From Pseudochrobactrum saccharolyticum (lineage in GTDB: Bacteria > Pseudomonadota > Alphaproteobacteria > Rhizobiales > Rhizobiaceae): 64,000 nucleotides of DNA. Location: the NCBI RefSeq assembly GCF_008801715.1, contig NZ_VZPG01000005.1, forward strand, positions 124,001-188,000, given 5' to 3'. Below are positions 1 to 64,000 of this stretch, piece after piece. Within the stretch, counting starts at the first letter, position 1. Each line of letters starts with the position of its first letter. The translations under genes were made by a program, and so were the position numbers. A model generated the notes under the pieces. The model was given only the letters and a program-made list of their open reading frames with translations, was not told the origin of the DNA and searched no databases.

Positions 1-988
1 GCCGACCAATTTCTCCGGCTATCGCCCGCGTAACTTCGATATGAGCTATCAGGGCGATGTGACGGTACGCGAGGCGCTGCAACTCTCGCTCAATGTGCCG
101 TCCGTGCGCCTGCTCGACAGTGTCGGTGCCACACGCCTGATGGTGCGGATGCGCCGCGCAGATATTAAAACCACATTGCCACCGGGGGAAACACCAGGTC
201 TGGCTATTGGTCTTGGCGGGCTTGGCATCAGCCTTAAAGATCTGGTGCAGCTTTATACCGGCCTTTCCAATCGCGGCAAAACTACCGTCATTTCCAATGG
301 CGTGGATGACCGTATAAAAGATGACAAGAGCGCAACCTCCGGTGAGCCGCTGCTGCAACCCGCAGCCGCATGGCAGGTGGCTGATGTACTTACGGGTGTT
401 AAACCGCCGCTGGGGTCACTCCAGCGCGGCCTCGCCTATAAAACCGGCACCAGCTACGGCTATCGTGATGCATGGTCAGTTGGCTTTGACGGCCGCTATG
501 TGCTGGGTGTCTGGGTTGGCCGTGCCGATAATGGCGCCGTGCCGGGTTTAAGCGGTTATGGCTCCGCCGCACCGATCCTGTTTGAAGCTTTTTCCAAATC
601 CGGTGTCGGCTTTACCCCGCTTGCAGCCCCACCGGTCGGTACAATGCGGCTGCGCCAATCCGAGCTGCCGGTATCGTTGCGGCGCTTTACACCCTATCTT
701 AGCCCCCTTGTCAGTGCGTCCGTGCGGGAATCCGCACCGCAAATCCTGTTTCCGCCGGAAGGTGCGCGGGTCGAGTTGACCAACCAGCCTGACGGCACCA
801 CCGCACCGCTGGCATTGAAAATGCAGGGCGGCCGTGCACCGTTCATCTGGCTGGCCAATGGCAAACCGCTGGATAAAGCCTCACGCAAACGCTCCGGCCT
901 CTGGCAACCGGATGGTGCAGGCTATTCCACACTGACCGTGATTGACGCGATCGGTCGTGCCGCCAGCGTACGCGTCTTCATCGATTAG
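1..988 (+). CDS. pbpC: Penicillin-binding protein 1C, C-terminal part (5' end outside window)
   Basis: The frame is already open at base 2, ahead of the first ATG at 41, so the gene is cut by the window edge; about 328 residues are visible. They cover the second half of the transpeptidase domain of a class A penicillin-binding protein, which cross-links peptidoglycan in the periplasm. The SxN box (SLN) lies near visible residue 29 and the KTGT box near visible residue 147, followed by TSYGYRDAW, typical of PBP1C. The last 85 or so residues resemble the small C-terminal BiPBP_C domain. The transglycosylase domain and the SxxK serine lie upstream and cannot be checked. A strong hairpin terminator follows the stop. 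Confidence 0.93.
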   Translation, partial: PTNFSGYRPRNFDMSYQGDVTVREALQLSLNVPSVRLLDSVGATRLMVRMRRADIKTTLPPGETPGLAIGLGGLGISLKDLVQLYTGLSNRGKTTVISNGVDDRIKDDKSATSGEPLLQPAAAWQVADVLTGVKPPLGSLQRGLAYKTGTSYGYRDAWSVGFDGRYVLGVWVGRADNGAVPGLSGYGSAAPILFEAFSKSGVGFTPLAAPPVGTMRLRQSELPVSLRRFTPYLSPLVSASVRESAPQILFPPEGARVELTNQPDGTTAPLALKMQGGRAPFIWLANGKPLDKASRKRSGLWQPDGAGYSTLTVIDAIGRAASVRVFID

Positions 989-1014
989 AACTAAGCTCAT
1001 ACCCGCATATCATC

Positions 1015-1049
1015 ACGCCCGTAATGCACTTCGCATTGCGGGCGTTTTT
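1015..1049 (+). terminator. Intrinsic terminator of pbpC
   Basis: A 13-bp stem (ACGCCCGTAATGC against GCATTGCGGGCGT, one G-U pair) with loop ACTTC is followed by TTTTTA, 26 bases after the pbpC stop. Confidence 0.88.
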
Positions 1050-1343
1050 ATGTGATGAATTTCGATTCCGCACAGCTGCAACTTATTACCAAACGCACAA
1101 TGCTAAATATAAACATATATTTATCTGCGATAGTTTTATTCGTGATTTAGCAAAATTACGCAAAAATATTCTAATAAAACTTAATTCGTAGACGAAACTT
1201 CCTTGTTATCGCACACCATTCTGTGAAGAATATACTCACACAATCCGCCTGCCTCCGTTTGAGAGAAAACAGGTATGAGATTTGTGAGGCAAAACCGTTA
1301 AGCGAGAGACCGCTTAATGACCAAAATTATAAGGAAAACAGCA
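1050..1343 (+). promoter_or_regulatory. AT-rich leader upstream of metQ
   Basis: About 290 bases separate the pbpC terminator from metQ. The first part is very AT-rich and probably holds the promoter, though I cannot fix a -35/-10 pair. A perfect 7-bp inverted repeat, TTAAGCG at 1298-1304 and CGCTTAA at 1311-1317, sits just before the ribosome-binding site AAGGA at 1331-1335. I looked for a SAM-II riboswitch, which would fit a methionine transporter in this group, and did not find its conserved core. Confidence 0.4.
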
Positions 1344-2195
1344 ATGTCGTTGTCAGATATCGCCCGCGTCAAAACCTTAATTTCGCGCCGCACCGGCATG
1401 AAAATGATGCTGCTTTCCGCTGTTGCCATGAGCGTTGCATTTGCTGCACCTCTGTCGGTTCAGGCACAGGACACAACTATCAAAGTCGGCATCATGGGTG
1501 GTGAAGACGAAGATGTGTGGAAAGTTGTTGCTGAACAGGCTGCAAAAGAAGGCCTCAAAATCGAAACCGTCATTTTCAACGATTACACCCAGCCGAATGA
1601 AGCGCTGGAGCGTAAAGAGATTAATGCCAATGCGTTTCAGCATGAGCCATATCTGAATGAGCAGATCAAACAGCACGGCTATAAAATTTCCGTTGCCGGT
1701 TACACTGCCCTCTGGCCAATTGGTATTTATTCCCGCAAAGTTGAAAAGCTGGAAGATCTGAAAGAAGGCGCAATCGTCGGCGTTCCGAATGATCCGACCA
1801 ATGAAGGCCGTGCCCTGCGCGTTCTCGAAAGCAAAGGTCTGATCAAACTCAATCCGGATGCAGGCATTCTTGCAACTCCGATTGATATTGTTGAGAACCC
1901 GAAGAAGCTTGAGATCAAAGAACTGGATGCCGGTGTTGTCGGTCTTTCCATTGATGATCTCGATGCAGCCATCGTCAACAATAACTGGGCAGCCAAATCC
2001 GGTCTGGATCCTGTAAAGGATGCTATCGGCTGGGAAGCAAAGGAAAACAATCCTTACCGTAATTTCATTGCCATCCGCACTGAAGACAAGGATGCAGCAT
2101 GGGTGAAACCGCTTGTTGCAGCTTTCCAGAACGAGCCGGTGAAAGCAGAACTCGACCGTGCTTATAAGAGCACAGGTATTCCTGCCTGGGAATAA
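1344..2195 (+). CDS. metQ: Methionine ABC transporter substrate-binding protein MetQ (NlpA family)
   Basis: Periplasmic binding protein that captures methionine and delivers it to the MetN-MetI importer. An upstream TTG at 1317 is in frame, but ATG 1344 is preferred because AAGGA lies eight bases before it; this gives 283 residues. Arginine-rich residues are followed by a hydrophobic signal peptide ending near VQAQD. There is no lipobox cysteine, so unlike the E. coli lipoprotein this one is probably soluble. The mature part carries NlpA-family landmarks such as VGIMGGEDEDVW, NAFQHEPYL and VGVPNDPTNEGRAL. metN and metI follow on the same strand. A terminator between metQ and metN may give extra MetQ. 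Confidence 0.93.
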   Translation: MSLSDIARVKTLISRRTGMKMMLLSAVAMSVAFAAPLSVQAQDTTIKVGIMGGEDEDVWKVVAEQAAKEGLKIETVIFNDYTQPNEALERKEINANAFQHEPYLNEQIKQHGYKISVAGYTALWPIGIYSRKVEKLEDLKEGAIVGVPNDPTNEGRALRVLESKGLIKLNPDAGILATPIDIVENPKKLEIKELDAGVVGLSIDDLDAAIVNNNWAAKSGLDPVKDAIGWEAKENNPYRNFIAIRTEDKDAAWVKPLVAAFQNEPVKAELDRAYKSTGIPAWE

Positions 2196-2228
2196 GAGCT
2201 GTCAAACCAAGCTTAAACCGCGCATAGT

Positions 2229-2254
2229 AACGGTCCGGATTTATCCGGACCGTT
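2229..2254 (+). terminator. Hairpin between metQ and metN
   Basis: An 11-bp perfect stem, AACGGTCCGGA (2229-2239) and TCCGGACCGTT (2244-2254), with a short T run. It probably stops or attenuates transcription after metQ, so metQ may be expressed above metNI. Confidence 0.8.
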
Positions 2255-2315
2255 TTGCACTCTGAGCATTGCCATTTTGCTCCGTTATTATTGCCTCAAT
2301 TTAAAGAAAGAGCTC

Positions 2316-2413
2316 GAGCATTTTCATTTTAAATCAACTCTTTGAAAATGCTCTATCTACTTGTTTTTACGCGCATCTTTTCCGAAAACCGCTTCGCATT
2401 TTTCGGGATGCGC
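2316..2413. repeat. Palindromic intergenic repeat, copy A1
   Basis: Two adjacent palindromes fill the gap before metN. The first pairs GAGCATTTTCA (2316-2326) with TGAAAATGCTC (2343-2353). The second, 2371-2413, pairs GCGCATC and CCGAAAA with TTTTCGG and GATGCGC around a short centre. The layout matches other copies in this window (4198, 29375, 35163, 40303, 53236), although the sequence differs in detail. Confidence 0.6.
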
Positions 2414-2426
2414 TCCAGAGGATAAA

Positions 2427-3551
2427 GTGAATACTTCAGTTCCAACAAAGAATATGCAGCAAAAGCTGCCTTCCGCATCCGGTCAGCCTCCCGTGACCGG
2501 TGACGAAGTTGTCAAACTTTCCAATATTAAACGTATGTTCGGCACTACACCTGCCGTGGATGATATTTCTCTCTCGGTTCAGCGCGGTGAAATTCTCGGT
2601 ATTATCGGCCGCAGCGGCGCGGGCAAATCGACACTGATCCGCTGCCTCAACGGTCTGGAACGGCCGGATAGCGGCTCGGTCATCATTGAAGGTCAGGAAA
2701 TCACCGGTCTCACTGAAAGCCAGTTGCAGCCGGTGCGCCGTCGTATCGGCATGATTTTCCAGCACTTCAATCTGATGTCGGCCAAAACCGTGGCGCAGAA
2801 TATTGCCCTGCCGCTCAAAATTGCCGGCATTGCCAAGCCGGAACGTCAGAAAATCGTTGCGGAGCTGCTGGAACTGGTCGGCCTGTCAGAGCGTGCGCAG
2901 CATTATCCGGCACAGCTTTCCGGTGGTCAGAAGCAGCGTGTCGGCATTGCCCGTGCGCTGGCAGCCAAACCGAGCCTGCTCTTGTCGGATGAGGCAACCT
3001 CCGCTCTCGATCCGGAAACCACCCAGTCCATTCTGGCACTGCTGAAAGACATCAATCAGAAACTCGGCCTGACCATTCTGCTGATCACCCATGAAATGGA
3101 TGTCATCCGCAAAATTGCAGACCGTGTGATTGTGCTGGATCACGGGCATATTGCCGAAGAAGGCCCAGTCTGGGAAGTTTTTGCACGCCCGAAGGCCGAT
3201 ACGACCAAAAGCCTGCTGAAAATGCTGACCCCTGCACTGCCGGATAGCATTGCCGCACAGCTGACGCAGAACCCGCAATCAGCTTCGGAAGCGATTGTCC
3301 GTCTGCGCATCTCCGGTGAATCTGCACGCAGACCGCTGATCAATGATATTGCCGCCGCTTCCGGTCTCAATGCACGCCTCGTTCATGGCGGCATTGATAC
3401 GATTCAGGGAGAACCGGTCGGCACATTATTCCTTGGCCTCCCCGCCCATGACCAGACAGCTTTGCAAAAGGCTGTGGGTTTTCTGAAGACAATTTGTGAT
3501 GAAACGGAGGTTGCCGGATATGTTTCAGTTCCTGACGCCCGCAATGCTTGA
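2427..3551 (+). CDS. metN: Methionine import ATP-binding protein MetN
   Basis: ATPase of the methionine ABC importer. The frame is open from a TTG at 2361, but that lies inside a palindromic repeat. GTG 2427 has AGAGGA five bases upstream and is preferred (374 residues); ATG 2454 is an alternative. Walker A is GRSGAGKST near residues 61-69, followed by the signature LSGGQKQR, Walker B with LLSDEATSALD, and the H-loop TILLITHEMD. The last 85 or so residues match the NIL domain, which in MetN binds methionine and inhibits transport. The 3' end overlaps metI by 32 bases, implying translational coupling. Confidence 0.95.
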   Translation: MNTSVPTKNMQQKLPSASGQPPVTGDEVVKLSNIKRMFGTTPAVDDISLSVQRGEILGIIGRSGAGKSTLIRCLNGLERPDSGSVIIEGQEITGLTESQLQPVRRRIGMIFQHFNLMSAKTVAQNIALPLKIAGIAKPERQKIVAELLELVGLSERAQHYPAQLSGGQKQRVGIARALAAKPSLLLSDEATSALDPETTQSILALLKDINQKLGLTILLITHEMDVIRKIADRVIVLDHGHIAEEGPVWEVFARPKADTTKSLLKMLTPALPDSIAAQLTQNPQSASEAIVRLRISGESARRPLINDIAAASGLNARLVHGGIDTIQGEPVGTLFLGLPAHDQTALQKAVGFLKTICDETEVAGYVSVPDARNA

Positions 3552-4197
3552 TCTACTCTGGCGCTCGTTAGGCGAAACCCTGATTATGACGGGTTTCTCC
3601 AGCTTCTTCACATTGCTCTTCGGCCTGCCGCTTGGTTTGCTGCTGATCCTGACAGACCGTAACGGCCTGCTTCAGAATATTCCGGTCAACCGTGTTATCG
3701 GCGCGGTGGTTAATGCGTTCCGCTCGGTACCATTCATTATTCTGCTGGTTGCCCTCATCCCGTTCACACGCCTGATTATGGGCACTGCACTGGGCACATG
3801 GGCTTCCATCGTGCCGCTGTCGATTGCCGCCATCCCTTATTATGCCCGTATGGCTGAAGTATCACTGCGTGAAGTTGACCACGGCCTGATTGAAGCTGCC
3901 CGCTCCATGGGTGCAAGCCGCTGGACGATCATTAAAGAAGTGCTGATACCGGAATCCATGCCGGGTCTGATCGCAGGCTTTACAGTTACCATCGTCACGC
4001 TGATCGGTGCATCCGCAATGGCCGGTGCGATTGGCGCAGGCGGTCTCGGCGACCTTGCTATCCGCTATGGCTATCAGCGTTTCAACTATCCGATCATGGC
4101 CGCTGTTGTTGCCGTTCTGATCGTGTTTGTCTGCCTGATCCAGTGGATCGGTGACAGGCTGGTACAAAAAGTCGATAAACGCGTCGTTAAACGCTAG
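3520..4197 (+). CDS. metI: Methionine ABC transporter permease MetI
   Basis: Inner-membrane permease of the methionine importer, 225 residues with about five hydrophobic segments. The frame opens at GTG 3496, but ATG 3520 has CGGAGG at 3505-3510 and gives the usual MetI N-terminus. The cytoplasmic coupling motif EAARSMGASRWTI is intact, and the C-terminal half carries the conserved GAIGAGGLGDLAIRYGYQRF. The gene overlaps metN, so the two should be co-translated. The TAG stop abuts a palindromic repeat beginning GAGCATTTCC. Confidence 0.95.
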   Translation: MFQFLTPAMLDLLWRSLGETLIMTGFSSFFTLLFGLPLGLLLILTDRNGLLQNIPVNRVIGAVVNAFRSVPFIILLVALIPFTRLIMGTALGTWASIVPLSIAAIPYYARMAEVSLREVDHGLIEAARSMGASRWTIIKEVLIPESMPGLIAGFTVTIVTLIGASAMAGAIGAGGLGDLAIRYGYQRFNYPIMAAVVAVLIVFVCLIQWIGDRLVQKVDKRVVKR

Positions 4198-4320
4198 AGC
4201 ATTTCCAGCAAAAGTGCGCAGCGCCTTCGCAGGGAAATCAGTTCACTGGACTGATTTCCTTTCCTGCTTCGATGCGTAGGATAATGCGAGAAAATAAAAT
4301 TTAGAGCGGCTCCGCTCTAA
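4198..4320. repeat. Composite palindromic repeat, copy A2, after metI
   Basis: The segment starts with GAGCATTTCCAGCAAAAGTG and ends with GCGTAGGATAATGCG, the two arms seen in uninterrupted form at 40303-40350. Between them lies extra sequence holding a perfect 10-bp hairpin, GGAAATCAGT (4233-4242) with ACTGATTTCC (4250-4259). It looks like a family A element interrupted by another palindrome. A near-perfect palindrome, TTAGAGCGG..CCGCTCTAA (4301-4320), closes the segment. Confidence 0.6.
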
Positions 4321-4326
4321 ATAAAA

Positions 4327-4350
4327 AAAGGCCGGTGAAAACCGGCCTTT
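4327..4350. terminator. Bidirectional terminator between metI and the VOC gene
   Basis: AAAGGCCGGT (4327-4336) pairs with ACCGGCCTTT (4341-4350), with A and T runs on the two sides. It can serve the converging metI and minus-strand VOC gene. Confidence 0.88.
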
Positions 4351-4369
4351 TCTTTATCTCTTTGTCAAG

Positions 4370-4780
4370 TCAGCCGTGTTTCTCATGAACACCGACTTCA
4401 ACCGTATTACCGTCAGGATCAAAAACCAGAGCCGCGAAATAACCCATTTCCTTCGGCCCCTGATAGGACGGTGCACTGCTTTCCCGCCCGCCGGATCTGA
4501 GTGCAGCCTGATGAAAAGCCTCAACCTGCTCATGACTTTTGGCGCTGAATTTAAGGTGTAAATGCTGACCCGGCTGTGATGCAGAATCTGCACCATTTGC
4601 AGATTTTGCCGCAACAATCCGCAAGAATGGCAGAGGACTGCGGGCATTGCCACTGACAAAAAACAAATTATCCGCCGTCTGCAACACCCTAAGCTCCAGT
4701 GCAGCCATGCTGCCGGAGTAAAACTGGTAGGATGCCGGAATATCCCGGCTCTCAAAGCCGATATGGTCGAATAAAGACAT
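4370..4780 (-). CDS. VOC (glyoxalase/bleomycin resistance) family protein
   Basis: A 136-residue protein of the vicinal oxygen chelate fold. ATG 4780 is chosen over an in-frame TTG six bases upstream; neither has a clear ribosome-binding site. The N-terminus FDHIGFESRDIPASYQFY and the C-terminal FDPDGNTVEV are standard VOC landmarks: the first β-strand with a possible metal-binding His, and the last strand with a metal-binding Glu. Members include dioxygenases, lyases and resistance proteins. Nothing here fixes the substrate, and the gene stands alone between two terminators. Confidence 0.8.
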   Translation of the reverse strand: MSLFDHIGFESRDIPASYQFYSGSMAALELRVLQTADNLFFVSGNARSPLPFLRIVAAKSANGADSASQPGQHLHLKFSAKSHEQVEAFHQAALRSGGRESSAPSYQGPKEMGYFAALVFDPDGNTVEVGVHEKHG

Positions 4781-4810
4781 AGGCAATAATATAGAGAGCT
4801 TCAGAAATAA

Positions 4811-4847
4811 GAAAAGAGCCGCCGGATACGGAATCCTGCGGCTCTTT
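4811..4847 (-). terminator. Terminator of the TPR lipoprotein gene
   Basis: A 10-bp stem (AAAGAGCCGC / GCGGCTCTTT) followed on the minus strand by TTTTCTT. Confidence 0.82.
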
Positions 4848-4882
4848 AACTTGCTATGCTCTGTCTATTTAGGACTGATCAA

Positions 4883-5740
4883 TTACCGTGTACGGCTCAG
4901 ACCATCCTTGGCAGGCTTATATTGCGGATCAAGCTGCACCGCGCGGGCATAGGAAGCCGCTGCACGTTTCTTGTCACCGCGATGCTCATAGACCAGCGCC
5001 TGATTGGCCCAGCTTTCCGCAATCTTGTCATCCAGCCCGATAGCCGTATTGAAGTCATCAAAGGCATTGTCATAATCGCCGAGCGCCGCATAGGAAATAC
5101 CGCGGCCATTATAAGGCTCCGGCGCATTCGATTGCAGGGAAGCCGCAGCAGAGAAATCCTCAATCGCCTGTTTGTGCTGACCGCGTGCCTGATAGATCAG
5201 ACCGCGATTGTGGTAAGCACGGCCATCCGTTGTATCCAGCTGAATTGCGCGGTTGAAATCTGTCATCGCTTCGTCCAGACGTCCTGCCTGACGATAGACA
5301 TTACCACGCCCGATATAGGCGGCATCATATTGAGGGTTGATCTGAATGGCGCGGCCATAATCCTGCACAGCCGCCGCATCATTTTTCAGATAGCGCTGGA
5401 TCAGCGCACGATTGGCATAGGCCTGATAATAATTCGGATCGAGCTGGATCGCCGTATCAAAATCCTTCATCGCCTCGCGATAGCGCCCTGCTTTACCATA
5501 GGCCGAGCCGCGCACATTATAGCTTTCAGGATTACGCGGATTGCTCTGAATGACGGTTGTCAGCGAACCGATATTCTCGCTGGAACCCTGCGCAAGATCA
5601 ACCGGCGTAAGCATGGAATTGGAAGTGCTCTGACAGCCCGCCAAAGCCAGAACTGCACAGGATGCCGCGACCAGCAAACCTTTATTCAAAAAAAGGCGCT
5701 GTTCACGCAAAGTCAATTTCACACTTGCCAAAGATCCCAT
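4883..5740 (-). CDS. Tetratricopeptide-repeat lipoprotein
   Basis: The frame is open 147 bases further upstream, but ATG 5740 has GAGGAG eight bases before it and is clearly better, giving 285 residues. A signal peptide ends in the lipobox LALAGC, so the protein should be lipidated at the Cys of GCQSTSN and anchored to a membrane facing the periplasm. The rest is about six TPR units, with repeated phrases such as AIQLDPNYYQAYANRA and RGNVYRQAGRLDEAM. TPRs mediate protein-protein contact. NlpI-like lipoproteins of this build scaffold cell-wall hydrolases or proteases, but a partner cannot be named here. Confidence 0.85.
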   Translation of the reverse strand: MGSLASVKLTLREQRLFLNKGLLVAASCAVLALAGCQSTSNSMLTPVDLAQGSSENIGSLTTVIQSNPRNPESYNVRGSAYGKAGRYREAMKDFDTAIQLDPNYYQAYANRALIQRYLKNDAAAVQDYGRAIQINPQYDAAYIGRGNVYRQAGRLDEAMTDFNRAIQLDTTDGRAYHNRGLIYQARGQHKQAIEDFSAAASLQSNAPEPYNGRGISYAALGDYDNAFDDFNTAIGLDDKIAESWANQALVYEHRGDKKRAAASYARAVQLDPQYKPAKDGLSRTR

Positions 5741-6156
5741 TCGCGCACTCCTCAAAAGCAGTCTTGTGGCCTGAGATTCCGGCCTGTGCTCTGCACAGTA
5801 TCTGACGGAAAATGGTAAGACTGCATATATTTTATGACATGCCAATGCACTCAGCCCATACAGAAAAAGGCGGAAGTGAATACTCACCCCACCTTAAAGC
5901 TGTTTTCCAGCGATGCAAACATATCTGTATGGTCAACTTTTACAATAAAGCTTCATATTACATCAGTTCTCAAAAACCGGCATAATAAGCCTGAAAAGCT
6001 GGCCTGAACGCAAAGCAAAACGCATGACCCTGAGATCATGCGCTGCTTAATCAGTATATCTGATCAGAAACGACGCAGCCTGTAGCCACGCGTTCAGTCT
6101 GATTAACCGGTCGCCAAGCGACCCGTTAATTAGCGGGCCGCTACGCGACTTGTTAC
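5741..6156. other. Gap between TPR gene and rpsU
   Basis: Nearest the TPR gene lies its probable promoter region, with no clear -35/-10 pair. The rpsU-proximal half holds the rpsU terminator (6012-6042) and two extra copies of the rpsU 3' end (6103-6156), described separately. I see no further gene. Confidence 0.6.
6012..6042 (-). terminator. Terminator of rpsU
   Basis: CGCATGA (6021-6027) pairs with TCATGCG (6036-6042). On the minus strand the stem is followed by TTTTGCTTT. It lies about 115 bases past the rpsU stop, beyond the tandem 3' copies. Confidence 0.75.
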
Positions 6157-6183
6157 TTAACGAGCCGCTACGCGGCCGCCGCC
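6103..6183 (-). repeat. Three 27-bp tandem copies of the rpsU 3' end
   Basis: Copies lie at 6157-6183 (in the gene), 6130-6156 and 6103-6129, exactly 27 bases apart and in frame with rpsU. On the minus strand they read as codons GGGRVAAR-stop, VTSRVAAR-stop and LTGRLATG-stop. Each can form a short hairpin: GCCGC-GTA-GCGGC, GTCGC-GTA-GCGGC (one G-U pair) and GTCGC-TTG-GCGAC. The series passes from C-G through U-G to U-A at one pair. A more decayed fourth copy near 6076-6095 is possible but uncertain. Confidence 0.75.
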
Positions 6184-6387
6184 TACCAGACCTTCACGCT
6201 GTGCGCGCTTACGAGCCAGCTTGCGTGCACGGCGAACGGCTTCAGCCTTTTCGCGGGCGCGCTTTTCAGATGGCTTTTCATAATGACCGCGCATTTTCAT
6301 TTCGCGGAAAATACCTTCACGCTGCATCTTTTTCTTAAGAGCGCGGAGAGCCTGATCAACATTATTATCGCGTACGAGTACCTGCAC
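6157..6387 (-). CDS. rpsU: 30S ribosomal protein S21
   Basis: Small-subunit protein S21, which sits near the anti-Shine-Dalgarno region of 16S rRNA and helps initiation. It has 76 residues, the usual alphaproteobacterial length, beginning [19 protein letters not shown]; the middle [19 protein letters not shown] and the Arg/Ala-rich tail are diagnostic. The start codon is GTG at 6387. The 3' end is unusual: the last codons with the stop are repeated twice more downstream at a 27-base period. The upstream 548 bases contain no gene. Confidence 0.96.
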
Positions 6388-6935
6388 GTGTAATCCCGTT
6401 CCGTTTCGGTTAGATTTTTCAGTTTAGCCTGAAGGCACCGGTGAGCCCCGAAGAAAAAACAGTCTGGCAGTTCCGGTAAAGGAGCCGTCTTATGGCTGAG
6501 AAATCTTAAGACTTCGCAACGGCCTTCCGATGCAAATTCGAGTGCCGTTTAACAGTATCCGGCGCGATTGTCCACACAGAATCCGTAACACAGCGCCCGA
6601 TCAGGCCTTATCAACCTCATTATTACAGTTTTAACCGTAAAAATCACGTTTTATTTGCATTTTTCTTTGCGGACATTGCATTGGTTTTAATCTGCAAATG
6701 CAAAATTTACCCCGTATTTCACAGAGATTCTCTGTCGCTTTTCTCGCTAAATTTCAGACGAAATGAAGTGAGTCCTTCGCACTGACATCCCGCCGCAATA
6801 CGGAGGCTTTTCAGCAAACAAAAACCGCATGATACGCCAAAACCCGTCGCAAAATGGCAAAGTCAGTGTCGGCATATGGTTTAACTTTAAACCAACAGGC
6901 GGAAAAAATCTTCCGCGCCCAGATAAGGGGACATT
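6388..6935. other. Long divergent gap between rpsU and soxB
   Basis: A 548-base stretch from which rpsU and soxBDAG diverge, so both promoters should lie here. The middle (about 6620-6720) is AT-rich. A soxB ribosome-binding site, AAGGGG, lies just before ATG 6936. I found no convincing reading frame, tRNA or known riboswitch core, and could not fix promoter boxes. Confidence 0.5.
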
Positions 6936-8189
6936 ATGCGTAAGTTTTCAGTATTTGCAGTTGCCCGAGAAGCACTGCGCGGAAATAAAGGCTGGGAGCC
7001 GCAATGGGCTTCACCGGAACCGCGTGCCAGCTATGATGTGATTATTGTCGGCGGTGGCGGTCACGGTCTTGGTGCTGCCTATTATCTGGCCAAAGAGCAC
7101 GGTATCACCAATATTGCAGTACTGGAAAAAGGCTGGATCGGCGGCGGCAATACCGGCCGCAACACCACCATTATCCGCTCGAACTATCTCTATGAAGAGA
7201 GCATGAATATCTATGAGCACTCGCTCAAGATGTGGGAGAACCTGTCACAGGATCTCAACTATAATGTCATGTTCTCACCGCGCGGTGTATTGATGCTGTC
7301 GCATAATATCCATGACAAGCAATCCTTCAGCCGTCACATCAATGCCAACCGCCTCTATGGCATCGACAATGAATGGCTGACACCGGAACAGGCCAAAGCC
7401 TATTGTCCGCCGCTGAATATTTCGCAAAATTCCCGCTATCCGATCAATGGCGCAGCCTTGCAGCGCCGCGGTGGTGTTGCCCGTCACGATGCGGTTGCAT
7501 GGGGCTATGCCCGCGCAGCCTCTGACCGTGGCGTGCATATTATCCAGAATTGTGAAGTGCTCGGCATCCGCCGTAATGCGGACGGCAGTGTCAGCGGTGT
7601 TGAGACCAATCGCGGCTTTATCGGCGCCAAAAAAATCGGTGTTTCCGCTTCCGGTCACTCCTCGGTCATCATGAATATGGCTGATGTGCGCGTACCGCTG
7701 CAAAGCTCCCCGTTGCAGGCACTGGTTTCCGAGCCGATGAAGCCGATTGTACCATGCGTGGTCATGTCCAATGCGGTTCATGCCTATATTTCCCAGTCGG
7801 ACAAGGGCGAGTTTGTCATCGGCGCGGGCACAGACCAGTATAATTCCTATTCGCAGACCGGCGGCTTGCAGATCATTACCCATACACTGGATGCGATCTG
7901 TGAATTATTCCCGATGTTCCGCCGCGTAAAAATGATGCGCCAATGGGGTGGCGTCACCGACAACACTGTTGATCGTGCACCGATCCAGAGCAAAACCCCT
8001 GTGCCGAACTTGTTCGTCAATGCAGGCTGGGGCACCGGCGGTTTCAAGGCGACACCGGGTTCCGCCCATTTGTTCGCCCATCTGATCGCCCGTGGCGAAC
8101 CGCATCCGCTGGCCGCAGGCTTTACGCTTGATCGTTTCCGCACCGGTCGTCTGATCGACGAAGCCGCTGCCGCCGCTGTTGCGCACTAA
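6936..8189 (+). CDS. soxB: Sarcosine oxidase subunit beta
   Basis: Catalytic subunit of heterotetrameric sarcosine oxidase, which oxidises sarcosine to glycine and passes the one-carbon unit to tetrahydrofolate. It has 417 residues. A dinucleotide-binding fold opens at about residue 34 with VIIVGGGGHGLGAAYYL, the FAD site of the DAO family. RRGGVARHDAVAWGYARAA, with His184, matches the region that carries the covalently bound FMN histidine in characterised enzymes. GWGTGGFKATPGSAHLFA near the C-terminus is typical. The gene starts at ATG 6936 after AAGGGG and leads a soxB-D-A-G operon; soxD follows after 16 bases. Confidence 0.96.
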   Translation: MRKFSVFAVAREALRGNKGWEPQWASPEPRASYDVIIVGGGGHGLGAAYYLAKEHGITNIAVLEKGWIGGGNTGRNTTIIRSNYLYEESMNIYEHSLKMWENLSQDLNYNVMFSPRGVLMLSHNIHDKQSFSRHINANRLYGIDNEWLTPEQAKAYCPPLNISQNSRYPINGAALQRRGGVARHDAVAWGYARAASDRGVHIIQNCEVLGIRRNADGSVSGVETNRGFIGAKKIGVSASGHSSVIMNMADVRVPLQSSPLQALVSEPMKPIVPCVVMSNAVHAYISQSDKGEFVIGAGTDQYNSYSQTGGLQIITHTLDAICELFPMFRRVKMMRQWGGVTDNTVDRAPIQSKTPVPNLFVNAGWGTGGFKATPGSAHLFAHLIARGEPHPLAAGFTLDRFRTGRLIDEAAAAAVAH

Positions 8190-8205
8190 ATAAGGATAGC
8201 CAATC

Positions 8206-8532
8206 ATGTTACTGATCCATTGTCCTTATTGCGGCGAAGACCGCTCGGAACTGGAGTTCCGCAGCGCTCATGATGCCCATATTGCCCGCCCGACCAATAT
8301 AACCGAACTTTCGGACGAGGAATTCGTTGAGTTTCTCTATTGGCGCGACAATCCCAAAGGCGTGATTTTTGAACGCTGGCGGCATATTCACGGCTGCGGC
8401 CGCTTCTTCAATGCGGCACGCGACACGGTGAGCGACCGGTTCCTGCTCACCTATAAAGCCGGAGAGCCGAAACCGGATCTGAGCCAAATCGTACAGACGA
8501 ACAGTGTTGCGGCCAAGGAGAGTGGTCAATGA
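8206..8532 (+). CDS. soxD: Sarcosine oxidase subunit delta
   Basis: Small zinc-binding subunit of sarcosine oxidase, 108 residues. Cys6 and Cys9 (CPYC) with His60 and Cys64 (in HIHGC) have the spacing of the zinc ligands known from the Stenotrophomonas enzyme. The conserved WRDNPKGVIFERWRH and GRFFNAARDTVSDRF are family signatures. The TGA stop overlaps the soxA start as ATGA. Confidence 0.95.
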   Translation: MLLIHCPYCGEDRSELEFRSAHDAHIARPTNITELSDEEFVEFLYWRDNPKGVIFERWRHIHGCGRFFNAARDTVSDRFLLTYKAGEPKPDLSQIVQTNSVAAKESGQ

Positions 8533-11522
8533 GCGGCTCAAAACGCATACCTGGCAAAGGCCGCCTGACACCGGCGAAAACCGCCCGTTTCACCTTTGAC
8601 GGCAAGACCTATACGGCATTGGCAGGCGATACTGTCGCCTCGGCTCTGCTTGCCCATGATATTCACCTGATCGGACGTTCGTTCAAATATCACCGTCCGC
8701 GCGGCTTTCTGTCTGCAGGACCGGAAGAGCCGAATGCACTGCTGGATATTTCCCGCGACAAAGCCCATCGTCAGCCGAATGTGCGCGCAACCGTGCAGGA
8801 AGTTTTCGACGGCATGTATTCAGAATCGCAGAACCGCTGGCCGTCTTTGTCTTTCGACATCGGCGCAGTGAATGATCTGTTCTCGCCTTTCTTCGGTGCA
8901 GGCTTCTATTACAAGACTTTCATGTGGCCGAGAAAGGCGTGGGAGAAGGTCTACGAGCCGATCATCCGCCGTGCCGCAGGTCTGGGCGTAACGCCGACAG
9001 AACCTGATCCTGACCGTTATGCAGGCCGCTATGAGCATTGTGACGTGCTGGTTGTCGGTGCAGGTGTAGCTGGTTTAAGTGCGGCACTTGCTGCGGCGCG
9101 CACCGGTGCCAAAGTCATTCTCTGCGATGAACAGCCTGAAGTCGGCGGTGCCCTGCACCACGAGAACGGCACCAAGATCGACGGTCAGGATGGCTTTGCA
9201 TGGGCGCAAATCACTGCGGCCGAGTTGAATGCCATGCCGAATGTACGTGTTCTCACCCGCACCACGGCTTTCGGCTATTATAACCATAATTTCGTGGCTT
9301 TGGCTGAGCGTGTCACCGACCACGTTGCATTGCCGGAGAAGAACACCGCGCGTGAGCGTCTGTGGCAGGTGCGTGCCAAGCGCGTCATTCTCGCCAACGG
9401 TTCTATTGAACGTCATATGGTCTTTGCTAATAATGACCGTCCGGGTGTGATGCTGGCTTCGGCTGCCCGCACCTATCTCAATCATTTCGGCGTGGCTGTC
9501 GGCTCGCATGTTGGTGTCTTCACCGCCCATGACAGCGCCTATGAAGCCGCATTTGATCTGAAAAATGCAGGCATTGATATTCCGGTGATTGTCGATGCAC
9601 GCGCCCATCCGGGTGAAGCCGTGCTGGCGGAAGCCCGCCGTTTGAATATTCCGGTTCTGACCAATCATTGTGTGCTGAGTGTTGGTGGCAAGCTGCGGGT
9701 CAAATCCATGACTGTTGCCACCAATGGCGCGAAGTCAGGCCGCAAATATACGATTGATGCGCTGATCACCTCCTCCGGCTGGACACCATCGGTGCACCTG
9801 TTCTCACAATCACGCGGCAAGCTGCGCTTTGACGATGCCAAACAGCGCTTTCTGCCGGATGTTTACGCGCAGGACTGCATCTGCGTCGGCACCTGTAACG
9901 GCACCGACGATCTGCAGGCGGTAATTGATGAAGCCGTTGCAGCAGGCACATCTGCCGGTGTTGCAACCGGCGGCAAGGCATCAGCAACCACCACTGTCAG
10001 CGCAACAACAGCCTATAGCTGGAGCGGCGGCATGGTCGGCACCACAGCCGGTGCAGGCCCTGACAGCAATGTGAAGGCTTTTATCGACTTCCAGCATGAT
10101 GTTTGCGCCAAGGATATCCGCAATGCCGTGCGTGAAGGTATGCACTCTATCGAGCATATCAAACGCTTTACCACCAACGGCATGGCATCCGATCAGGGTA
10201 AAATGTCCAATATGCACGGACTGGCGATTGCCTCGGAAGCACTCAACAAGCCAATCCCGCAGGTCGGTCTCACCACCTTCCGCCAGCCTTATACACCGGT
10301 GACGTTCGGCACACTCATCAACTCGTCCCGCGATCATCTGTTTGATCCGGCGCGTCAGACTGCGCTGCATCATTTTGAGGCTCAGAACGGCGCGATTTAT
10401 GAGGATGTCGGCAACTGGAAACGCGCATGGTATTATCCGCAGGCCGGTGAAACCATGCATGATGCGGTTGCCCGCGAATGTAAAACCGTGCGCGAAGTCG
10501 CCGGTATCTTTGATGCCTCCACCTTGGGTAAAATTGAAGTTGTCGGCCCTGATGCCGCTGAGTTCCTCAATCTGATGTATACAAACGCATGGGATACGCT
10601 GAAACCGGGTCGCTGCCGCTACGGTATTATGACCGGTGAAGACGGTTTTGTGATGGATGATGGTGTGGTCGGCCGCATGGCGCATGACCGCTTCCACGTC
10701 ACTACCACAACCGGCGGTGCGCCGCGTGTCCTCAACCATATGGAAGATTATCTCCAGACCGAGTTCCCGCATCTCAATGTCTGGCTGACCTCCACCACCG
10801 AACAATGGGCAGTGATTGCCGTTCAGGGGCCGAAAGCCCGTGAGATTATCGCGCCATTTGTTGAAGGCATTGATATTTCCAACGAAGCCTTCCCGCATAT
10901 GAGTGTGGCAGAAGGTAAATTCTGCGGCGTACCGACCCGTCTGTTCCGCATGTCCTTTACCGGTGAACTGGGCTTTGAAATCAATGTCCCTGCCGATTAT
11001 GGTCAGTCTGTGCTGGAAGCCGTCTGGGAGCGTGCCAAAGCCATGGGCGCCTGCCTCTACGGCACTGAGACCATGCATGTTCTGCGTGCTGAAAAAGGCT
11101 ACATCATTGTCGGTCAGGATACAGACGGCACTCTGACCCCCTATGATGCAGCGGTCGGCTGGGCTGTTTCCAAGAAGAAAATCGACTTCGTTGGCATCCG
11201 TGGTATGCGCCGCCCTGATCTGGTGGCGGAAGGCCGCAAACAACTGGTCGGCCTGCTGACCAAAAATCCAAACACAGTGCTGGATGAAGGCGCACAGATC
11301 GTTGCCGATCCGAACCAGCCGAAACCGATGAAAATGCTCGGTCACGTCACCTCTTCCTACTGGTCGTCCAATCTCGGGCGCTCCATTGCCATGGCTGTGG
11401 TGCATGATGGATTTAATCTGCACGGCAAAACCCTGTTCGTGCCGATGCTGGATCGTGTGATTGAGGTTGAAGTAACCGGCCCGGTCTTTATTGACGAAAA
11501 GGGAGAGCGCCTGCATGTCTAA
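8529..11522 (+). CDS. soxA: Sarcosine oxidase subunit alpha
   Basis: Large subunit of sarcosine oxidase, 997 residues, close to the family norm. Residues 18-100 form the ferredoxin-like N-terminal domain, with the GRSFKYHRPRGFLSAGPEEP signature. A dinucleotide-binding fold, VVGAGVAGLSAALAAARTG, begins near residue 174 and belongs to the NAD-binding domain. From about residue 620 the chain matches the aminomethyltransferase (GcvT) fold that binds tetrahydrofolate, with FTGELGFEINVP visible. AAGGAG precedes the start. The 3' end overlaps soxG by eight bases. Confidence 0.96.
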   Translation: MSGSKRIPGKGRLTPAKTARFTFDGKTYTALAGDTVASALLAHDIHLIGRSFKYHRPRGFLSAGPEEPNALLDISRDKAHRQPNVRATVQEVFDGMYSESQNRWPSLSFDIGAVNDLFSPFFGAGFYYKTFMWPRKAWEKVYEPIIRRAAGLGVTPTEPDPDRYAGRYEHCDVLVVGAGVAGLSAALAAARTGAKVILCDEQPEVGGALHHENGTKIDGQDGFAWAQITAAELNAMPNVRVLTRTTAFGYYNHNFVALAERVTDHVALPEKNTARERLWQVRAKRVILANGSIERHMVFANNDRPGVMLASAARTYLNHFGVAVGSHVGVFTAHDSAYEAAFDLKNAGIDIPVIVDARAHPGEAVLAEARRLNIPVLTNHCVLSVGGKLRVKSMTVATNGAKSGRKYTIDALITSSGWTPSVHLFSQSRGKLRFDDAKQRFLPDVYAQDCICVGTCNGTDDLQAVIDEAVAAGTSAGVATGGKASATTTVSATTAYSWSGGMVGTTAGAGPDSNVKAFIDFQHDVCAKDIRNAVREGMHSIEHIKRFTTNGMASDQGKMSNMHGLAIASEALNKPIPQVGLTTFRQPYTPVTFGTLINSSRDHLFDPARQTALHHFEAQNGAIYEDVGNWKRAWYYPQAGETMHDAVARECKTVREVAGIFDASTLGKIEVVGPDAAEFLNLMYTNAWDTLKPGRCRYGIMTGEDGFVMDDGVVGRMAHDRFHVTTTTGGAPRVLNHMEDYLQTEFPHLNVWLTSTTEQWAVIAVQGPKAREIIAPFVEGIDISNEAFPHMSVAEGKFCGVPTRLFRMSFTGELGFEINVPADYGQSVLEAVWERAKAMGACLYGTETMHVLRAEKGYIIVGQDTDGTLTPYDAAVGWAVSKKKIDFVGIRGMRRPDLVAEGRKQLVGLLTKNPNTVLDEGAQIVADPNQPKPMKMLGHVTSSYWSSNLGRSIAMAVVHDGFNLHGKTLFVPMLDRVIEVEVTGPVFIDEKGERLHV

Positions 11523-12072
11523 CTCCGAAGCAATCGCACAGCGCATCACAGTTCTGGGCAACAGCCGTGCCGGAAACGGTTCGGTGCAGATCATTCCGGC
11601 AGAACCGGCGGAGCGTATTTCGCTCCGCGCCCGCGCCAATGATGTTACAGCACTGTCCAAAGCCCTTGGCGTCACCCTGCCGCAAAAACCGAAACACAGT
11701 ACCACCAAAGGCAAGCGCTCGGCATTGTGGCTTGGCCCTGACGAATGGCTGGTGATTGACACCGGCGGACAATCACCTTTTGCGGATTTGCAAGGCGTTG
11801 AAACGCTGCATGCCGCAACCGATGTATCCCACCGCAATATCGGCATCATCATTTCCGGTGAAGGCGCAGAGGCAACAATCAATGCGGGCTGTCCGCAGGA
11901 TTTATCGCTGGCCGTTTTTCCGGTTGGCGCTGCCACCCGTACGATTTTCGGCAAGGCCGAGATTGTGCTGTGGCGCTTGTCTGAAACCGAATTCCGGCTG
12001 GAATGCTGGCGCTCCTTTGGCACCTATGTTTTCGGACTGCTGAGTGAAGGCGCATTGGACGCAGCCGTCTGA
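11515..12072 (+). CDS. soxG: Sarcosine oxidase subunit gamma
   Basis: Gamma subunit of sarcosine oxidase, 185 residues. An in-frame start at 11491 exists, but ATG 11515 has GGGAG upstream and overlaps the soxA stop as ATGTCTAA. The fold is related to the GcvT C-terminal region; LWLGPDEWLVID and the internal ATDVSHRNIGI are typical. It is the last gene of the operon and is followed by a terminator. The glyA, folD or purU genes often found with soxBDAG are not here. Confidence 0.93.
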   Translation: MSNSEAIAQRITVLGNSRAGNGSVQIIPAEPAERISLRARANDVTALSKALGVTLPQKPKHSTTKGKRSALWLGPDEWLVIDTGGQSPFADLQGVETLHAATDVSHRNIGIIISGEGAEATINAGCPQDLSLAVFPVGAATRTIFGKAEIVLWRLSETEFRLECWRSFGTYVFGLLSEGALDAAV

Positions 12073-12111
12073 CGATAACCTCAACGTCCTGAAACTGTCA
12101 TAATTACACTT

Positions 12112-12148
12112 TAAGCACCGCATCTTCCCAAAGACGCGGTGCTTTTAT
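12112..12148 (+). terminator. Terminator of the sox operon
   Basis: AAGCACCGCATCTT pairs with AAGACGCGGTGCTT (one mismatch) around a short loop, followed by TTATTTT. Confidence 0.87.
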
Positions 12149-12255
12149 TTTGAGCAAGCATAATAGCTTTAATGTGATTGTTCATTTACAGCAGACCGCA
12201 CTAAAGCATCTTCTGCGCCGTATTGCCCTCTTCTGTTTTGACAAGCACCATTTTC

Positions 12256-13422
12256 ATGACCATTAAAAAACGTCTCATCATTAATTTCACAGGTTATGAA
12301 GGGCTGCACCCTAAGGCAGTGCGCGTGCGTCATCGCAAAATTATGAGCGATTTTGACAAGCTGTGGGGCACAAAAACCAGCCTGTCCCCGATGGCCGATG
12401 CAGATCACGGCAGCGGCACCATGCAGGTGACAGCCAAAGGCGAGAACTGGGAAACACAAAGCGAATTCTGCCAGTTCGGTACCGCAGATATTTTTGATGA
12501 ATATGCAGCACGATCCCTGCCACACCGTCTGTTCACCGGCAGCCGCGCTTTTCTGAATATTCTCTTCACCGGCACCTTATGGCGTTATGGCCGCACCAGT
12601 TGGCGGTTTGTCATGTTTTTCATGTGGCCGTTTCTGATGGTGCTGGCCATGCTGGCCTTAACGCTCGGCATCACAGCAGCGCCGGTACTGGCCGGTTTCT
12701 CACCACTGCATATGCTCTGGTCGCTGCCGCTGGCTCTCGGTATTTGCTACGCACTGATACGGGTGCTGGATGAAAAACTTTTCATCTCCTATCTGCTCGA
12801 CGACTGGTCAGCCGCCTATGACCGGATTTATGACAAGAGTTCCAGTCTGCGCCAGCGCAAACAGATTTTTGCCCAGATGTTGACAGAAAAACTGCGCAGC
12901 AGTGAGGCTGATGAAGTCATCATTATGGGGCACAGTCTCGGCACTGTACCGGCGATTGAAGCGCTGGCTGAAGTCTGGCGCACCGAGCCGGAACTCCTGC
13001 GTAAACAGCCGGTCTCTTTGCTTGCTGCCGGCTCCTGCTTGCTGATGATTGCTCTGCATCCGCGCGCTAAAGCCTTGCGCGAGGATGTAAGTGTATTACT
13101 GAACGATAGTCCGGTTTTCTGGGCTGAATTTCAGGCGCTGACGGATATCATCCATTTTTACAATTCAGAGCCTGCCAAAGCACTGAAAATTCAGACGAAC
13201 AATCCGCCGCTGATCCAGCATATCCGGTTCAAACATATTCACTCTCCTGTCCGCTACAAACAGGCCAAGGGCAATTTCTTCAAAATGCATTTGCTGTTTA
13301 TTTCAGGCAGCCAGAAGAAGAACGCCTATGATATCGGCATGTTCCTGCACGGGCCTTTCGCGCTCAAAACCCTGCTGACCGATTACCCCGATCAGCCTGC
13401 ACCGCTGGATACATTACACTAA
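12256..13422 (+). CDS. Membrane protein with a hydrolase-type GHSLG motif
   Basis: A 388-residue protein that I do not recognise as a named family. ATG 12256 is preferred to an upstream TTG at 12223; the ribosome-binding site is weak. Two hydrophobic segments lie near residues 118-140 and 152-170. GHSLGT at 225-230 (Ser227), preceded by a VIIM strand, is the nucleophile elbow of α/β-hydrolases and lipases. The N-terminus, KKRLIINFTGYEG, could be the first β-strand. A lipase-like hydrolase at the inner membrane is plausible, but substrate and catalytic Asp/His are unassigned. It stands alone; a family B repeat follows. Confidence 0.7.
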   Translation: MTIKKRLIINFTGYEGLHPKAVRVRHRKIMSDFDKLWGTKTSLSPMADADHGSGTMQVTAKGENWETQSEFCQFGTADIFDEYAARSLPHRLFTGSRAFLNILFTGTLWRYGRTSWRFVMFFMWPFLMVLAMLALTLGITAAPVLAGFSPLHMLWSLPLALGICYALIRVLDEKLFISYLLDDWSAAYDRIYDKSSSLRQRKQIFAQMLTEKLRSSEADEVIIMGHSLGTVPAIEALAEVWRTEPELLRKQPVSLLAAGSCLLMIALHPRAKALREDVSVLLNDSPVFWAEFQALTDIIHFYNSEPAKALKIQTNNPPLIQHIRFKHIHSPVRYKQAKGNFFKMHLLFISGSQKKNAYDIGMFLHGPFALKTLLTDYPDQPAPLDTLH

Positions 13423-13431
13423 AACGGCACT

Positions 13432-13556
13432 GCCTCGTTTCTGGTCAGCACGAGGCGAAAATGGTGTTCTTCGAGAACCGAAACGGAGCGTACTAAAGTA
13501 CGTGAGTATCGGAAGCGCAGAAAAACGCCATTTGCAGCCCGTTCTGGCCGGAAACT
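13432..13556. repeat. Hairpin repeat, copy B1
   Basis: The core, 13457-13535, is a long imperfect hairpin. The outer arms AAATGGTGTTCTT and AAAAACGCCATTT pair, the middle pairs CCGA with TCGG, and the tip pairs CGTAC with GTACG around TAAA. It is homologous to copy B2 at 43996-44073. A 7-bp stem, GCCTCGT / ACGAGGC (13432-13456), precedes it. It fills the gap between two converging genes. Confidence 0.7.
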
Positions 13557-14027
13557 TCACTCAGCAGGTGGGACGACAGCGATGGTCAGCCACCGCGCTG
13601 TGAGAGCCGGTTTGACCATACCTTCCACTTCCAGTGTCACATCATAATGATTGACCACACGGCCGGAAGGACGGATATCCGCATCAGCCAGTTTGAAACG
13701 GGCGCGGACGCGGGTTCCGGTTTTGACCGGCGACATGAAACGCACACTGTCAAAACCGTAATTGATGCCCATGGTTGCGCCCTGCAGCATCGGCAGTGCT
13801 TCAAAAGCCAAAGTCGAGAGCAATGAAAGCGTCAGAAAACCATGGGCGATTGTACCGCCGAAAGGTGTTTCCGCCGCACGAACCGGATCCACATGGATAT
13901 ATTGATGATCATCCGTTGCATCGGCAAACTGGTTGATCATTTCCTGTGTGACCACACGCCACTCGGAGCAGCCGATTTCTGTGCCGATCGCTTCACGCAG
14001 CTGATCCAGAGTGATCGCATCTTTCAT
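13557..14027 (-). CDS. MaoC/NodN-like (R)-specific enoyl-CoA hydratase family protein
   Basis: A 156-residue hot-dog-fold protein. The hydratase-2 motif ATDDHQYIHVDPVRA at residues 37-51 holds the likely catalytic Asp40 and His45 with the DxxxxH spacing of PhaJ-type hydratases. FGGTIAHGFLTLSLL follows as in MaoC and NodN proteins. It probably hydrates a trans-2-enoyl-CoA, as in fatty-acid or polyhydroxyalkanoate metabolism. AAAGG lies upstream of the ATG. It is downstream of the HAD gene on the same strand with 31 bases between, so the two may be co-transcribed. Confidence 0.86.
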   Translation of the reverse strand: MKDAITLDQLREAIGTEIGCSEWRVVTQEMINQFADATDDHQYIHVDPVRAAETPFGGTIAHGFLTLSLLSTLAFEALPMLQGATMGINYGFDSVRFMSPVKTGTRVRARFKLADADIRPSGRVVNHYDVTLEVEGMVKPALTARWLTIAVVPPAE

Positions 14028-14058
14028 TGCTATAGACCTTTATGATGGATTCGCACTT

Positions 14059-14751
14059 TCAGAGAATGTTATTCTCTATCTCTTTCCAGCTGCTATAAAC
14101 CGCTTTTGCACCTTTTTCCAAAAGCTTTTCCGTGTGCCCGGCATAAGTATGCCCGCCGCCGGTATAACCGATTGCTGTCATACCTGCGGCAACAGCCCCC
14201 TCCACACCAAATGGTGAATCTTCAAACACCACACAACGTGCCGGATCAGCACCGAATTTCTCTGCGGCAAACAGGAACAAGTCCGGTGCAGGCTTGCCGC
14301 GTTTGACCATTGTTGATGAGTATAATGCCCCATTAAACGCCCCGATCAGACCGGTTTTTTCCAGACTGAAAGCAATACGCTGCGGTGAGGAAGACGAGGC
14401 CACACAACTGCGGGTCTTCAGGCGCTCCAGCACACCGGCAATGCCGTCACAAGGCTGCAGGGCTTCAGAAAACACCCGATGTGTTTCCGGCCAGATATCA
14501 TCCTGCGCTGCATCCGGCAGATAATGACCGGTCAGATCGCCGATCAGACGGATAATATCCGCCTGTTTCATTCCCACGCCTTTGGCTACCGTACCGTCAG
14601 GAATCGGCATATTATGGCGGGCATAAACATTATGGAAAGCCAGCGCAGCCAGCGGCTCGCTGTCGACCAGCACACCGTCACAGTCAAAAATCACGAGATC
14701 CCAGTTATTATTGGTTACGCTGTCCAGCACTTTGAACTCCTGCTCTGTCAT
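14059..14751 (-). CDS. HAD-superfamily phosphatase, β-phosphoglucomutase/sugar-phosphatase type
   Basis: A 230-residue HAD subfamily IA hydrolase. Motif I is FDCDGVLVDSE with nucleophile Asp23 and acid/base Asp25. Motif II is VASSSSP, the motif III lysine sits in KRGKPAPDLF, and motif IV is VFEDSPFGVEGA. The helical cap lies between motifs I and II. Members act on small phosphorylated sugars; the substrate is not readable here. The gene diverges from the DXR-like gene with about 107 bases between starts. Confidence 0.87.
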   Translation of the reverse strand: MTEQEFKVLDSVTNNNWDLVIFDCDGVLVDSEPLAALAFHNVYARHNMPIPDGTVAKGVGMKQADIIRLIGDLTGHYLPDAAQDDIWPETHRVFSEALQPCDGIAGVLERLKTRSCVASSSSPQRIAFSLEKTGLIGAFNGALYSSTMVKRGKPAPDLFLFAAEKFGADPARCVVFEDSPFGVEGAVAAGMTAIGYTGGGHTYAGHTEKLLEKGAKAVYSSWKEIENNIL

Positions 14752-14858
14752 GCCGCACGGATGCAGCCCCTTAGTAATTGATATTTAATCTAGTCTTTTA
14801 TAACTGTCATTATCAGGCGGGTTATTCTCCCGCAAAACACTATCTCCGGAGAACAAAC

Positions 14859-16178
14859 ATGGCCACCAATGTCGCACTCACCGGCTTAGCTCGTGATATG
14901 AAAGCCCGCGCCGATACCGGTAAACCCATCCGCATCGGCCTGATCGGCTGCGGAGAAATGGGCACCGATATTGTGACCCGTGTCGCCCATATGCCCGGCA
15001 TTGAAATCGGCGCGATTTCGGAGACCAATCCGCAGCGCGCTCTCAAAGCCGCCGAGATCGCCTATGGTGAACAAGGCCATGCCCGCGAGGTTGGCACCGG
15101 CTCTGATCTGAGCCTCGCGCTCGAAGCCCGTAAAATTGCTGTTACCGATAATGCAGACCTCATTCTCAATAATGACCTGATTGACGTGGTGATTGATGCA
15201 ACCGGCATTCCTGCTGTTGGTGCAGAAATCGGCCTGCGTGCCATGGAGCACGGCAAACATCTCGTAATGATGAATGTTGAAGCTGATGTGACAATCGGCG
15301 CTTATCTTAAGAGCGAAGCCGACCGTCTTGGCGTTGTCTATTCGCTCGGTGCCGGTGACGAGCCGTCATCCTGTATGGAACTGATCGAATTTGTCACCGC
15401 CATGGGGCATCCGATTGTTGCCGCCGGTAAGGGTAAGAACAATCCGCTCAATATTGATGCTATTCCCGATAATTACATTGAAGAAGCCACGCGCCGGAAT
15501 ATGAATGTGCGCCTGCTTGTGGAATTTGTGGACGGTTCCAAAACCATGGTGGAAATGGCGGCTATCGCCAATGCCACCGGTCTGGTACCGGATAAAGCCG
15601 GTATGCACGGCCCTGCCGCAACACTCGACCAGCTCTCCTCAACGCTGATTCCTGAGAAAGACGGCGGCGTGCTCTCCCGTGTGGGCGTTGTCGATTACAC
15701 CATCGGCAAAGGCGTGGCTCCGGGTGTATTCGTGGTTGCGGACATGTCCCATCCGCGTATTAGTGAGCGTATGGAAGACCTGAAAATGGGTAAAGGCCCA
15801 TATTTCACCTTCCATCGTCCGTACCACCTGACCTCGCTGGAAGTGCCCCTCACCTGCGCCCGTGCAGTGCTCTATGGCAAAGCCGACATGGTACCGCTGA
15901 GCAAACCGACCGCAGAAGTTGCAGCCGTTGCCAAGAAAGATATGGCGGTTGGCGAAACCCTCGATGCAATCGGTGAATATTGCTACCGTGCATGGATCAT
16001 GACCTCCGGTGAAGCCCGCGCAGCCAAAGCCATTCCATGCGGAATGCTGACCGGTGCCAAAGTACTGAAGCCGATCAAAAAAGGTGAGCTCATCACCTAT
16101 GACAATGCGGCTCTGCCTGCCGGTTCTCGCCTTGCAGAACTGCGTGCCCGTCAGGACAAGCTGGTTTACGGTAGCTAG
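14859..16178 (+). CDS. drl: DXR-like reductoisomerase (DRL), homoserine dehydrogenase-like with SAF domain
   Basis: A 439-residue NAD(P)-dependent enzyme. The frame opens 81 bases earlier, but ATG 14859 with CCGGAGA upstream gives the expected N-terminus. A Rossmann motif, IGLIGCGEMGTDIV, lies near residue 27, followed by IDVVIDATGIPAVGAEIG and SLGAGDEPSSCMELIEF. The C-terminal part (KKDMAVGETLDAIGEYCYR to KKGELITYDNA) is a SAF-type domain. From memory it closely resembles the Brucella DRL enzyme, which makes 2-C-methylerythritol 4-phosphate in place of the usual Dxr. Other members may have different substrates, so the function is inferred. Confidence 0.8.
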   Translation: MATNVALTGLARDMKARADTGKPIRIGLIGCGEMGTDIVTRVAHMPGIEIGAISETNPQRALKAAEIAYGEQGHAREVGTGSDLSLALEARKIAVTDNADLILNNDLIDVVIDATGIPAVGAEIGLRAMEHGKHLVMMNVEADVTIGAYLKSEADRLGVVYSLGAGDEPSSCMELIEFVTAMGHPIVAAGKGKNNPLNIDAIPDNYIEEATRRNMNVRLLVEFVDGSKTMVEMAAIANATGLVPDKAGMHGPAATLDQLSSTLIPEKDGGVLSRVGVVDYTIGKGVAPGVFVVADMSHPRISERMEDLKMGKGPYFTFHRPYHLTSLEVPLTCARAVLYGKADMVPLSKPTAEVAAVAKKDMAVGETLDAIGEYCYRAWIMTSGEARAAKAIPCGMLTGAKVLKPIKKGELITYDNAALPAGSRLAELRARQDKLVYGS

Positions 16179-16194
16179 AATAAATTCAGCAATT

Positions 16195-16231
16195 TTTCGC
16201 CTCCGGAATAATTATCATTCCGGAGGCGAAA
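16195..16231. terminator. Bidirectional terminator after the DXR-like gene
   Basis: A perfect 15-bp stem: TTTCGCCTCCGGAAT at 16195-16209 and ATTCCGGAGGCGAAA at 16217-16231, with a T-rich tail on the plus strand. The minus-strand ClpP-like gene ends four bases away. Confidence 0.88.
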
Positions 16232-16234
16232 GTC

Positions 16235-16930
16235 TTATTTTTTATTTGAGTCCGTAATATAATAGACAACTTGTGCATGCGTTACATCATCCGCTATTTT
16301 AGAGATGATACCCTTTTCCATTGCCTGTTCCGGCAAAAGAAACTGCCTTTGTGCTTCTCTGGCTAATAATGAACTAACCTCATCATCACGAAACTTCGTG
16401 CATTTCTTATAAATATCTTTGAACATTTGATTATAAGCAGCCAGATCAGACTGCGCTATCTCTATAACGTCCGGACTAAAATAAGAGCTTTTCCGTGTAA
16501 TGCTGGCCGGATGCAGAATAAAGCGTCCGCCCTGTAACGACTGTCTGTTTTCAGCACCACAGAAGATCATACTCGCGGCAGATCCGACCGTTGAGATATT
16601 GACTGTCGCCACCGGAATGCGGGATCCCTTTACAAGCCAATACCCCACATAACCGCTATCCATATCACCACCATAACTACTGATATAAAGATTGATGGTT
16701 TCCAGATTTTTATAGCTGATATTCAGCTCATCAAGTACCCGTGCCAGATTAGATATATTGTCAGCATTAACCTCAGCGGTAAAATAAATTTTACCCACTT
16801 TTACTGCGGCCTCAGCTCCAGGTGACGTTAGATAAACCTTATTCACGTCTGCATGGGCTGCCACTGAGAGAGAACAAACGCACACACCAAGAAACAATAT
16901 TTTGCGATATAAATTAGTAAATAATCTCAT
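16235..16930 (-). CDS. Exported ClpP-fold protein (ClpP/crotonase-like)
   Basis: A 231-residue protein with a signal peptide (hydrophobic core near residues 11-24, AHA cleavage site at about 25-27), so it should act in the periplasm. The mature part follows the ClpP fold: YISSYGGDMDSGYVGYWL resembles the ClpP oxyanion-hole strand, GSAASM holds the expected nucleophile Ser120, and ILHPAS holds His140. At the place of the ClpP catalytic Asp the sequence reads AQRQFLLPEQA, with no Asp. It could be a Ser-His enzyme, use another residue, or not be a protease. AAGGAGG gives a strong ribosome-binding site. The gene looks richer in A+T than its neighbours. Confidence 0.78.
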   Translation of the reverse strand: MRLFTNLYRKILFLGVCVCSLSVAAHADVNKVYLTSPGAEAAVKVGKIYFTAEVNADNISNLARVLDELNISYKNLETINLYISSYGGDMDSGYVGYWLVKGSRIPVATVNISTVGSAASMIFCGAENRQSLQGGRFILHPASITRKSSYFSPDVIEIAQSDLAAYNQMFKDIYKKCTKFRDDEVSSLLAREAQRQFLLPEQAMEKGIISKIADDVTHAQVVYYITDSNKK

Positions 16931-17132
16931 TCATTTTCCTCCTTTAACAAGGAGAATAAAGATGAAAATACTCAGATTAAAAATCCCAATTTAAAGCGGG
17001 TTTTACGGTGCCAGATCACTTGAGGTTCTTTTTCTCAGGCGACGAATTTAAGTCTTTGTCTGTGCACGAATTTCAACCAGAAGAAGATATTTTTTCCTAT
17101 TAAAAGCAGCATTAAACATTGCTCAAATCACA

Positions 17133-17160
17133 ATAAAAAGGCGGCTCAAAAGCCGCCTTT
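17133..17160 (-). terminator. Terminator of the pnt operon
   Basis: AAAGGCGGCT (17137-17146) pairs with AGCCGCCTTT (17151-17160); on the minus strand the stem ends in TTTTTATTG. Confidence 0.86.
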
Positions 17161-17186
17161 TCTTTTATCTGCCGAATTGTGCCGGT

Positions 17187-18587
17187 TTAATCCAGCGCTT
17201 TGACGATATTCTCGACCATCTTCTTTGCATCAGCAAACAGCATCATGGTGTTGTCACGGAAGAACAATTCGTTCTCCACACCCGCATAGCCGGAGCCCAT
17301 GCCGCGCTTGATGAACAGCACCGTTCCGGCCTTATCCACATCAAGAATAGGCATACCGAAGATCGGTGACTGCGGGTCTGTTTTCGCCGCCGGATTGGTC
17401 ACGTCATTCGCACCGATTACGAAAGCCACATCGGCCTGCGCAAATTCGGAGTTGATATCTTCCAGCTCGAAGACTTCATCATAAGGCACATTGGCTTCCG
17501 CCAACAGCACGTTCATATGTCCCGGCATACGACCCGCCACCGGATGAATGGCATATTTAACTTCTACGCCCTCTTCCTTCAGCTTATCGGCCATTTCACG
17601 CAGCGCATGCTGTGCCTGTGCTACCGCCATACCATAACCCGGTACGATGATGACTTTGGCGGCATTCTTCATGATGAAAGCCGCATCATCTGCCGAGCCC
17701 TGTTTGACCGGACGCTGCTCAACTTCGCCAGCCGCACCGCCAGCAGATGTGTCGCCGCCGAAACCACCAAGGATCACAGAAATGAACGAGCGGTTCATGC
17801 CCTTACACATGATATAGGACAGGATCGCACCGGAAGAACCAACCAGCGCACCGGTGATAATCAGTGCCAGATTGCCCAGCGTAAAGCCGATACCTGCCGC
17901 TGCCCAGCCGGAATAGGAATTGAGCATAGACACAACCACCGGCATGTCCGCGCCACCGATCGGGATAATGATCAGCACACCGAACAGCAGGGACAGCAGC
18001 ACAATCGCCCAGAACACCAGATGGCTTTCAGTAATCGCCAGCACGATCACCAGAACGACGATGCCGATAAACAGCGCCGCATTGATGATATGCCGTGACG
18101 GCAGCATGATTGGCTTGCCGGACATACGCCCGTCCAGTTTGAGATAGGCAATGATCGAACCGGTAAAGGTGATCGCACCAATGGCCACGCCAAGCGACAT
18201 TTCCACCAATGCCTGTGCGTGGATTGACCCCACCTCACCGATGCCAAAAGAATGCGGTGAGTAGAGAGCCGCAGCGGCCACCATCACGGCCGCAAGACCA
18301 ACCAGCGAGTGGAAAAATGCCACCAGCTGCGGCATTGCCGTCATGGCAATACGCTTGGCCACAACGGCACCGATACCGCCACCGATTGCCAGCCCCAGCA
18401 CAATCAGCGCCAGTCCGCCAAAAGACGGCTGCGCCAATATCAACGTGGTGACAATGGCGATGCCCATACCGAGCATACCGTAAAAATTACCCTGACGACT
18501 GGTTGTCGGATGAGAAAGACCCCGCAATGCCAGAATGAATAACACGCCGGAAACGAGATAAAGAAAGGCTGCCAGATTAACGCTCAT
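17187..18587 (-). CDS. pntB: NAD(P) transhydrogenase subunit beta
   Basis: Membrane subunit of proton-translocating transhydrogenase, which uses the proton gradient to make NADPH from NADH. It has 466 residues. About nine hydrophobic segments fill the first 270 residues. The C-terminal NADP(H)-binding domain III carries VIIVPGYGMAVAQAQHAL, HPVAGRMPGHMNVLLAEA and VIGANDVTNPAAK. It is the last gene of pntA1-pntA2-pntB, ten bases after pntA2, and is followed by a terminator. Confidence 0.96.
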   Translation of the reverse strand: MSVNLAAFLYLVSGVLFILALRGLSHPTTSRQGNFYGMLGMGIAIVTTLILAQPSFGGLALIVLGLAIGGGIGAVVAKRIAMTAMPQLVAFFHSLVGLAAVMVAAAALYSPHSFGIGEVGSIHAQALVEMSLGVAIGAITFTGSIIAYLKLDGRMSGKPIMLPSRHIINAALFIGIVVLVIVLAITESHLVFWAIVLLSLLFGVLIIIPIGGADMPVVVSMLNSYSGWAAAGIGFTLGNLALIITGALVGSSGAILSYIMCKGMNRSFISVILGGFGGDTSAGGAAGEVEQRPVKQGSADDAAFIMKNAAKVIIVPGYGMAVAQAQHALREMADKLKEEGVEVKYAIHPVAGRMPGHMNVLLAEANVPYDEVFELEDINSEFAQADVAFVIGANDVTNPAAKTDPQSPIFGMPILDVDKAGTVLFIKRGMGSGYAGVENELFFRDNTMMLFADAKKMVENIVKALD

Positions 18588-18597
18588 GTTTCAGCCC

Positions 18598-19014
18598 TCA
18601 CTTGTCTTTTTTCTTATACATGGCGAGCATGCGCTGGGTGACGAGAAAGCCCCCGAAAATATTCACGCTTGCCAGCACCAAAGCGATAAAGCCGAAGCCG
18701 GTTGCCCAACCGGAAAGGGAAAGACCGACGGCCAGCAGCGCACCGACGACGATCACCGAGGAAATCGCATTGGTCACCGCCATCAAAGGCGTATGCAAGG
18801 CAGGCGTTACCGACCAGACAACGTAATAGCCGACAAAAATCGACAGCACGAAAATCGCCAGCTGAAATACAAAAGGATCAATCACACCGCCACTCGCGGC
18901 ATGCACAGCATTGCTGATGGAATCTGAGCTCCCCAGACCTTCCGCAGCCTGTCGCAGGTTTTCAACCGCCTTATCGAGACCACCCAGTGCCTCTTTCAAA
19001 GAATCCGCACTCAT
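18598..19014 (-). CDS. pntA2: NAD(P) transhydrogenase subunit alpha part 2 (membrane segment)
   Basis: A 138-residue protein corresponding to the membrane part of E. coli PntA, encoded separately as in Rhodospirillum. Three hydrophobic helices follow a short amphipathic N-terminus; [18 protein letters not shown] and [19 protein letters not shown] are conserved. The ATG overlaps the pntA1 stop as ATGA, so translation is coupled. Confidence 0.95.
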
Positions 19015-20318
19015 GCCTCATCCCCCTTATTTCCGGCTTCATTTACGGTTTTCTTGCTTGCACCCGTTTTGGTTGCCGGTTTTGCAGCTGCCGGTTTTTT
19101 CGGGGCAGCTTTTTTAACCGGAGTTTTTTTCACTGCAGATTTTGGCGCAGCTTCAGCCTTATTATCAGCAGCAACCGGTGCTGCTTTCGCATCAGCAAAA
19201 GCCGGATGCACGATGGCGCCCTGATGGGTCAGCACCGTTGCTTTCACCAATTCATCATCAAGATTGATTGCAAGCTGTTTGGTGTCTTTGTCGACCAGCG
19301 TTTCAAGGAAAGCGAACAGATTACGCGCATAAAGCTGTGACGCAGAGGCAGCGATGCGACCGGCCGTATTCATATGACCGATAATTTTCACGCCGTCTTT
19401 TTCAACAACCTGTCCCGCTACCGCACCTTCAACATTGCCGCCACGCTCAACAGCCAGATCAATCAGCACCGAGCCAGGCTTCATGCTGGCAACCATCTCA
19501 GCACTCACCAGACGTGGCGCAGCACGCCCAGGAATAAGCGCTGTAGTAATCACAATATCCTGCTTGGCAATATGGTCAGCAACCAGCGCTGCCTGTTTTG
19601 CCTGATAGTCTTTCGACATTTCCTTGGCATAGCCACCGGCAGTCTCGGCCGCTTTGAACTCGTCATCCTCTACAGCGACAAATTTAGCACCGAGCGATGC
19701 CACCTGCTCTTTGGCTGCAGGACGCACATCAGTCGCCGTCACCACAGCACCAAGACGGCGCGCGGTCGCAATGGCCTGAAGACCGGCAACCCCTGCCCCC
19801 ATCACAAAAACTTTGGCTGCTGGTACTGTGCCGGCAGCGGTCATCATCATCGGCATGGCACGGCCATATTCCGCCGCGGCATCAATCACCGCCTGATAGC
19901 CTGCAAGATTGGCCTGCGATGACAGCACATCCATCACCTGCGCACGGGTAATGCGCGGCATAAACTCCATGGTGAATGCAGTCAGCCCTGCCTGCGCAAT
20001 GGCCGCTACACTGTCCTCATGGCCATAAGGATCAAGCATCGCGATCAGCACGGCACCGGTTTTGTAATTTTTCAGTTCAGCGGATGAAGGACGGCGAAGT
20101 TTAAGAATAATATCCGCGGTTTTAATATCGGCGGTCTTACCGATCTGCGCACCGGCATCGGCAAAAGCCTGATCCGTAATACGCGACGTAATGCCTGCAC
20201 CGCTTTCCACGATTATCTTAAATCCGTAACCGATCAGCTTTTTCACGGTTTCCGGCGTTGCCGCCACCCGTGTTTCACTCGGATCAGTTTCAACGGGAAT
20301 GAATATTACCTGAGACAA
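19011..20318 (-). CDS. pntA1: NAD(P) transhydrogenase subunit alpha part 1 (NAD-binding)
   Basis: The soluble NAD(H)-binding domain of transhydrogenase, on the cytoplasmic face. The start is uncertain: TTG 20318, with GAGGG five bases upstream, gives the family-like MSQVIFIP; GTG 20330 and TTG 20345 are in frame upstream. The AlaDH/PNT signature is seen in [21 protein letters not shown] and [17 protein letters not shown]. The last 60 or so residues are an unusual Lys/Ala/Pro-rich tail ([17 protein letters not shown] and beyond) not expected in compact family members. It is the first gene of the pnt operon. Confidence 0.93.
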
Positions 20319-20500
20319 AACTGCCCTCACTTTCCCTATCCCCAAAACTCACAAAATCCGCACCGGTCTCCTCCGGAACAACATTTTGGACGGGCGCAGT
20401 AAATCACGGAAAAAGCAGGCTGCAATACTCTTTATGCAAAAAATTTCTTATGTGATCGAAAATACGCAATTATGGAGAGATTTTTGCTCTGAACAGGGCG

Positions 20501-20535
20501 CAAAAAATTATACCGCCAAAATGGCGGTATAATTT
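20501..20535 (-). terminator. Terminator after cytochrome aa3 subunit IV
   Basis: A perfect 14-bp stem, AAATTATACCGCCA (20505-20518) and TGGCGGTATAATTT (20522-20535), with TTTTTTG following on the minus strand. Confidence 0.88.
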
Positions 20536-20588
20536 ATGGATTCCATGCCGTTCTGAAATGAAATTTTTCAGTCTGCTTCTGACAGGTC

Positions 20589-20807
20589 TCAGGCAAAGAA
20601 AACTGCCGCAGCCATAATCAGCGCGAACAGAATAACACCCGAGAACCAGCCGGCAGCAAAAAATGCAAATGCCATCGCGATCATCAAAGCGGAAAGCACA
20701 ATCGTTCCCCATTTTACCAAAAAGGTAAAACCATGATAGGTGCGCTCATGCTCAGGATAATCCATCTCTGCGCCAAGCTCTGCAGGACCGTGCTGAATTT
20801 CTGCCAT
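20589..20807 (-). CDS. aa3-type cytochrome c oxidase subunit IV
   Basis: A 72-residue protein matching the small bacterial aa3 oxidase subunit IV. It has a hydrophilic start (AEIQHGPAELGAEMDYPEHE), then the conserved YHGFTFLVKWG, and one or two membrane helices. An in-frame start lies 18 bases upstream, but ATG 20807 has GGGAG at good spacing. It sits upstream of pntA1 on the same strand but is cut off from it by a terminator. The core oxidase genes are not in the window. Confidence 0.88.
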   Translation of the reverse strand: MAEIQHGPAELGAEMDYPEHERTYHGFTFLVKWGTIVLSALMIAMAFAFFAAGWFSGVILFALIMAAAVFFA

Positions 20808-20950
20808 TTCTTTCTCCCTCCCCAAAGATATCTTCCTTTGCGGCCGTCTTCCGGTTCAGAAATCTTATCTAGGCACAGTTGACACAGTTCTGAAGCAATA
20901 GGCAAGCTTCACTTCACCGCCAATGTTGCGACAATCTGCTGCAAGCCGAT

Positions 20951-20998
20951 GCCATTTGTAGCCAAGTCGGGCGACTTTTAGATCAGATACTCAGATAC
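20951..20998. repeat. Partial copy of the B repeat (right end only), B3
   Basis: The segment contains a 22-base identity with 44084-44105 of copy B2 (here 20970-20991), preceded by GCCATTTGTAGCC, which resembles the right arm of copies B1 and B2. The hairpin core is missing. It abuts the stop of the acyltransferase gene. Confidence 0.6.
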
Positions 20999-21745
20999 TT
21001 ATATCCCCAGTCCGGTATATTTAGCCGTCGGTAGAATAGTCAGCGGAACATTGCCTGCACGAACATCGGCAAACATATTGCGCCGCTCATGAGCCTGAGA
21101 TTTAAAAAACGGAAACCGCGCGGCAACCGCATCGCGGATTGAACTGACCGCCGCAGCGCCTAAGCCCACCTGAATACCATAGCCTTCATGATCGCGCGGG
21201 TCTGCCAGCATTTGCGAGCCAAAGATGCGCTTATAGAAAGCCATATGCTCCGGCTTGACTGCGGCAAGGCAAAAACTTGCATTGAAATATTCTGACGCCA
21301 TCGCGGCAATGCGCAATGTCAGATAGGGAATGGCGGGAAATTCAGCGAGATAAGCAGGATCTGCAGCGAAACGTGTCGGATCAACAAAGCTCATATTATT
21401 ATCCAGCATCGGCCCCAGAATATCGGGAAATAATTTGGCGCTGGTACCAATGCGATGCTCTGCCGTAATGTGATGAACACGGAGCGTACTGACCAGAATA
21501 CCGTCTATATAGACACCGTAAACATAGGCCTGATGATCGCGGTCGACTTCATCAATAATGGTGCCAAGAAAATTGTCGTCCATGACATTGCGCGTCATAT
21601 AGGAACGATAACGCAGCCGGCCGACCTCTTCCAGATCTTCCGCGTGTATAACCCGCCGGTATTCCACTCGATCCAGAAACTCCAGCATGTGCCGGGCAAA
21701 GTTCGAAAGGACTGGTGCTTTCGCAACCGGTTGAGAGACCGTCAT
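20999..21745 (-). CDS. FeeM/LuxI-fold N-acyltransferase (N-acyl amino acid synthase-like)
   Basis: A 248-residue protein resembling N-acyl amino acid synthases of the FeeM type, which share the GNAT-like fold of acyl-homoserine lactone synthases. Visible landmarks are EEVGRLRYRSYM (the LuxI-like Arg-rich start), VDRDHQAYVYGVYIDGILVSTLRVH, FVDPTRFAAD and PYLTLRIAAMASEYF. FeeM proteins join a fatty acyl chain from acyl-ACP to an amino acid; substrate and product here are inferred only by resemblance. No luxR-type regulator or FeeL-like carrier lies beside it. It may be monocistronic. Confidence 0.68.
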   Translation of the reverse strand: MTVSQPVAKAPVLSNFARHMLEFLDRVEYRRVIHAEDLEEVGRLRYRSYMTRNVMDDNFLGTIIDEVDRDHQAYVYGVYIDGILVSTLRVHHITAEHRIGTSAKLFPDILGPMLDNNMSFVDPTRFAADPAYLAEFPAIPYLTLRIAAMASEYFNASFCLAAVKPEHMAFYKRIFGSQMLADPRDHEGYGIQVGLGAAAVSSIRDAVAARFPFFKSQAHERRNMFADVRAGNVPLTILPTAKYTGLGI

Positions 21746-22149
21746 CTATAATGTCCGCCACCAATAAACTAAAGCTCTGGTGCAGCCGTTTCATGAATAT
21801 GCCACGCTTCATATTCCGTAAAATATACAGGAATACACATCCAATTTTAAACCCGCCCCCTATAAGCAAAATCTAAAATAAAGCGTAATTTCAAAGCACT
21901 AACCATTCCGGCAGATGTCTTATGTCCGGAACATAATATATTCAGGAAACAGCAATAGCCCTCACGGGCATCACCTTGCATATCTGCCCGCTGATTTGAG
22001 GAAACAAATATGCTGGTAACCATTTCTCTTTATGTGTGACAAAAAGCAAGGGTCCAGACCGGCACAATTAATCTTTTTTATATCTGCCGCGAAATGAATG
22101 CATCGCCGGAGACAAATATCACCGGCATATTCTCAGAAAGAACCGCTGA
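21746..22149. other. Gap between the GGDEF-EAL gene and the acyltransferase
   Basis: About 400 bases without a normal gene. It must hold the acyltransferase promoter (minus strand), which I cannot place. A plus-strand mini-frame, ATG 22010 to TGA 22039, encodes MLVTISLYV and has GAGGAA seven bases before it; it may be chance. Confidence 0.45.
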
Positions 22150-24471
22150 TCAGGAAGGAAGTTCGTCCGCCTGCACTGCCTCCGCATGATTATTCGACAT
22201 CACGGAGAGAGAGCGCCCGAGCTGCGCACTGATCTCATCGGCACTCAGTGGTGCGCCGAGCAAAAAGCCCTGTACCAGATCTGCACCGCCGGTTCCGCGA
22301 ATCAGTTTCAGCTGCTCCTCAGTTTCCACGCCCTCAATGGTAACGCCGAAACCAAGCTCATGAGACAGCTGTGTCACACCGCGTAAAAGCATAAAGGCCC
22401 GTCTGTCCGTCACAATATCGCGGACGAAAGAACGATCAACTTTGACCTTTGTCAGTGGCAATGTGTTCAGATAGCTGAGACTGGAATAACCGGTACCGAA
22501 GTCATCAAGAGCAATGTTAATGCCTGAATTTTTCAAGCGCTGCAGCATTTCGCAGGTTTTGACGCGGTCGCTGATAATTGCACTTTCCGTCACTTCAACT
22601 TCAAGCAGGTAAGACGGTAATTGCGCTTTCTGCAAAGCATCAACAACCATATCGACAATGCCGGAATTTTTCAGATCAATGGCAGAGAGATTGACCGACA
22701 CGCCGATCTTATGCCCCCAGCCCGCGCAATCCTGACAGGCACGGTTCAGCATAAATTGCGTGAGTTCCGTAATAATCCCCATCTCTTCGGCAAGCGGAAT
22801 ATAGTCTGCAGGCCCGATAGGCCCGAATTTCGGATGATGCCAGAGGGACAGCGCCTCAACCGCCACAATACGCAGAGAATTCAGGCTGACAATCGGCTGA
22901 TAGACAACTGTCAGACTGCCTGCATTGATTGCCTCTCGCAGATCATTTTTAAGCTTCTGCCGTGAGCGATATTTTGTATCCATCGCTTCCACGAAAGCAA
23001 CCCAGCGGTCATGTTCGCTGCTTTTGGCCTCATAAAGCGCCAGATCGGCATTCACATGCAGGCCACGAAGATCGACATTCTTCATAATATCAACCGCTAC
23101 ACCGGCGCTGATATCCAGATAGATCTGCTGGGATGCAAATTCATAAACACCGCTCAGATAGGCCGTGACCTCATCCATCACCGTATTAATATGCGAGCGG
23201 TCTTTAATGCCCTGAATGAACAGAACAAATTCATCGCCGCCAAAGCGCGATGCCACAAAACGCTCGGCATCAAGCTGGCCGAGACGCTCCGCAAACTGCC
23301 GTAACAACTCATCACCGGTGTGATGACCATATGAATCATTCACATGCTTGAAGTGGTTAAGATCAATAACGGCAAGCGCAACGAGGTCGTCAGGCTTATT
23401 GCCTGCGGTCAGTGCGCGAACCAGCGTTTCAAAATAGAAACGGTTCGGCAATCCGGTCAGCCCGTCATAGCGTGCCATATGCTGGATCTGCGCTTCGGCC
23501 TCAATACGTCCTGTCACATCATCAAAAATCAGCACCGCTCCCTCTTCGCGACGCTGATTACACATCACCTCAATGTAGCGATTATTGCCGAAATGAAACA
23601 CATCGCGCTGACGGCGGCCTTCCAGCAACTCGTCAATCCGCATGCGTACATTGTCCAGCTCATCACGCGGAAACAATCCGTGCTTGCTGCAATAGCGCAG
23701 AACAACTTCAAACGGGCGGTTCAGAAGACTGATATTTTGCGAGATATTCAACATATCCCGCACCTGCTTATTGACCACAGCAATTGATGCACGGCCATCC
23801 AGCATCACCAGCCCCTGAGGCATATTATTCAACGCCGTATCAAAGCGGCTTACAACGGTGCTGAGGCGGCGCTCATTCATCACGGCCGCAAACAAGGACT
23901 GTCGCAGACCATTGGCCATTTGAATATTGCTGAGAAAATACGGCACCAGCAATGCGCCGATAATCACATGATAGATGCTGTCGACCAGAATAAACCCGAA
24001 CAACACCGGCACCAGAGCGCATACCGACATCATGACAACGGCATTGCGCGACGCATAATTACGGCCGACAATTGAAACAACGGAGGCAAGAAGAATAGAC
24101 AGGCTGGCCAGTTCGGCAAACGGATCATCGATCACATAGGTGCTGTAGAAACAAAGCAGCCCGAGGATCAGGCAGATTGCACAGGCACCCAAAAGATAGT
24201 GCATTTCCCAGCGATTGATTTTGTCGTGAGTGAGTCTGCTGAAATCCGCCCTGTCAAAAACATGCATATCATACATGCGGATACTGGTAGTCAGCGCGAA
24301 CAGGCCGGAGAAGATAACAAAGACAATGTCGCCGGTTTTAAAATAAATAACCATGCAGGCCAGCATATGTGCGGCCAGTCCGAACCAAAGTGTTTCCCGG
24401 TTGCCATAAAGCGCTCTGACAAATGACAGGCGAACGTCCACCGGAATGTTGGTCTTAAATAACCATGTCAT
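22150..24471 (-). CDS. Membrane-bound GGDEF-EAL c-di-GMP signalling protein
   Basis: A 773-residue protein. About six or seven hydrophobic segments fill residues 28-190, a PAS-like region lies near 205-325, then come a GGDEF domain (about 335-495) and an EAL domain (about 510-750). The diguanylate cyclase site is intact (GGDEF at 411-415), with no RxxD inhibitory site five residues before it. In the EAL domain VNLS, EVTES, DDFGTGYSS (656-664), KVD and IEGVE are intact, but the first motif reads EALSLW where ExLxR is usual, so its Arg is Leu. It may make, degrade or sense c-di-GMP; phosphodiesterase activity is less certain. Confidence 0.92.
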   Translation of the reverse strand: MTWLFKTNIPVDVRLSFVRALYGNRETLWFGLAAHMLACMVIYFKTGDIVFVIFSGLFALTTSIRMYDMHVFDRADFSRLTHDKINRWEMHYLLGACAICLILGLLCFYSTYVIDDPFAELASLSILLASVVSIVGRNYASRNAVVMMSVCALVPVLFGFILVDSIYHVIIGALLVPYFLSNIQMANGLRQSLFAAVMNERRLSTVVSRFDTALNNMPQGLVMLDGRASIAVVNKQVRDMLNISQNISLLNRPFEVVLRYCSKHGLFPRDELDNVRMRIDELLEGRRQRDVFHFGNNRYIEVMCNQRREEGAVLIFDDVTGRIEAEAQIQHMARYDGLTGLPNRFYFETLVRALTAGNKPDDLVALAVIDLNHFKHVNDSYGHHTGDELLRQFAERLGQLDAERFVASRFGGDEFVLFIQGIKDRSHINTVMDEVTAYLSGVYEFASQQIYLDISAGVAVDIMKNVDLRGLHVNADLALYEAKSSEHDRWVAFVEAMDTKYRSRQKLKNDLREAINAGSLTVVYQPIVSLNSLRIVAVEALSLWHHPKFGPIGPADYIPLAEEMGIITELTQFMLNRACQDCAGWGHKIGVSVNLSAIDLKNSGIVDMVVDALQKAQLPSYLLEVEVTESAIISDRVKTCEMLQRLKNSGINIALDDFGTGYSSLSYLNTLPLTKVKVDRSFVRDIVTDRRAFMLLRGVTQLSHELGFGVTIEGVETEEQLKLIRGTGGADLVQGFLLGAPLSADEISAQLGRSLSVMSNNHAEAVQADELPS

Positions 24472-24754
24472 TTGTCACTGCTCCCCCTCGCCGGGGAAGA
24501 ATGACAAAAATACTTTAAAAATAAGTTTCAAATTTTTCTACTTCTGAGTGTTTTTACATTAAAATCAATGCCATAGGTTGCTACCCCCTTTGATAGGATT
24601 ATTATCGCCGGGAACTATAAAAATATATTTAAAAATTATGATATTCGTAAGTTCTACAATAAAGATATATCCCGCAAACACAGCGCTTTCAGCCCGCGCA
24701 ATCAGACTGTCCGCTGATCCCGCCTGAAAATCAATCCGCCAACAGTCGCAGATT

Positions 24755-25525
24755 TCACCCTTGCAGGCTGTGTCCGCCATCAACCGTGATGGTTGTACCC
24801 GTCATATAACCGCCCGCATTGGAGGCAAGCAGCAACAATGCGCCTTCCAGATCACCATTTTCTCCAAGCCGGCGCATCGGGTTCTTCGCTTTAAGATAAT
24901 TACTTGCCGGTCCTGTCATAAGCTCCTGATTAATCCCTGTCGGAAACCAGCCCGGAGCAATGGCATTCACGCGAATATTATGTGCTGCCCATTCAAGTGC
25001 CAGAGCCCGCGTCATCTGCGCCAAGGCTGCCTTAGACATGGAATAAGCAACAGCGCCTTTCTGCGGCATGTTTTTCAGAATACTGGTGGTGTTGATGATC
25101 GCACCGGCAATTTTGGCCTCAATCATCCGTCGTGCAGCTTCCTGCGCGACATTGAACGCCCCGACAACATTAACCGCGAAAACCTGCTCCATCATCTCGG
25201 CGGTTGTTTTCAAAGCACTCGCTTTGCAGGCAATACCGGCATTGTTAAACACCACACTGACCGTACCGAAATGCTTCTCCGCTTCGTCAAAGGCGGCAGC
25301 AATATCCGCACTATCGGCAACATCAGCACAAATATGAAGGATATCCGGCTTTATAGTCTCGCAATCAGCACAAGAGGTCACAGGATGGCTGCGCGCGATG
25401 GACACAACTTTTGCACCATGTGCAGCAAGTGTGTGCACCATATGATGCCCCAGCCCTGACGAACCGCCTGTCACCGCAATAACTTTATCTTTGACAGAAA
25501 ATATATTCGGATGATTTGCGGACAT
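24755..25525 (-). CDS. Short-chain dehydrogenase/reductase
   Basis: A 256-residue classical SDR. The cofactor motif TGGSSGLG is at about residues 19-26, NNAG marks the central strand, a Ser in TTSIL and YSMSK give the catalytic Ser-Tyr-Lys, and IAPGWFPTGIN and the C-terminal TGTTITVDGGHSLQG are typical. It resembles gluconate/2-deoxygluconate dehydrogenases, but the substrate cannot be read. ATG 25525 is preferred to a TTG 15 bases upstream. A stretch with no recognisable gene separates it from the GGDEF-EAL gene downstream. Confidence 0.88.
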   Translation of the reverse strand: MSANHPNIFSVKDKVIAVTGGSSGLGHHMVHTLAAHGAKVVSIARSHPVTSCADCETIKPDILHICADVADSADIAAAFDEAEKHFGTVSVVFNNAGIACKASALKTTAEMMEQVFAVNVVGAFNVAQEAARRMIEAKIAGAIINTTSILKNMPQKGAVAYSMSKAALAQMTRALALEWAAHNIRVNAIAPGWFPTGINQELMTGPASNYLKAKNPMRRLGENGDLEGALLLLASNAGGYMTGTTITVDGGHSLQG

Positions 25526-25759
25526 CGCCCTCTCAATCAATTATTTTGCCGTCATACACAGCGCAAAATTTTACAATAATTATTCCCAATCACGCCGCTT
25601 TACAGTAGACAAATTCAGGCCGCTGAAAACTGACAATCCGGACGGTATTCCCGCTCCTGTTTTGCATTTTCCGGCTCTTACAGAAACACTGCCTCACTGC
25701 ATAATCGTAAAACTAACCAACTGCCTGCGACTGCGCAACCACGACAAGGCCTGTTTATC

Positions 25760-26518
25760 ATGCAAAAATCCCGCCCTCTGATTGCTGTCACCTCTGACAT
25801 TCGTGATATTGACGGCAATAACTGGCACGCAACACCTTCGGAATATATTACAGCGCTTGCTGAAGTCGCTCAGGTCACGCCGCTTCTGGTGCCGAATATC
25901 CGTGACAAGGTTGACCACGACGCCCTGTTCGCGGCGGTGCACGGTCTGCTCATCACCGGTTCCCGTTCCAATGTGCATCCGGAGCATTACGGACAGGAAG
26001 CCACAGAACAGCACGGCCCGTTTGATCCGGACCGCGATGCGACCACCCTGCCTTTGATCCGCGCTGCACTGGAACGGGGTATTCCCGTGCTTGGCATCTG
26101 CCGTGGTTTGCAGGAAATGAATGTCGCGCTTGGCGGCTCGCTGGCCAATGATATTCAGGAACTCAACGGCAAGAACGATCACCGCGCGCCGGTTTCCACA
26201 ATCCGTGATGAGCGTTATGCGATTTCGCATCCGCTGGAGATTGCTGAAAACTCATGCCTTGCTGCGATTCTGGAAAGCACAGCAGTTAACACCAATTCTG
26301 TACACCGGCAGGCGATTGACCGCCTTTCCGACAAGCTTGAACCGCAAGCCGTAGCCGAAGACGGGACGATTGAAGCGGTTGTTGTGAAAGACGCACAGGA
26401 TTTTGCGCTCGCAGTGCAATGGCATCCTGAATATTGGGTGCGCTCCGATGCACCTTCAGCCAAAATCTTTCAGGCATTCGGTGATGCTGTGCGCAAACAT
26501 GCCGGCAAAGCAGAGTAA
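25760..26518 (+). CDS. Class I glutamine amidotransferase-like hydrolase (PuuD-type)
   Basis: A 252-residue protein of the peptidase C26 / γ-glutamyl-GABA hydrolase group. The nucleophile elbow LGICRGLQEMNVALGG holds the Cys; VQWHPEYW holds the catalytic His and Glu. ITGSRSNVHPEHYG is the usual substrate-loop region. In E. coli PuuD releases GABA from γ-glutamyl-GABA during putrescine use, but no puu genes are here, so the true substrate is open. The neighbouring SDR diverges from it. Confidence 0.87.
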   Translation: MQKSRPLIAVTSDIRDIDGNNWHATPSEYITALAEVAQVTPLLVPNIRDKVDHDALFAAVHGLLITGSRSNVHPEHYGQEATEQHGPFDPDRDATTLPLIRAALERGIPVLGICRGLQEMNVALGGSLANDIQELNGKNDHRAPVSTIRDERYAISHPLEIAENSCLAAILESTAVNTNSVHRQAIDRLSDKLEPQAVAEDGTIEAVVVKDAQDFALAVQWHPEYWVRSDAPSAKIFQAFGDAVRKHAGKAE

Positions 26519-26533
26519 AAAATATACAGTGTT

Positions 26534-26564
26534 ACAGATCGCGGTTCTGAAACCCGCGATCTGT
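26534..26564 (+). terminator. Terminator after the amidotransferase gene
   Basis: ACAGATCGCGG (26534-26544) pairs with CCGCGATCTGT (26554-26564). The T run after it is short. It lies four bases from the end of the converging omptin gene. Confidence 0.75.
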
Positions 26565-26567
26565 ATT

Positions 26568-27539
26568 TCAGAACCGGTATTTCAATCCGCCGCTTAAAGA
26601 AAAAGACTGGAATTTCATTCCGGCTCCGTCCGGAAAATATTCCACGACCTCTCCGCTGGTCAGATTATACATTGTTGTATCAGCAGTTTTGTTGAAATAG
26701 CGCTCATAATTACCGGCGAGGAAAAATGACGTCTGCGCAGTATAGGCATATTCTGTACGCGCACCGACGGACATGAATGCCAGGCCATCATATTTCTCAG
26801 TAAAACGCAGGTTCCGCCGCCAATGATGATCTTCATCTCTGGATTTAAAGGCCAAACCACCCCTTGCCTGCACTGAGAACGTCCACTGTTCAAAGCTCTT
26901 ACTTGCTTCCAGCCCTAAAAATGCTGTCGGATAACTCTGTTCATAACTGATAGTACGTTCACCATCAGGAATATCACCGGCATCATCACGAAATTCATTC
27001 CGGCTATAAATATAGCTGCCGCCATAGGCATCCCATTTCACATTGGTATATTTAAAGCCGCCATGCAGATTAAGCAGCGCTGTTTCATTGAGGCGGAAAT
27101 CATGCCCCAGCGCCAGATCAGCCGTTATATAGCGGTTAAGCTGTGTATCGGGATGGATTGAGCGATGTGACCACGCATCGGAGCCATAACCGGCTGGCGG
27201 ATCCATCAGCCAGTCATAATCTTTCATCCGGTTATTGCCGCTGAAACCGACCATCACATTGCCTGCCAGCGTCCAGTCATTATCAAACACAGCTTTTGCT
27301 GTTGCGGTCAGAACCGGTGCATCCGTCTTCCAGATCAGATGACTGATCTTCTTGCCGGTATTATTATAAACCAGCTCATCCCCTTGCAGATGGATGTAAC
27401 CAATTCCGCCCAGAAAAGAAAAATCGGGGTTGCTGATCCGTATCTCTGTGACTTGCGTGGGATTTAAATCTGCGGCACCGGCCGGCAAAGCTGCAATTAA
27501 CAAAAACTGACTGCAAATAACTGCTGATACAGACTTCAC
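26568..27539 (-). CDS. Omptin-family outer-membrane protease
   Basis: A 323-residue protein with a signal peptide (about residues 1-23) and a mature length of about 300, as in OmpT and Pla. Family landmarks align from end to end: KISHLIWKTDAPVL, DYDWLMD, SIHPDTQLNRY, GGSYIYSRNEFRDD, PDGERTISYEQ and the terminal GLKYRF. All four omptin catalytic residues appear present: Asp107 and Asp109 (DYD) and Asp237 with His239 (DHH). Omptins are ten-stranded barrels that cleave between basic residues at the cell surface and need LPS for activity. The start is GTG 27539; a 6-bp hairpin (27543-27569) lies just before it. A LacI-type regulator gene lies directly upstream. Confidence 0.88.
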   Translation of the reverse strand: MKSVSAVICSQFLLIAALPAGAADLNPTQVTEIRISNPDFSFLGGIGYIHLQGDELVYNNTGKKISHLIWKTDAPVLTATAKAVFDNDWTLAGNVMVGFSGNNRMKDYDWLMDPPAGYGSDAWSHRSIHPDTQLNRYITADLALGHDFRLNETALLNLHGGFKYTNVKWDAYGGSYIYSRNEFRDDAGDIPDGERTISYEQSYPTAFLGLEASKSFEQWTFSVQARGGLAFKSRDEDHHWRRNLRFTEKYDGLAFMSVGARTEYAYTAQTSFFLAGNYERYFNKTADTTMYNLTSGEVVEYFPDGAGMKFQSFSLSGGLKYRF

Positions 27540-27633
27540 AACACGCCCCCGCCTATGAATACAGGGCGTATTTAGAATATAATTTTACAAAATTTCAAAT
27601 ACTAAAATACTGAAACCTGCCTGTTTATGCGTA

Positions 27634-28647
27634 TCAGGCAGGTTTACTTGTCGACTGACGGATATGTAATTCCGGTTTAATCAGCGGCTGATCGCTATGC
27701 ATTTCAACACCATTGAGCTGATCCAGCAGTGCACGCGCTGCCTGACGTCCGACTTCACGCTGGCCGTTCCAAACCGTTGTCAGTGCCGGTGTAGCAATTG
27801 CCGCCTCTTCCAGATCGTCATAACCGGTCACAGAAATATCTTCACCCGGCACCAGGCCGGCACGGGCAATACCATTCATCAAACCAATAGCGACCAGATC
27901 GTTCCAGCACACTGCTGCCGTCGGCTTGTCTTTGAGAGACAAGAATTGCGGTGCCACTTCAAAGCCGCCCTGTTTGGTGCGCGGCCCCGGAATACGCCAT
28001 TCCGGCTTCACAGTCAGCCCGGCTTTTTCCATCGCATTGACATAGCCCTGATAGCGGTCGCGACCTGTAGAGGTCTGATCCGTGCCGCCGATCATCGCAA
28101 TGCGTGTATGTCCGAGTGAAATCAGATGATTGGTCGCAAGACTGATGCCATAGGCATCATCGCCGCGAAACACCGGCACATCCGCACCTTCCACATTACG
28201 AGCGATCAGCACCACCGGCAGACCGTTATTTTCTGCCAGTTCAATATCTTCCGCAGGCGTACCGATAGCCGGTGACATGATTACGCCGTCCGCGCCGAGC
28301 TGCAAAAGCGTATCCACAAATGTGCGCTGCTTTTCCAGCTGGTCATAATGATTGCTGAGAATGAAAGTCTGGCGGGAGCGATCCAGCTCCGTTTCAATAG
28401 AGCGCAGAATTTCCGCAAAAAACGGGTTCATAATATCATGAACCACAACACCGATAATGCCGGAGCGCGATGTGCGCAGCGATGCGGCACGACGGTTATA
28501 AATATAGCCGATGGCGCGGGCATGTTCCTTGATACGGTCGCGGGTCTGATCCGCCACCAGAGGACTGTCACGCAAAGCCAGAGAAACCGTGGCCGTTGAC
28601 ACGCCAAGCGCATCAGCAATGGTTGAAAGTTTGATCTTCTGGGCCAA
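27634..28647 (-). CDS. LacI-family transcriptional regulator
   Basis: A 337-residue regulator. The helix-turn-helix lies at residues 6-27 (LSTIADALGVSTATVSLAL), followed by the hinge region and a periplasmic-binding-protein-like effector domain (VVVHDIMNPFFAEILRSIE, MIGGTDQTSTGRDRYQGY, ISVTGYDDLEEAAIATPALTT). The start is TTG 28647 with AAGGGG upstream. Such proteins usually sense sugars. The next gene downstream on the same strand is the omptin, 94 bases on, so control of that gene is possible but unproven. No sugar transporter lies nearby. Confidence 0.92.
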   Translation of the reverse strand: MAQKIKLSTIADALGVSTATVSLALRDSPLVADQTRDRIKEHARAIGYIYNRRAASLRTSRSGIIGVVVHDIMNPFFAEILRSIETELDRSRQTFILSNHYDQLEKQRTFVDTLLQLGADGVIMSPAIGTPAEDIELAENNGLPVVLIARNVEGADVPVFRGDDAYGISLATNHLISLGHTRIAMIGGTDQTSTGRDRYQGYVNAMEKAGLTVKPEWRIPGPRTKQGGFEVAPQFLSLKDKPTAAVCWNDLVAIGLMNGIARAGLVPGEDISVTGYDDLEEAAIATPALTTVWNGQREVGRQAARALLDQLNGVEMHSDQPLIKPELHIRQSTSKPA

Positions 28648-28838
28648 AAGCCGTCCGCCCCTTATTCAACAATCATATTCACCGGAACCGGCAGTTCTGC
28701 GGTATAGTTATCTTCAGTAATCTTAGTTAATCAATATCTAGAATATAGTTTAACAAATAGCGAGACAGTTTTTAGCAACTTATCCGGCAAATTATTCAAT
28801 ACGGAACACAGAGCCGCCCTCACCTGCATTGTTCCGTT

Positions 28839-29348
28839 TTAATCGGCATCATCATCTGCCAGATCATCCGCCGTATCGGTCTCATCACTGGCAGACGTGC
28901 GCAACGGGCGACCGGCAGCAACAGCATTCAGATTATTTTCCATCCGCGCCAGTAATTTCAGCAGAACTTTCCGTTCTTTCTTTTCAAAACCGCGCAGGCA
29001 GTCTTTTTCAGTTTTGCGTACCAGCTTTTCAATCACACGGATAACATCATGCCCCTGATCGGTCAGAAACACATGAGTCTGGCGCTGATCGCTTTCCGAT
29101 GCCTGTTTGGTGACAAAACCCTGTGCCTGCAAACGACTGATCGTTTTTGTCACAGTCGGCGGACGCACGCCCAGACGCTGCGCCAGAATACCGGGCGGCA
29201 GGCCGTCTTCTTCGGCAAGTTTCAGCAAAACCGCATCCTGCCCCGCATATAATCCGTGTTCCAGCAGCCGTGTGGCTAATATTGTGCGCATCATCCGCGC
29301 ATTGTGCTGTAACGGCTGAAGAATAGCAGCTTTGCCTGTCTTGCTCAT
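28839..29348 (-). CDS. MarR-family transcriptional regulator
   Basis: A 169-residue regulator. The winged helix spans about residues 55-110: PPGILAQRLGVRPPTVTKTISRL is the recognition helix region and KQASESDQRQTHVFLTDQG the wing. The N-terminus HNARMMRTILATRLLEHGLYAGQDAVLL recalls LdtR-type regulators of the Hyphomicrobiales, from memory and with low certainty. The C-terminal tail is very acidic. ATG 29348 is used; a GTG lies six bases upstream. A palindromic repeat lies just ahead of the gene. Confidence 0.87.
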   Translation of the reverse strand: MSKTGKAAILQPLQHNARMMRTILATRLLEHGLYAGQDAVLLKLAEEDGLPPGILAQRLGVRPPTVTKTISRLQAQGFVTKQASESDQRQTHVFLTDQGHDVIRVIEKLVRKTEKDCLRGFEKKERKVLLKLLARMENNLNAVAAGRPLRTSASDETDTADDLADDDAD

Positions 29349-29374
29349 ATGCACCCTACCTGTCCGTATATAAA

Positions 29375-29420
29375 AGCATTTCCAGCAAAAACCGGAACCG
29401 GTTTTGCGTCAGGAAATGCT
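29375..29420. repeat. Palindromic intergenic repeat, copy A3
   Basis: AGCATTTCC (29375-29383) and GGAAATGCT (29412-29420) form the outer arms; inside, GCAAAAACCGG faces CCGGTTTTGC. Nested arms make nearly the whole element one palindrome. Confidence 0.75.
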
Positions 29421-29583
29421 CTATTTCATAAACAACCTAATTGAAGGCGTTATGACTGACAAGCAGCAGTCTGGTCTCAGCTGCAAAGTCAGGACAACGG
29501 GCATAAAGGCGTATTTAGAATAGCCGCGGCCACACTCACCCGTTATGATGCCTCTCACTTGCACATATCAGAGGAGAAATATT

Positions 29584-30429
29584 TTGCCGGAGATCACCCA
29601 GCACGCCAGTTCCGCCCTTTCTGACAGAGTGCCGCAAACCAGTGAGGCTCTCGTAACTGAGCCGCTGCAGGATACTATTCCTGAAAATCTCATTGCTGTC
29701 TTACCGCTGGGTGCCCATGAGCAACACGGCCCGCATTTACCCTTTGAGACGGACACAATCATCGCCGAAGGCATAGCTGCCCGTCTGGCAGAAAATCTGC
29801 CGGAGCATATTACCGCGCGTTTTCTGACCACCGAGCCGGTTGGCTATTCTGTTGAACATATGGATGTGGAAGGCAGCCGTACGCTGGCTTTTTCTGAAGC
29901 AGTGAACCGCTGGATCGGCATCGGCGAAAACCTCTGCGCCGCCAATATCCGCAAGCTGGTTATCCTCAATGCCCATGGCGGCAACTCTCCTTTGGCAACC
30001 ATAGTCGCTACAGAACTGCGCGCGCGTCTGGGGATGCTGGCCGTGGCAACCCACTGGACACGGTTCGGCATACCGGAAGATCTCATCAGTGCGGAACAAA
30101 AGCACCTTGATATCCATGCTGGCTATATCGAAACCTCTGTCATGCTGGCCTTGGCACCGGAGCTTGTGCAGATGGATAAGGCGCAGAATTACATCAATGA
30201 ACAGGCAAAATTCATTGAAGAATTTCAGTATTTGCGTGCCTATGGCCCGCACGCTTTTGGCTGGATGATGAGCGATCTGAACAAGCAGGGTGCCGCCGGC
30301 AATGCTTTACGCGCCAATGCGCAAGATGGTGAGAAAATCATCGCTCATGCAGTGAGCGGCCTGACCGGCCTGATGGATGATGTCCACCGGTTTGATATCT
30401 CGGTCTTTGGGCAATCGCCTGCACTCTGA
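29584..30429 (+). CDS. Creatininase-family amidohydrolase
   Basis: A 281-residue protein starting at TTG 29584 with GAGGAG seven bases upstream; the frame also extends to ATG 29545, which lacks such a site. LPLGAHEQHGPHLPFETDT, LNAHGGN and HAGYIETS carry the metal ligands (Glu, His, Asp, His, Glu) of the creatininase/MftE family. Relatives hydrolyse creatinine, process mycofactocin or act in riboflavin and F420 synthesis. Sarcosine oxidase genes elsewhere in the window would fit creatinine breakdown, but no creatinase is nearby and the substrate is unknown. Confidence 0.85.
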   Translation: MPEITQHASSALSDRVPQTSEALVTEPLQDTIPENLIAVLPLGAHEQHGPHLPFETDTIIAEGIAARLAENLPEHITARFLTTEPVGYSVEHMDVEGSRTLAFSEAVNRWIGIGENLCAANIRKLVILNAHGGNSPLATIVATELRARLGMLAVATHWTRFGIPEDLISAEQKHLDIHAGYIETSVMLALAPELVQMDKAQNYINEQAKFIEEFQYLRAYGPHAFGWMMSDLNKQGAAGNALRANAQDGEKIIAHAVSGLTGLMDDVHRFDISVFGQSPAL

Positions 30430-30601
30430 AAACTGAGAACAATCGCACCGAGGTGATTGCTCTATATAACTAGTCTGTTCTATAGAATTACGGTTTCGCA
30501 ATTCTTATATGCACAAAGATTTCAACACACAGACCGTTTCGGCTCCCGGCATCACCTGTCCGATCCGGTAAAAATTCTGACAATGAAGAGGCACTCTACC
30601 C

Positions 30602-31765
30602 ATGAGCGATAGCCCTGTAGCAGATCAGGTTGCGACTGGCGCAACCACACTCCCTAAAATTCCGGTTACCGTGCTGACCGGCTATCTCGGCTCCGGCAAG
30701 ACCACCCTGCTCAACCGCATTCTCAGCGAAAACCACGGCAAACGCTATGCTGTCATCGTCAATGAGTTCGGTGAAATCGGCATTGATAATGATCTCATCG
30801 TCGAGTCCGATGAAGAAATCTATGAAATGAACAATGGCTGCATTTGCTGCACCGTGCGCGGCGATCTGATCCGCGTGGTTGAAGGTCTGATGCGCCGTCC
30901 GGGTCGTTTCGATGCGATCATTGTGGAAACCACCGGCCTTGCCGATCCGGTACCGGTTGCCCAGACATTCTTCATGGATGATGATGTGCGTGCCAAAACC
31001 CAGCTTGATGCTGTGGTCGCCCTTGTTGATGCCAAACATCTGCCGCTACGTCTGAAAGACAGTAAAGAAGCCGAAGACCAGATCGCTTTTGCCGATGTGG
31101 TCCTGCTCAACAAGACCGATCTCGTTAATGCGCAGGAACTTAGCCATGTCGAAGCGACAATCCGTGCCATCAATCCGCATGCGATTATTCACCGTACCCA
31201 GCGCGCAGAAATTGATCTGACGAAAGTTCTCGATCGCGGTGCTTTTGATCTCCAGCGTGCGCTGGAAAATGATCCGCATTTCCTCGATCATGATCATCCG
31301 GATCATGTTTGCGGCCCTGACTGCGATCACGACCACGGGCACGATCATCATCACCATGACCACGGACACGACCATCATGGTCATCACCACCATCATGATC
31401 ACGACCATAGCTGCGGCCCAGATTGTAATCATGACCATGGGCATGACCACGGCCATGCTTCAGCGATCCACGATGTAACGGTTATGTCCGTATCCTTGCG
31501 CACCGGCGAGCTGGATGCTGCGAAATTCTTCCCGTGGATTCAGAATGTAACCCAGGTTCAGGGGCCGGATATTCTGCGCCTCAAAGGTATCATCGCTTTT
31601 GCCGGTGACGATGACCGCTATGTGGTACAGGGCGTGCATATGATTATCGAAGGCGATCACCAGCGTCCTTGGAAACCGGACGAAAAGCGCGAAAGCCGTC
31701 TGGTCTTTATCGGTCGTAATCTGAATGAGCAGGCACTGCGTTCCGGCTTCGAGAAATGCAAATAA
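30602..31765 (+). CDS. COG0523 (CobW/G3E) GTPase with a His-rich metal-binding insert
   Basis: A 387-residue G3E GTPase. Walker A is [12 protein letters not shown] at residues 27-38, the metal motif is GCICCT (Cys80, Cys82, Cys83), and NKTD at 170-173 gives guanine specificity. Residues 230-290 are an extreme His/Asp stretch framed by two CGPDC motifs (237-241 and 271-275). The CobW C-terminal domain follows. COG0523 proteins act as metal chaperones, many in zinc starvation (ZNG1-like), and the insert could hold several Zn or other ions. No clear Zur box was seen upstream. A WD40 gene follows two bases after the stop, as recalled in related bacteria. Confidence 0.92.
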
Positions 31766-31767
31766 CC

Positions 31768-32742
31768 ATGCCGACGATTGCCCCTATTGATCTGGGAAGC
31801 CACTGCCTGAAAGCCGGCTTCCTCAATGATAATGCCTATTATGCACTGGCCGATGGTACACTCCATTGGCTGGATGAAGCGCATAAAACAGTAACCGTGC
31901 ATGACGGTTTGCTCTGCGTTGCACCAACGGCTGACAATAAAGCCCTGATCACCGGCGGTGAAGACGGACGCATCTGTCAGACTGACGAAAAAGGCAATGT
32001 GCAGGAACTGGCTGTTCTGCCGCGCAAATGGAGCACTGCGGTTGCCAGTGGCCCTCATGGTGCAGTGGCCTATGCTTCCGGCCGTACCGCATGGGTGCGT
32101 GAAGCCAATGGCAAAACCACCGAATTTGCCCATGAGCGCAGTGTTGAAGGCGTTGCCTTCGCACCCAAAGGTCTTCGCCTCGCCATTGCCCGTTATAATG
32201 GCGCGACATTGCATTGGGCAGGCACTGCCGGCAAACCGGTTGATCTGGAATGGAAGGGCGCACATACCGGCGTGATCTTTTCGCCGGACGGCCGTTTTCT
32301 GATTACCACCATGCAGGAAAATGCTCTGCATGGCTGGCGTCTGGAAGATAACCGCAATATGCGCATGACCGGCTATCCGGCCAAGGTGAAAGACTGGTCA
32401 TGGAGCCCTAAAGGCAAATGGCTGGCCACCTCCGGTGCTCCTGCGGCAATCATCTGGCCGTTTGCAGGCAAAGACGGCCCGATGGGCAAAGCGCCGCTGG
32501 AACTTGGCCTGCGCGGTGACACAATGGTTACAGCCGTTGCCTGTCATCCGGTCGAAGATATCGTGGCTGTCGGCTATCAGGACGGAATGGTACTACTCTG
32601 CCGTTTTGCAGATCAGAAAGAAGTGCTGCTGCGTCGTCCGGGTAAAGGCGCCATCAGCTCAATGGGCTGGGATAAAAACGGTACACGCCTCGCCTATGGT
32701 GCGGAAACCGGTGATTGCGGTCTGATTAATATTCAGTGGTAA
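31768..32742 (+). CDS. WD40-repeat protein paired with the COG0523 GTPase
   Basis: A 324-residue β-propeller-like protein. ATG 31768 is used, two bases after the GTPase stop; an in-frame ATG at 31756 overlaps that gene. Repeating blades are seen in ITGGEDGRICQTDEKG, VEGVAFAPKGLRLAIARY, TGVIFSPDGRFLITT, VKDWSWSPKGKWLATSG and VACHPVEDIVAVGYQDG. Such propellers are docking platforms. The tight pairing suggests it works with the GTPase, perhaps in metal delivery. There is no signal peptide, so it is cytoplasmic. Confidence 0.85.
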   Translation: MPTIAPIDLGSHCLKAGFLNDNAYYALADGTLHWLDEAHKTVTVHDGLLCVAPTADNKALITGGEDGRICQTDEKGNVQELAVLPRKWSTAVASGPHGAVAYASGRTAWVREANGKTTEFAHERSVEGVAFAPKGLRLAIARYNGATLHWAGTAGKPVDLEWKGAHTGVIFSPDGRFLITTMQENALHGWRLEDNRNMRMTGYPAKVKDWSWSPKGKWLATSGAPAAIIWPFAGKDGPMGKAPLELGLRGDTMVTAVACHPVEDIVAVGYQDGMVLLCRFADQKEVLLRRPGKGAISSMGWDKNGTRLAYGAETGDCGLINIQW

Positions 32743-32748
32743 CAAAGA

Positions 32749-32776
32749 AAAAGCGGCTTCAGAGCCGCTTTTTTTT
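32749..32776 (+). terminator. Terminator of the GTPase-WD40 operon
   Basis: AAGCGGCT (32751-32758) pairs with AGCCGCTT (32763-32770), followed by a run of T. Confidence 0.9.
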
Positions 32777-32794
32777 AAACATCTAAGATCGAAA

Positions 32795-33793
32795 TTACTT
32801 CTTCGATTGTTCCAGTGCCTGCTCGCTCTGAGTGGCCGGTTCCTGTGCTTCCGGCAGGGCTTTCAATTTATCCGTTTTGTCTTTGACCTTTGCCGTTACA
32901 GCCTGCGACATTGCTGGTGCGCCATCCGGTCCCTGCCCCGAGAGCCAGGCAGTCACCAGCGACACATCTTTCGCACCAATCATATGACCGGCCTTCACCA
33001 CGCGTGCATCCACTTTGGCACCGCTGGTACGCAGCAAATCCGAGAGTGCAGGCGCAAAAGGCGCATACATCTTGTCATCGGCGCCGGTCACAACCAGCAC
33101 CTTAGCTTTACTCAGATTGGCTGCAGGTGTCTGATCCAGCACCGGCATAGAGCGCATCAGAACAGCTTTTTTCACCAGATCAGGATGCAGTATCATCGTG
33201 GCGGCCAACAGATTGGCACCATTGGAATAGCCGACAAAAGTGGTACGGCTCAAATCAATCTGATCGTCTTCAGAGAGTTTGGTCAGGAAACTGACAAAAG
33301 CATCCGCTTCATTACGCACATCTTTCTGGTCGAATTTTACCGGCGTAATGCGGGCATACCAGCGTGTGCGACCTTCCTGCAAAACCCGCCCGCGGATACC
33401 GAGCAGCGTGGCACGCGGCCAGACTTCCTGCGCAAACGGCACAAGACTGGTTTCATTACCGCCGGAACCATGCAGCAGGACAATCGTTTCGCCACTGCCG
33501 TTTTCCGGCTTGGTAAAGTGATAAACAAATTTCTGACTGCGGGAAATTGCCTCTTTTACCACCTTGCTCACATCTTTCGCTGCTTCAGCAGCATCCGCTT
33601 TAGGATTACGCATGGTCAGCCCCGCGCCTGTGGCCGGTGTCATTATATCTGATTTCTTCATAAATGCCGCATTACCGGAAGCTGTTTCAGCACGGGACGG
33701 CGCCTCCTGCGCAAGCACAGCCTGCGGCAGAAACGAGATCAGCATAGCTGCCACAGTGGCAGAAGCGGAAAAAGAGAATAATTTGTTTACCAT
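32795..33793 (-). CDS. Exported α/β-hydrolase (carboxylesterase/phospholipase type)
   Basis: A 332-residue protein with a signal peptide ending near LAQEA. ATG 33793 is preferred to TTG 33814; neither has a clear ribosome-binding site. The serine hydrolase triad is visible: VLLHGSGGNE (oxyanion hole), GYSNGAN (Ser nucleophile), VTGADDKMYAPF (Asp) and AGHMIG (His). The closest recognised group is the carboxylesterase/phospholipase family of YpfH type. About 100 residues precede the hydrolase core and are rich in Ala and Lys. It probably acts on esters in the periplasm. Confidence 0.84.
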   Translation of the reverse strand: MVNKLFSFSASATVAAMLISFLPQAVLAQEAPSRAETASGNAAFMKKSDIMTPATGAGLTMRNPKADAAEAAKDVSKVVKEAISRSQKFVYHFTKPENGSGETIVLLHGSGGNETSLVPFAQEVWPRATLLGIRGRVLQEGRTRWYARITPVKFDQKDVRNEADAFVSFLTKLSEDDQIDLSRTTFVGYSNGANLLAATMILHPDLVKKAVLMRSMPVLDQTPAANLSKAKVLVVTGADDKMYAPFAPALSDLLRTSGAKVDARVVKAGHMIGAKDVSLVTAWLSGQGPDGAPAMSQAVTAKVKDKTDKLKALPEAQEPATQSEQALEQSKK

Positions 33794-34027
33794 AGGAGAA
33801 GTTTTGCCGGACAAATATTAAAATAATCTAACAAGTCGGTAAATTGATGCATTGCGTGCCTGTAAAGGCGCATTTTACGGAGAGTTGCAATTCTGGCAAG
33901 CTCAAAACAGGCCACTCTCTAAATCTCAATCGCGGCGAAAACATGCCATCAATAATTATTTTAACTTCATGCAGCATAATAAATATCTTCAACAGATATT
34001 CCGCCTCATCAGCAATACCGGAACCAA

Positions 34028-35065
34028 ATGACATATAAACCAGCTCTGGTCTTCTTAGCACTTCTGGCTCAGGCTTTTTTCAGTCTGGTTCTGATTATCA
34101 TCACCGTCTGGGGCAGTCTTGCACTCCATTATCAGCTGACAGAATCGCGCCTTCTCACTTATGCTGCAATCGGCATATGGGTGCTGGTTGCGTTGGCTGC
34201 ACTCAGCACACTCTGGTTCACCGATCTGCAACATTATCGCAGAGCCGCATTTATCAGCTTTGCAATCCTGTTCGCAATTTTGCTGATCTGGTGGCACGGC
34301 ATCAAGCCATCGCTGAACCGCGACTGGGCACCGGAAGTCGCACAAACAGTCACCGCCGAGTATAATGGCGATATGGTGCGGCTCGATCATATCCGTGATT
34401 TTGACTGGCGTACGGAAAAGGATTTTACCGTTAACTGGAAAAGTGCCGATTATGATCTGAGCCAGATTAAAAGCGTTGACCTATTCTTGTCCTATTGGGC
34501 AGGGCCTGCGATTGCCCACACATTGGTCAGTTTCGGGTTTGAAGACGGGAGACAGGTCGTTTTCTCCGCAGAAATCCGTAAAAAACGCGGACAGGCTTTC
34601 TCTGAAATCGGCGGGTTCTTCAAAGATTTTGAACTGGCAATGATCGCGGCAGAAGAAAGCGACATTATCTATCTGCGCACCAATGTGCGTGGTGAGCATG
34701 TCTATCGCTATCACGTGGATATTGAACCGGAACAGGCACGGCAGCTTTTCAGACTATATACTGATACAGCCAACCGCCTGAGCAAAGAAGCCGGTTTCTA
34801 TAATACGCTGACCGCCAATTGCACGACGGTTGTTTTTGACATGGCACGAATTCTCGACCCGTCGATAGCTCTTGATTATCGTGTGCTGCTCTCCGGCTAT
34901 CTGCCTGAATATATGTTTGAAAAACAACTGATTGTAACGGCTGAGACCAATACGCAGTCAATGCGTCTCAATGCGGATATCAGTCAGCAGGCAAAGGGCA
35001 GCCGCGAAGGCTATTCACAACGTATCCGCACTATGGCCATGCCTCAGGCTCAGGCGGCAGAATAA
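34028..35065 (+). CDS. DUF4105-like membrane protein
   Basis: A 345-residue protein with three hydrophobic segments in the first 95 residues, then a soluble domain. FYNTLTANCTTVVFDMARIL matches the conserved NCT region of the DUF4105 family, and VDLFLSYWAGPAIAHTLVSFGFEDG the earlier His-containing region. The conserved Cys and His suggest a papain-like hydrolase fold facing the periplasm, but no activity is established. It diverges from the esterase. Confidence 0.78.
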   Translation: MTYKPALVFLALLAQAFFSLVLIIITVWGSLALHYQLTESRLLTYAAIGIWVLVALAALSTLWFTDLQHYRRAAFISFAILFAILLIWWHGIKPSLNRDWAPEVAQTVTAEYNGDMVRLDHIRDFDWRTEKDFTVNWKSADYDLSQIKSVDLFLSYWAGPAIAHTLVSFGFEDGRQVVFSAEIRKKRGQAFSEIGGFFKDFELAMIAAEESDIIYLRTNVRGEHVYRYHVDIEPEQARQLFRLYTDTANRLSKEAGFYNTLTANCTTVVFDMARILDPSIALDYRVLLSGYLPEYMFEKQLIVTAETNTQSMRLNADISQQAKGSREGYSQRIRTMAMPQAQAAE

Positions 35066-35069
35066 AACA

Positions 35070-35101
35070 CCGGTGCCGCAGCCAACAGCCTGCGGCACCG
35101 G
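35070..35101. other. 12-bp hairpin after the DUF4105 gene
   Basis: CCGGTGCCGCAG and CTGCGGCACCGG form a perfect stem. On the plus strand it is followed by A rather than T, so it is not a standard terminator for the plus-strand gene. On the minus strand a GTTTTATT tail follows it. Confidence 0.55.
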
Positions 35102-35162
35102 AAAAACCAGAGCGTGTTGCGTTTCATTGAACCCACGGCTCTCGCTCTGTTTCTTTATTTTA

Positions 35163-35209
35163 ACGCATGTCTTTATCCCAAAACCGGTGTCCACTTTTGG
35201 GAGACATGT
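35163..35209. repeat. Palindromic intergenic repeat, copy A6
   Basis: ACGCATGTCT and AGACATGT arms surround CAAAACCGGTGTCCACTTTTG. This type is common between genes in Rhizobiales, from memory. It runs right up to the TAG stop of the RidA-family gene at 35211. Confidence 0.65.
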
Positions 35210-35210
35210 T

Positions 35211-35558
35211 TTAGTCTAGAGCAGCAGTTACGATGAACTCTACTTTGTAGCCCGGAGTTGCCAGATGGGCAGAACCGGTTGCGCGTGCCGGTGTGTTTGC
35301 AGGATCAACCCATGCTTCCCAAACCGCGTTCATTTCTGCGAAATCTTTCATGTCATCCAGCCAGATAATGGTCTGGAGGATTTTGGATTTGTCGGTACCG
35401 GCAACAGCCAGCAGACGATCAACTTCAGCCAGTGCGGTTTTGCACTGTTCAGTCACGCTTGCATTTTCTGTGCCAACCTGACCGGCCAGATAAACAGTGT
35501 TGCCATGGACAACCGCACCGCTCATACGCTTGCCGGATTCGAAACGCTTAACAGACAT
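35211..35558 (-). CDS. RidA-family (YjgF/UK114) enamine/imine deaminase-like protein
   Basis: A 115-residue trimeric-fold protein. ATG 35558 has GAGGAAG upstream and gives the usual length. VYLAGQVG, TIIWLDDMKDFAEMNAVWEAWV and PARATGSAHLATPGYKVEFIVTA follow the family pattern, including the Arg of PAR that holds the substrate carboxylate in RidA. RidA hydrolyses reactive 2-aminoacrylate. This member belongs to a divergent subgroup, so deaminase activity on the same substrate is not assured. Confidence 0.88.
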   Translation of the reverse strand: MSVKRFESGKRMSGAVVHGNTVYLAGQVGTENASVTEQCKTALAEVDRLLAVAGTDKSKILQTIIWLDDMKDFAEMNAVWEAWVDPANTPARATGSAHLATPGYKVEFIVTAALD

Positions 35559-35708
35559 AGTTCTTCCTCTCATTGTAAATTCGATAAAGCCTTATAAGCA
35601 TCAAAGCGCGCCAAGACTATTTGTCAGGGTCAAGAAAACGGAAAACAGCACATATTTTTTCGGAATAATGTGAGCAATCCTTATGCTGACCGAATATTCC
35701 GCTCCATT

Positions 35709-35738
35709 CTTGACTCAAAACCTGCCTGCATCTATAAG
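35709..35738 (+). promoter_or_regulatory. Promoter of rpmH-rnpA
   Basis: CTTGACT with its -35 hexamer TTGACT at 35710-35715, then 17 bases, then TATAAG at 35733-35738 inside CTATAAG. This fits the rhizobial vegetative consensus CTTGAC-N17-CTATAT. It lies 108 bases before the rpmH start. Confidence 0.7.
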
Positions 35739-35846
35739 CCGCCCCACGTTCAGATATTTTTTGCAAGGTCGTTCATCGACCGCGTCTGAACCAGCTCCTG
35801 TTAAAAAACAGATTTAAGAAGGGCCGCACACCGCGGTATTAAACAA

Positions 35847-35981
35847 ATGAAGCGCACATATCAGCCATCTAAACTCGTCCGCAAGCGTCGTCACGGTTTC
35901 CGTTCGCGCATGGCTACTCCAGGCGGTCGTAAAGTTATTGCAGCCCGCCGCGCACGCGGTCGCGGCAAGCTTTCTGCATAA
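35847..35981 (+). CDS. rpmH: 50S ribosomal protein L34
   Basis: A 44-residue ribosomal protein, [18 protein letters not shown] onward, ending ARGRGKLSA; its length and sequence are standard. It is the first gene of the rpmH-rnpA-yidC cluster found across bacteria. The stop is followed 20 bases later by the rnpA start. No clear Shine-Dalgarno sequence is seen before the ATG. Confidence 0.97.
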
Positions 35982-36001
35982 TTGTTGCTCCGCGTAGAGC
36001 G

Positions 36002-36364
36002 GTGACACAACAAGCAAATAAGCAGACCAAAATACTCCGCCTTCGCAAGAGAGCGGAGTTTTTGGCTGTTCGTAGCGGGGAAAAGCGTCGCGGCAAATAT
36101 TTCCTTTTGGAAGTAAAACAACGCGATGAGGCAACCAGCAAACAGGCAAAAACCGGTGAAAACCCGCGTGTCGGCTTCACCGTTACCAAGAAAAACGGCA
36201 ATGCGGTTATCCGCAACAGAATCCGCCGCCGCCTGAAAGCCGCCGCTGCACTCAATGAGGCCGCAATGGCTCCGCAAACTGATTATGTTATTGTTGCACG
36301 CAGGGAAGCGTTAAACGCCCCCTTCAGCGCACTGACCAGAGAGCTCTCAAAGCGGTTTAAATGA
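36002..36364 (+). CDS. rnpA: Ribonuclease P protein component
   Basis: Protein subunit of RNase P, which with its RNA trims the 5' leader of tRNA precursors. It has 120 residues starting at GTG 36002. The RNR motif is present in [15 protein letters not shown], and [14 protein letters not shown] precedes it as usual. [21 protein letters not shown] is the substrate-binding cleft region. Confidence 0.95.
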
Positions 36365-36566
36365 CCGTTTCTCAAAATAGGCCTGAATTATATCGTCTCA
36401 GCGTTCGCTTTTCTGAATGGCTCGTATTATAAGGCAGGCACTTAACTCTGACAGGTATGGGGCATATTCTGCACAGCGCTCTGTCAGCCAGCATATTATA
36501 CGCTAGGACAGCGCAGCGATTTTGCGCACTTAGCTGTAATGAACTGACAGGAACCAGGACCCGTCA

Positions 36567-38417
36567 ATGGAAAAAAATCGTAACTTCTTTCTCACCATTG
36601 GCCTGTCGATTCTGATTCTCACGCTCTGGCAGGTATTCTATCTGGGGCCAAAGACTGAGGCTCAGAGAGAACAGGCACGGATTGAAGCGCAGAATACTCA
36701 GAATGCGCAGGCAACATCCGCCAATGGTGCAACATCTGCCAATATCCCGCAGGGCAATGCGCCTCAGGCTGGTATTCCGGGTCAGACAGCAGAGGCTCAG
36801 GGAGCAAAACCTGTTACCCGTGAAGCAGCGCTGACTCAGAGCAAGCGTATCAGCATTGATACACCGCGCGTCAGCGGCTCGATCAATACTGTCGGCGCCC
36901 GTCTCGATGATCTTTTCCTGAAGGATTATCGCGAAACCGTTGATCCGAAATCCCCTGAAATTGAACTGCTTGCACCATCAGGCGTGAAAAAGGGCTATTT
37001 CGCTGAACTCGGCTTCTCCGGCAATGATGCAATCGGCACTGTTCCGGGTCCTGCAACCGAGTGGAATATTGAAGGCAATGACAAGCTCACTCCTTCAACA
37101 CCGGTAACCCTGACCTATGCCAATGAAAAAGGCATCCAGTTCAAGCGCGTGATCTCCGTTGACGAGAACTATATGTTCGCCGTTGAGGATACGATCACCA
37201 ACCCGACTGATGCTGCTGTTTCGCTCAGCTCCTATGGCCGCGTAACCCGTTTTGAAAAGCCTGAACATGCCAGCGGCACCTATGTGCTGCATGAAGGCCT
37301 GATCGGCGTTGTCGGCGATCAGGGTCTGCAGGAAATTTCCTATTCCAAGATCGAAGACAACAAGAACATGCCGCTTGCCAAAGCAACAGGCGGCTGGCTT
37401 GGTATTACCGACAAATATTGGGCTGCGACACTGATCCCGCCGCAGAACGAAAGCTTCGAAGCACGCTTCTCCTATTTCACTGACGGCACTCCGCGCTATC
37501 AGGCAGATTTCCTGAGCAGCCCTGTTACCATTGCTGCCGGTCAGAACGCTGTCATCAAAAACCATGTTTTTGCCGGCGCCAAAGAAGTTGCCAAGATCAA
37601 AGAATATGAAGAAAAACTGGGCATCAAACAGTTCGAACTGCTGATCGACTGGGGCTGGTTCTACTTCATCACCAAGCCGATGTTCTATCTCATCGACTGG
37701 ATCTATAAATTCTCCGGCAATTTCGGTGTCGCTATTCTGGTGGTTACCGTTCTGCTGAAAGCCCTGTTCTTCCCGCTGGCCAACAAGTCCTACAAATCGA
37801 TGGCCCGTATGAAGATGATGCAGCCTGCTATGCTGGAAATCCGTGAAAAATATGCGGATGACAAAGTTAAGCAGCAGCAGGAAATGATGCAGCTTTACAA
37901 GCGTGAGAAGATCAACCCGCTGGCCGGTTGCTGGCCAGTGCTGGTGCAGATCCCTGTATTCTTTGCGCTCTATAAGGTTCTCTATGTCACCATCGAAATG
38001 CGTCATGCGCCGTTCTTTGGCTGGATTCATGACCTTGCTGCGCCGGATCCGACATCGTTGTTCAACCTGTTTGGTCTGCTGCCTTGGGATGTTCCTGCAT
38101 TCCTGATGATCGGTGTATGGCCGCTGATTATGGGTGTCACCATGTTCCTGCAGATGCGCATGAACCCGACCCCGCCGGATCCGACACAAGCTGCAATCTT
38201 CACATGGATGCCGATTATCTTCACATTCATGCTGGCTGCATTCCCTGCAGGTCTGGTTATCTACTGGGCATGGAACAACACATTGTCCATTCTCCAGCAG
38301 GGCATGATCATGAAACGTCAGGGTGCCAAGATCGAACTTTTTGACAACCTGAAAGGCATGTTCAAAAAGAAAGAACCTGCGGCACCGGCGAAAACCGATA
38401 AGCCTGCCAAGAAATAA
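36567..38417 (+). CDS. yidC: Membrane protein insertase YidC
   Basis: Inner-membrane insertase of the Oxa1/YidC family, 616 residues, which places membrane proteins alone or with SecYEG. It has an N-terminal helix (FFLTIGLSILILTLWQVFYL), an Asn/Ala/Gln-rich linker, a large periplasmic β-domain (about 95-355), then five membrane helices with the conserved core MKMMQPAMLEIREKYADD and INPLAGCWPVLVQIPVFFALY. The hydrophilic tail ends in Lys-rich sequence. It follows rnpA after 202 bases, without the yidD gene often found between them. A terminator follows. Confidence 0.97.
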   Translation: MEKNRNFFLTIGLSILILTLWQVFYLGPKTEAQREQARIEAQNTQNAQATSANGATSANIPQGNAPQAGIPGQTAEAQGAKPVTREAALTQSKRISIDTPRVSGSINTVGARLDDLFLKDYRETVDPKSPEIELLAPSGVKKGYFAELGFSGNDAIGTVPGPATEWNIEGNDKLTPSTPVTLTYANEKGIQFKRVISVDENYMFAVEDTITNPTDAAVSLSSYGRVTRFEKPEHASGTYVLHEGLIGVVGDQGLQEISYSKIEDNKNMPLAKATGGWLGITDKYWAATLIPPQNESFEARFSYFTDGTPRYQADFLSSPVTIAAGQNAVIKNHVFAGAKEVAKIKEYEEKLGIKQFELLIDWGWFYFITKPMFYLIDWIYKFSGNFGVAILVVTVLLKALFFPLANKSYKSMARMKMMQPAMLEIREKYADDKVKQQQEMMQLYKREKINPLAGCWPVLVQIPVFFALYKVLYVTIEMRHAPFFGWIHDLAAPDPTSLFNLFGLLPWDVPAFLMIGVWPLIMGVTMFLQMRMNPTPPDPTQAAIFTWMPIIFTFMLAAFPAGLVIYWAWNNTLSILQQGMIMKRQGAKIELFDNLKGMFKKKEPAAPAKTDKPAKK

Positions 38418-38427
38418 AACAAACAGA

Positions 38428-38453
38428 AAAGCCCCCTTTACGGGGGCTTTTTT
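38428..38453 (+). terminator. Terminator of yidC
   Basis: AAAGCCCCC (38428-38436) and GGGGGCTTT (38442-38450) with loop TTTAC and a run of six T. Confidence 0.92.
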
Positions 38454-38558
38454 ATATCTGAAGCGCATTGATGGTTGACAAAAGCCACTGAAAGCTCAAT
38501 GCCATAAAGAACAGTGTTATGTTGCAATGACACGGATATAAGCCACAGGAAGAATTGA

Positions 38559-39251
38559 GTGACCGAAGCAGAACTGGCCGTCGCAAAAGAAGCAGAGAAA
38601 TATGCAGCACTTGTTGCCGAGGGTAAGGCTCTCTTCAACAAGCGATGGATTTTTATCCGCGGCGTGCCGTCAATGAAATTTCTGCCGCCGGAAGGCCCTG
38701 TTGAAATCGCTTTCGCCGGTCGCTCCAATGTCGGCAAATCCTCGCTGATTAATGCGATTGTCGGCCAGAACGGCTTGGCACGCACATCCAACACACCGGG
38801 TCGTACGCAAGAGCTCAACTATTTCGTGCCGGATGGTTATTCCGGTGAAAATGGTGACCTGCCGCCTTTGGCACTCGTGGATATGCCAGGCTATGGTTTT
38901 GCCGAAGCACCAAAATCCATGGTCGATGCATGGACACGACTAGTTTTTGATTATTTACGCGGCCGTACCACGCTGAAGCGTGTTTATGTGCTGATTGACG
39001 CTCGTCACGGCATTAAAAAGAATGATGCTGATGTGCTGGATCTTTTGGATAAAGCCGCTGTCTCTTACCAGATCATTCTCACCAAGATCGACAAGATCAA
39101 GGAAGCAGGCGTCCCGCGCCTGATGGCGGAAACTCAGAAAGCGATTGCGCGCCGTCCGGCCGCTTTCCCGCAGATTCTCGCCACATCCTCCGAAAAAGCC
39201 ATCGGCTTTGATGCAGTGCGCGCTGCGATTGCCCTGCTGACCAAGGAATAG
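38559..39251 (+). CDS. engB: Ribosome biogenesis GTPase EngB (YihA/YsxC)
   Basis: A 230-residue GTPase needed for large-subunit assembly. It starts at GTG 38559 with AGGAAG upstream. G1 is GRSNVGKSS, the G2 Thr lies in [13 protein letters not shown]3 is DMPGYG, and G4 is TKID. The gap to argB holds only a short GAACCAC / GTGGTTT hairpin (39252-39270). Confidence 0.96.
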
Positions 39252-39275
39252 GAACCACGCAAGGTGGTTTCTTTA
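39252..39275 (+). terminator. Weak hairpin after engB
   Basis: AACCAC and GTGGTT form a 6-bp stem followed by TCTTTAT, directly after the engB stop. It may end or attenuate transcription ahead of argB. Confidence 0.45.
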
Positions 39276-39310
39276 TCACTCACATAACCCTTCATGCCGT
39301 GGAGTGCTCC

Positions 39311-40198
39311 ATGACCGCGACAAGCCCTGAAATCCAAGCACAACTCCTCTCAGCCGCGCTGCCATTCATGCAGCGCTATGAGAACAAAACCGTCGTCGTT
39401 AAATATGGCGGTCATGCCATGGGCGATGCGGCACTGGGCAAGGCCTTTGCCCGCGATATCGCACTGCTCAAACAGTCCGGCATCAACCCGATTGTTGTTC
39501 ATGGCGGCGGCCCGCAGATTGCAGCAATGCTGGGCAAGCTCGGTATTGAATCCCGCTTTGAAGGCGGCTTGCGCGTTACCGATGAGAAAACGGTTGAAGT
39601 GGTTGAGATGGTTCTCGCCGGTTCAATCAACAAAGAAATCGTGGCGATGATTAATGCCGAAGGCGAATGGGCTATCGGCCTGTGCGGCAAAGACGGCAAT
39701 ATGGTTTTCGCTGAAAAAGCGCACAAGACCTATCGTGATCCGGATTCCAATATTGAGCGCGTGCTTGATCTGGGCTTTGTCGGCGAGCCGGTTGAGGTTG
39801 ATCGCACCCTGCTCGATCTGCTGGCACGTTCCGCCGTTATTCCGGTGATTGCGCCGGTTGCACCGGGTCGTGATGGCAATACTTACAATATCAATGCAGA
39901 TACCTTTGCCGGTGCGATTGCGGGTGCGCTGAGCGCAACACGTCTGCTGTTCCTCACCGATGTACCGGGTGTTCTGGATAAGAACAAAAACCTGATCAAG
40001 GAATTGTCGGTTGCAGACGCACTGGCACTGATTGAAGACGGCACCATTTCTGGCGGCATGATCCCGAAAGTGGAAACCTGTATCGACGCTATCCGCCGTG
40101 GCGTTGAAGGTGTGGTTATCCTCAATGGCAAAACTCCGCATTCCGTATTGCTGGAATTGTTTACGGAGCACGGTGCCGGCACACTGATCGTGCCGTAA
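39311..40198 (+). CDS. argB: Acetylglutamate kinase
   Basis: Second enzyme of arginine synthesis; it phosphorylates N-acetylglutamate. ATG 39311, six bases after GGAG, gives 295 residues; a GTG 12 bases upstream is less likely. Amino-acid-kinase landmarks are [22 protein letters not shown] and [15 protein letters not shown] (substrate site), then [12 protein letters not shown] and [14 protein letters not shown]. The last five sense codons and stop (TLIVP-stop) reappear twice just downstream in modified form, which is unusual. A terminator follows these copies. Confidence 0.96.
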
Positions 40199-40263
40199 CT
40201 AACAATGCACACTTATTGTGCCATGAACTAAAGAGCACGCTTATCGTGCCCTAAACTAAAAGA
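40179..40263 (+). repeat. Three tandem copies of the argB 3' end
   Basis: Copies lie at 40179-40206 (within and just past argB), 40207-40234 and 40235-40263, with a period of 28-29 bases. Each contains codons for TLIVP and then a stop: ACA CTG ATC GTG CCG TAA, ACA CTT ATT GTG CCA TGA, and ACG CTT ATC GTG CCC TAA. All differences in the sense codons are at third positions. Each can form a hairpin, and copies 2 and 3 differ by a compensating pair: GCACA-CTTAT-TGTGC against GCACG-CTTAT-CGTGC. Since 28 is not a multiple of three, the extra copies are out of frame with argB. Confidence 0.8.
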
Positions 40264-40270
40264 CCTTATA

Positions 40271-40297
40271 AAAAAATCCCGCAAATTGCGGGATTTT
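40271..40297 (+). terminator. Terminator of argB
   Basis: AAAAATCCCG pairs with CGGGATTTTT around CAAATTG; both flanks allow bidirectional use. Confidence 0.9.
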
Positions 40298-40302
40298 TCT
40301 TT

Positions 40303-40350
40303 GAGCATTTCCAGCAAAAGTGGGAACCGGTTTTGCGTAGGATAATGCGT
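40303..40350. repeat. Palindromic intergenic repeat, copy A4
   Basis: Begins GAGCATTTCCAGCAAAAG and ends GCGTAGGATAATGCG. It is nearly identical to the reverse complement of copy A5 at 53236-53285, with one changed base in the shared core. Confidence 0.8.
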
Positions 40351-40362
40351 GAAAAAAATGTC

Positions 40363-41268
40363 TTATTGCCATAATAATAAGAACAGAATGCCGGTGACAA
40401 TCAGGATACAACCGGCCACTTCCATCCGGTTGATCCGCTCTTTAAAAATGAACACTGCCGAGATGAAAGTAAAAATCAGTTCGATCTGCCCAAGCGCACG
40501 CACATAGGCCACCTGCTGCAAAGCCATAGCTGTAAACCAGCCCATTGATCCCAGTACGCTGGACAGGCCAACCAGCGATGATGAGCGCCATGATTTCAGC
40601 ACCAGAACAATCTCATTCTTGTCCTTAATCAGCATCCAGACCAACATGAAAGCTGTCTGGAATGTCGTCACACAGGCCAAAGTTACCGCTGCCTGCATGA
40701 TCGGATTTGGACCGTCCAGCGACAGTGCTGCGGAGCGATAAGCCACGGCGGAAATACCGAATACACCACCCGAAGCAATACCGATCAAAGCTGTACGACT
40801 GACCAGCGCTTTAAACAGATTGCCCCAGCTTAACGGCATACGCGCGACCGAAATCAGCATCACACCCAGTACACCAACAATAATTGCCAGAACGGCACCG
40901 GTTGTCAGGCGTTCGCCAAGCAGGATCAGGCCAAAGATTGCCGCCTGCACGGGCTCGGTTTTGGAATAGGCCGTGCCCACTGCAAAGTTGCGCAGGGTAA
41001 ACAAATAAACCAGCATGATAGTGGCGAAGATCTGTGCCAGCCCGCCGACAACACTCCAGAACAGGAATGCACCATTAAGCTGCGGCAAAGCAAAACCAGC
41101 AAAGAAATGCAGTCCCAGCACATAAAGAATGGCGACAGGAAAACCATAACCAAAGCGTACAAAGCTTGCGCCTCTGGTGCCGAGCTTGCCTTGCAGTTTC
41201 TTTTGCAGTGTCGTGCGCACATTCTGCATAAAGGCAGCGGCAATTGTAATCGGTATCCAGAGTTCCAT
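40363..41268 (-). CDS. EamA/DMT-family transporter
   Basis: A 301-residue inner-membrane protein with about ten hydrophobic segments, made of two EamA-type halves. ATG 41268 gives a normal start (MELWIPITIAAAF); the longer frame adds 24 unlikely residues. GTAYSKTEPVQAAIFGLILLGERL and ALGQIELIFTFISAVFIFKERI are the EamA signature ends of each half. Such proteins export amino acids, nucleosides or other metabolites; the substrate is unknown. Confidence 0.87.
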   Translation of the reverse strand: MELWIPITIAAAFMQNVRTTLQKKLQGKLGTRGASFVRFGYGFPVAILYVLGLHFFAGFALPQLNGAFLFWSVVGGLAQIFATIMLVYLFTLRNFAVGTAYSKTEPVQAAIFGLILLGERLTTGAVLAIIVGVLGVMLISVARMPLSWGNLFKALVSRTALIGIASGGVFGISAVAYRSAALSLDGPNPIMQAAVTLACVTTFQTAFMLVWMLIKDKNEIVLVLKSWRSSSLVGLSSVLGSMGWFTAMALQQVAYVRALGQIELIFTFISAVFIFKERINRMEVAGCILIVTGILFLLLWQ

Positions 41269-41414
41269 GATTATGCAGTGCTTTTCTGTTTTGTAGAAAT
41301 ATATCAGGCTCTGTTTGCCCTGCCCCGCCGCTAAATACAAGCCACCTGTCTCAGGCTCTGTTACCCAGCAAAATAAAGGCTGATCTTTACAAAACTTCGT
41401 GGCATAACACCTGC

Positions 41415-42113
41415 ATGACCAATTTACCTGAACCGCGCCACTTCGCCCATGTCACTGACTGGGTGTTTGATATGGATAATACGCTCTACCCGCATGACAC
41501 TAATCTGTTCTCGCAGATTGATGTGCGGATGACATCTTATGTCTCGGAACTGCTGCAGCTGCCACGCGATGAAGCGCGCAAGGTTCAGAAGCGGTTCTAT
41601 CAGGAATATGGCACGACCCTGAAGGGTCTGATGGAATGTCATGATATTGACCCCGACGACTTTCTCGCCAAAGTGCATGACATCGACTATACATGGCTGA
41701 AACCCGACCCGCTTTTGGGTGAAGCCATTGCCCGCCTGCCCGGCCGCAAATTTATCTATACCAATGGCGACCGCAAACATGCGGAAAATGCGGCAGCACA
41801 GCTTGGTATTCTCGACCGTTTCGACGATATTTTCGACATTGTTGCCGCACAACTGGTACCGAAACCTGAGCGTGCACCTTATGAGCTGTTTTACAAACAA
41901 TGCGGTATCAATCCGCAAAAAGCAGCGATGTTTGAAGATCTGGCACGCAATCTCACAGTGCCAAAATCCACCGGCATGCGCACAGTTCTGATTGTGCCGA
42001 ATAATTTTGAACCGGATTTCAGCGAGATTTGGGAAAGCGATCCCGCCTTTACTGACAGCGTGGATTTTGTCACGGATAATCTGACAGAGTTTCTGACTGC
42101 GCTACACCCGTAA
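41415..42113 (+). CDS. Pyrimidine 5'-nucleotidase (HAD family)
   Basis: A 232-residue HAD phosphatase of the SDT1/pyrimidine 5'-nucleotidase group. Motif I is WVFDMDNTLYP with the two catalytic Asp; FIYTNGDRKHAENAAAQLGI is motif II, VPKPERAPYE gives the motif III Lys, and MFEDLARNL is motif IV, with Glu-Asp where many HAD proteins have two Asp. It should dephosphorylate pyrimidine nucleotides. The next gene starts immediately after its stop codon, with no gap. Confidence 0.89.
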   Translation: MTNLPEPRHFAHVTDWVFDMDNTLYPHDTNLFSQIDVRMTSYVSELLQLPRDEARKVQKRFYQEYGTTLKGLMECHDIDPDDFLAKVHDIDYTWLKPDPLLGEAIARLPGRKFIYTNGDRKHAENAAAQLGILDRFDDIFDIVAAQLVPKPERAPYELFYKQCGINPQKAAMFEDLARNLTVPKSTGMRTVLIVPNNFEPDFSEIWESDPAFTDSVDFVTDNLTEFLTALHP

Positions 42114-43001
42114 ATGCATCAACCCGTGCACAGCAAACGCCGCTTCACTTCACTGGAAGCTGTAATCGATGCAGCCGCACACCGGCTGCTCGATCAGTTA
42201 CCACAACATGGTCTCTCCGGTGCACTGGTTGAGTTTCTGGTTTTCGGGCTGAAACAGGCATGGGCATGTCTGTTCGGCGGCGCCATGCTTGGCCTGATTA
42301 TACTCAGCAAATATCTCTGGGCAGACGGTTCTGCCCTGCCGCAACTGATCACACGCTATGATTTCCTGTTTCTGTCAGCCATCACCATTCAGCTGCTGAT
42401 GCTGTTGTGCCGCTTGGAAACTTTGCGGGAAGCCAAAGTCATCCTGATTTTCCATATTGTCGGCACGGCAATGGAAATCTTCAAAACCCATATGGGGTCT
42501 TGGATTTACCCGGAGGAAAATCTGTTCCGTATCGGCGGAGTGCCGCTGTTTTCCGGCTTTATGTATGCGGCAGTCGGCTCCTATATGGCGCGGATCAACC
42601 GGATTTTTGACATCAGACTGGCAAACTATCCGCCATTACCGCTGACTTTTGCACTCGCCACCGGCATTTACATCAATTTCTTCAGCCATCATTATCTCCC
42701 CGATATGCGCTGGCTGCTCTTCGCCGTCACCGCATTGATGTTCTGGCGCACTAGTATGCATTACCGCGTGTTCCGTTTTCGCCACCGTATGCCGCTGCTG
42801 CTGGCGTTCTTCCTGACTTCCCTGTTCATCTGGATTGCCGAAAATATCGGCACGTGGTCACGCGTCTGGCTCTATCCCGGTCAGCATGACCAATGGGTGC
42901 CGGTCTCCCTGTCCAAGCTCGGTGCATGGTATCTGCTGATGATTATCTCTGTTGTGCTGGTGACAATTATTCATCCGCCGAAACAGCCGGACGACAGATA
43001 A
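42114..43001 (+). CDS. DUF817-family membrane protein
   Basis: A 295-residue membrane protein with about eight hydrophobic segments. HIVGTAMEIFKTHMGSWIYPEE, GGVPLFSGFMYAAVGSYMARI and FIWIAENIGTWSRVWLYPGQ match the YoaT/DUF817 family, whose function is not known. Its ATG directly follows the TAA of the nucleotidase gene, so translation is likely coupled. Confidence 0.86.
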   Translation: MHQPVHSKRRFTSLEAVIDAAAHRLLDQLPQHGLSGALVEFLVFGLKQAWACLFGGAMLGLIILSKYLWADGSALPQLITRYDFLFLSAITIQLLMLLCRLETLREAKVILIFHIVGTAMEIFKTHMGSWIYPEENLFRIGGVPLFSGFMYAAVGSYMARINRIFDIRLANYPPLPLTFALATGIYINFFSHHYLPDMRWLLFAVTALMFWRTSMHYRVFRFRHRMPLLLAFFLTSLFIWIAENIGTWSRVWLYPGQHDQWVPVSLSKLGAWYLLMIISVVLVTIIHPPKQPDDR

Positions 43002-43005
43002 TAAA

Positions 43006-43033
43006 AAACGCCGGTGCGTTCACACCGGCGTTT
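43006..43033. terminator. Bidirectional terminator between DUF817 and LOG genes
   Basis: AAACGCCGGTG (43006-43016) and CACCGGCGTTT (43023-43033) with a 6-base loop, between converging genes. Confidence 0.87.
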
Positions 43034-43053
43034 GAAATTCTCATTATCAGCGC

Positions 43054-43893
43054 TTACAGATCATAGTGATTTTTCACGACATTCCATGCTTCATCGGCCG
43101 TATCCACATAATGGAACAGCTCCAGATCTTCCGGCGAAATTGTGCCCTGCTCGGAGAGATACGGAATATTGATCGCTTTCGTCCAGAACTCTTTGCCGAA
43201 CAGCACCAGTGGCACACGTTCCATCCGGCCGGTCTGCATCAATGTAAGTGTTTCAAACAGCTCGTCCATGGTGCCAAAACCACCCGGAAAGACTGCAAAA
43301 GCCTTGGCACGGAACAGGAAGTGCATCTTGCGCAATGCGAAATAGTGGAAGTTGAAGCATAGTTCCGGCGTGACATAGGCATTCGGTGCCTGCTCATGCG
43401 GGAGCACAATGTTCAAACCGATAGACGGCGCACCAATATCAGCGGCACCACGGTTGCCCGCTTCCATCACACCCGGCCCGCCACCGGTGACGACGACGAA
43501 TTCACGGTAATAGGTTGAAGCCGAATATTCCGAACAACGGCGGGCAAATTCACGCGCTTCTTCATAATAGACGGAATTAGCTTCGAGATTCTTTTTCTGA
43601 ACTTCGTTTTTCGCAGCCCATGCCTCGCCGCCCGGCTCAGGGATACGCGCGCCACCGAACAGCACGACAGTCGACTTGATGCCGCGCTCTTCCATAATCA
43701 TTTCCGGCTTCAGCAGCTCAAGCTGCAAGCGGATCGGGCGCAGTTCCCGCTTGGTCATAAACTCCGCATCGCTGAAAGCCAGCTTGTAGGCAGGCGCACG
43801 GGTTTGCGGTGTATCCGGCACCGCAGCGACGCGCTTAACAGTTTCACCGGAATTGCTGAAAGGTGTCCAACCATCTTTCTCAAGCGGATTCAT
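43054..43893 (-). CDS. LOG-family protein (TIGR00730-type)
   Basis: A 279-residue protein of the lysine-decarboxylase-like/LOG family. The two signature motifs are VVTGGGPGVMEAGNRGAADIG and FPGGFGTMDELFETL. Many members are nucleotide phosphoribohydrolases (cytokinin riboside monophosphate in plants and some bacteria), not lysine decarboxylases. About 80 extra N-terminal residues place it with the longer bacterial subgroup, whose substrate is less certain. AGGATG lies upstream of ATG 43893. Confidence 0.88.
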   Translation of the reverse strand: MNPLEKDGWTPFSNSGETVKRVAAVPDTPQTRAPAYKLAFSDAEFMTKRELRPIRLQLELLKPEMIMEERGIKSTVVLFGGARIPEPGGEAWAAKNEVQKKNLEANSVYYEEAREFARRCSEYSASTYYREFVVVTGGGPGVMEAGNRGAADIGAPSIGLNIVLPHEQAPNAYVTPELCFNFHYFALRKMHFLFRAKAFAVFPGGFGTMDELFETLTLMQTGRMERVPLVLFGKEFWTKAINIPYLSEQGTISPEDLELFHYVDTADEAWNVVKNHYDL

Positions 43894-43995
43894 GCAATAT
43901 CATCCTGTTGTGGCAGCGACATCAATTATAAAAAAGCAAGCCACTGTTCGTGTTTCCATATTGAGTGTCTGAATCAAAAATCGTCAGGCCGAGAC

Positions 43996-44108
43996 GAAAA
44001 GGGTGATTTCGAGAACCGGAACGGAGCGTACCTATTGTACGTGAGTACCGGAAGCCCAGAAATTGCCCTTTGCAGGCCGGCATGGCGACTTTTAGATCAG
44101 ATACTGAG
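43996..44108. repeat. Hairpin repeat, copy B2
   Basis: The core, 43996-44073, is a long imperfect hairpin homologous to 13457-13535. The outer arms AAAGGGTGATTT and AAATTGCCCTTT pair, the middle pairs CCGG with CCGG, and the tip pairs CGTAC with GTACG around CTATT-type bases. Base changes from copy B1 are matched on the other arm. The right flank (44084-44105) is shared with B3 at 20970-20991. Confidence 0.75.
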
Positions 44109-44207
44109 GCATATAGTGCAAAAGCGGCAATGCCAAGATTGACCATGCTTTGAGCATAGCCTAATCATTTGCCGAAAATATTCCGTAATCTGTATATTTC
44201 GTCAGGC

Positions 44208-44228
44208 ATTTCGTCTGAATGACGAAAT
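44208..44228 (+). promoter_or_regulatory. Inverted repeat upstream of dapD
   Basis: ATTTCGTC and GACGAAAT form a perfect 8-bp inverted repeat with loop TGAAT, 42 bases before the dapD start. Another TTTCGTC lies at 44197-44203. It could be an operator or a leader hairpin; no family is recognised. Confidence 0.4.
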
Positions 44229-44270
44229 AAATGCGATTTAATTCCGTTTCAACACCTCAGGAGCAGTAAT

Positions 44271-45125
44271 ATGTCCCAGCCTGATCTGTCAGCTCTCGAA
44301 AAAATTATCACAAAAGCTTTTGATGAGCGTGACACAGTCTCGGTATCTACCACCGGAGAAATCCGTGATGCCGTCGTACAATCCCTCTTGCTGCTCGATC
44401 AGGGTAAAGTACGTGTTGCCGAAAAACAGGCAGACGGTAACTGGACAGTCAATCAGTGGCTGAAAAAAGCAGTTCTGCTTTCCTTCCGTCTTAACCCGAT
44501 GGAAATCATCAAAGGTGGTCCGGGCGCATCCGTCTGGTGGGACAAAGTCGCTTCCAAGTTTGACGGCTGGTCTGCCGACGAGTTTACACAGGCCGGTTTC
44601 CGCGCCGTGCCAAACTGCGTCGTACGTCACTCCGCTTATATTGCACCAAATGCCATTCTGATGCCGTCTTTTGTCAACCTCGGCGCTTATGTCGGTGAAG
44701 GCACGATGGTTGATACATGGGCAACTGTCGGCTCCTGCGCTCAGATCGGCAAGAATGTCCATCTGTCCGGCGGCGTCGGCATCGGTGGTGTGCTTGAGCC
44801 GCTGCAGGCCGAACCAACCATCATCGAAGACAATTGCTTTATCGGCGCCCGTTCGGAAGTTGTGGAAGGCTGCATCATCCGTGAAGGTTCGGTGCTTGGT
44901 ATGGGTGTCTATATCGGCAAATCCACCAAAATCGTCGACCGCGCCACCGGCGAAGTCTTCTACGGCGAAGTACCACCCTACTCAGTTGTTGTTGCCGGTA
45001 CTATGCCGGGTAAACCACTGCCAAATGGTGAAGCAGGCCCGAGCCTTTATTGCGCCGTTATCGTTAAGCGCGTTGATGAGAAAACCCGCTCGAAAACCTC
45101 AATCAATGATCTGCTGCGCGATTAA
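44271..45125 (+). CDS. dapD: 2,3,4,5-tetrahydropyridine-2,6-dicarboxylate N-succinyltransferase
   Basis: Enzyme of the succinylase branch of lysine and diaminopimelate synthesis. It has 284 residues, with the α-helical N-terminal part and a left-handed β-helix of hexapeptide repeats (about 105-250: [31 protein letters not shown] and onward). [25 protein letters not shown] is the typical core. AGGAG precedes the ATG. dapE lies about 1.4 kb downstream, separated by the DUF680-like triplet on the other strand. Confidence 0.96.
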
Positions 45126-45147
45126 AAGCAGCCTATCAAAAACAACA

Positions 45148-45179
45148 AAAAGCGGCGGGCCTCAAGCCCGCCGCTTTTT
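45148..45179 (+). terminator. Terminator of dapD
   Basis: AAAAGCGGCGGGC pairs with GCCCGCCGCTTTT, followed by TG. A T-rich exit exists on both strands, so it may also stop the converging small-protein genes. Confidence 0.9.
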
Positions 45180-45196
45180 GTTTGCACTACCGTCAA

Positions 45197-45412
45197 TTAA
45201 CGACGGGTGCTTGCAGGCGAATGATCGTCAAAGCCGTTAGCGGAACCGTCACTATAGGTTTCGGTCTGTGTGCTGGTTACAGTCGCAGTCGCAGTTACAA
45301 ATGTCTGGTCAGCACCATACAGATTGTCTGGAATACCGGCATTTGGATTTTCAGCAAAAGCAGCACCGGCAGTCAGAGCAAGAGCGGCAACAGTCAAAGC
45401 AATCTTTTTCAT
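45197..45412 (-). CDS. Small exported DUF680-like protein, copy 1
   Basis: A 71-residue protein: signal peptide KKIALTVAALALTAGAAFA, then about 50 mature residues beginning ENPNAGIPDNLYG. The second ATG is chosen because AAGGA lies eight bases before it and only two before the first. It resembles small DUF680 proteins of Hyphomicrobiales; function unknown. This is the most diverged of three tandem copies: its mature part differs from copies 2 and 3 at many positions, while the signal peptide is unchanged from copy 2. A hairpin, CCGTC / GACGG, straddles its stop codon. Confidence 0.78.
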   Translation of the reverse strand: MKKIALTVAALALTAGAAFAENPNAGIPDNLYGADQTFVTATATVTSTQTETYSDGSANGFDDHSPASTRR

Positions 45413-45534
45413 TTTCATATTCCTTTTATAGGCCGGTCATTTTCAACGGATCAGTTGGGAGGTCTGTTCATCAGACGTTGAAATCCGGCTGTCATTCATA
45501 ATGTTGATATTATGCGGAACAGGTACCGGCTAAA

Positions 45535-45750
45535 TTAGCCGTTATAGCTGGATGGTGAATTATCACCGAAACCGTGAGCCGAACCGTCAGTAAAGGTTTC
45601 AGCCTGCGTGCTTTTCACGGTTGAAGTGGTAATCACAGGTGTCTTGTCATTGCTGTACAGATCATCAGGAATGCCAACATTTGGATTTTCAGCAAAAGCG
45701 GCACCGGCGGTCAGAGCAAGGGCGGCAACAGTCAAAGCAATCTTTTTCAT
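45535..45750 (-). CDS. Small exported DUF680-like protein, copy 2
   Basis: A 71-residue paralogue: same signal peptide as copy 1, mature start ENPNVGIPDDLYSNDKTP and end GFGDNSPSSYNG. It is almost identical to copy 3. AAGGA lies eight bases before the chosen ATG. A CGGCTA / TAGCCG hairpin (45527-45541) overlaps the stop codon. Probably periplasmic; function unknown. Confidence 0.8.
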   Translation of the reverse strand: MKKIALTVAALALTAGAAFAENPNVGIPDDLYSNDKTPVITTSTVKSTQAETFTDGSAHGFGDNSPSSYNG

Positions 45751-45872
45751 TTTCATATTCCTTTTATAGGCCGGTTATTTTCAACGGATCAGTTGGGAGG
45801 TCTGTTCATCAGACGTTGAAATGCGGCTGTCATTCATAGTGTTAATGTTATGCGGAGGAGGTACCGGCTAAA

Positions 45873-46088
45873 TTAGCCGTTATAGCTGGATGGTGCATTA
45901 TCACCGAAACCGTGTGCGGAACCGTCTGTAAAGGTTTCAGCCTGCGTGCTTTTCACAGTTGAAGTGGTGATCACAGGTGTCTTGTCATTGCTGTACAGAT
46001 CATCAGGAATACCCGCATTTGGGTTTTCAGCAAAAGCTGCTCCGGCAGAAAGAGCAAGTGCAGCAACAGTCAAAGCAATCTTTTTCAT
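45873..46088 (-). CDS. Small exported DUF680-like protein, copy 3
   Basis: A 71-residue paralogue, differing from copy 2 at only three positions (one in the signal peptide, one near the mature start, one in GFGDNAPSSYNG). It is the first copy in the direction of transcription and has its own upstream region. The CGGCTA / TAGCCG stop-codon hairpin is repeated at 45865-45879. Function unknown. Confidence 0.8.
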   Translation of the reverse strand: MKKIALTVAALALSAGAAFAENPNAGIPDDLYSNDKTPVITTSTVKSTQAETFTDGSAHGFGDNAPSSYNG

Positions 46089-46502
46089 TTTCATATTCCT
46101 TGTTCAATTTATGTGAACGTGCTTGGGAGAAGCGCCGTTCCGATGACCCTGAGATAGGAGCCATTGTTTAGGATTTCAACTCACATAAATTTTACGAATA
46201 AATAAAAATTCTGACACAATCTTTCCTTGAAAAAACAAGGAACACATATCAACTCAATAAAATCAATAACTTAATAGTTTAAAAATTCGGCAGATATTTC
46301 AATATTCGCTGTATCGTTCTCTAAATAGAGACATTCCGTTCGTTGTATCGTTCCCAATTGATGAACAATAACAGTTTTATCACAATATTATTACCGGCTG
46401 TTACAGTGCTGTTTTTGGAATTAGATACCGGCAAATCACACAGTGACTCATCAAAGATAGATTCCAGATGCGCCAGCTTGCGGCATCTGCTAAGCCTTGT
46501 GC
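46089..46502. other. AT-rich divergent gap between the DUF680-like array and dapE
   Basis: About 410 bases, strongly AT-rich, likely holding promoters for the small-protein array and dapE. Structures seen are a TTCCTTG / CAAGGAA hairpin (46223-46242), a perfect TCTCTAAATAGAGA palindrome (46318-46331) and a direct repeat TGTATCGTTC (46310 and 46344) flanking that palindrome. No gene was seen. Confidence 0.5.
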
Positions 46503-47690
46503 ATGATGACCACATTTGATCCCGCCGAAAATCTCGCTGCTCTTATCCGCTGCCCGTCAGTTACACCGGCAGAAGGCGGAGCTCTCACAACGCTGCAGGC
46601 AATGCTGGAGCCGCTCGGCTTCAAAATCGAGCGTCCTGTCTTCACCGAAGAAGGCACGCCGGACATAGAAAACCTCTATGCACGCCTCAAAGGCACAGGC
46701 CCGCATCTGATGTTTGCCGGCCATACCGATGTCGTGCCGACCGGTGATCTCTCGCTCTGGAAGCACCCGCCTTTTGCAGCCGTAATTGAGAATGGTGAAC
46801 TCTATGGCCGTGGCGCAGTCGATATGAAAGGTGGCATTGCCTGTTTTGTTGCCGCAACCGCCCGCTATCTGAAAAAGTTTCCGGATCGCAAGCCGAGTAT
46901 TTCTTTCCTGATTACCGGCGACGAAGAAGGCCCTGCAATCAACGGCACAGATAAATTACTGCATTGGGCAAAAGCTAAAGGCGAAAGCTGGGATGCTTCA
47001 CTGGTTGGCGAGCCAACCAATCCTGACCGTCTGGGTGAAACAATTAAAATCGGCCGCCGTGGCTCTGTCACCGGCACGGTAACAGTTCATGGCACACAGG
47101 GGCACGTGGCTTATCCGCATAATGCGGATAATCCGGTGCGCGGTATTATGGCTCTGCTGAACAGCCTGCTGATACCGGCCTATGATCAGGGTACAGAGAA
47201 TTTTCAGGCCACAAATCTGGAAATCACTTCGATTGATGTCGGCAATCCGGCAACTAATGTCATTCCGGCAAAAGCAATCGCCTCATTCAATATCCGCTTC
47301 AATGACACATGGACAGCCGATACTCTGCAAGACGAAGTTACACGTCGTCTGAGCGATGCTGCACAGGACAATCCGTTCCGGCAGGATAAATCGGTGCCAC
47401 TTCACTATGAGTTACAGTGGAGCGAACGCCCGAGCCATGTATTTCTGACCCGCAATGACAAGCTGATTGACTCTCTGAACGATGCGATCAAAGCAGTGAC
47501 CGGCAAACAGGCCACACTTTCCACATCCGGTGGCACATCTGATGCCCGTTTCATTAAAGATTATTGTCCTGTGGTGGAATTCGGTCTTGTCGGCCAGACC
47601 ATGCATATGGCCAATGAGCGGACGTCACTGCAAGACCTTGAAAATCTCACCGCAATTTACGAAAAATTCCTTGAGGGCTTTTTCGCCTGA
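46503..47690 (+). CDS. dapE: Succinyl-diaminopimelate desuccinylase
   Basis: Zinc metallopeptidase-like enzyme that releases succinate from N-succinyl-LL-diaminopimelate, for lysine and peptidoglycan. It has 395 residues from ATG 46503; ATG 46506 is equally possible, and there is no strong ribosome-binding site. [13 protein letters not shown] gives the first metal His and Asp, [11 protein letters not shown] the bridging Asp, ITGDEEGPA the catalytic Glu pair, and GQTMHMANE a late His. The dimerisation domain lies in the middle. Confidence 0.95.
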
Positions 47691-47760
47691 GTCATTTTAC
47701 TTCGGGTGCCTGTCGTGAAAACACAGGCACCTCTTTCGCCGTCACTTATACAGGTTGCCC

Positions 47761-48366
47761 ATGCCCAGTTTTGAAGAGATTCAGTATTATTTCTCCGCAG
47801 TCTGGCGCACCATGACCGGCCATCCGGAAGCATTGAATGATCTGAATACGGATGCAGACGGTTTCTGGCGGTCTTTTTATGCAATCCTGATTTCTCTGCC
47901 GCCAATGCTGATCGGTTGGGTCGAAATCGCAGCCCGCCTTACAGAAGGAACAGAAGGCAGCGACGCTACAGCATTGCGCCTTATCAATACGGTCAAGCTC
48001 GGCGCTATTGATATGATTGTCTGGCTGTTACCGCTGCTGATTATCGGCTTTCTCAGCCGCAGCCTTGGCCTTGAACGCCGTTTTTCCACTTATGTAGTCG
48101 CTACCAACTGGACCACCGCGTTATTTGCGTGGATTTATGCCCCGCTTTCATTCCTCAATCTGCTGCTGCCGGATTTGTCTCCGGTCTTCGCAGGCATCGG
48201 TTTCGGGCTGTTTCTGGCGACATTGGTGCTGAGCTACAGGCTCACCCGCGCAGCCTTGCAAAGACCACATAGTTTCGCCGCGCCATTTTTCATTTCTGTA
48301 GTGTTGGGTAGTATTATGCTGACAATCATACTGCAAAATCTGGCAGGTTTTATGCCTGCTCTATAA
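47761..48366 (+). CDS. Conserved multi-pass membrane protein of unknown function
   Basis: A 201-residue protein with about four to five hydrophobic segments after a 40-residue soluble start ([27 protein letters not shown]). I do not recognise a named family. It lies between dapE and truA, as recalled for related genomes. An in-frame TTG lies six bases before ATG 47761. Its 3' end overlaps the converging truA by six bases. Confidence 0.75.
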
Positions 48367-49116
48367 AATCAGCGGATAATCCGCACCGATCATATAGAGG
48401 CCATGGGCAGGTGCCACGACACCGCAGGCTTTGCGGTCACGTGCTTCCAGTGCCGCCACCAGATCGTCATTGGTCCAGCGGCCTGTACCAACTTCGCTGA
48501 TGCTGCCAACCAGTGACCGCACCTGATTATGCAGGAAAGACCGTGCAGAGGCCCGCACCTCAATCAACTCGCCATGGCGCTGCACATTCAAGAGATCAAG
48601 CGTTTTAACAGGGCTTTTGGACTGGCACTGTGTGGAGCGGAATGTCGTAAAATCATGCAGACCGACAAGCAATTGTGCGGCCTCGTGCATGGCATCCGTA
48701 TCCAGCTTTTTCGCTACCCACCAGGCACGGCTGGCTTCCAGCGCCAAAGGTGTGCGACGATTGATAATGCGGTAAATATAATGCCGTCCCAGCGCGCTGA
48801 AACGCGCATCAAAATGATCCGGCACTTTCTCGACATTAATCAGAAAGACGCTCTCTTTATCCAGTGCCAGATAGGCATTGACGGCATCGCGTACTTTGGA
48901 TGCGCCCCAATCCTTGGTCAGGTCAACATGGGCTGTCTGTTGAAAAGCATGAACGCCGGCATCGGTACGCCCTGCAGCCCCGATTGAATTACTGTCACCA
49001 CAGAATTTGAAAATCGCGGCTTCAATAGCCCCCTGCACCGTCGGCGCATTATCCTGCCGCTGCCATCCGGCATAGGGTGAACCATCATATTCAACTGTCA
49101 GGCGATAACGCGGCAC
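48361..49116 (-). CDS. truA: tRNA pseudouridine(38-40) synthase
   Basis: A 251-residue TruA enzyme that makes pseudouridine at positions 38-40 of tRNA anticodon stems. The catalytic Asp lies in [25 protein letters not shown] and [21 protein letters not shown] are family signatures. It starts at GTG 49116 immediately after the stop of the acetyltransferase gene, with GGAG upstream, so translation is coupled in the fmt-GNAT-truA cluster. Confidence 0.95.
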
Positions 49117-49644
49117 TCAATTTTCTCCGAATGCAGAAGCATAAATCAATTTGCCCTGTATGGTCGCACAAGGCTTACTCTCTGTGAGATATTTCAATTG
49201 CAGATATTGTGCAGGATAAGGACTTTCAAACTGAGCAGCATCGGCAACGCTGTAACCGAAGCGGCCATAATAGGCGGGATCGCCTAAGACAATGCTCAGA
49301 ACCTCACCTTGCTGAACCAGCAGCTTGTGCGCAGCTTCAACCAGCGCACTGCCCAGCCCCGTCCGTTGCATTTCCGGTGACACAGCAAGCGGCGCCAAAG
49401 CAACAGCAGCAAGACGATTGCCGGACTGTTCGACCCATAATCTGGAAAACAGGATATGTCCGGCAATTTGACCGTCAATTTCCGCAACCAGCTCCAGCAT
49501 AATGTCACCGTCAGCGGCCAGCTTGCGCACCAATGCAACCTCATCAGCCCCGTCAAAAGCAGCAGTAATCACACCATCAATCATTGAGCGATCCTGCTCT
49601 CTGACGGGACGGATATCCGGCTGCTTGACGGGAGAATGACTCAT
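49117..49644 (-). CDS. GNAT-family N-acetyltransferase
   Basis: A 175-residue acetyltransferase of the COG3153 type. The acetyl-CoA loop is in [20 protein letters not shown] (Q/RxxGxG/A), after the β-strand [27 protein letters not shown] is the late conserved block. The substrate is unknown. The start overlaps the fmt stop as ATGA, and truA starts right after its own stop. GNAT genes in this place with fmt and def are tempting as N-terminal acetylases, but that is speculation. Confidence 0.88.
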
Positions 49645-50576
49645 GGCAGAATTGTACCGGTTGCGAGCTTAACGCCATTGCAGAATTCTGCAGCGCTGAC
49701 AGCCTTGCCACCCGCTTTTTGTACCAGCGTCAGCGCAATTGCACCGTCACCACAGGCAATCACCAGCTGACCTTCCAGCACTTCACCGGCTTTGCCAGCG
49801 CCATCAGCGATCACCGAGCGCAGCACTTTTACGCGCTCAAGCTGACCATTGATTTCCATCTTGCACCATGCCCCCGGAAACGGGCTCAGCCCACGGATAC
49901 GGTCATGCACGGCCTGCGCAGGTTGCGACCAGTCGATACGCGCTTCGGATTTTTCAATCTTGGAGGCATAGGTCACGCCATCTTCTGACTGCGGATTGAG
50001 CTTCAGACTGTCACGCTCCAGTGCAGCCATAGCACGCACCATCAGATCGGCACCGGTAATGCTCAAACGATCATGCAATTCACCGCAGGTCATATTCGGA
50101 GTGATGGTAATTTTCTCGACCATGGCCACAGGACCGGTATCCAGCCCCTCATCCATTTTCATAATCATCATGCCAGTCTCGGCATCACCAGCCATAATCG
50201 CCCGCTGGATCGGCGCCGCACCGCGCCAGCGCGGCAACAGAGACGCATGACCATTATAACAACCAAGTGCGGGCGCTTCGAGAATAGCCTTTGGCAGCAA
50301 CATGCCATAGGCAACAACCACAGCGACATCCGCATTCAGATCACGGAAAATCTGCTGTTCTTCTTCACTTTTCAGGCTTTTCGGGGTGAAAACAGGAATA
50401 CCGAATTCTTCCGCTTTTTCATGCACCGGCGATTTTGTCAGTTCCAGACCACGACGACCAGCCGGACGCGGCGGTTGGCTATAAACAGCAACAATCTCAT
50501 AGCCCTGTCCGATCAGCGCTGTCATCACCGGAACAGAAAATTCCGGCGTGCCCATAAACACAATACGTAACGACAT
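49641..50576 (-). CDS. fmt: Methionyl-tRNA formyltransferase
   Basis: A 311-residue enzyme that formylates initiator Met-t[15 protein letters not shown] opens the Rossmann-like domain. [20 protein letters not shown] contains the formyl-transfer Asn and His, and [14 protein letters not shown] the catalytic Asp. The OB-like C-terminal domain binds tRNA. It forms a translation-initiation cluster with def upstream and truA downstream. The gap to def is about 50 bases. Confidence 0.96.
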
Positions 50577-50625
50577 AGACTATCCTACCTACACTCTCTG
50601 ACCTGACCGTAATTCAGCCTGTGCT

Positions 50626-51159
50626 TCAGATTTTTTTACCCGAAGCCGGCACATGGGTTTTAGCCAGTTTTTTGAATTTCTTGATCACCATATCCCGCTT
50701 GAGCTTGGAAATATGGTCGATAAAAAGTACGCCATCCAGATGGTCAATCTCATGCTGCAGACAGGTAGCCATCAGGCCCTCAGCTTTGATTTCCTGCGGT
50801 TTACCGTCCAGATCCTGATAGGTCACGCGCACAGTCGCAGGACGTTCCACTTCCGCATAATAATCAGGGATCGAGAGGCAACCTTCTTCATAGCTGCTCG
50901 GCTCATCCGAGCGCTCGACAATCACCGGATTGATGAAGACATGCGGCGCAGGGGCATCGCCCTCTTTCGCCAGATCAATCACCACCATACGGATCGGCTC
51001 AGCCACCTGAATTGCAGCCAGACCAATACCCGGCGCATCATACATCGTGGCAAACATATCATCAGAAAATTTACGCAAATCCGCATCGAAACGCTCAACG
51101 GGTTTGGAAACCTGACGCAAGACCGGATCAGGAATAAAAATAATCGGCTTAATGGTCAT
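50626..51159 (-). CDS. def: Peptide deformylase
   Basis: A 177-residue metalloenzyme that removes formyl from nascent proteins. ATG 51159 gives the usual start ([14 protein letters not shown]); the longer frame adds 20 residues. All three motifs are intact: [13 protein letters not shown] (metal Cys) and HEIDHLDG (two metal His and the catalytic Glu). It lies upstream of fmt on the same strand. Confidence 0.96.
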
Positions 51160-51337
51160 CACAGTGATCCGGTGTTGCAAATGATTGAAAATATCTGACA
51201 CCCGCGCAGGCAGGCACAATCGGAATGATGTCCGATCTAATCTCTCAGCACTCCGCCGTCAATAAATTACATGAGATGAATAAAAATTTGTTCACGTTTT
51301 ATTCTTATATTTACCGCGAATCGTGTAATCTTTATCT

Positions 51338-52564
51338 ATGGAAACATTATCTGCTTCAGAAATACCGGCATCCTTTGCGGGTGCTCTCGGCCTCAGCCCC
51401 GCCCAGTTTTTGCTGGCGGCGGGCGGTTTTGTTCTGCTCATCATCCTCCTGCTGTTCTGGCTGTCCGGCCGTAACAGCAGAACGATGTTGCATGCACAAT
51501 TCCAGTCGGAAGAGCGGGCGCGCGAGGCAGAAATGCAAATGCAGTCGATCCTGAAAAGTCAGGCAGAGATGCAGGGCCGGATGCAAACGATGGCTGAACT
51601 TTTCGGCGCCAGACAGGCAGAACTCAACAAATCCATCCGCGACCGGCTCGACGGCATGACCAGTCATCTTGGCCGCAGTATCAATGAACAGACCCGCTCG
51701 ACCCATGAAAACTTAAGCAAGTTGCAGGAGCGGCTGGCGGTGATCGACACCGCGCAGAACAATATCCAGTCTCTCGCCGGTCAGGTTGTGCAATTGCAGG
51801 CCATCCTAGCCAATAAGCAAACGCGGGGCGCTTTCGGCCAATCGCGGATGGAAGCAATTATTGCCGACGGTCTGCCAATGGGTGCCTATGAATTTCAGGC
51901 TACACTCTCCAATGGCATGCGCCCTGATTGTCTAGTGCGGATGCCCAACGGTACAGCCTCATTAGTGGTCGATGCCAAATTCCCGCTGGAAAGCTGGAAT
52001 GCATTGAAGGTCTCTGAGACACCGGAAGCCAAACGTCATTACGAACAGCTGTTCCGCCGTGATATGGAGGTACATATCCGTGACATTGCTGCCAAATATT
52101 TCATCAGCGGAGAAACACAGGATACGGCTTTTCTGTTTGTGCCGTCAGAATCGATCTTTGCGGAAATTCACGAGAATTTTGAGGTGATTATTCAGCGGGC
52201 ACATCGTTCCCGCGTGGTTATCGTCTCGCCTTCCCTGCTGATGCTCTCCATTCAGGTCATCCAATCCGTGCTCAAAGATGCGCGGATGCGGGAACAGGCG
52301 CATCTCATTCAGGGAGAAGTTGTGCGGCTGATGGATGATGTATCGCGCCTTGATGAGCGTGTGCGCAAATTACAAACCCATTTCTCACAAGCCAGCCGCG
52401 ACATTGACGATATTCTGATTTCATCTTCCAAAGTCACCCGCCGCGGCGCGAAGATTGAAGCATTGGAACTGGGCGATAATCCGGATAATCACGAGCAGAA
52501 AAAAGCGCCGCAGCAACAGTCTTTACCGCAGAACCGTGCCCCTTCTGCACCACGCTTTTTATAG
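51338..52564 (+). CDS. rmuC: DNA recombination protein RmuC
   Basis: A 408-residue protein: an N-terminal membrane helix (FLLAAGGFVLLIILLLFWL), a long coiled coil (about 55-165), then the RmuC domain with the PD-(D/E)XK-like core LVVDAKFPLESW and FIPSE-type block AFLFVPSESIFAEI. RmuC limits certain DNA rearrangements in E. coli. It diverges from def. Confidence 0.94.
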   Translation: METLSASEIPASFAGALGLSPAQFLLAAGGFVLLIILLLFWLSGRNSRTMLHAQFQSEERAREAEMQMQSILKSQAEMQGRMQTMAELFGARQAELNKSIRDRLDGMTSHLGRSINEQTRSTHENLSKLQERLAVIDTAQNNIQSLAGQVVQLQAILANKQTRGAFGQSRMEAIIADGLPMGAYEFQATLSNGMRPDCLVRMPNGTASLVVDAKFPLESWNALKVSETPEAKRHYEQLFRRDMEVHIRDIAAKYFISGETQDTAFLFVPSESIFAEIHENFEVIIQRAHRSRVVIVSPSLLMLSIQVIQSVLKDARMREQAHLIQGEVVRLMDDVSRLDERVRKLQTHFSQASRDIDDILISSSKVTRRGAKIEALELGDNPDNHEQKKAPQQQSLPQNRAPSAPRFL

Positions 52565-52910
52565 GGGGCAATCTCGCGGAATCTATCTCTGAAAACAGGA
52601 TTATAAGCCTTTGCAAACGTGGCCAAAATCCTGTTCAAGGCACAACAGAGCCTTATTTTATGTAATAAAATTAACCATTTCAGCTATCTGCGTCACAATA
52701 AATAAAGACGAAACCAGCAATCCGCGCCTGTTCAGTTCACATATATCCGCCTCGAAACCGGAAAGCCGCAGCGGAATCTCTGCCTCACATTATGCCCGCA
52801 ACACTTTGCCCGCCAAATAAAAAAGCCGGACGCACATTGCATCCGGCTTTAACTCTACAATAAAAATCAGCTAGTTACGTTTTATATATTACCTAAAGAC
52901 CAGAGCCTGA
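52565..52910. other. Gap between rmuC and the SelT-like gene
   Basis: About 345 bases between converging genes. Apart from the terminator at 52820-52850 I see no gene, repeat or RNA. Confidence 0.5.
52820..52850 (-). terminator. Terminator of the SelT-like gene
   Basis: AAAGCCGGA (52822-52830) and TCCGGCTTT (52842-52850); on the minus strand followed by TTTTATTT. Confidence 0.85.
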
Positions 52911-53162
52911 TCAGCCCTTCATTGTCTCACGAATACGGGCAACCAGCGCATCACTTTCCGGAAAGCCGTTTTCAGCTTTACGATCCCATACCACCTTATC
53001 ATTCAGACGGATGATGTAATTGCCATCTCCGCCCGGAATAAGCGCGATCTCACCGACTTCATCACCGAATGCCTGCAACAATTCCTGAGCCGCCCATGCA
53101 GCACGGAGCATCCAGTTACACTGGATGCAATATTCAATGGTAATACGTGGTTTAGCAGTCAT
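52911..53162 (-). CDS. SelT/SelW/SelH-type (Rdx) thioredoxin-fold protein
   Basis: An 83-residue protein. ATG 53162 is preferred to an upstream start because AGGAT precedes it and it gives the family's MTAKPRITIEYCIQCNW start. The CxxC redox motif (CIQC) takes the place of the CxxU of animal selenoproteins W and T. IALIPGGDGNYIIRLND and WDRKAENGFPES are typical of the Rdx family. The role is probably thiol redox; the partner is unknown. Confidence 0.87.
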   Translation of the reverse strand: MTAKPRITIEYCIQCNWMLRAAWAAQELLQAFGDEVGEIALIPGGDGNYIIRLNDKVVWDRKAENGFPESDALVARIRETMKG

Positions 53163-53235
53163 ATCGAAATATCCTATATTAAGTAGAGCGTTCCCGTTCA
53201 TATTGAATCGTTAGAACCACTCTACTCTTTTGTTT

Positions 53236-53285
53236 TACGCATTTTCCTACGCAAAACCGGTTCCCACTTTTGCTGGAAATGCTCT
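53236..53285. repeat. Palindromic intergenic repeat, copy A5
   Basis: Inverted copy of A4 (40303-40350): read on the minus strand it begins GAGCATTTCCAGCAAAAG and ends GCGTAGGAAAATGCG. It lies between lepA and the SelT-like gene. Confidence 0.8.
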
Positions 53286-53310
53286 AAAACAAACCCGCCG
53301 GAAGGCGGGT
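53286..53310 (-). terminator. Terminator of lepA
   Basis: ACCCGCC and GGCGGGT form a 7-bp stem with loop GGAA; on the minus strand TTGTTTT follows. Confidence 0.8.
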
Positions 53311-53332
53311 CTGCTCGAAATCTCTGAAGTGA

Positions 53333-55141
53333 TTATTCATCACCCATTTTAAGCGCCTGAATAAAGGCTTCCTGCGGAATTTCCACCTTACCGAACTGAC
53401 GCATGCGCTTCTTACCTTCCTTCTGTTTTTCCAGAAGTTTGCGCTTACGCGAAACGTCACCGCCGTAACATTTTGCCGTCACATCCTTACGCAGAGCCGA
53501 GATCGTCTCACGCGCAACAATACGTCCGCCAATAGCCGCCTGAATCGGAATCTTGAACATATGCTGCGGGATCAGGTCTTTCAGCTTTTCACACAGCACG
53601 CGGCCACGTTTTTCAGCGGCAGAACGGTGTACAAGCATGGAGAGTGCATCAACCGGCTCGTCATTGACGAGGATCGACATCTTCACCAGATCACCTTCTT
53701 TATATTCCGACAGATTATAGTCGAAAGAAGCATAGCCTTTGGAAATCGACTTCAGGCGATCGTAGAAATCGAACACCACTTCGTTGAGCGGCAGTTCATA
53801 AGTCACCATCGCACGCGGGCCGACATAAGACAGATCGACCTGAATACCACGACGCTCCTGACAGAGTTTCAGGATCGAACCGAGATAATCATCCGGCGTC
53901 AGAATCGTCGCTTTAATCCACGGCTCTTCAATAGAAGTGATTTTCACCACATCCGGCATATCTGCCGGATTGTGCAGTTCCTTCACCGAACCGTCGAGCA
54001 TATTCATGCGATAGACAACGGAAGGAGCGGTAGCGATCAGATCAAGATCAAATTCGCGGGAAAGGCGTTCCTGAATGATTTCAAGATGCAACAGTCCGAG
54101 GAAACCGCAACGGAAACCAAAGCCCAGAGCGGCCGATGTTTCCATTTCAAAGGAGAAGCTCGCATCATTGAGACGCAGCTTGCCCATGGCAGCACGCAAA
54201 TCTTCAAAATCAGCCGCATCCACAGGGAACAGACCGCAGAACACCACCGGCTGAGCAGGTTTGAAACCCGGCAGCATGGTTGTTGTCGGACGTTTGTCTT
54301 CGGTGATCGTATCACCAACGCGGGTATCCGCCACTTCCTTGATCGAAGCGGTGATAAAGCCAAGCTCACCCGGCCCCAGATCTTCAACAGCCACCATTTT
54401 CGGTGTGAATACGCCGACGCGCTCCACCGGATATTTGGCACCTGTGCCCATCATACGGATGGTCTGGCCTTTTTTCAGCACACCGTCGATGATGCGAACC
54501 AGCACGATCACGCCTAGATAGGTGTCATACCAGCTATCCACCAGCATGGCTTTGAGCGGTGCATCACGGTCGCCTTCTTTTGGCGGCGGCAGGCGCTCAA
54601 CAATCGCTTCCAGCACATCCGGAATACCCAGACCGCTTTTCGCGGAAATTTCCACGGCATCCGATGCGTCGATACCGATCACATCTTCAACCTGTTCTTT
54701 CACACGCTCAGGATCAGCCGCAGGCAGATCAATCTTGTTCAGCACAACAACCAGATCATGATTATTGTCGATTGCCTGGTAAACATTGGCCAGCGTCTGC
54801 GCTTCCACGCCCTGAGACGCGTCTACCACCAGCAGCGAACCTTCACAGGCCGCTAATGAGCGGGAAACCTCATAGGCAAAGTCAACGTGCCCCGGGGTGT
54901 CGATCAGGTTGAGAACATAGTCCTCACCGTTTTTCGCACGATAATTCAGGCGAACAGTCTGCGCCTTGATCGTGATGCCGCGCTCGCGCTCGATATCCAT
55001 CGAGTCGAGCACCTGCTCTTTCATTTCACGATTATCAAGGCCGCCGGTTGCTTGAATCAAACGGTCGGCAAGTGTCGACTTCCCATGATCAATATGGGCG
55101 ACGATGGAAAAATTCCGGATATGGTCAAGTGGTGTGCTCAT
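53333..55141 (-). CDS. lepA: Elongation factor 4 (LepA)
   Basis: A 602-residue translational GTPase, typical length. G1 is [15 protein letters not shown]3 is DTPGHVDF and G4 is [10 protein letters not shown]. The C-terminal LepA-specific domain contains [24 protein letters not shown] and ends [12 protein letters not shown]. It can back-translocate ribosomes or help initiation and biogenesis. It is monocistronic, diverging from the next gene with 263 bases between. Confidence 0.97.
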
Positions 55142-55404
55142 GCGCGCGATTTAGCAGCAGATTTGCGCAAAGGCAAAGGGGATTCATGCAAATCGGGGCA
55201 AAACAAAGCTTAAAGTGTAATCTTTCGGGGTATGGTGCATTATGTCCCCTTTGCGAAACGGCAAAAAACCAGTAAAGCGTGACCCCAAAGCTGGCAGAAC
55301 GCGCAAGACATCGCGGGGCAGCACTGGAAAGTTTACTGCATAGAGATGGCAATATCCGCTATGCAGCTATCATGCCGCAATAAGACCGGCGCAGGAGACA
55401 GGTC

Positions 55405-56394
55405 ATGGACACACAAACGCTTAATCACCGCACAACACCAAAACTGGTTACAGTTTTCGGTGGTTCAGGTTTTGTAGGGCGTCATGTGGTTGATGCACTG
55501 GCACGGCGCGGTTACCGTGTGCGTGTTGCTGTGCGCAAGCCGGAAATTGCCTATTACATGCAGCCGCTTGGCAATATCGGTCAGATCCAGCTGGTACAGG
55601 CCAATATCCGCCATCGCTGGTCGGTTGAACGTGCAGTCAAAGGCGCGGATTATGTCGTTAATCTGGTTGGTATTCTTGCCGAAGGCGGCAAACAGCGTTT
55701 CAACACTGTTCATGCCATCGGTGCGAAACATGTGGCTGAAATTGCTGCCGCTGCCGGTCTGCCGCTACTGCATATGTCGGCACTCGGAGCAGATCTGAAA
55801 AGCGCATCCGAATATGCCCGCACCAAAGCAGAAGCAGAACGTCAGGTACTGAGCGTAAAGCCGGATGCGGTCATTCTGCGCCCGAGCGTGATTTTCGGCC
55901 CTGAAGACCAGTTCTTCAACAAATTCGCCAGCATGTCCCGTTTCTCCCCGTTCATGCCTCTGATCGGCGGCGGCAAGACCCAGTTCCAGCCGGTTTATGT
56001 CGGCGATGTGGCTGAAGTGATTGCCCGTGCGGTTGAGGGTAAATTGCAGGCAGGTAAGGCCTATGAGCTGGGTGGTGCGGAAGTGCTGACCCTGCGTCGT
56101 TGTATGGAAATTTCGCTGGAAGTGATCGGCCGCAAACGCGCTTTCATCAACCTGCCTTGGTGGGTTGCCAGTCTGCAGGGCAAAATTCTCGGCCTGTTGC
56201 CAAACCCGCCGCTGACCAGCGACCATGTTAAATTGCTGAAGAGCAATAATGTGGTTTCGCAGGAAGCTGCGGATGCTGACCTGACACTGGAAGGTCTGGG
56301 CATCAAACCACAGGCAATTGATGCAATCCTGCCGTCTTACCTCTGGCGCTACCGTGTACTGGGTCAGTATGACAAGGCAAGCCTTGCCCGCTAA
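55405..56394 (+). CDS. Complex I NDUFA9-family NAD(P)-binding protein
   Basis: A 329-residue atypical SDR. VTVFGGSGFVGRHVVDALARRGYRVR is the Rossmann motif, then YVVNLVGIL, and YARTKAEAERQV with VILRPSVIFGPEDQF. This pattern is that of the mitochondrial complex I subunit NDUFA9 and its alphaproteobacterial relatives, which may assist NADH dehydrogenase assembly or bind quinone-related cofactors. AGGAG lies upstream of ATG 55405. It converges on uppP. Confidence 0.9.
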   Translation: MDTQTLNHRTTPKLVTVFGGSGFVGRHVVDALARRGYRVRVAVRKPEIAYYMQPLGNIGQIQLVQANIRHRWSVERAVKGADYVVNLVGILAEGGKQRFNTVHAIGAKHVAEIAAAAGLPLLHMSALGADLKSASEYARTKAEAERQVLSVKPDAVILRPSVIFGPEDQFFNKFASMSRFSPFMPLIGGGKTQFQPVYVGDVAEVIARAVEGKLQAGKAYELGGAEVLTLRRCMEISLEVIGRKRAFINLPWWVASLQGKILGLLPNPPLTSDHVKLLKSNNVVSQEAADADLTLEGLGIKPQAIDAILPSYLWRYRVLGQYDKASLAR

Positions 56395-56417
56395 AACGGC
56401 CATAAACTGAATACAAT

Positions 56418-56440
56418 AAAGGCCCCTCGCGGGGCCTTTT
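56418..56440. terminator. Bidirectional terminator before uppP end
   Basis: AAAGGCCCC (56418-56426) and GGGGCCTTT (56431-56439) with loop TCGC. Confidence 0.9.
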
Positions 56441-56460
56441 CTGTTTCTGATATTGGAAGC

Positions 56461-57267
56461 TTAACCCCAGACCATCAACGCGGCCAGACCGGCAGAGCCC
56501 ACAATCAAACGCCACCAGGCAAACAATGCAAAACCGTGGCGGGATACATAATCCAGCAAATAACGCACAACAATCACACCGGAGATGAAAGCCGCAACAA
56601 AGCCGATACCAATCTGCGTCAGATCATTCGTTGAGAGCAGCGCATGATTTTTATAGAGATCATAGGCAAAAGCACCGGCCATTGTCGGCATTGCCAGAAA
56701 GAACGAAAATTCCGCTGCGGAGCGCTTATCCGAGCCCATCAGCAGCGCCCCGACGATGGTCGAACCGGAACGGGACACTCCCGGTATCATTGCCAAGCAC
56801 TGCACAAGGCCGATCATAAAGCACATTTTCAGCGGATATTGCGTCACATCATTATAACGCGGTCGCAACGGCAGCCGATCTACCCACAGAAGAACAAACC
56901 CGCCGAGAATCAGCATCGAGCAGACCAGCACCGGCGTTTCAAACAAAACCTGTTTGATATAACTATGTGCCAGCGCACCGATCACGGCAGCCGGTAAAAA
57001 GGCCAGTATGATTCCGGTTGCAAAACGCCTTGCACCCGCATCCCGCGGCAGATCAGTCAGCAGCTTCCACAAACGGCCGAAATAAACACTCAGGATTGCG
57101 AGAATAGCACCAAGCTGAATCAGCACCTCAAAAGTACGGCCGGTTGATTCAAAGCCAAGAAAGTATCCTGCCAGCAAAAGATGGCCTGTAGACGACACCG
57201 GCAGAAACTCTGTCAAACCTTCCAGAAGACCGAGAATCGCAGCCTCAAATATTGCCCATGCGTCCAT
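56461..57267 (-). CDS. uppP: Undecaprenyl-diphosphatase
   Basis: A 268-residue inner-membrane phosphatase that recycles the C55 lipid carrier for peptidoglycan. The catalytic motifs [14 protein letters not shown] (residues 16-29) and [17 protein letters not shown] are intact, with about eight membrane segments. Overproduction of such enzymes gives bacitracin tolerance (older name bacA). It shares a long divergent gap with the GST gene. Confidence 0.96.
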
Positions 57268-57720
57268 AATGCTGAATACCTTTGTCTGCGTTATATAAAT
57301 ATTGCCGCCGGTCCGGATAGATTTTAAATGTCGGAATTAAACGGACATTATGTCTGTGAACCGGAAATATGCTGAAAAACAATCTCACCGCCATAAATTC
57401 AGCCTGTTGAAATGTTTTTACTCACAATGCAATGCATCTTTATGTAACTCACCCGTCCTAACCAATTATTTATAGGAAGCATGTATAATTACGCAAAATG
57501 CTCTACAACCGCATTTTTATTGCGTCTGCTGTTTTAAATCTAACTCCTCGTCTGCCGCTCAGGCTTAACGCTCTGCCGGACCGGAACCTTCTTTAAGGTC
57601 TGACTCTTTTGCAGGTCGGCTACAAGCTGGCAGATTATTCAGTCCGATTACCGGCTTACCGGTGGCAAAGTTTCAGACCATGCCGCTTCCAAGCCACACC
57701 TGAAAGTACTATCGAACCAT
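57268..57720. other. Divergent gap between uppP and the GST gene
   Basis: A 453-base region that must hold both promoters. The uppP side is AT-rich. A short ACCGG-CTTA-CCGGT hairpin lies at 57650-57663. I find no gene or known RNA. Confidence 0.5.
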
Positions 57721-58413
57721 ATGCTCACGCTGTTTCACCATCCGATGTCTACAACCTCCCGTTATGTCCGTCTGATTCTCAATGAATATGGTGTGGAATC
57801 GGAAATGATTGAGGAACGTCCGTGGTCACGCAGAAAAGAATTTCTGGCACTCAATCCGGCCGGAACTCTGCCGGTTTTGCTGGCCGAAAATGACTGGCCG
57901 GTTGTCGGTGCCACAGTTATTGCGGAATATATGGATGAGACCCGTGGCGCGCTGAAGCGCAATCGCCGTCTGCTGCCGGAAACGCCGATGGAGCGCGCCG
58001 AAGTGCGCCGTCTCGTCGACTGGTTTCTGATTAAATTTGAAAATGAAGTTACACGTCATCTTGCCCGTGAACGCGTGTTCAAGTTGCAGATGTCGCAGGA
58101 AATGGGCTCATCAGCACCGGATTCCACAGCAATCCGCGCTGCCCGTTCCAATATCCGCCAGCATCTGCGTTATACAGACTGGCTGGCCGCAACCCGCAAC
58201 TGGCTGGCCGGTGATACGCCAAGTTATGCCGATATGGCAGCAGCTGCCGGTATTTCCATTCTCGATTATCTGGGGGAGATTGAGTGGGCAGAACACCGCG
58301 CAACCCGCGAATGGTATGCGCGCATGAAATCCCGTCCTTCTTTCCGTCCGCTTCTCGCTGATCGTGTGCGCGGCATTTTTCCGGCATCCCATTATGGCGA
58401 CCTCGACTTCTGA
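57721..58413 (+). CDS. Glutathione S-transferase family protein
   Basis: A 230-residue protein. The N-terminal thioredoxin-like domain has HHPMSTTSRYVRLILNEYG and LNPAGTLPVLLAENDWPVVGATVIAEYMDE, the G-site region. The C-terminal helical domain has SYADMAAAAGISILDYLGEI. The exact class and substrate are unclear. No classical ribosome-binding site is seen. It overlaps queG by 20 bases. Confidence 0.88.
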   Translation: MLTLFHHPMSTTSRYVRLILNEYGVESEMIEERPWSRRKEFLALNPAGTLPVLLAENDWPVVGATVIAEYMDETRGALKRNRRLLPETPMERAEVRRLVDWFLIKFENEVTRHLARERVFKLQMSQEMGSSAPDSTAIRAARSNIRQHLRYTDWLAATRNWLAGDTPSYADMAAAAGISILDYLGEIEWAEHRATREWYARMKSRPSFRPLLADRVRGIFPASHYGDLDF

Positions 58414-59593
58414 TCGCGCACCAAAGAAACCTCTGCCGAAAAGCGATGAGCCTCCTGCTGTCCGTCTGAAGCGCTTCTTAATGGAAGAAGCCGCAGCGGT
58501 CGGTTTTGACGTTGTGGCTATTACGACGCCGGACGCCATTCCGCAGGCACCGCAGCGGTTGCGCTATTTTCTCGATCATGGCCGCCACGGCTCCATGGAA
58601 TGGCTGGAAGAAACGGCTGACCGGCGCTCAAATCCGTCTGAGCTTTGGCATGAAGTGCGCTCCATCGTCATGCTGGCGATGAATTACGGCCCTGACCACG
58701 ACCCGCGTGACTTACAAAGCAAAAAAGACTGCGGGGCGATCTCGGTCTATGCGCAGAACCGCGATTATCACGATATTATCAAAGGCAAGCTCAAACATAT
58801 GGCCAGCCGCTTTGCGGCACGAACCGGCCATGAGGTGAAAGTCTTTGTCGATACGGCTCCGGTGATGGAAAAACCGCTGGCAGTTTCCGCAGGCATGGGC
58901 TGGCAGGGTAAACATACTAATATGGTGAGCCGCGAATATGGCTCATGGCTGTTTCTCGGCTCGATTTTTACCACTGCGGATCTGGAACCCGATCGTGCTG
59001 GCAAAGACAGTTGCGGCAAATGCCGCGCCTGTCTTGATGCCTGCCCGACAGATGCCTTTCCCGCCCCCTATCAGATTGATGCGCGGCGCTGTATTTCCTA
59101 TCTCACCATCGAGAACAAAGGCCCTATCCCGCACGAATTTCGCACCATGATGGGCAACCGTATCTATGGTTGTGATGACTGTCTGTCGGCCTGTCCGTGG
59201 AACAAATTCGCGCAGGTCTCCAGAGAGGCCAAACTACAAGCACGGGAGGAGCTGAAAGAACCGGCTCTTGATACTCTGCTGCAACTCGATGATCCCGCTT
59301 TCCGCACCCTCTTCAGTGGTTCGCCGGTCAAGCGGATCGGGCGTGACCGCTTTATCCGCAACGTTCTGATTGCAGTCGGGAATTCAGATAATCCGGCCTA
59401 TCTCCCAATGATTGAACAATTGCTGAATGATCCCGCACCGGTAACACGCGGGGCTGCTGTCTGGGCACTATCTCAACTGGCTGATGAACAAGAATTTCGG
59501 CATCAGAAAAACCAGCACCTTCCCCTTGAACAAGACGCGGAAGTGATCGAAGAATGGCTGACTGCCGCAGCGCAAATTGAGAGAAACAAATAA
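58394..59593 (+). CDS. queG: Epoxyqueuosine reductase
   Basis: A 399-residue cobalamin-dependent iron-sulfur enzyme that makes queuosine in tRNA from epoxyqueuosine. ATG 58394, inside the end of the GST gene, gives a normal length. Two [4Fe-4S] motifs are present: CGKCRACLDACP and CDDCLSACPW. DTAPVMEKPLAVSAGMGWQGKHTN is the QueG signature with the catalytic Asp. The C-terminus has HEAT-like helices that bind the tRNA. The TAA stop overlaps the next start as TAATG. Confidence 0.95.
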   Translation: MATSTSDRAPKKPLPKSDEPPAVRLKRFLMEEAAAVGFDVVAITTPDAIPQAPQRLRYFLDHGRHGSMEWLEETADRRSNPSELWHEVRSIVMLAMNYGPDHDPRDLQSKKDCGAISVYAQNRDYHDIIKGKLKHMASRFAARTGHEVKVFVDTAPVMEKPLAVSAGMGWQGKHTNMVSREYGSWLFLGSIFTTADLEPDRAGKDSCGKCRACLDACPTDAFPAPYQIDARRCISYLTIENKGPIPHEFRTMMGNRIYGCDDCLSACPWNKFAQVSREAKLQAREELKEPALDTLLQLDDPAFRTLFSGSPVKRIGRDRFIRNVLIAVGNSDNPAYLPMIEQLLNDPAPVTRGAAVWALSQLADEQEFRHQKNQHLPLEQDAEVIEEWLTAAAQIERNK

Positions 59594-60504
59594 TGCATAT
59601 TTTTCTGTTCGGCTCCGGCTATTCCGCTCATTATTTTATCGAAGCACTCAAGCAAAATCCGGCAGCAAAAATCAGCTCAATCACCGGAACTGTCCGCCGT
59701 CCGGAACAGGCAGAGATTTTACGCAAAAACGGTATCACACCTGTTTTCTTTGATGCGGAACAAGGCCTCAGCGCAGCATTGCGCGATGAATTGCAACAGG
59801 CAACCCATATCGTCTCGTCTGTCGCGCCATTAACCGGCAGCGCGGATGAAACAGACCCGATCCTGCGCCTCATGCCGGAAGGCCTGCCCTATCACGCGCC
59901 GAATGCGCGTTTCATCAGCTATCTGTCCACCATCGGTGTTTACGGCGATTATCAGGGCGCATGGGTGGATGAAACATCGGAGTTAAAACCGCTTTCTGCC
60001 CGCTCTGCCGCCCGTGTGACCGCCGAAAAGGAATGGCTGGCGCAGGTAGAAGGCACAGATATCGCCTGTGCCATATTACGGATTGCCGGAATTTACGGCC
60101 CGTCTTTTCAGGGGCAGGCACGCAATGCTCTGGCCAATATCAAACAAGGTCGCGCCCATCGCCTGATTAAAAAAGACCATGTTTTCAACCGTATTCATGT
60201 GGAAGATATTGGCGGTGCATTGGCACATCTGGCGCTGAACAATCAGGGCGGCATTTATAATCTTGCCGATGATGAACCGGCACCGGCACATGAAATCATC
60301 TCCTATGCCGCAGAATTGCTGGGTGTTACTCCGCCTCCGGCCGTCGATTATGAAACGGCTGAGCTTTCTCCGATGGCGCGCTCTTTTTATCAGGAATGCA
60401 AACGGGCTTCCAATGCCGCATTGAAAGCAACCGGCTATCAGTTGCTTTATCCGGATTATCGGACAGGGCTGAAAAATCTTCTGCAAAGCGGCGAAGGGCT
60501 CTGA
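59593..60504 (+). CDS. Atypical SDR (YeeZ-like) NAD(P)-binding protein
   Basis: A 303-residue extended SDR. The N-terminus HIFLFGSGYSAHYFIEAL has a modified GxGxxG motif. FISYLSTIGVYGDYQGAWVDE and CAILRIAGIYGP resemble YeeZ-type epimerase-like proteins. The usual YxxxK is replaced by other residues (AARVTAEKEW region), so catalysis may differ. It starts within the queG stop, so it is translationally coupled. Confidence 0.83.
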   Translation: MHIFLFGSGYSAHYFIEALKQNPAAKISSITGTVRRPEQAEILRKNGITPVFFDAEQGLSAALRDELQQATHIVSSVAPLTGSADETDPILRLMPEGLPYHAPNARFISYLSTIGVYGDYQGAWVDETSELKPLSARSAARVTAEKEWLAQVEGTDIACAILRIAGIYGPSFQGQARNALANIKQGRAHRLIKKDHVFNRIHVEDIGGALAHLALNNQGGIYNLADDEPAPAHEIISYAAELLGVTPPPAVDYETAELSPMARSFYQECKRASNAALKATGYQLLYPDYRTGLKNLLQSGEGL

Positions 60505-60596
60505 ACCCGCCGCGACTGTGATATTTTTACGCTTGTCAGCCAAGGCAACTCAGTCGATGCTGTCCGCGAATTTATAAATGACCGGAACCTGTTCTG

Positions 60597-61607
60597 ATGA
60601 CGTTTCGCCCCCGTATATTATCCGCATTGTTTTTAAGAGTTGGACTGGCTGTTGCCATTTCAGGCAGTGCATTATTCTCCGCACAGGCTGATGCACCGGC
60701 CAAACAGGCTTTTGGCTCGGTCAAACTACCGTCAGTCACTGCACCGGAATCCTACGGCTTCTATTCCAAAGGCTGCATCAGCGGTGCGGTTGCATTGCCG
60801 GTTGACGGGCCAAACTGGCAGGTTATGCGCCTGTCCCGTAACCGCAACTGGGGACACCCGAACCTGATTGCACTTCTGGAGAAACTCTCCCGCGATAGTG
60901 CTAAAACCGGCTGGAACGGCTTGCTGGTCGGGGACATTTCCCAGCCACGCGGCGGCCCTATGCTCACCGGCCATGCCTCCCATCAGGTCGGGCTGGATGC
61001 TGATATCTGGCTGACGCCGATGCCAAACCGCCGTTTCACCAATCAGGAGCGTGAGGATGTGAGCGCGGTTTCCATGCTCAAAGCAAATTCTCTCTATGTG
61101 GATCAGAACAAATGGACGCCGTCACGCACGGCACTGCTCAAACATGCGGCCGGCTATCCGGAAGTAGAGCGGCTTTTTGTGCATCCCGGCATTAAAAAAC
61201 AACTCTGTGAAACCGTAACCGGTGACCGCAGCTGGCTGGCTAAAGTGCGCCCTTACTGGGGGCACCATTATCATTTCCATGTGCGTCTGCGCTGTCAGGC
61301 CGGATCACCGGACTGCAAACCGCAGGAACCGACGGGCAAAGATGACGGTTGCGGCAAATCCCTCGACTGGTGGTTTACTGACGAGCCGTGGAAACCGGCA
61401 AAACCTGCCAAACCCGGTGAGAAACCAAAGCCGCCCAAAATCATGATGGTCTCGCAACTGCCGCAGGCCTGCGCATCCCTACTGAATGCACCGGCTCCGG
61501 CTTCCGTGCAAGACGTGACTTTTGGCCTGAAGAAAGGCGGCAATGCCAGCGCCTTTGCACCGGAACAAGCACCGGCCTCTGTGCCATTGCCCGCGCAGAA
61601 ACCGTAA
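60597..61607 (+). CDS. mepA: Penicillin-insensitive murein endopeptidase
   Basis: A 336-residue periplasmic zinc peptidase that cuts peptidoglycan cross-links. A signal peptide ends near SAQADAPA. LTGHASHQVGLDADIWL carries zinc His and Asp, and WGHHYHFHVRLRC the remaining His ligands. Cys pairs typical of MepA are visible. The C-terminus adds about 60 Pro/Ala/Lys-rich residues. It is preceded by a 92-base gap after the SDR. Confidence 0.94.
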   Translation: MTFRPRILSALFLRVGLAVAISGSALFSAQADAPAKQAFGSVKLPSVTAPESYGFYSKGCISGAVALPVDGPNWQVMRLSRNRNWGHPNLIALLEKLSRDSAKTGWNGLLVGDISQPRGGPMLTGHASHQVGLDADIWLTPMPNRRFTNQEREDVSAVSMLKANSLYVDQNKWTPSRTALLKHAAGYPEVERLFVHPGIKKQLCETVTGDRSWLAKVRPYWGHHYHFHVRLRCQAGSPDCKPQEPTGKDDGCGKSLDWWFTDEPWKPAKPAKPGEKPKPPKIMMVSQLPQACASLLNAPAPASVQDVTFGLKKGGNASAFAPEQAPASVPLPAQKP

Positions 61608-61759
61608 TCGCAAAATCTGTCACACTATTGCGCTTTTCTTCAACCAGCGCATCCGATATAGAATTAAAACGATTTAGAGGCAGAGCAGACAGCAATCATC
61701 GCTTGGCTCTTTCTCTGCAACAATAAAACAAACATTCAGAGTGAGAAGCAGTATTAACA

Positions 61760-62773
61760 ATGCCTAATATCGATCCGAACTTTGTTTTTCCTGTCCTTAT
61801 CGGTGATATCGGCGGCACCAATGCCCGCTTTGCTATTCTGGTTGATTCCTACGCGGAGCCAAAAGAATTTCCGGTTCTGCTGACCAAAGATTTCGCAACG
61901 CTGGAAGATGCAATCCAGACTGTTGTTCTGGATCACACATCCATCCAGCCGCGCTCGGCAGTGATTGCCATTGCCGGTCCAGTCGAAGGCGATGAAATTC
62001 CGCTCACCAATTGCCAGTGGGTTGTGAAGCCGCGCCAGATGATGGAACGCTTCAACCTGCAGGACATCACCGTCCTCAATGATTTTGAAGCACAGGCACT
62101 GGCCGTTGTCTCCCTCGACGATCACCATCTGGAAAATATCGGCGGTGCAGCCGCTCATCCGAACGGCAAACGTGTGGTTCTGGGGCCCGGCACAGGGCTT
62201 GGTGTTGCAGGTCTGATCCGCTCGCGCCAGACATGGGTTCCGGTTCCGGGTGAAGGCGGCCATGTGGATTTTGGCCCGCGCTCTGAGCGCGATCTGCAGA
62301 TTTTTCCGTTTATTGAAAAGATTGACGGCCGTGTTTCTGCAGAGCAGCTGCTTTGCGGACGTGGTTTGCAGCATATTTACAAGGCAATCTGTCAGGCCGA
62401 TGGTGTAAAACCGTCCCTCGTTACACCGGCTGAAATTACCGATGCGGCGCTGGACAAAAGCAATGCACAGGCTGTTGAAACTTTAGAGCTTTTCGTGATC
62501 TATCTCGGCCGTCTCGCCGGTGATCTTGCCCTGATTTTCATGGCACATGGCGGCGTTTATCTGTCAGGGGGCATTCCGCAGCGCATTATTTCCGCCTTGC
62601 GTACCGGCAGTTTCCGCGCTGCTTTTGAAGATAAAGCACCGCATCAGCTGATCCTCAAATCCATCCCTGTCTATGTCATCACCCATCCGCTGGCAGCTAT
62701 TGCAGGGCTTTCTGCCTATGCACGTACCCCTGCCCGTTTTGACATTCACACAGACGGCCGCCGCTGGCGCTGA
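61760..62773 (+). CDS. glk: Glucokinase
   Basis: A 337-residue ROK-unrelated glucokinase of the E. coli Glk type, phosphorylating glucose. [17 protein letters not shown] is the phosphate-1 motif, [13 protein letters not shown] holds the catalytic Asp, [12 protein letters not shown] and [12 protein letters not shown] bind sugar and phosphate, and [10 protein letters not shown] is the adenosine motif. AGTGAGAAG lies upstream. A hairpin follows the stop. Confidence 0.95.
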
Positions 62774-62776
62774 TTT

Positions 62777-62820
62777 CCAGAGCGGTTTGTATTCAGATTA
62801 GATTACCGTGTTCGCTCTGG
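62777..62820 (+). other. Hairpin after glk
   Basis: CCAGAGCG (62777-62784) pairs with CGCTCTGG (62813-62820), followed by ATTCTTT. A weak terminator is possible. Confidence 0.45.
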
Positions 62821-62873
62821 ATTCTTTAGTGGCCGCATTATCACAGCCGCCAAATAATAAGTCATAAACCTTA

Positions 62874-62906
62874 TTGACCATGCTTTCGCGCAAAGAGCAT
62901 GGTCAA
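62874..62906. other. 11-bp perfect inverted repeat before the ABC exporter gene
   Basis: TTGACCATGCT and AGCATGGTCAA surround an 11-base loop, about 95 bases before the ABC gene. TTGACCATGCTTT also occurs near 44137 without the second arm. Confidence 0.5.
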
Positions 62907-63000
62907 ATGCTTTATACAGCTTTATAGAAAAGGAATGACGACAGGCGCAACAAACCCTGCCGATGCTTACAGATAACCAGCAGCAGGATTTTCCCTGACC

Positions 63001-64000
63001 GTGACTTTATTTAAAAAGAAAAAAAAGATTGATCCCGCAGAGACCACACAGATGATCCGTCGTGTGCTTTCTGAAAATTTTTCCGATCACAAATTATCCT
63101 ATGCCAAAGCCATTGCCGGTTCCCTGATGATTTCCGGCGCTACCGTTTTTGTCGGCTATATTATGCGCGATGTCATTAATGACATTTTCTACAAGCAGCG
63201 CGCCGATCTGATCGCCTATATTGCCGGTTCTATCCTGCTCGCTTTTGTTTTGCGCGGGTTGGGCAGCTATATTCAGGCGGTACAACTGGCCAAGATCGGT
63301 AACAATCTGGCCGCGATCTATCAGAAACGTGTCTTCGCCCATCTGATGAAGCTGGGGCTGAATTTCTATAATGATCACCGCTCCGGTCATCTGGCAGCGC
63401 AGATCAATCAGAATATCGGCGGTATGCGCGATCTGATGAATATGACAATCACATCGCTGGCGCGTGATGCCGTGATGCTGGTCGGCCTGATCTGTATCAT
63501 GGTCTATCAGGAACCGTATTTATCGCTTTATTCGCTGCTGATTGCACCGCCGCTGATTCTGACCGTGACCTATGTGTCACGCCGTATCCGCACAGTGACG
63601 CGTGAGGTTGTGCATCTGAACTCCCATCTGCTCGGTGCCATGCAGGAAACCACGCAGGGCATCGCCATTGTGAAAGCCTTCACGATGGAAGATCAGCTGC
63701 GCGGCAAAATCAACGGGCTGATCGAACTGGCTGAAACCCGTTCCAACAAAATTGCCAGCGTTTCCGAGCGTGTAACTCCGATTTCCGAAATTCTCGCCGG
63801 TATCGCTATCGCGTCCGTCATTGCTTATGCCGGTTACCGCGCCATCGCTGAGCAGCAGCCACCCGGCACAATGTTCGCCTTCATCACTTCGATGATGCTG
63901 GCCTATGACCCTGCGCGCCGCCTTGCGCGTCTGCAGGTCAGTCTGGAACGTGCGCTCGTCAATGCCCGTATGATCTATGAAATTCTTGATCTGCAACCGG
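63001..64000 (+). CDS. MsbA-like ABC exporter, N-terminal part (3' end outside window)
   Basis: The frame starts at GTG 63001 (MTLFKKKKKIDPAETTQMIRR) and stays open to the window edge; 333 residues are visible. They match the six-helix membrane domain of type IV half-exporters: LNFYNDHRSGHLAAQINQNI, LGAMQETTQGIAIVKAFTMED (the coupling region) and VTPISEILAGIAIASVIAYAG. The nucleotide-binding domain lies beyond the edge. Relatives flip lipid A or other lipids; the substrate is unknown. The start has only a weak AGGA at a distance. Confidence 0.88.
   Translation, partial: MTLFKKKKKIDPAETTQMIRRVLSENFSDHKLSYAKAIAGSLMISGATVFVGYIMRDVINDIFYKQRADLIAYIAGSILLAFVLRGLGSYIQAVQLAKIGNNLAAIYQKRVFAHLMKLGLNFYNDHRSGHLAAQINQNIGGMRDLMNMTITSLARDAVMLVGLICIMVYQEPYLSLYSLLIAPPLILTVTYVSRRIRTVTREVVHLNSHLLGAMQETTQGIAIVKAFTMEDQLRGKINGLIELAETRSNKIASVSERVTPISEILAGIAIASVIAYAGYRAIAEQQPPGTMFAFITSMMLAYDPARRLARLQVSLERALVNARMIYEILDLQP

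What the first reader, a model, noticed from the sequence alone, without database searches (positions are those of the whole stretch)
40179..40263. Three stop-capped tandem copies of the argB C-terminus with only third-position changes and a compensating hairpin pair
Seen: TLIVP-stop is spelled three times in a row with a 28-29 base period. All six sense-codon differences are synonymous, and the stop changes TAA to TGA to TAA. Copies 2 and 3 swap A-T for G-C at the same stem position. Extra copies are out of frame with argB, so coding constraint is an unlikely cause; the hairpin explains only two of the changes. The design repeats that of rpsU, in another gene 34 kb away, which makes pure accident less attractive. 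Inference: a shared mechanism duplicates gene 3' ends together with a small hairpin ahead of the terminator.
Basis: partly seen in the sequence, partly recalled or inferred. Interest (0 to 1): 0.62.

Follow-up and report, generated by a model that had tools for sequence, protein, structure and literature searches.

The report
Stacked spare gene ends after stops
In a little-studied group of bacteria, some genes are followed by a short row of near-copies of their own last few codons and stop codon, spelled differently but mostly with the same meaning, which suggests that gene ends are repeatedly replaced and the old ones left behind.

Summary
The window lies in a Pseudochrobactrum genome. argB is followed by two extra copies of its last codons plus stop (spacing 28, 28); rpsU shows the same design. 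In about 27% of this genome I found 12 such genes. At score 14 or more, 9 of 671 stops hit, against 1/671 shuffled, 0/623 inside genes and 1/647 upstream of starts. Of seven families followed through the genus, six have arrays in most genomes, with varying copy number; one (perm) in 1 of 7. In this genome copy 1 and the first downstream copy differ by 17 synonymous and 2 non-synonymous codons (12 genes); a free-drift model gives about 39% synonymous. Yet the copies' frames are not kept open, and the hairpin fades from copy 1 to copy 4; argB shows no covariation beyond shuffles. In four families one species' gene end matches another's downstream copy far better than any gene end. Best reading: palindromic gene ends are duplicated or exchanged again and again, and displaced ends decay downstream. 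How the synonymous divergence arises is unproven.

The parts
39311..40198 (+). argB (acetylglutamate kinase, 295 aa), the gene whose end is repeated
   Evidence: NCBIfam TIGR00761 above its cut-off
40179..40198 (+). copy 1: real argB end, TLIVP-stop (TAA), stem GGCAC/GTGCC (first G at 40178)
40199..40206 (+). A-rich spacer 1
   Evidence: same or one base different after copy 1 in L012 and L008 and after copy 2 in L011
40207..40226 (+). copy 2: TLIVP-stop (TGA), frame +1
40227..40234 (+). A-rich spacer 2
40235..40254 (+). copy 3: TLIVP-stop (TAA), frame +2
40265..40305 (+). terminator-like inverted repeat with T-run after the array; a similar one follows argB in the other six genomes of the genus (by reading)
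6157..6387 (-). rpsU (30S ribosomal protein S21)
   Evidence: TIGR00030 above its cut-off
6157..6177 (-). rpsU copy 1 (real end, GRVAAR-stop)
6130..6150 (-). rpsU copy 2 (SRVAAR-stop)
6103..6123 (-). rpsU copy 3 (GRLATG-stop: palindrome kept, peptide lost)

Best explanation
The arrays are stacks of present and former gene ends. Shown: at genes whose last codons tend to form a palindrome, a unit of mostly 26-32 nt that spans the stop codon is present in 1 to 6 tandem copies; copy number varies between species; the unit next to the gene body is the working end; in four families the working end of one species matches a downstream copy of another. Inferred: the palindrome promotes duplication (template switching or slippage in replication or repair); unequal exchange, probably also between diverged lineages, puts a different, synonymously spelled end onto the gene and leaves the previous end downstream, where it loses hairpin and peptide. 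Downstream copies therefore look coding because they were gene ends, not because they are translated now. I propose no present-day function for the extra copies.
For: Enrichment at stops: 9/671 against 1/671, 0/623 and 1/647; earlier, smaller sample 8/574 against 0/574, 1/530 and 1/548. Tandem Repeats Finder on 864 kb: 31 arrays of period 18-45 nt, 6 over a stop, 16 inside called genes, 9 outside called genes, one of these a stop-capped array of an uncalled gene. Orthologs with more than one copy: argB 7 of 7 genomes, rpsU 5 of 6, aroC 6 of 6, gdh 6 of 6, hyp 6 of 6, fad 5 of 7, perm 1 of 7. Coding-phase divergence: first downstream copy 17 syn: 2 non in this genome (12 genes); over ten families (the genus plus argB of G022) 69:20 for copy 2 with a codon-blind boundary, and for all downstream copies 125:55 in frame against 4:144 and 29:121 in the two other frames; free-drift simulation 0.386 (sd 0.046) against 0.736 observed, family bootstrap 0.56-0.85. 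Stops kept in 77 of 85 downstream copies. Decay with distance: copies 3+ 56:35 against 69:20 for copy 2, Fisher p 0.024; hairpin z -2.11, -1.15, -0.58, -0.37 for copies 1, 2, 3, 4+ (n 46, 37, 29, 12) and -0.36 for 168 stops of this genome. Role exchange in rpsU, aroC, fad, perm. Between G000 and G006 the last 6 codons of array genes have 17 of 42 synonymous changes, the 6 codons before them 2 of 42; in 117 non-array ortholog pairs of G001-G005 the end is not faster (0.132 against 0.135).
Against: The divergence stops sharply at the unit edge, so no imported tract of gene body is visible; exchange between lineages rests on role exchange, on post-stop flanks that do not always follow the gene body (short, gapped alignments) and on the failure of the simple duplication model. 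Of 45 gene ends 30 are closest to another species' gene end, 7 tie and 8 are closest to a downstream copy, 4 of these by a wide margin. Three of ten families (rpsU, aroC, lea) are not above 50% synonymous for copy 2. Downstream copies compared with each other are less biased (47:54). In rpsU later copies keep the palindrome and lose the peptide, the reverse of the general trend. The near-constant unit length is unexplained, and the phosphodiesterase array (36-37 nt) lies outside it. 'Core' codons were chosen after looking; remove that choice.
Confidence: 0.5

Rival explanations
1. Ordinary clonal slippage: a palindromic gene end is duplicated in tandem and the extra copies drift as non-coding DNA.
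For: Some arrays hold identical copies (aroC in L205: copies 1-3 identical); palindromes at array ends; variable copy number; rpsU, aroC and lea are near the free-drift value.
Against: In strictly clonal duplication the downstream copy has been non-coding since it split from copy 1; simulation then gives 0.386 synonymous (maximum of 400 runs 0.543), observed 0.736; 17:2 in this genome alone.
Confidence: 0.2
2. The extra copies are under present selection as spare or multi-frame C-termini, for instance for ribosomes that slip or read through.
For: Peptide and stop kept with synonymous spelling; in argB of this genome the three copies fall in three different frames.
Against: Spacing modulo 3 is close to even (24/29/32); the frame of the copy is closed by a stop within 10 codons upstream in 41 of 78 copies, much like the two other frames (47 and 41 of 78; for copies at a multiple of 3 the gene's own stop counts as closing); argB copy 2 is preceded in its frame by TAA CAA TGC; decay with distance.
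Confidence: 0.12
3. RNA hairpin arrays protecting the mRNA 3' end or aiding termination, like REP elements after stop codons.
For: RNA of the argB array folds better than shuffles (z -4.77; the stretch includes the terminator); a terminator-like repeat follows in argB; rpsU later copies keep the palindrome.
Against: Mean hairpin strength falls to background by copies 3-4; no covariation at argB; conservation is in codon phase, which an RNA stem does not explain.
Confidence: 0.12
4. Mutation hot spot: the palindrome of copy 1 is rewritten often by template switching, only synonymous rewrites survive, and copy 2 drifts slowly.
For: The last six codons of array genes have 40% synonymous change between G000 and G006 against 14% in the body (boundary); paired changes such as GAG..ATC to GAA..ATT in the hyp family.
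Against: A fresh copy 2 carries the same palindrome and should be equally hot; argB shows no covariation excess.
Confidence: 0.15

Closest known systems
Variable-number tandem repeats (minisatellites) formed by slippage or unequal recombination
   Same: Direct tandem units, copy number differs between related genomes
   Different: Placed over stop codons, gene-specific units of nearly constant length, divergence in codon phase
REP / BIME / REPIN palindromes (PMC2817692, PMC3116915, PMC3733652; only search listings and abstract starts seen)
   Same: Small palindromes after coding regions, in tandem
   Different: No shared genome-wide sequence seen: the argB array finds itself and only short weak matches in its genome (best 31 nt, E 1.43)
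Quasi-palindrome template switching (PMC3820800, PMC8604942; search listings and abstract starts seen)
   Same: Palindromes as substrate, clustered changes
   Different: That process is described as making the arms of one inverted repeat alike; here whole ends are present in tandem
Intergenic TAACTGA direct repeats of Beggiatoaceae (PMC4679880; search listing and abstract start seen)
   Same: Sets of short direct repeats in intergenic DNA
   Different: One heptamer shared by many loci, not copies of each gene's own end
Homology-facilitated illegitimate recombination (recalled; a search was run, no paper opened)
   Same: Could join a foreign gene end to the resident one
   Different: No imported gene body seen

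Membership tests
Tandem repeat (VNTR) locus | Head-to-tail direct copies | tested here: met
Tandem repeat (VNTR) locus | Copy number varies between related genomes | tested here: met
   argB 2-4 copies over 7 genomes of the genus, aroC 2-6 and rpsU 1-4 over 6 (single chance matches beyond 130 nt in L197 and in five of the six hyp loci are left out of later counts)
Tandem repeat (VNTR) locus | Extra copies drift without coding constraint | tested here: not met
   (three of ten families near free drift)
REP / BIME / REPIN | Shared palindromic consensus dispersed in the genome | tested here: not met
   for argB; units differ from gene to gene
REP / BIME / REPIN | REP-associated tyrosine transposase gene in the genome | not tested
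   not searched
Intrinsic terminator | GC-rich hairpin followed by a T run, for the repeat units | tested here: not met
   by reading: argB units are followed by A-rich spacers; the separate repeat at 40265-40305 has the T run
Any Rfam family | Match above gathering score | tested here: not met
   10 weak matches, none reaches its gathering score (window 39000-41000)
Functional RNA stem | Covariation in the stem | tested here: not met
   argB copies only, 22 sequences; other families not tested

The most novel reading that the evidence does not exclude
A regular process in Pseudochrobactrum keeps fitting new, synonymously spelled ends onto genes and pushes the old end downstream, so that each array is a time-ordered record of the gene's past ends (newest next to the gene), written by an as yet unknown recombination or replication step with a preferred length of about 28 nt.
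Probability: 0.3. Interest if true: 0.78.

Novelty: new variant of a known kind. Interest (0 to 1): 0.58.

Why it matters
If right, the 3' ends of ordinary genes (argB, aroC, pheA, rpsU and others) are evolutionarily mobile: swapped as small cassettes while the protein stays the same. It would give a natural, ordered record of end replacement, a local cause of fast synonymous change that misleads rate estimates near stop codons, and a system for finding what makes duplications of about 28 nt at palindromes.

Tried and rejected
Chance: rejected. Known RNA family: none. A dispersed element: none for argB. Conserved hairpin in the extra copies: rejected for argB by pair counts and in general by fading z-scores, with rpsU as an exception by reading. 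Translation of the extra copies: not supported. Clonal duplication with free drift: disfavoured by simulation. A universal spacer motif: A-rich spacers occur in argB, fad, hyp and lea but not in perm or apr, so no common recombination site is claimed. Rows dropped by reading: at score 12 or more in G000, 15 of 671 stops, of which 5 were rejected (L131, L142, L144 and two in C1a: terminator overlap or no stop-capped unit); lea (score 11) was added because its G003 ortholog scores 16, and the phosphodiesterase gene because it was not called. A row (L125, score 26, a repeat about 100 nt downstream) was not seen as stop-capped and falls outside the shorter reach used from then on. In G022, two of three rows at score 13 or more are octamer repeats; G021 had 2 of 285, neither a clear array by reading. 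Other genomes at score 13 or more: G005 3 of 164, G003 4 of 134, G001 1 of 135. Among the 109 usable argB loci of relatives, 18 score 9-11 and were not counted; one, L053 (Ochrobactrum sp.), may hold a worn second copy. Spacings of the phosphodiesterase array (36-37 nt) are not in the 85. Seven literature searches (open-access PMC papers only) gave no listing, among the rows shown, that describes stop-capped arrays of gene ends; no paper was opened.

Full report
What is there. argB (39311-40198) ends in TLIVP-stop; the same 20 nt, with synonymous changes only, follow twice more at 28-nt steps, then a terminator-like repeat. rpsU on the other strand shows the same design at 27-nt steps. The window is G000:C5:124001-188000 of a 3.76-Mb genome. 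A genome of the same genus, G005, has argB at the coordinates of the Pseudochrobactrum asaccharolyticum DSM 25619 record L038, so the genus is Pseudochrobactrum.

Is it more than two cases? I took stretches covering 1.004 Mb of this genome and compared the 33 nt around each stop with 80 nt downstream. At score 14 or more there are 9 hits among 671 stops, against 1 of 671 with shuffled downstream DNA, 0 of 623 positions inside genes and 1 of 647 mirrored tests upstream of starts. By reading, all nine are stop-capped duplicates of the gene end: argB, rpsU, aroC (chorismate synthase), a glutamate-dehydrogenase-like gene, an FAD oxidoreductase ('fad'), pheA (prephenate dehydratase), an unnamed protein ending EIISRV ('hyp'), an unnamed protein ending QKCR, and a gene ending GGMGGMDF that I take to be groEL (from its tail, recalled, not tested by a family search; its extra copy is 75 nt away, the least certain case). 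Three more were accepted at lower score or outside called genes: an ABC permease ending FVPDR ('perm'), a gene ending LAEA ('lea'), and an RNA 2',3'-cyclic phosphodiesterase gene with at least four units at 36-37 nt (names). A further family, ending AAAPRD ('apr'), is seen in G001, G003 and G005. In the neighbouring-genus sample G022 (400 kb) argB itself has an array of three copies and one other gene a short 18-nt duplicate; in G021 (400 kb) I saw no clear case. Among 110 argB loci from relatives, 109 with enough downstream DNA, 8 score 12 or more: seven are Pseudochrobactrum rows (L037 and L038 repeat the genomes of L011 and L012) and one is G022. Two further Pseudochrobactrum loci with a second copy, L008 and L013, fall below that score.

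Anatomy. Over ten families, 84 of 85 spacings are 26-32 nt (one is 75), spread nearly evenly modulo 3 (24/29/32). Copy number in orthologous genes changes between species: more than one copy in argB 7 of 7 genomes, rpsU 5 of 6, aroC 6 of 6, gdh 6 of 6, hyp 6 of 6, fad 5 of 7, perm 1 of 7. Array genes have stronger hairpins around the stop than the other genes sampled (mean -10.5 against -4.8 kcal/mol). The hairpin is strongest in the gene end itself and falls to the level of other stops by copies 3-4.

Codon-phase divergence. The copies were found by nucleotide identity (at least 14 of 21 to a known copy). With the compared stretch set by a codon-blind rule, copy 2 differs from copy 1 by 69 synonymous and 20 non-synonymous codons, later copies by 56 and 35; read in the two wrong frames the pairs together give 4:144 and 29:121. 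These pairs come from related genomes and are not independent. In this genome alone, one pair per gene, it is 17:2 over 12 genes, and 11 of 12 first downstream copies keep a stop. A model in which the downstream copy drifts freely and copy 1 is held by its protein gives 0.386 synonymous (sd 0.046, 400 runs; observed 0.736 over 41 distinct pairs). Comparisons between downstream copies alone are weaker (47:54 in frame, 8:91 and 23:82 in wrong frames). Families differ: rpsU, aroC and lea are at or below one half for copy 2.

Why not translation. In 78 downstream copies of seven families the reading frame of the copy is closed upstream about as often as the other frames (41, 47, 41). For argB copy 2 a TAA stands three codons before its ACA codon in the same frame.

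Role exchange. With 12 nt before the stop and 24 nt from it, 30 of 45 gene ends are closest to another species' gene end, 8 to another species' downstream copy and 7 tie. Four of the 8 are clear: rpsU in G003 (32 of 36 to copy 2 of G001, 20 to any end), aroC in G001 (34 to copy 2 of G005, 28 to any end), fad in G005 (31 to copy 2 of G001, 23), perm in G006 (35 to copy 3 of G000, 22). The other four lead by 1 or 2 bases. So a unit can be the end in one genome and a leftover in another. In the close pair G000-G006, array genes have 17 of 42 synonymous changes in the last six codons and 2 of 42 in the six before; for G001-G005 the numbers are 13 and 5 of 42; in 117 non-array ortholog pairs of G001-G005 the end is no faster than the codons before it. 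The change stops at the edge of the unit.

Interpretation. The working end of these genes is replaced as a unit, and old ends stay downstream and decay. Duplication at a palindrome explains the birth of a second copy. It does not by itself explain synonymous divergence, since the downstream member of a clonal pair has never been coding since the split. Unequal exchange between arrays of diverged lineages would: it sets one lineage's end in front of another's. A sign of exchange within the genus exists (the fad gene of G006 is closest to G001 although its six other genes compared are closest to G000), but I could not show it at the arrays themselves. Alternatives are listed with their weights.

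Known kinds. It is a tandem-repeat locus by anatomy and fails one expectation of such loci (free drift of the extra copies). It is not a REP-type element by the one defining feature tested, a shared consensus. Seven literature searches over open-access papers listed nothing that describes it among the rows shown; that is not proof of absence.

Noticed in passing
L037 (contig JAHREI010000007.1): A public record titled Bacillus subtilis strain SK6B4 carries an argB 98% identical to this one, at the coordinates of G001: the record looks mislabelled.
   Followed up: no
window 45234-46101: A 338-nt unit repeated 2.6 times (89% match); the only closed ORF of 250 aa or more near it ends before it, at 45125.
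   Followed up: partly
window 40306-40352: A palindrome-like sequence (GCATTTCCAGCAAAAGTGGGAACCGGTTTTGCG...ATAATGCG) that recurs after other genes, e.g. in L124, and after argB in several species.
   Followed up: no
L159:18975 and 19125: Two converging genes of G022 each end in a tandem octamer that holds the stop codon (GGGAATAG and GGGAGTAA).
   Followed up: no
L130:5480-5565: Three 33-nt tandem palindromes (CAAGTTGGGTCAACTTG and relatives) in non-coding DNA, apparently inside a dispersed element.
   Followed up: no
L220 (G006), FAD oxidoreductase gene: Gene body closest to G001 (0.962) while the six other genes of G006 compared are closest to G000: likely exchange between species.
   Followed up: no
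window 31332-31407: Histidine-rich coding repeat (CAT/CAC runs) in the gene called at 30602-31765, perhaps a metal-binding protein.
   Followed up: no
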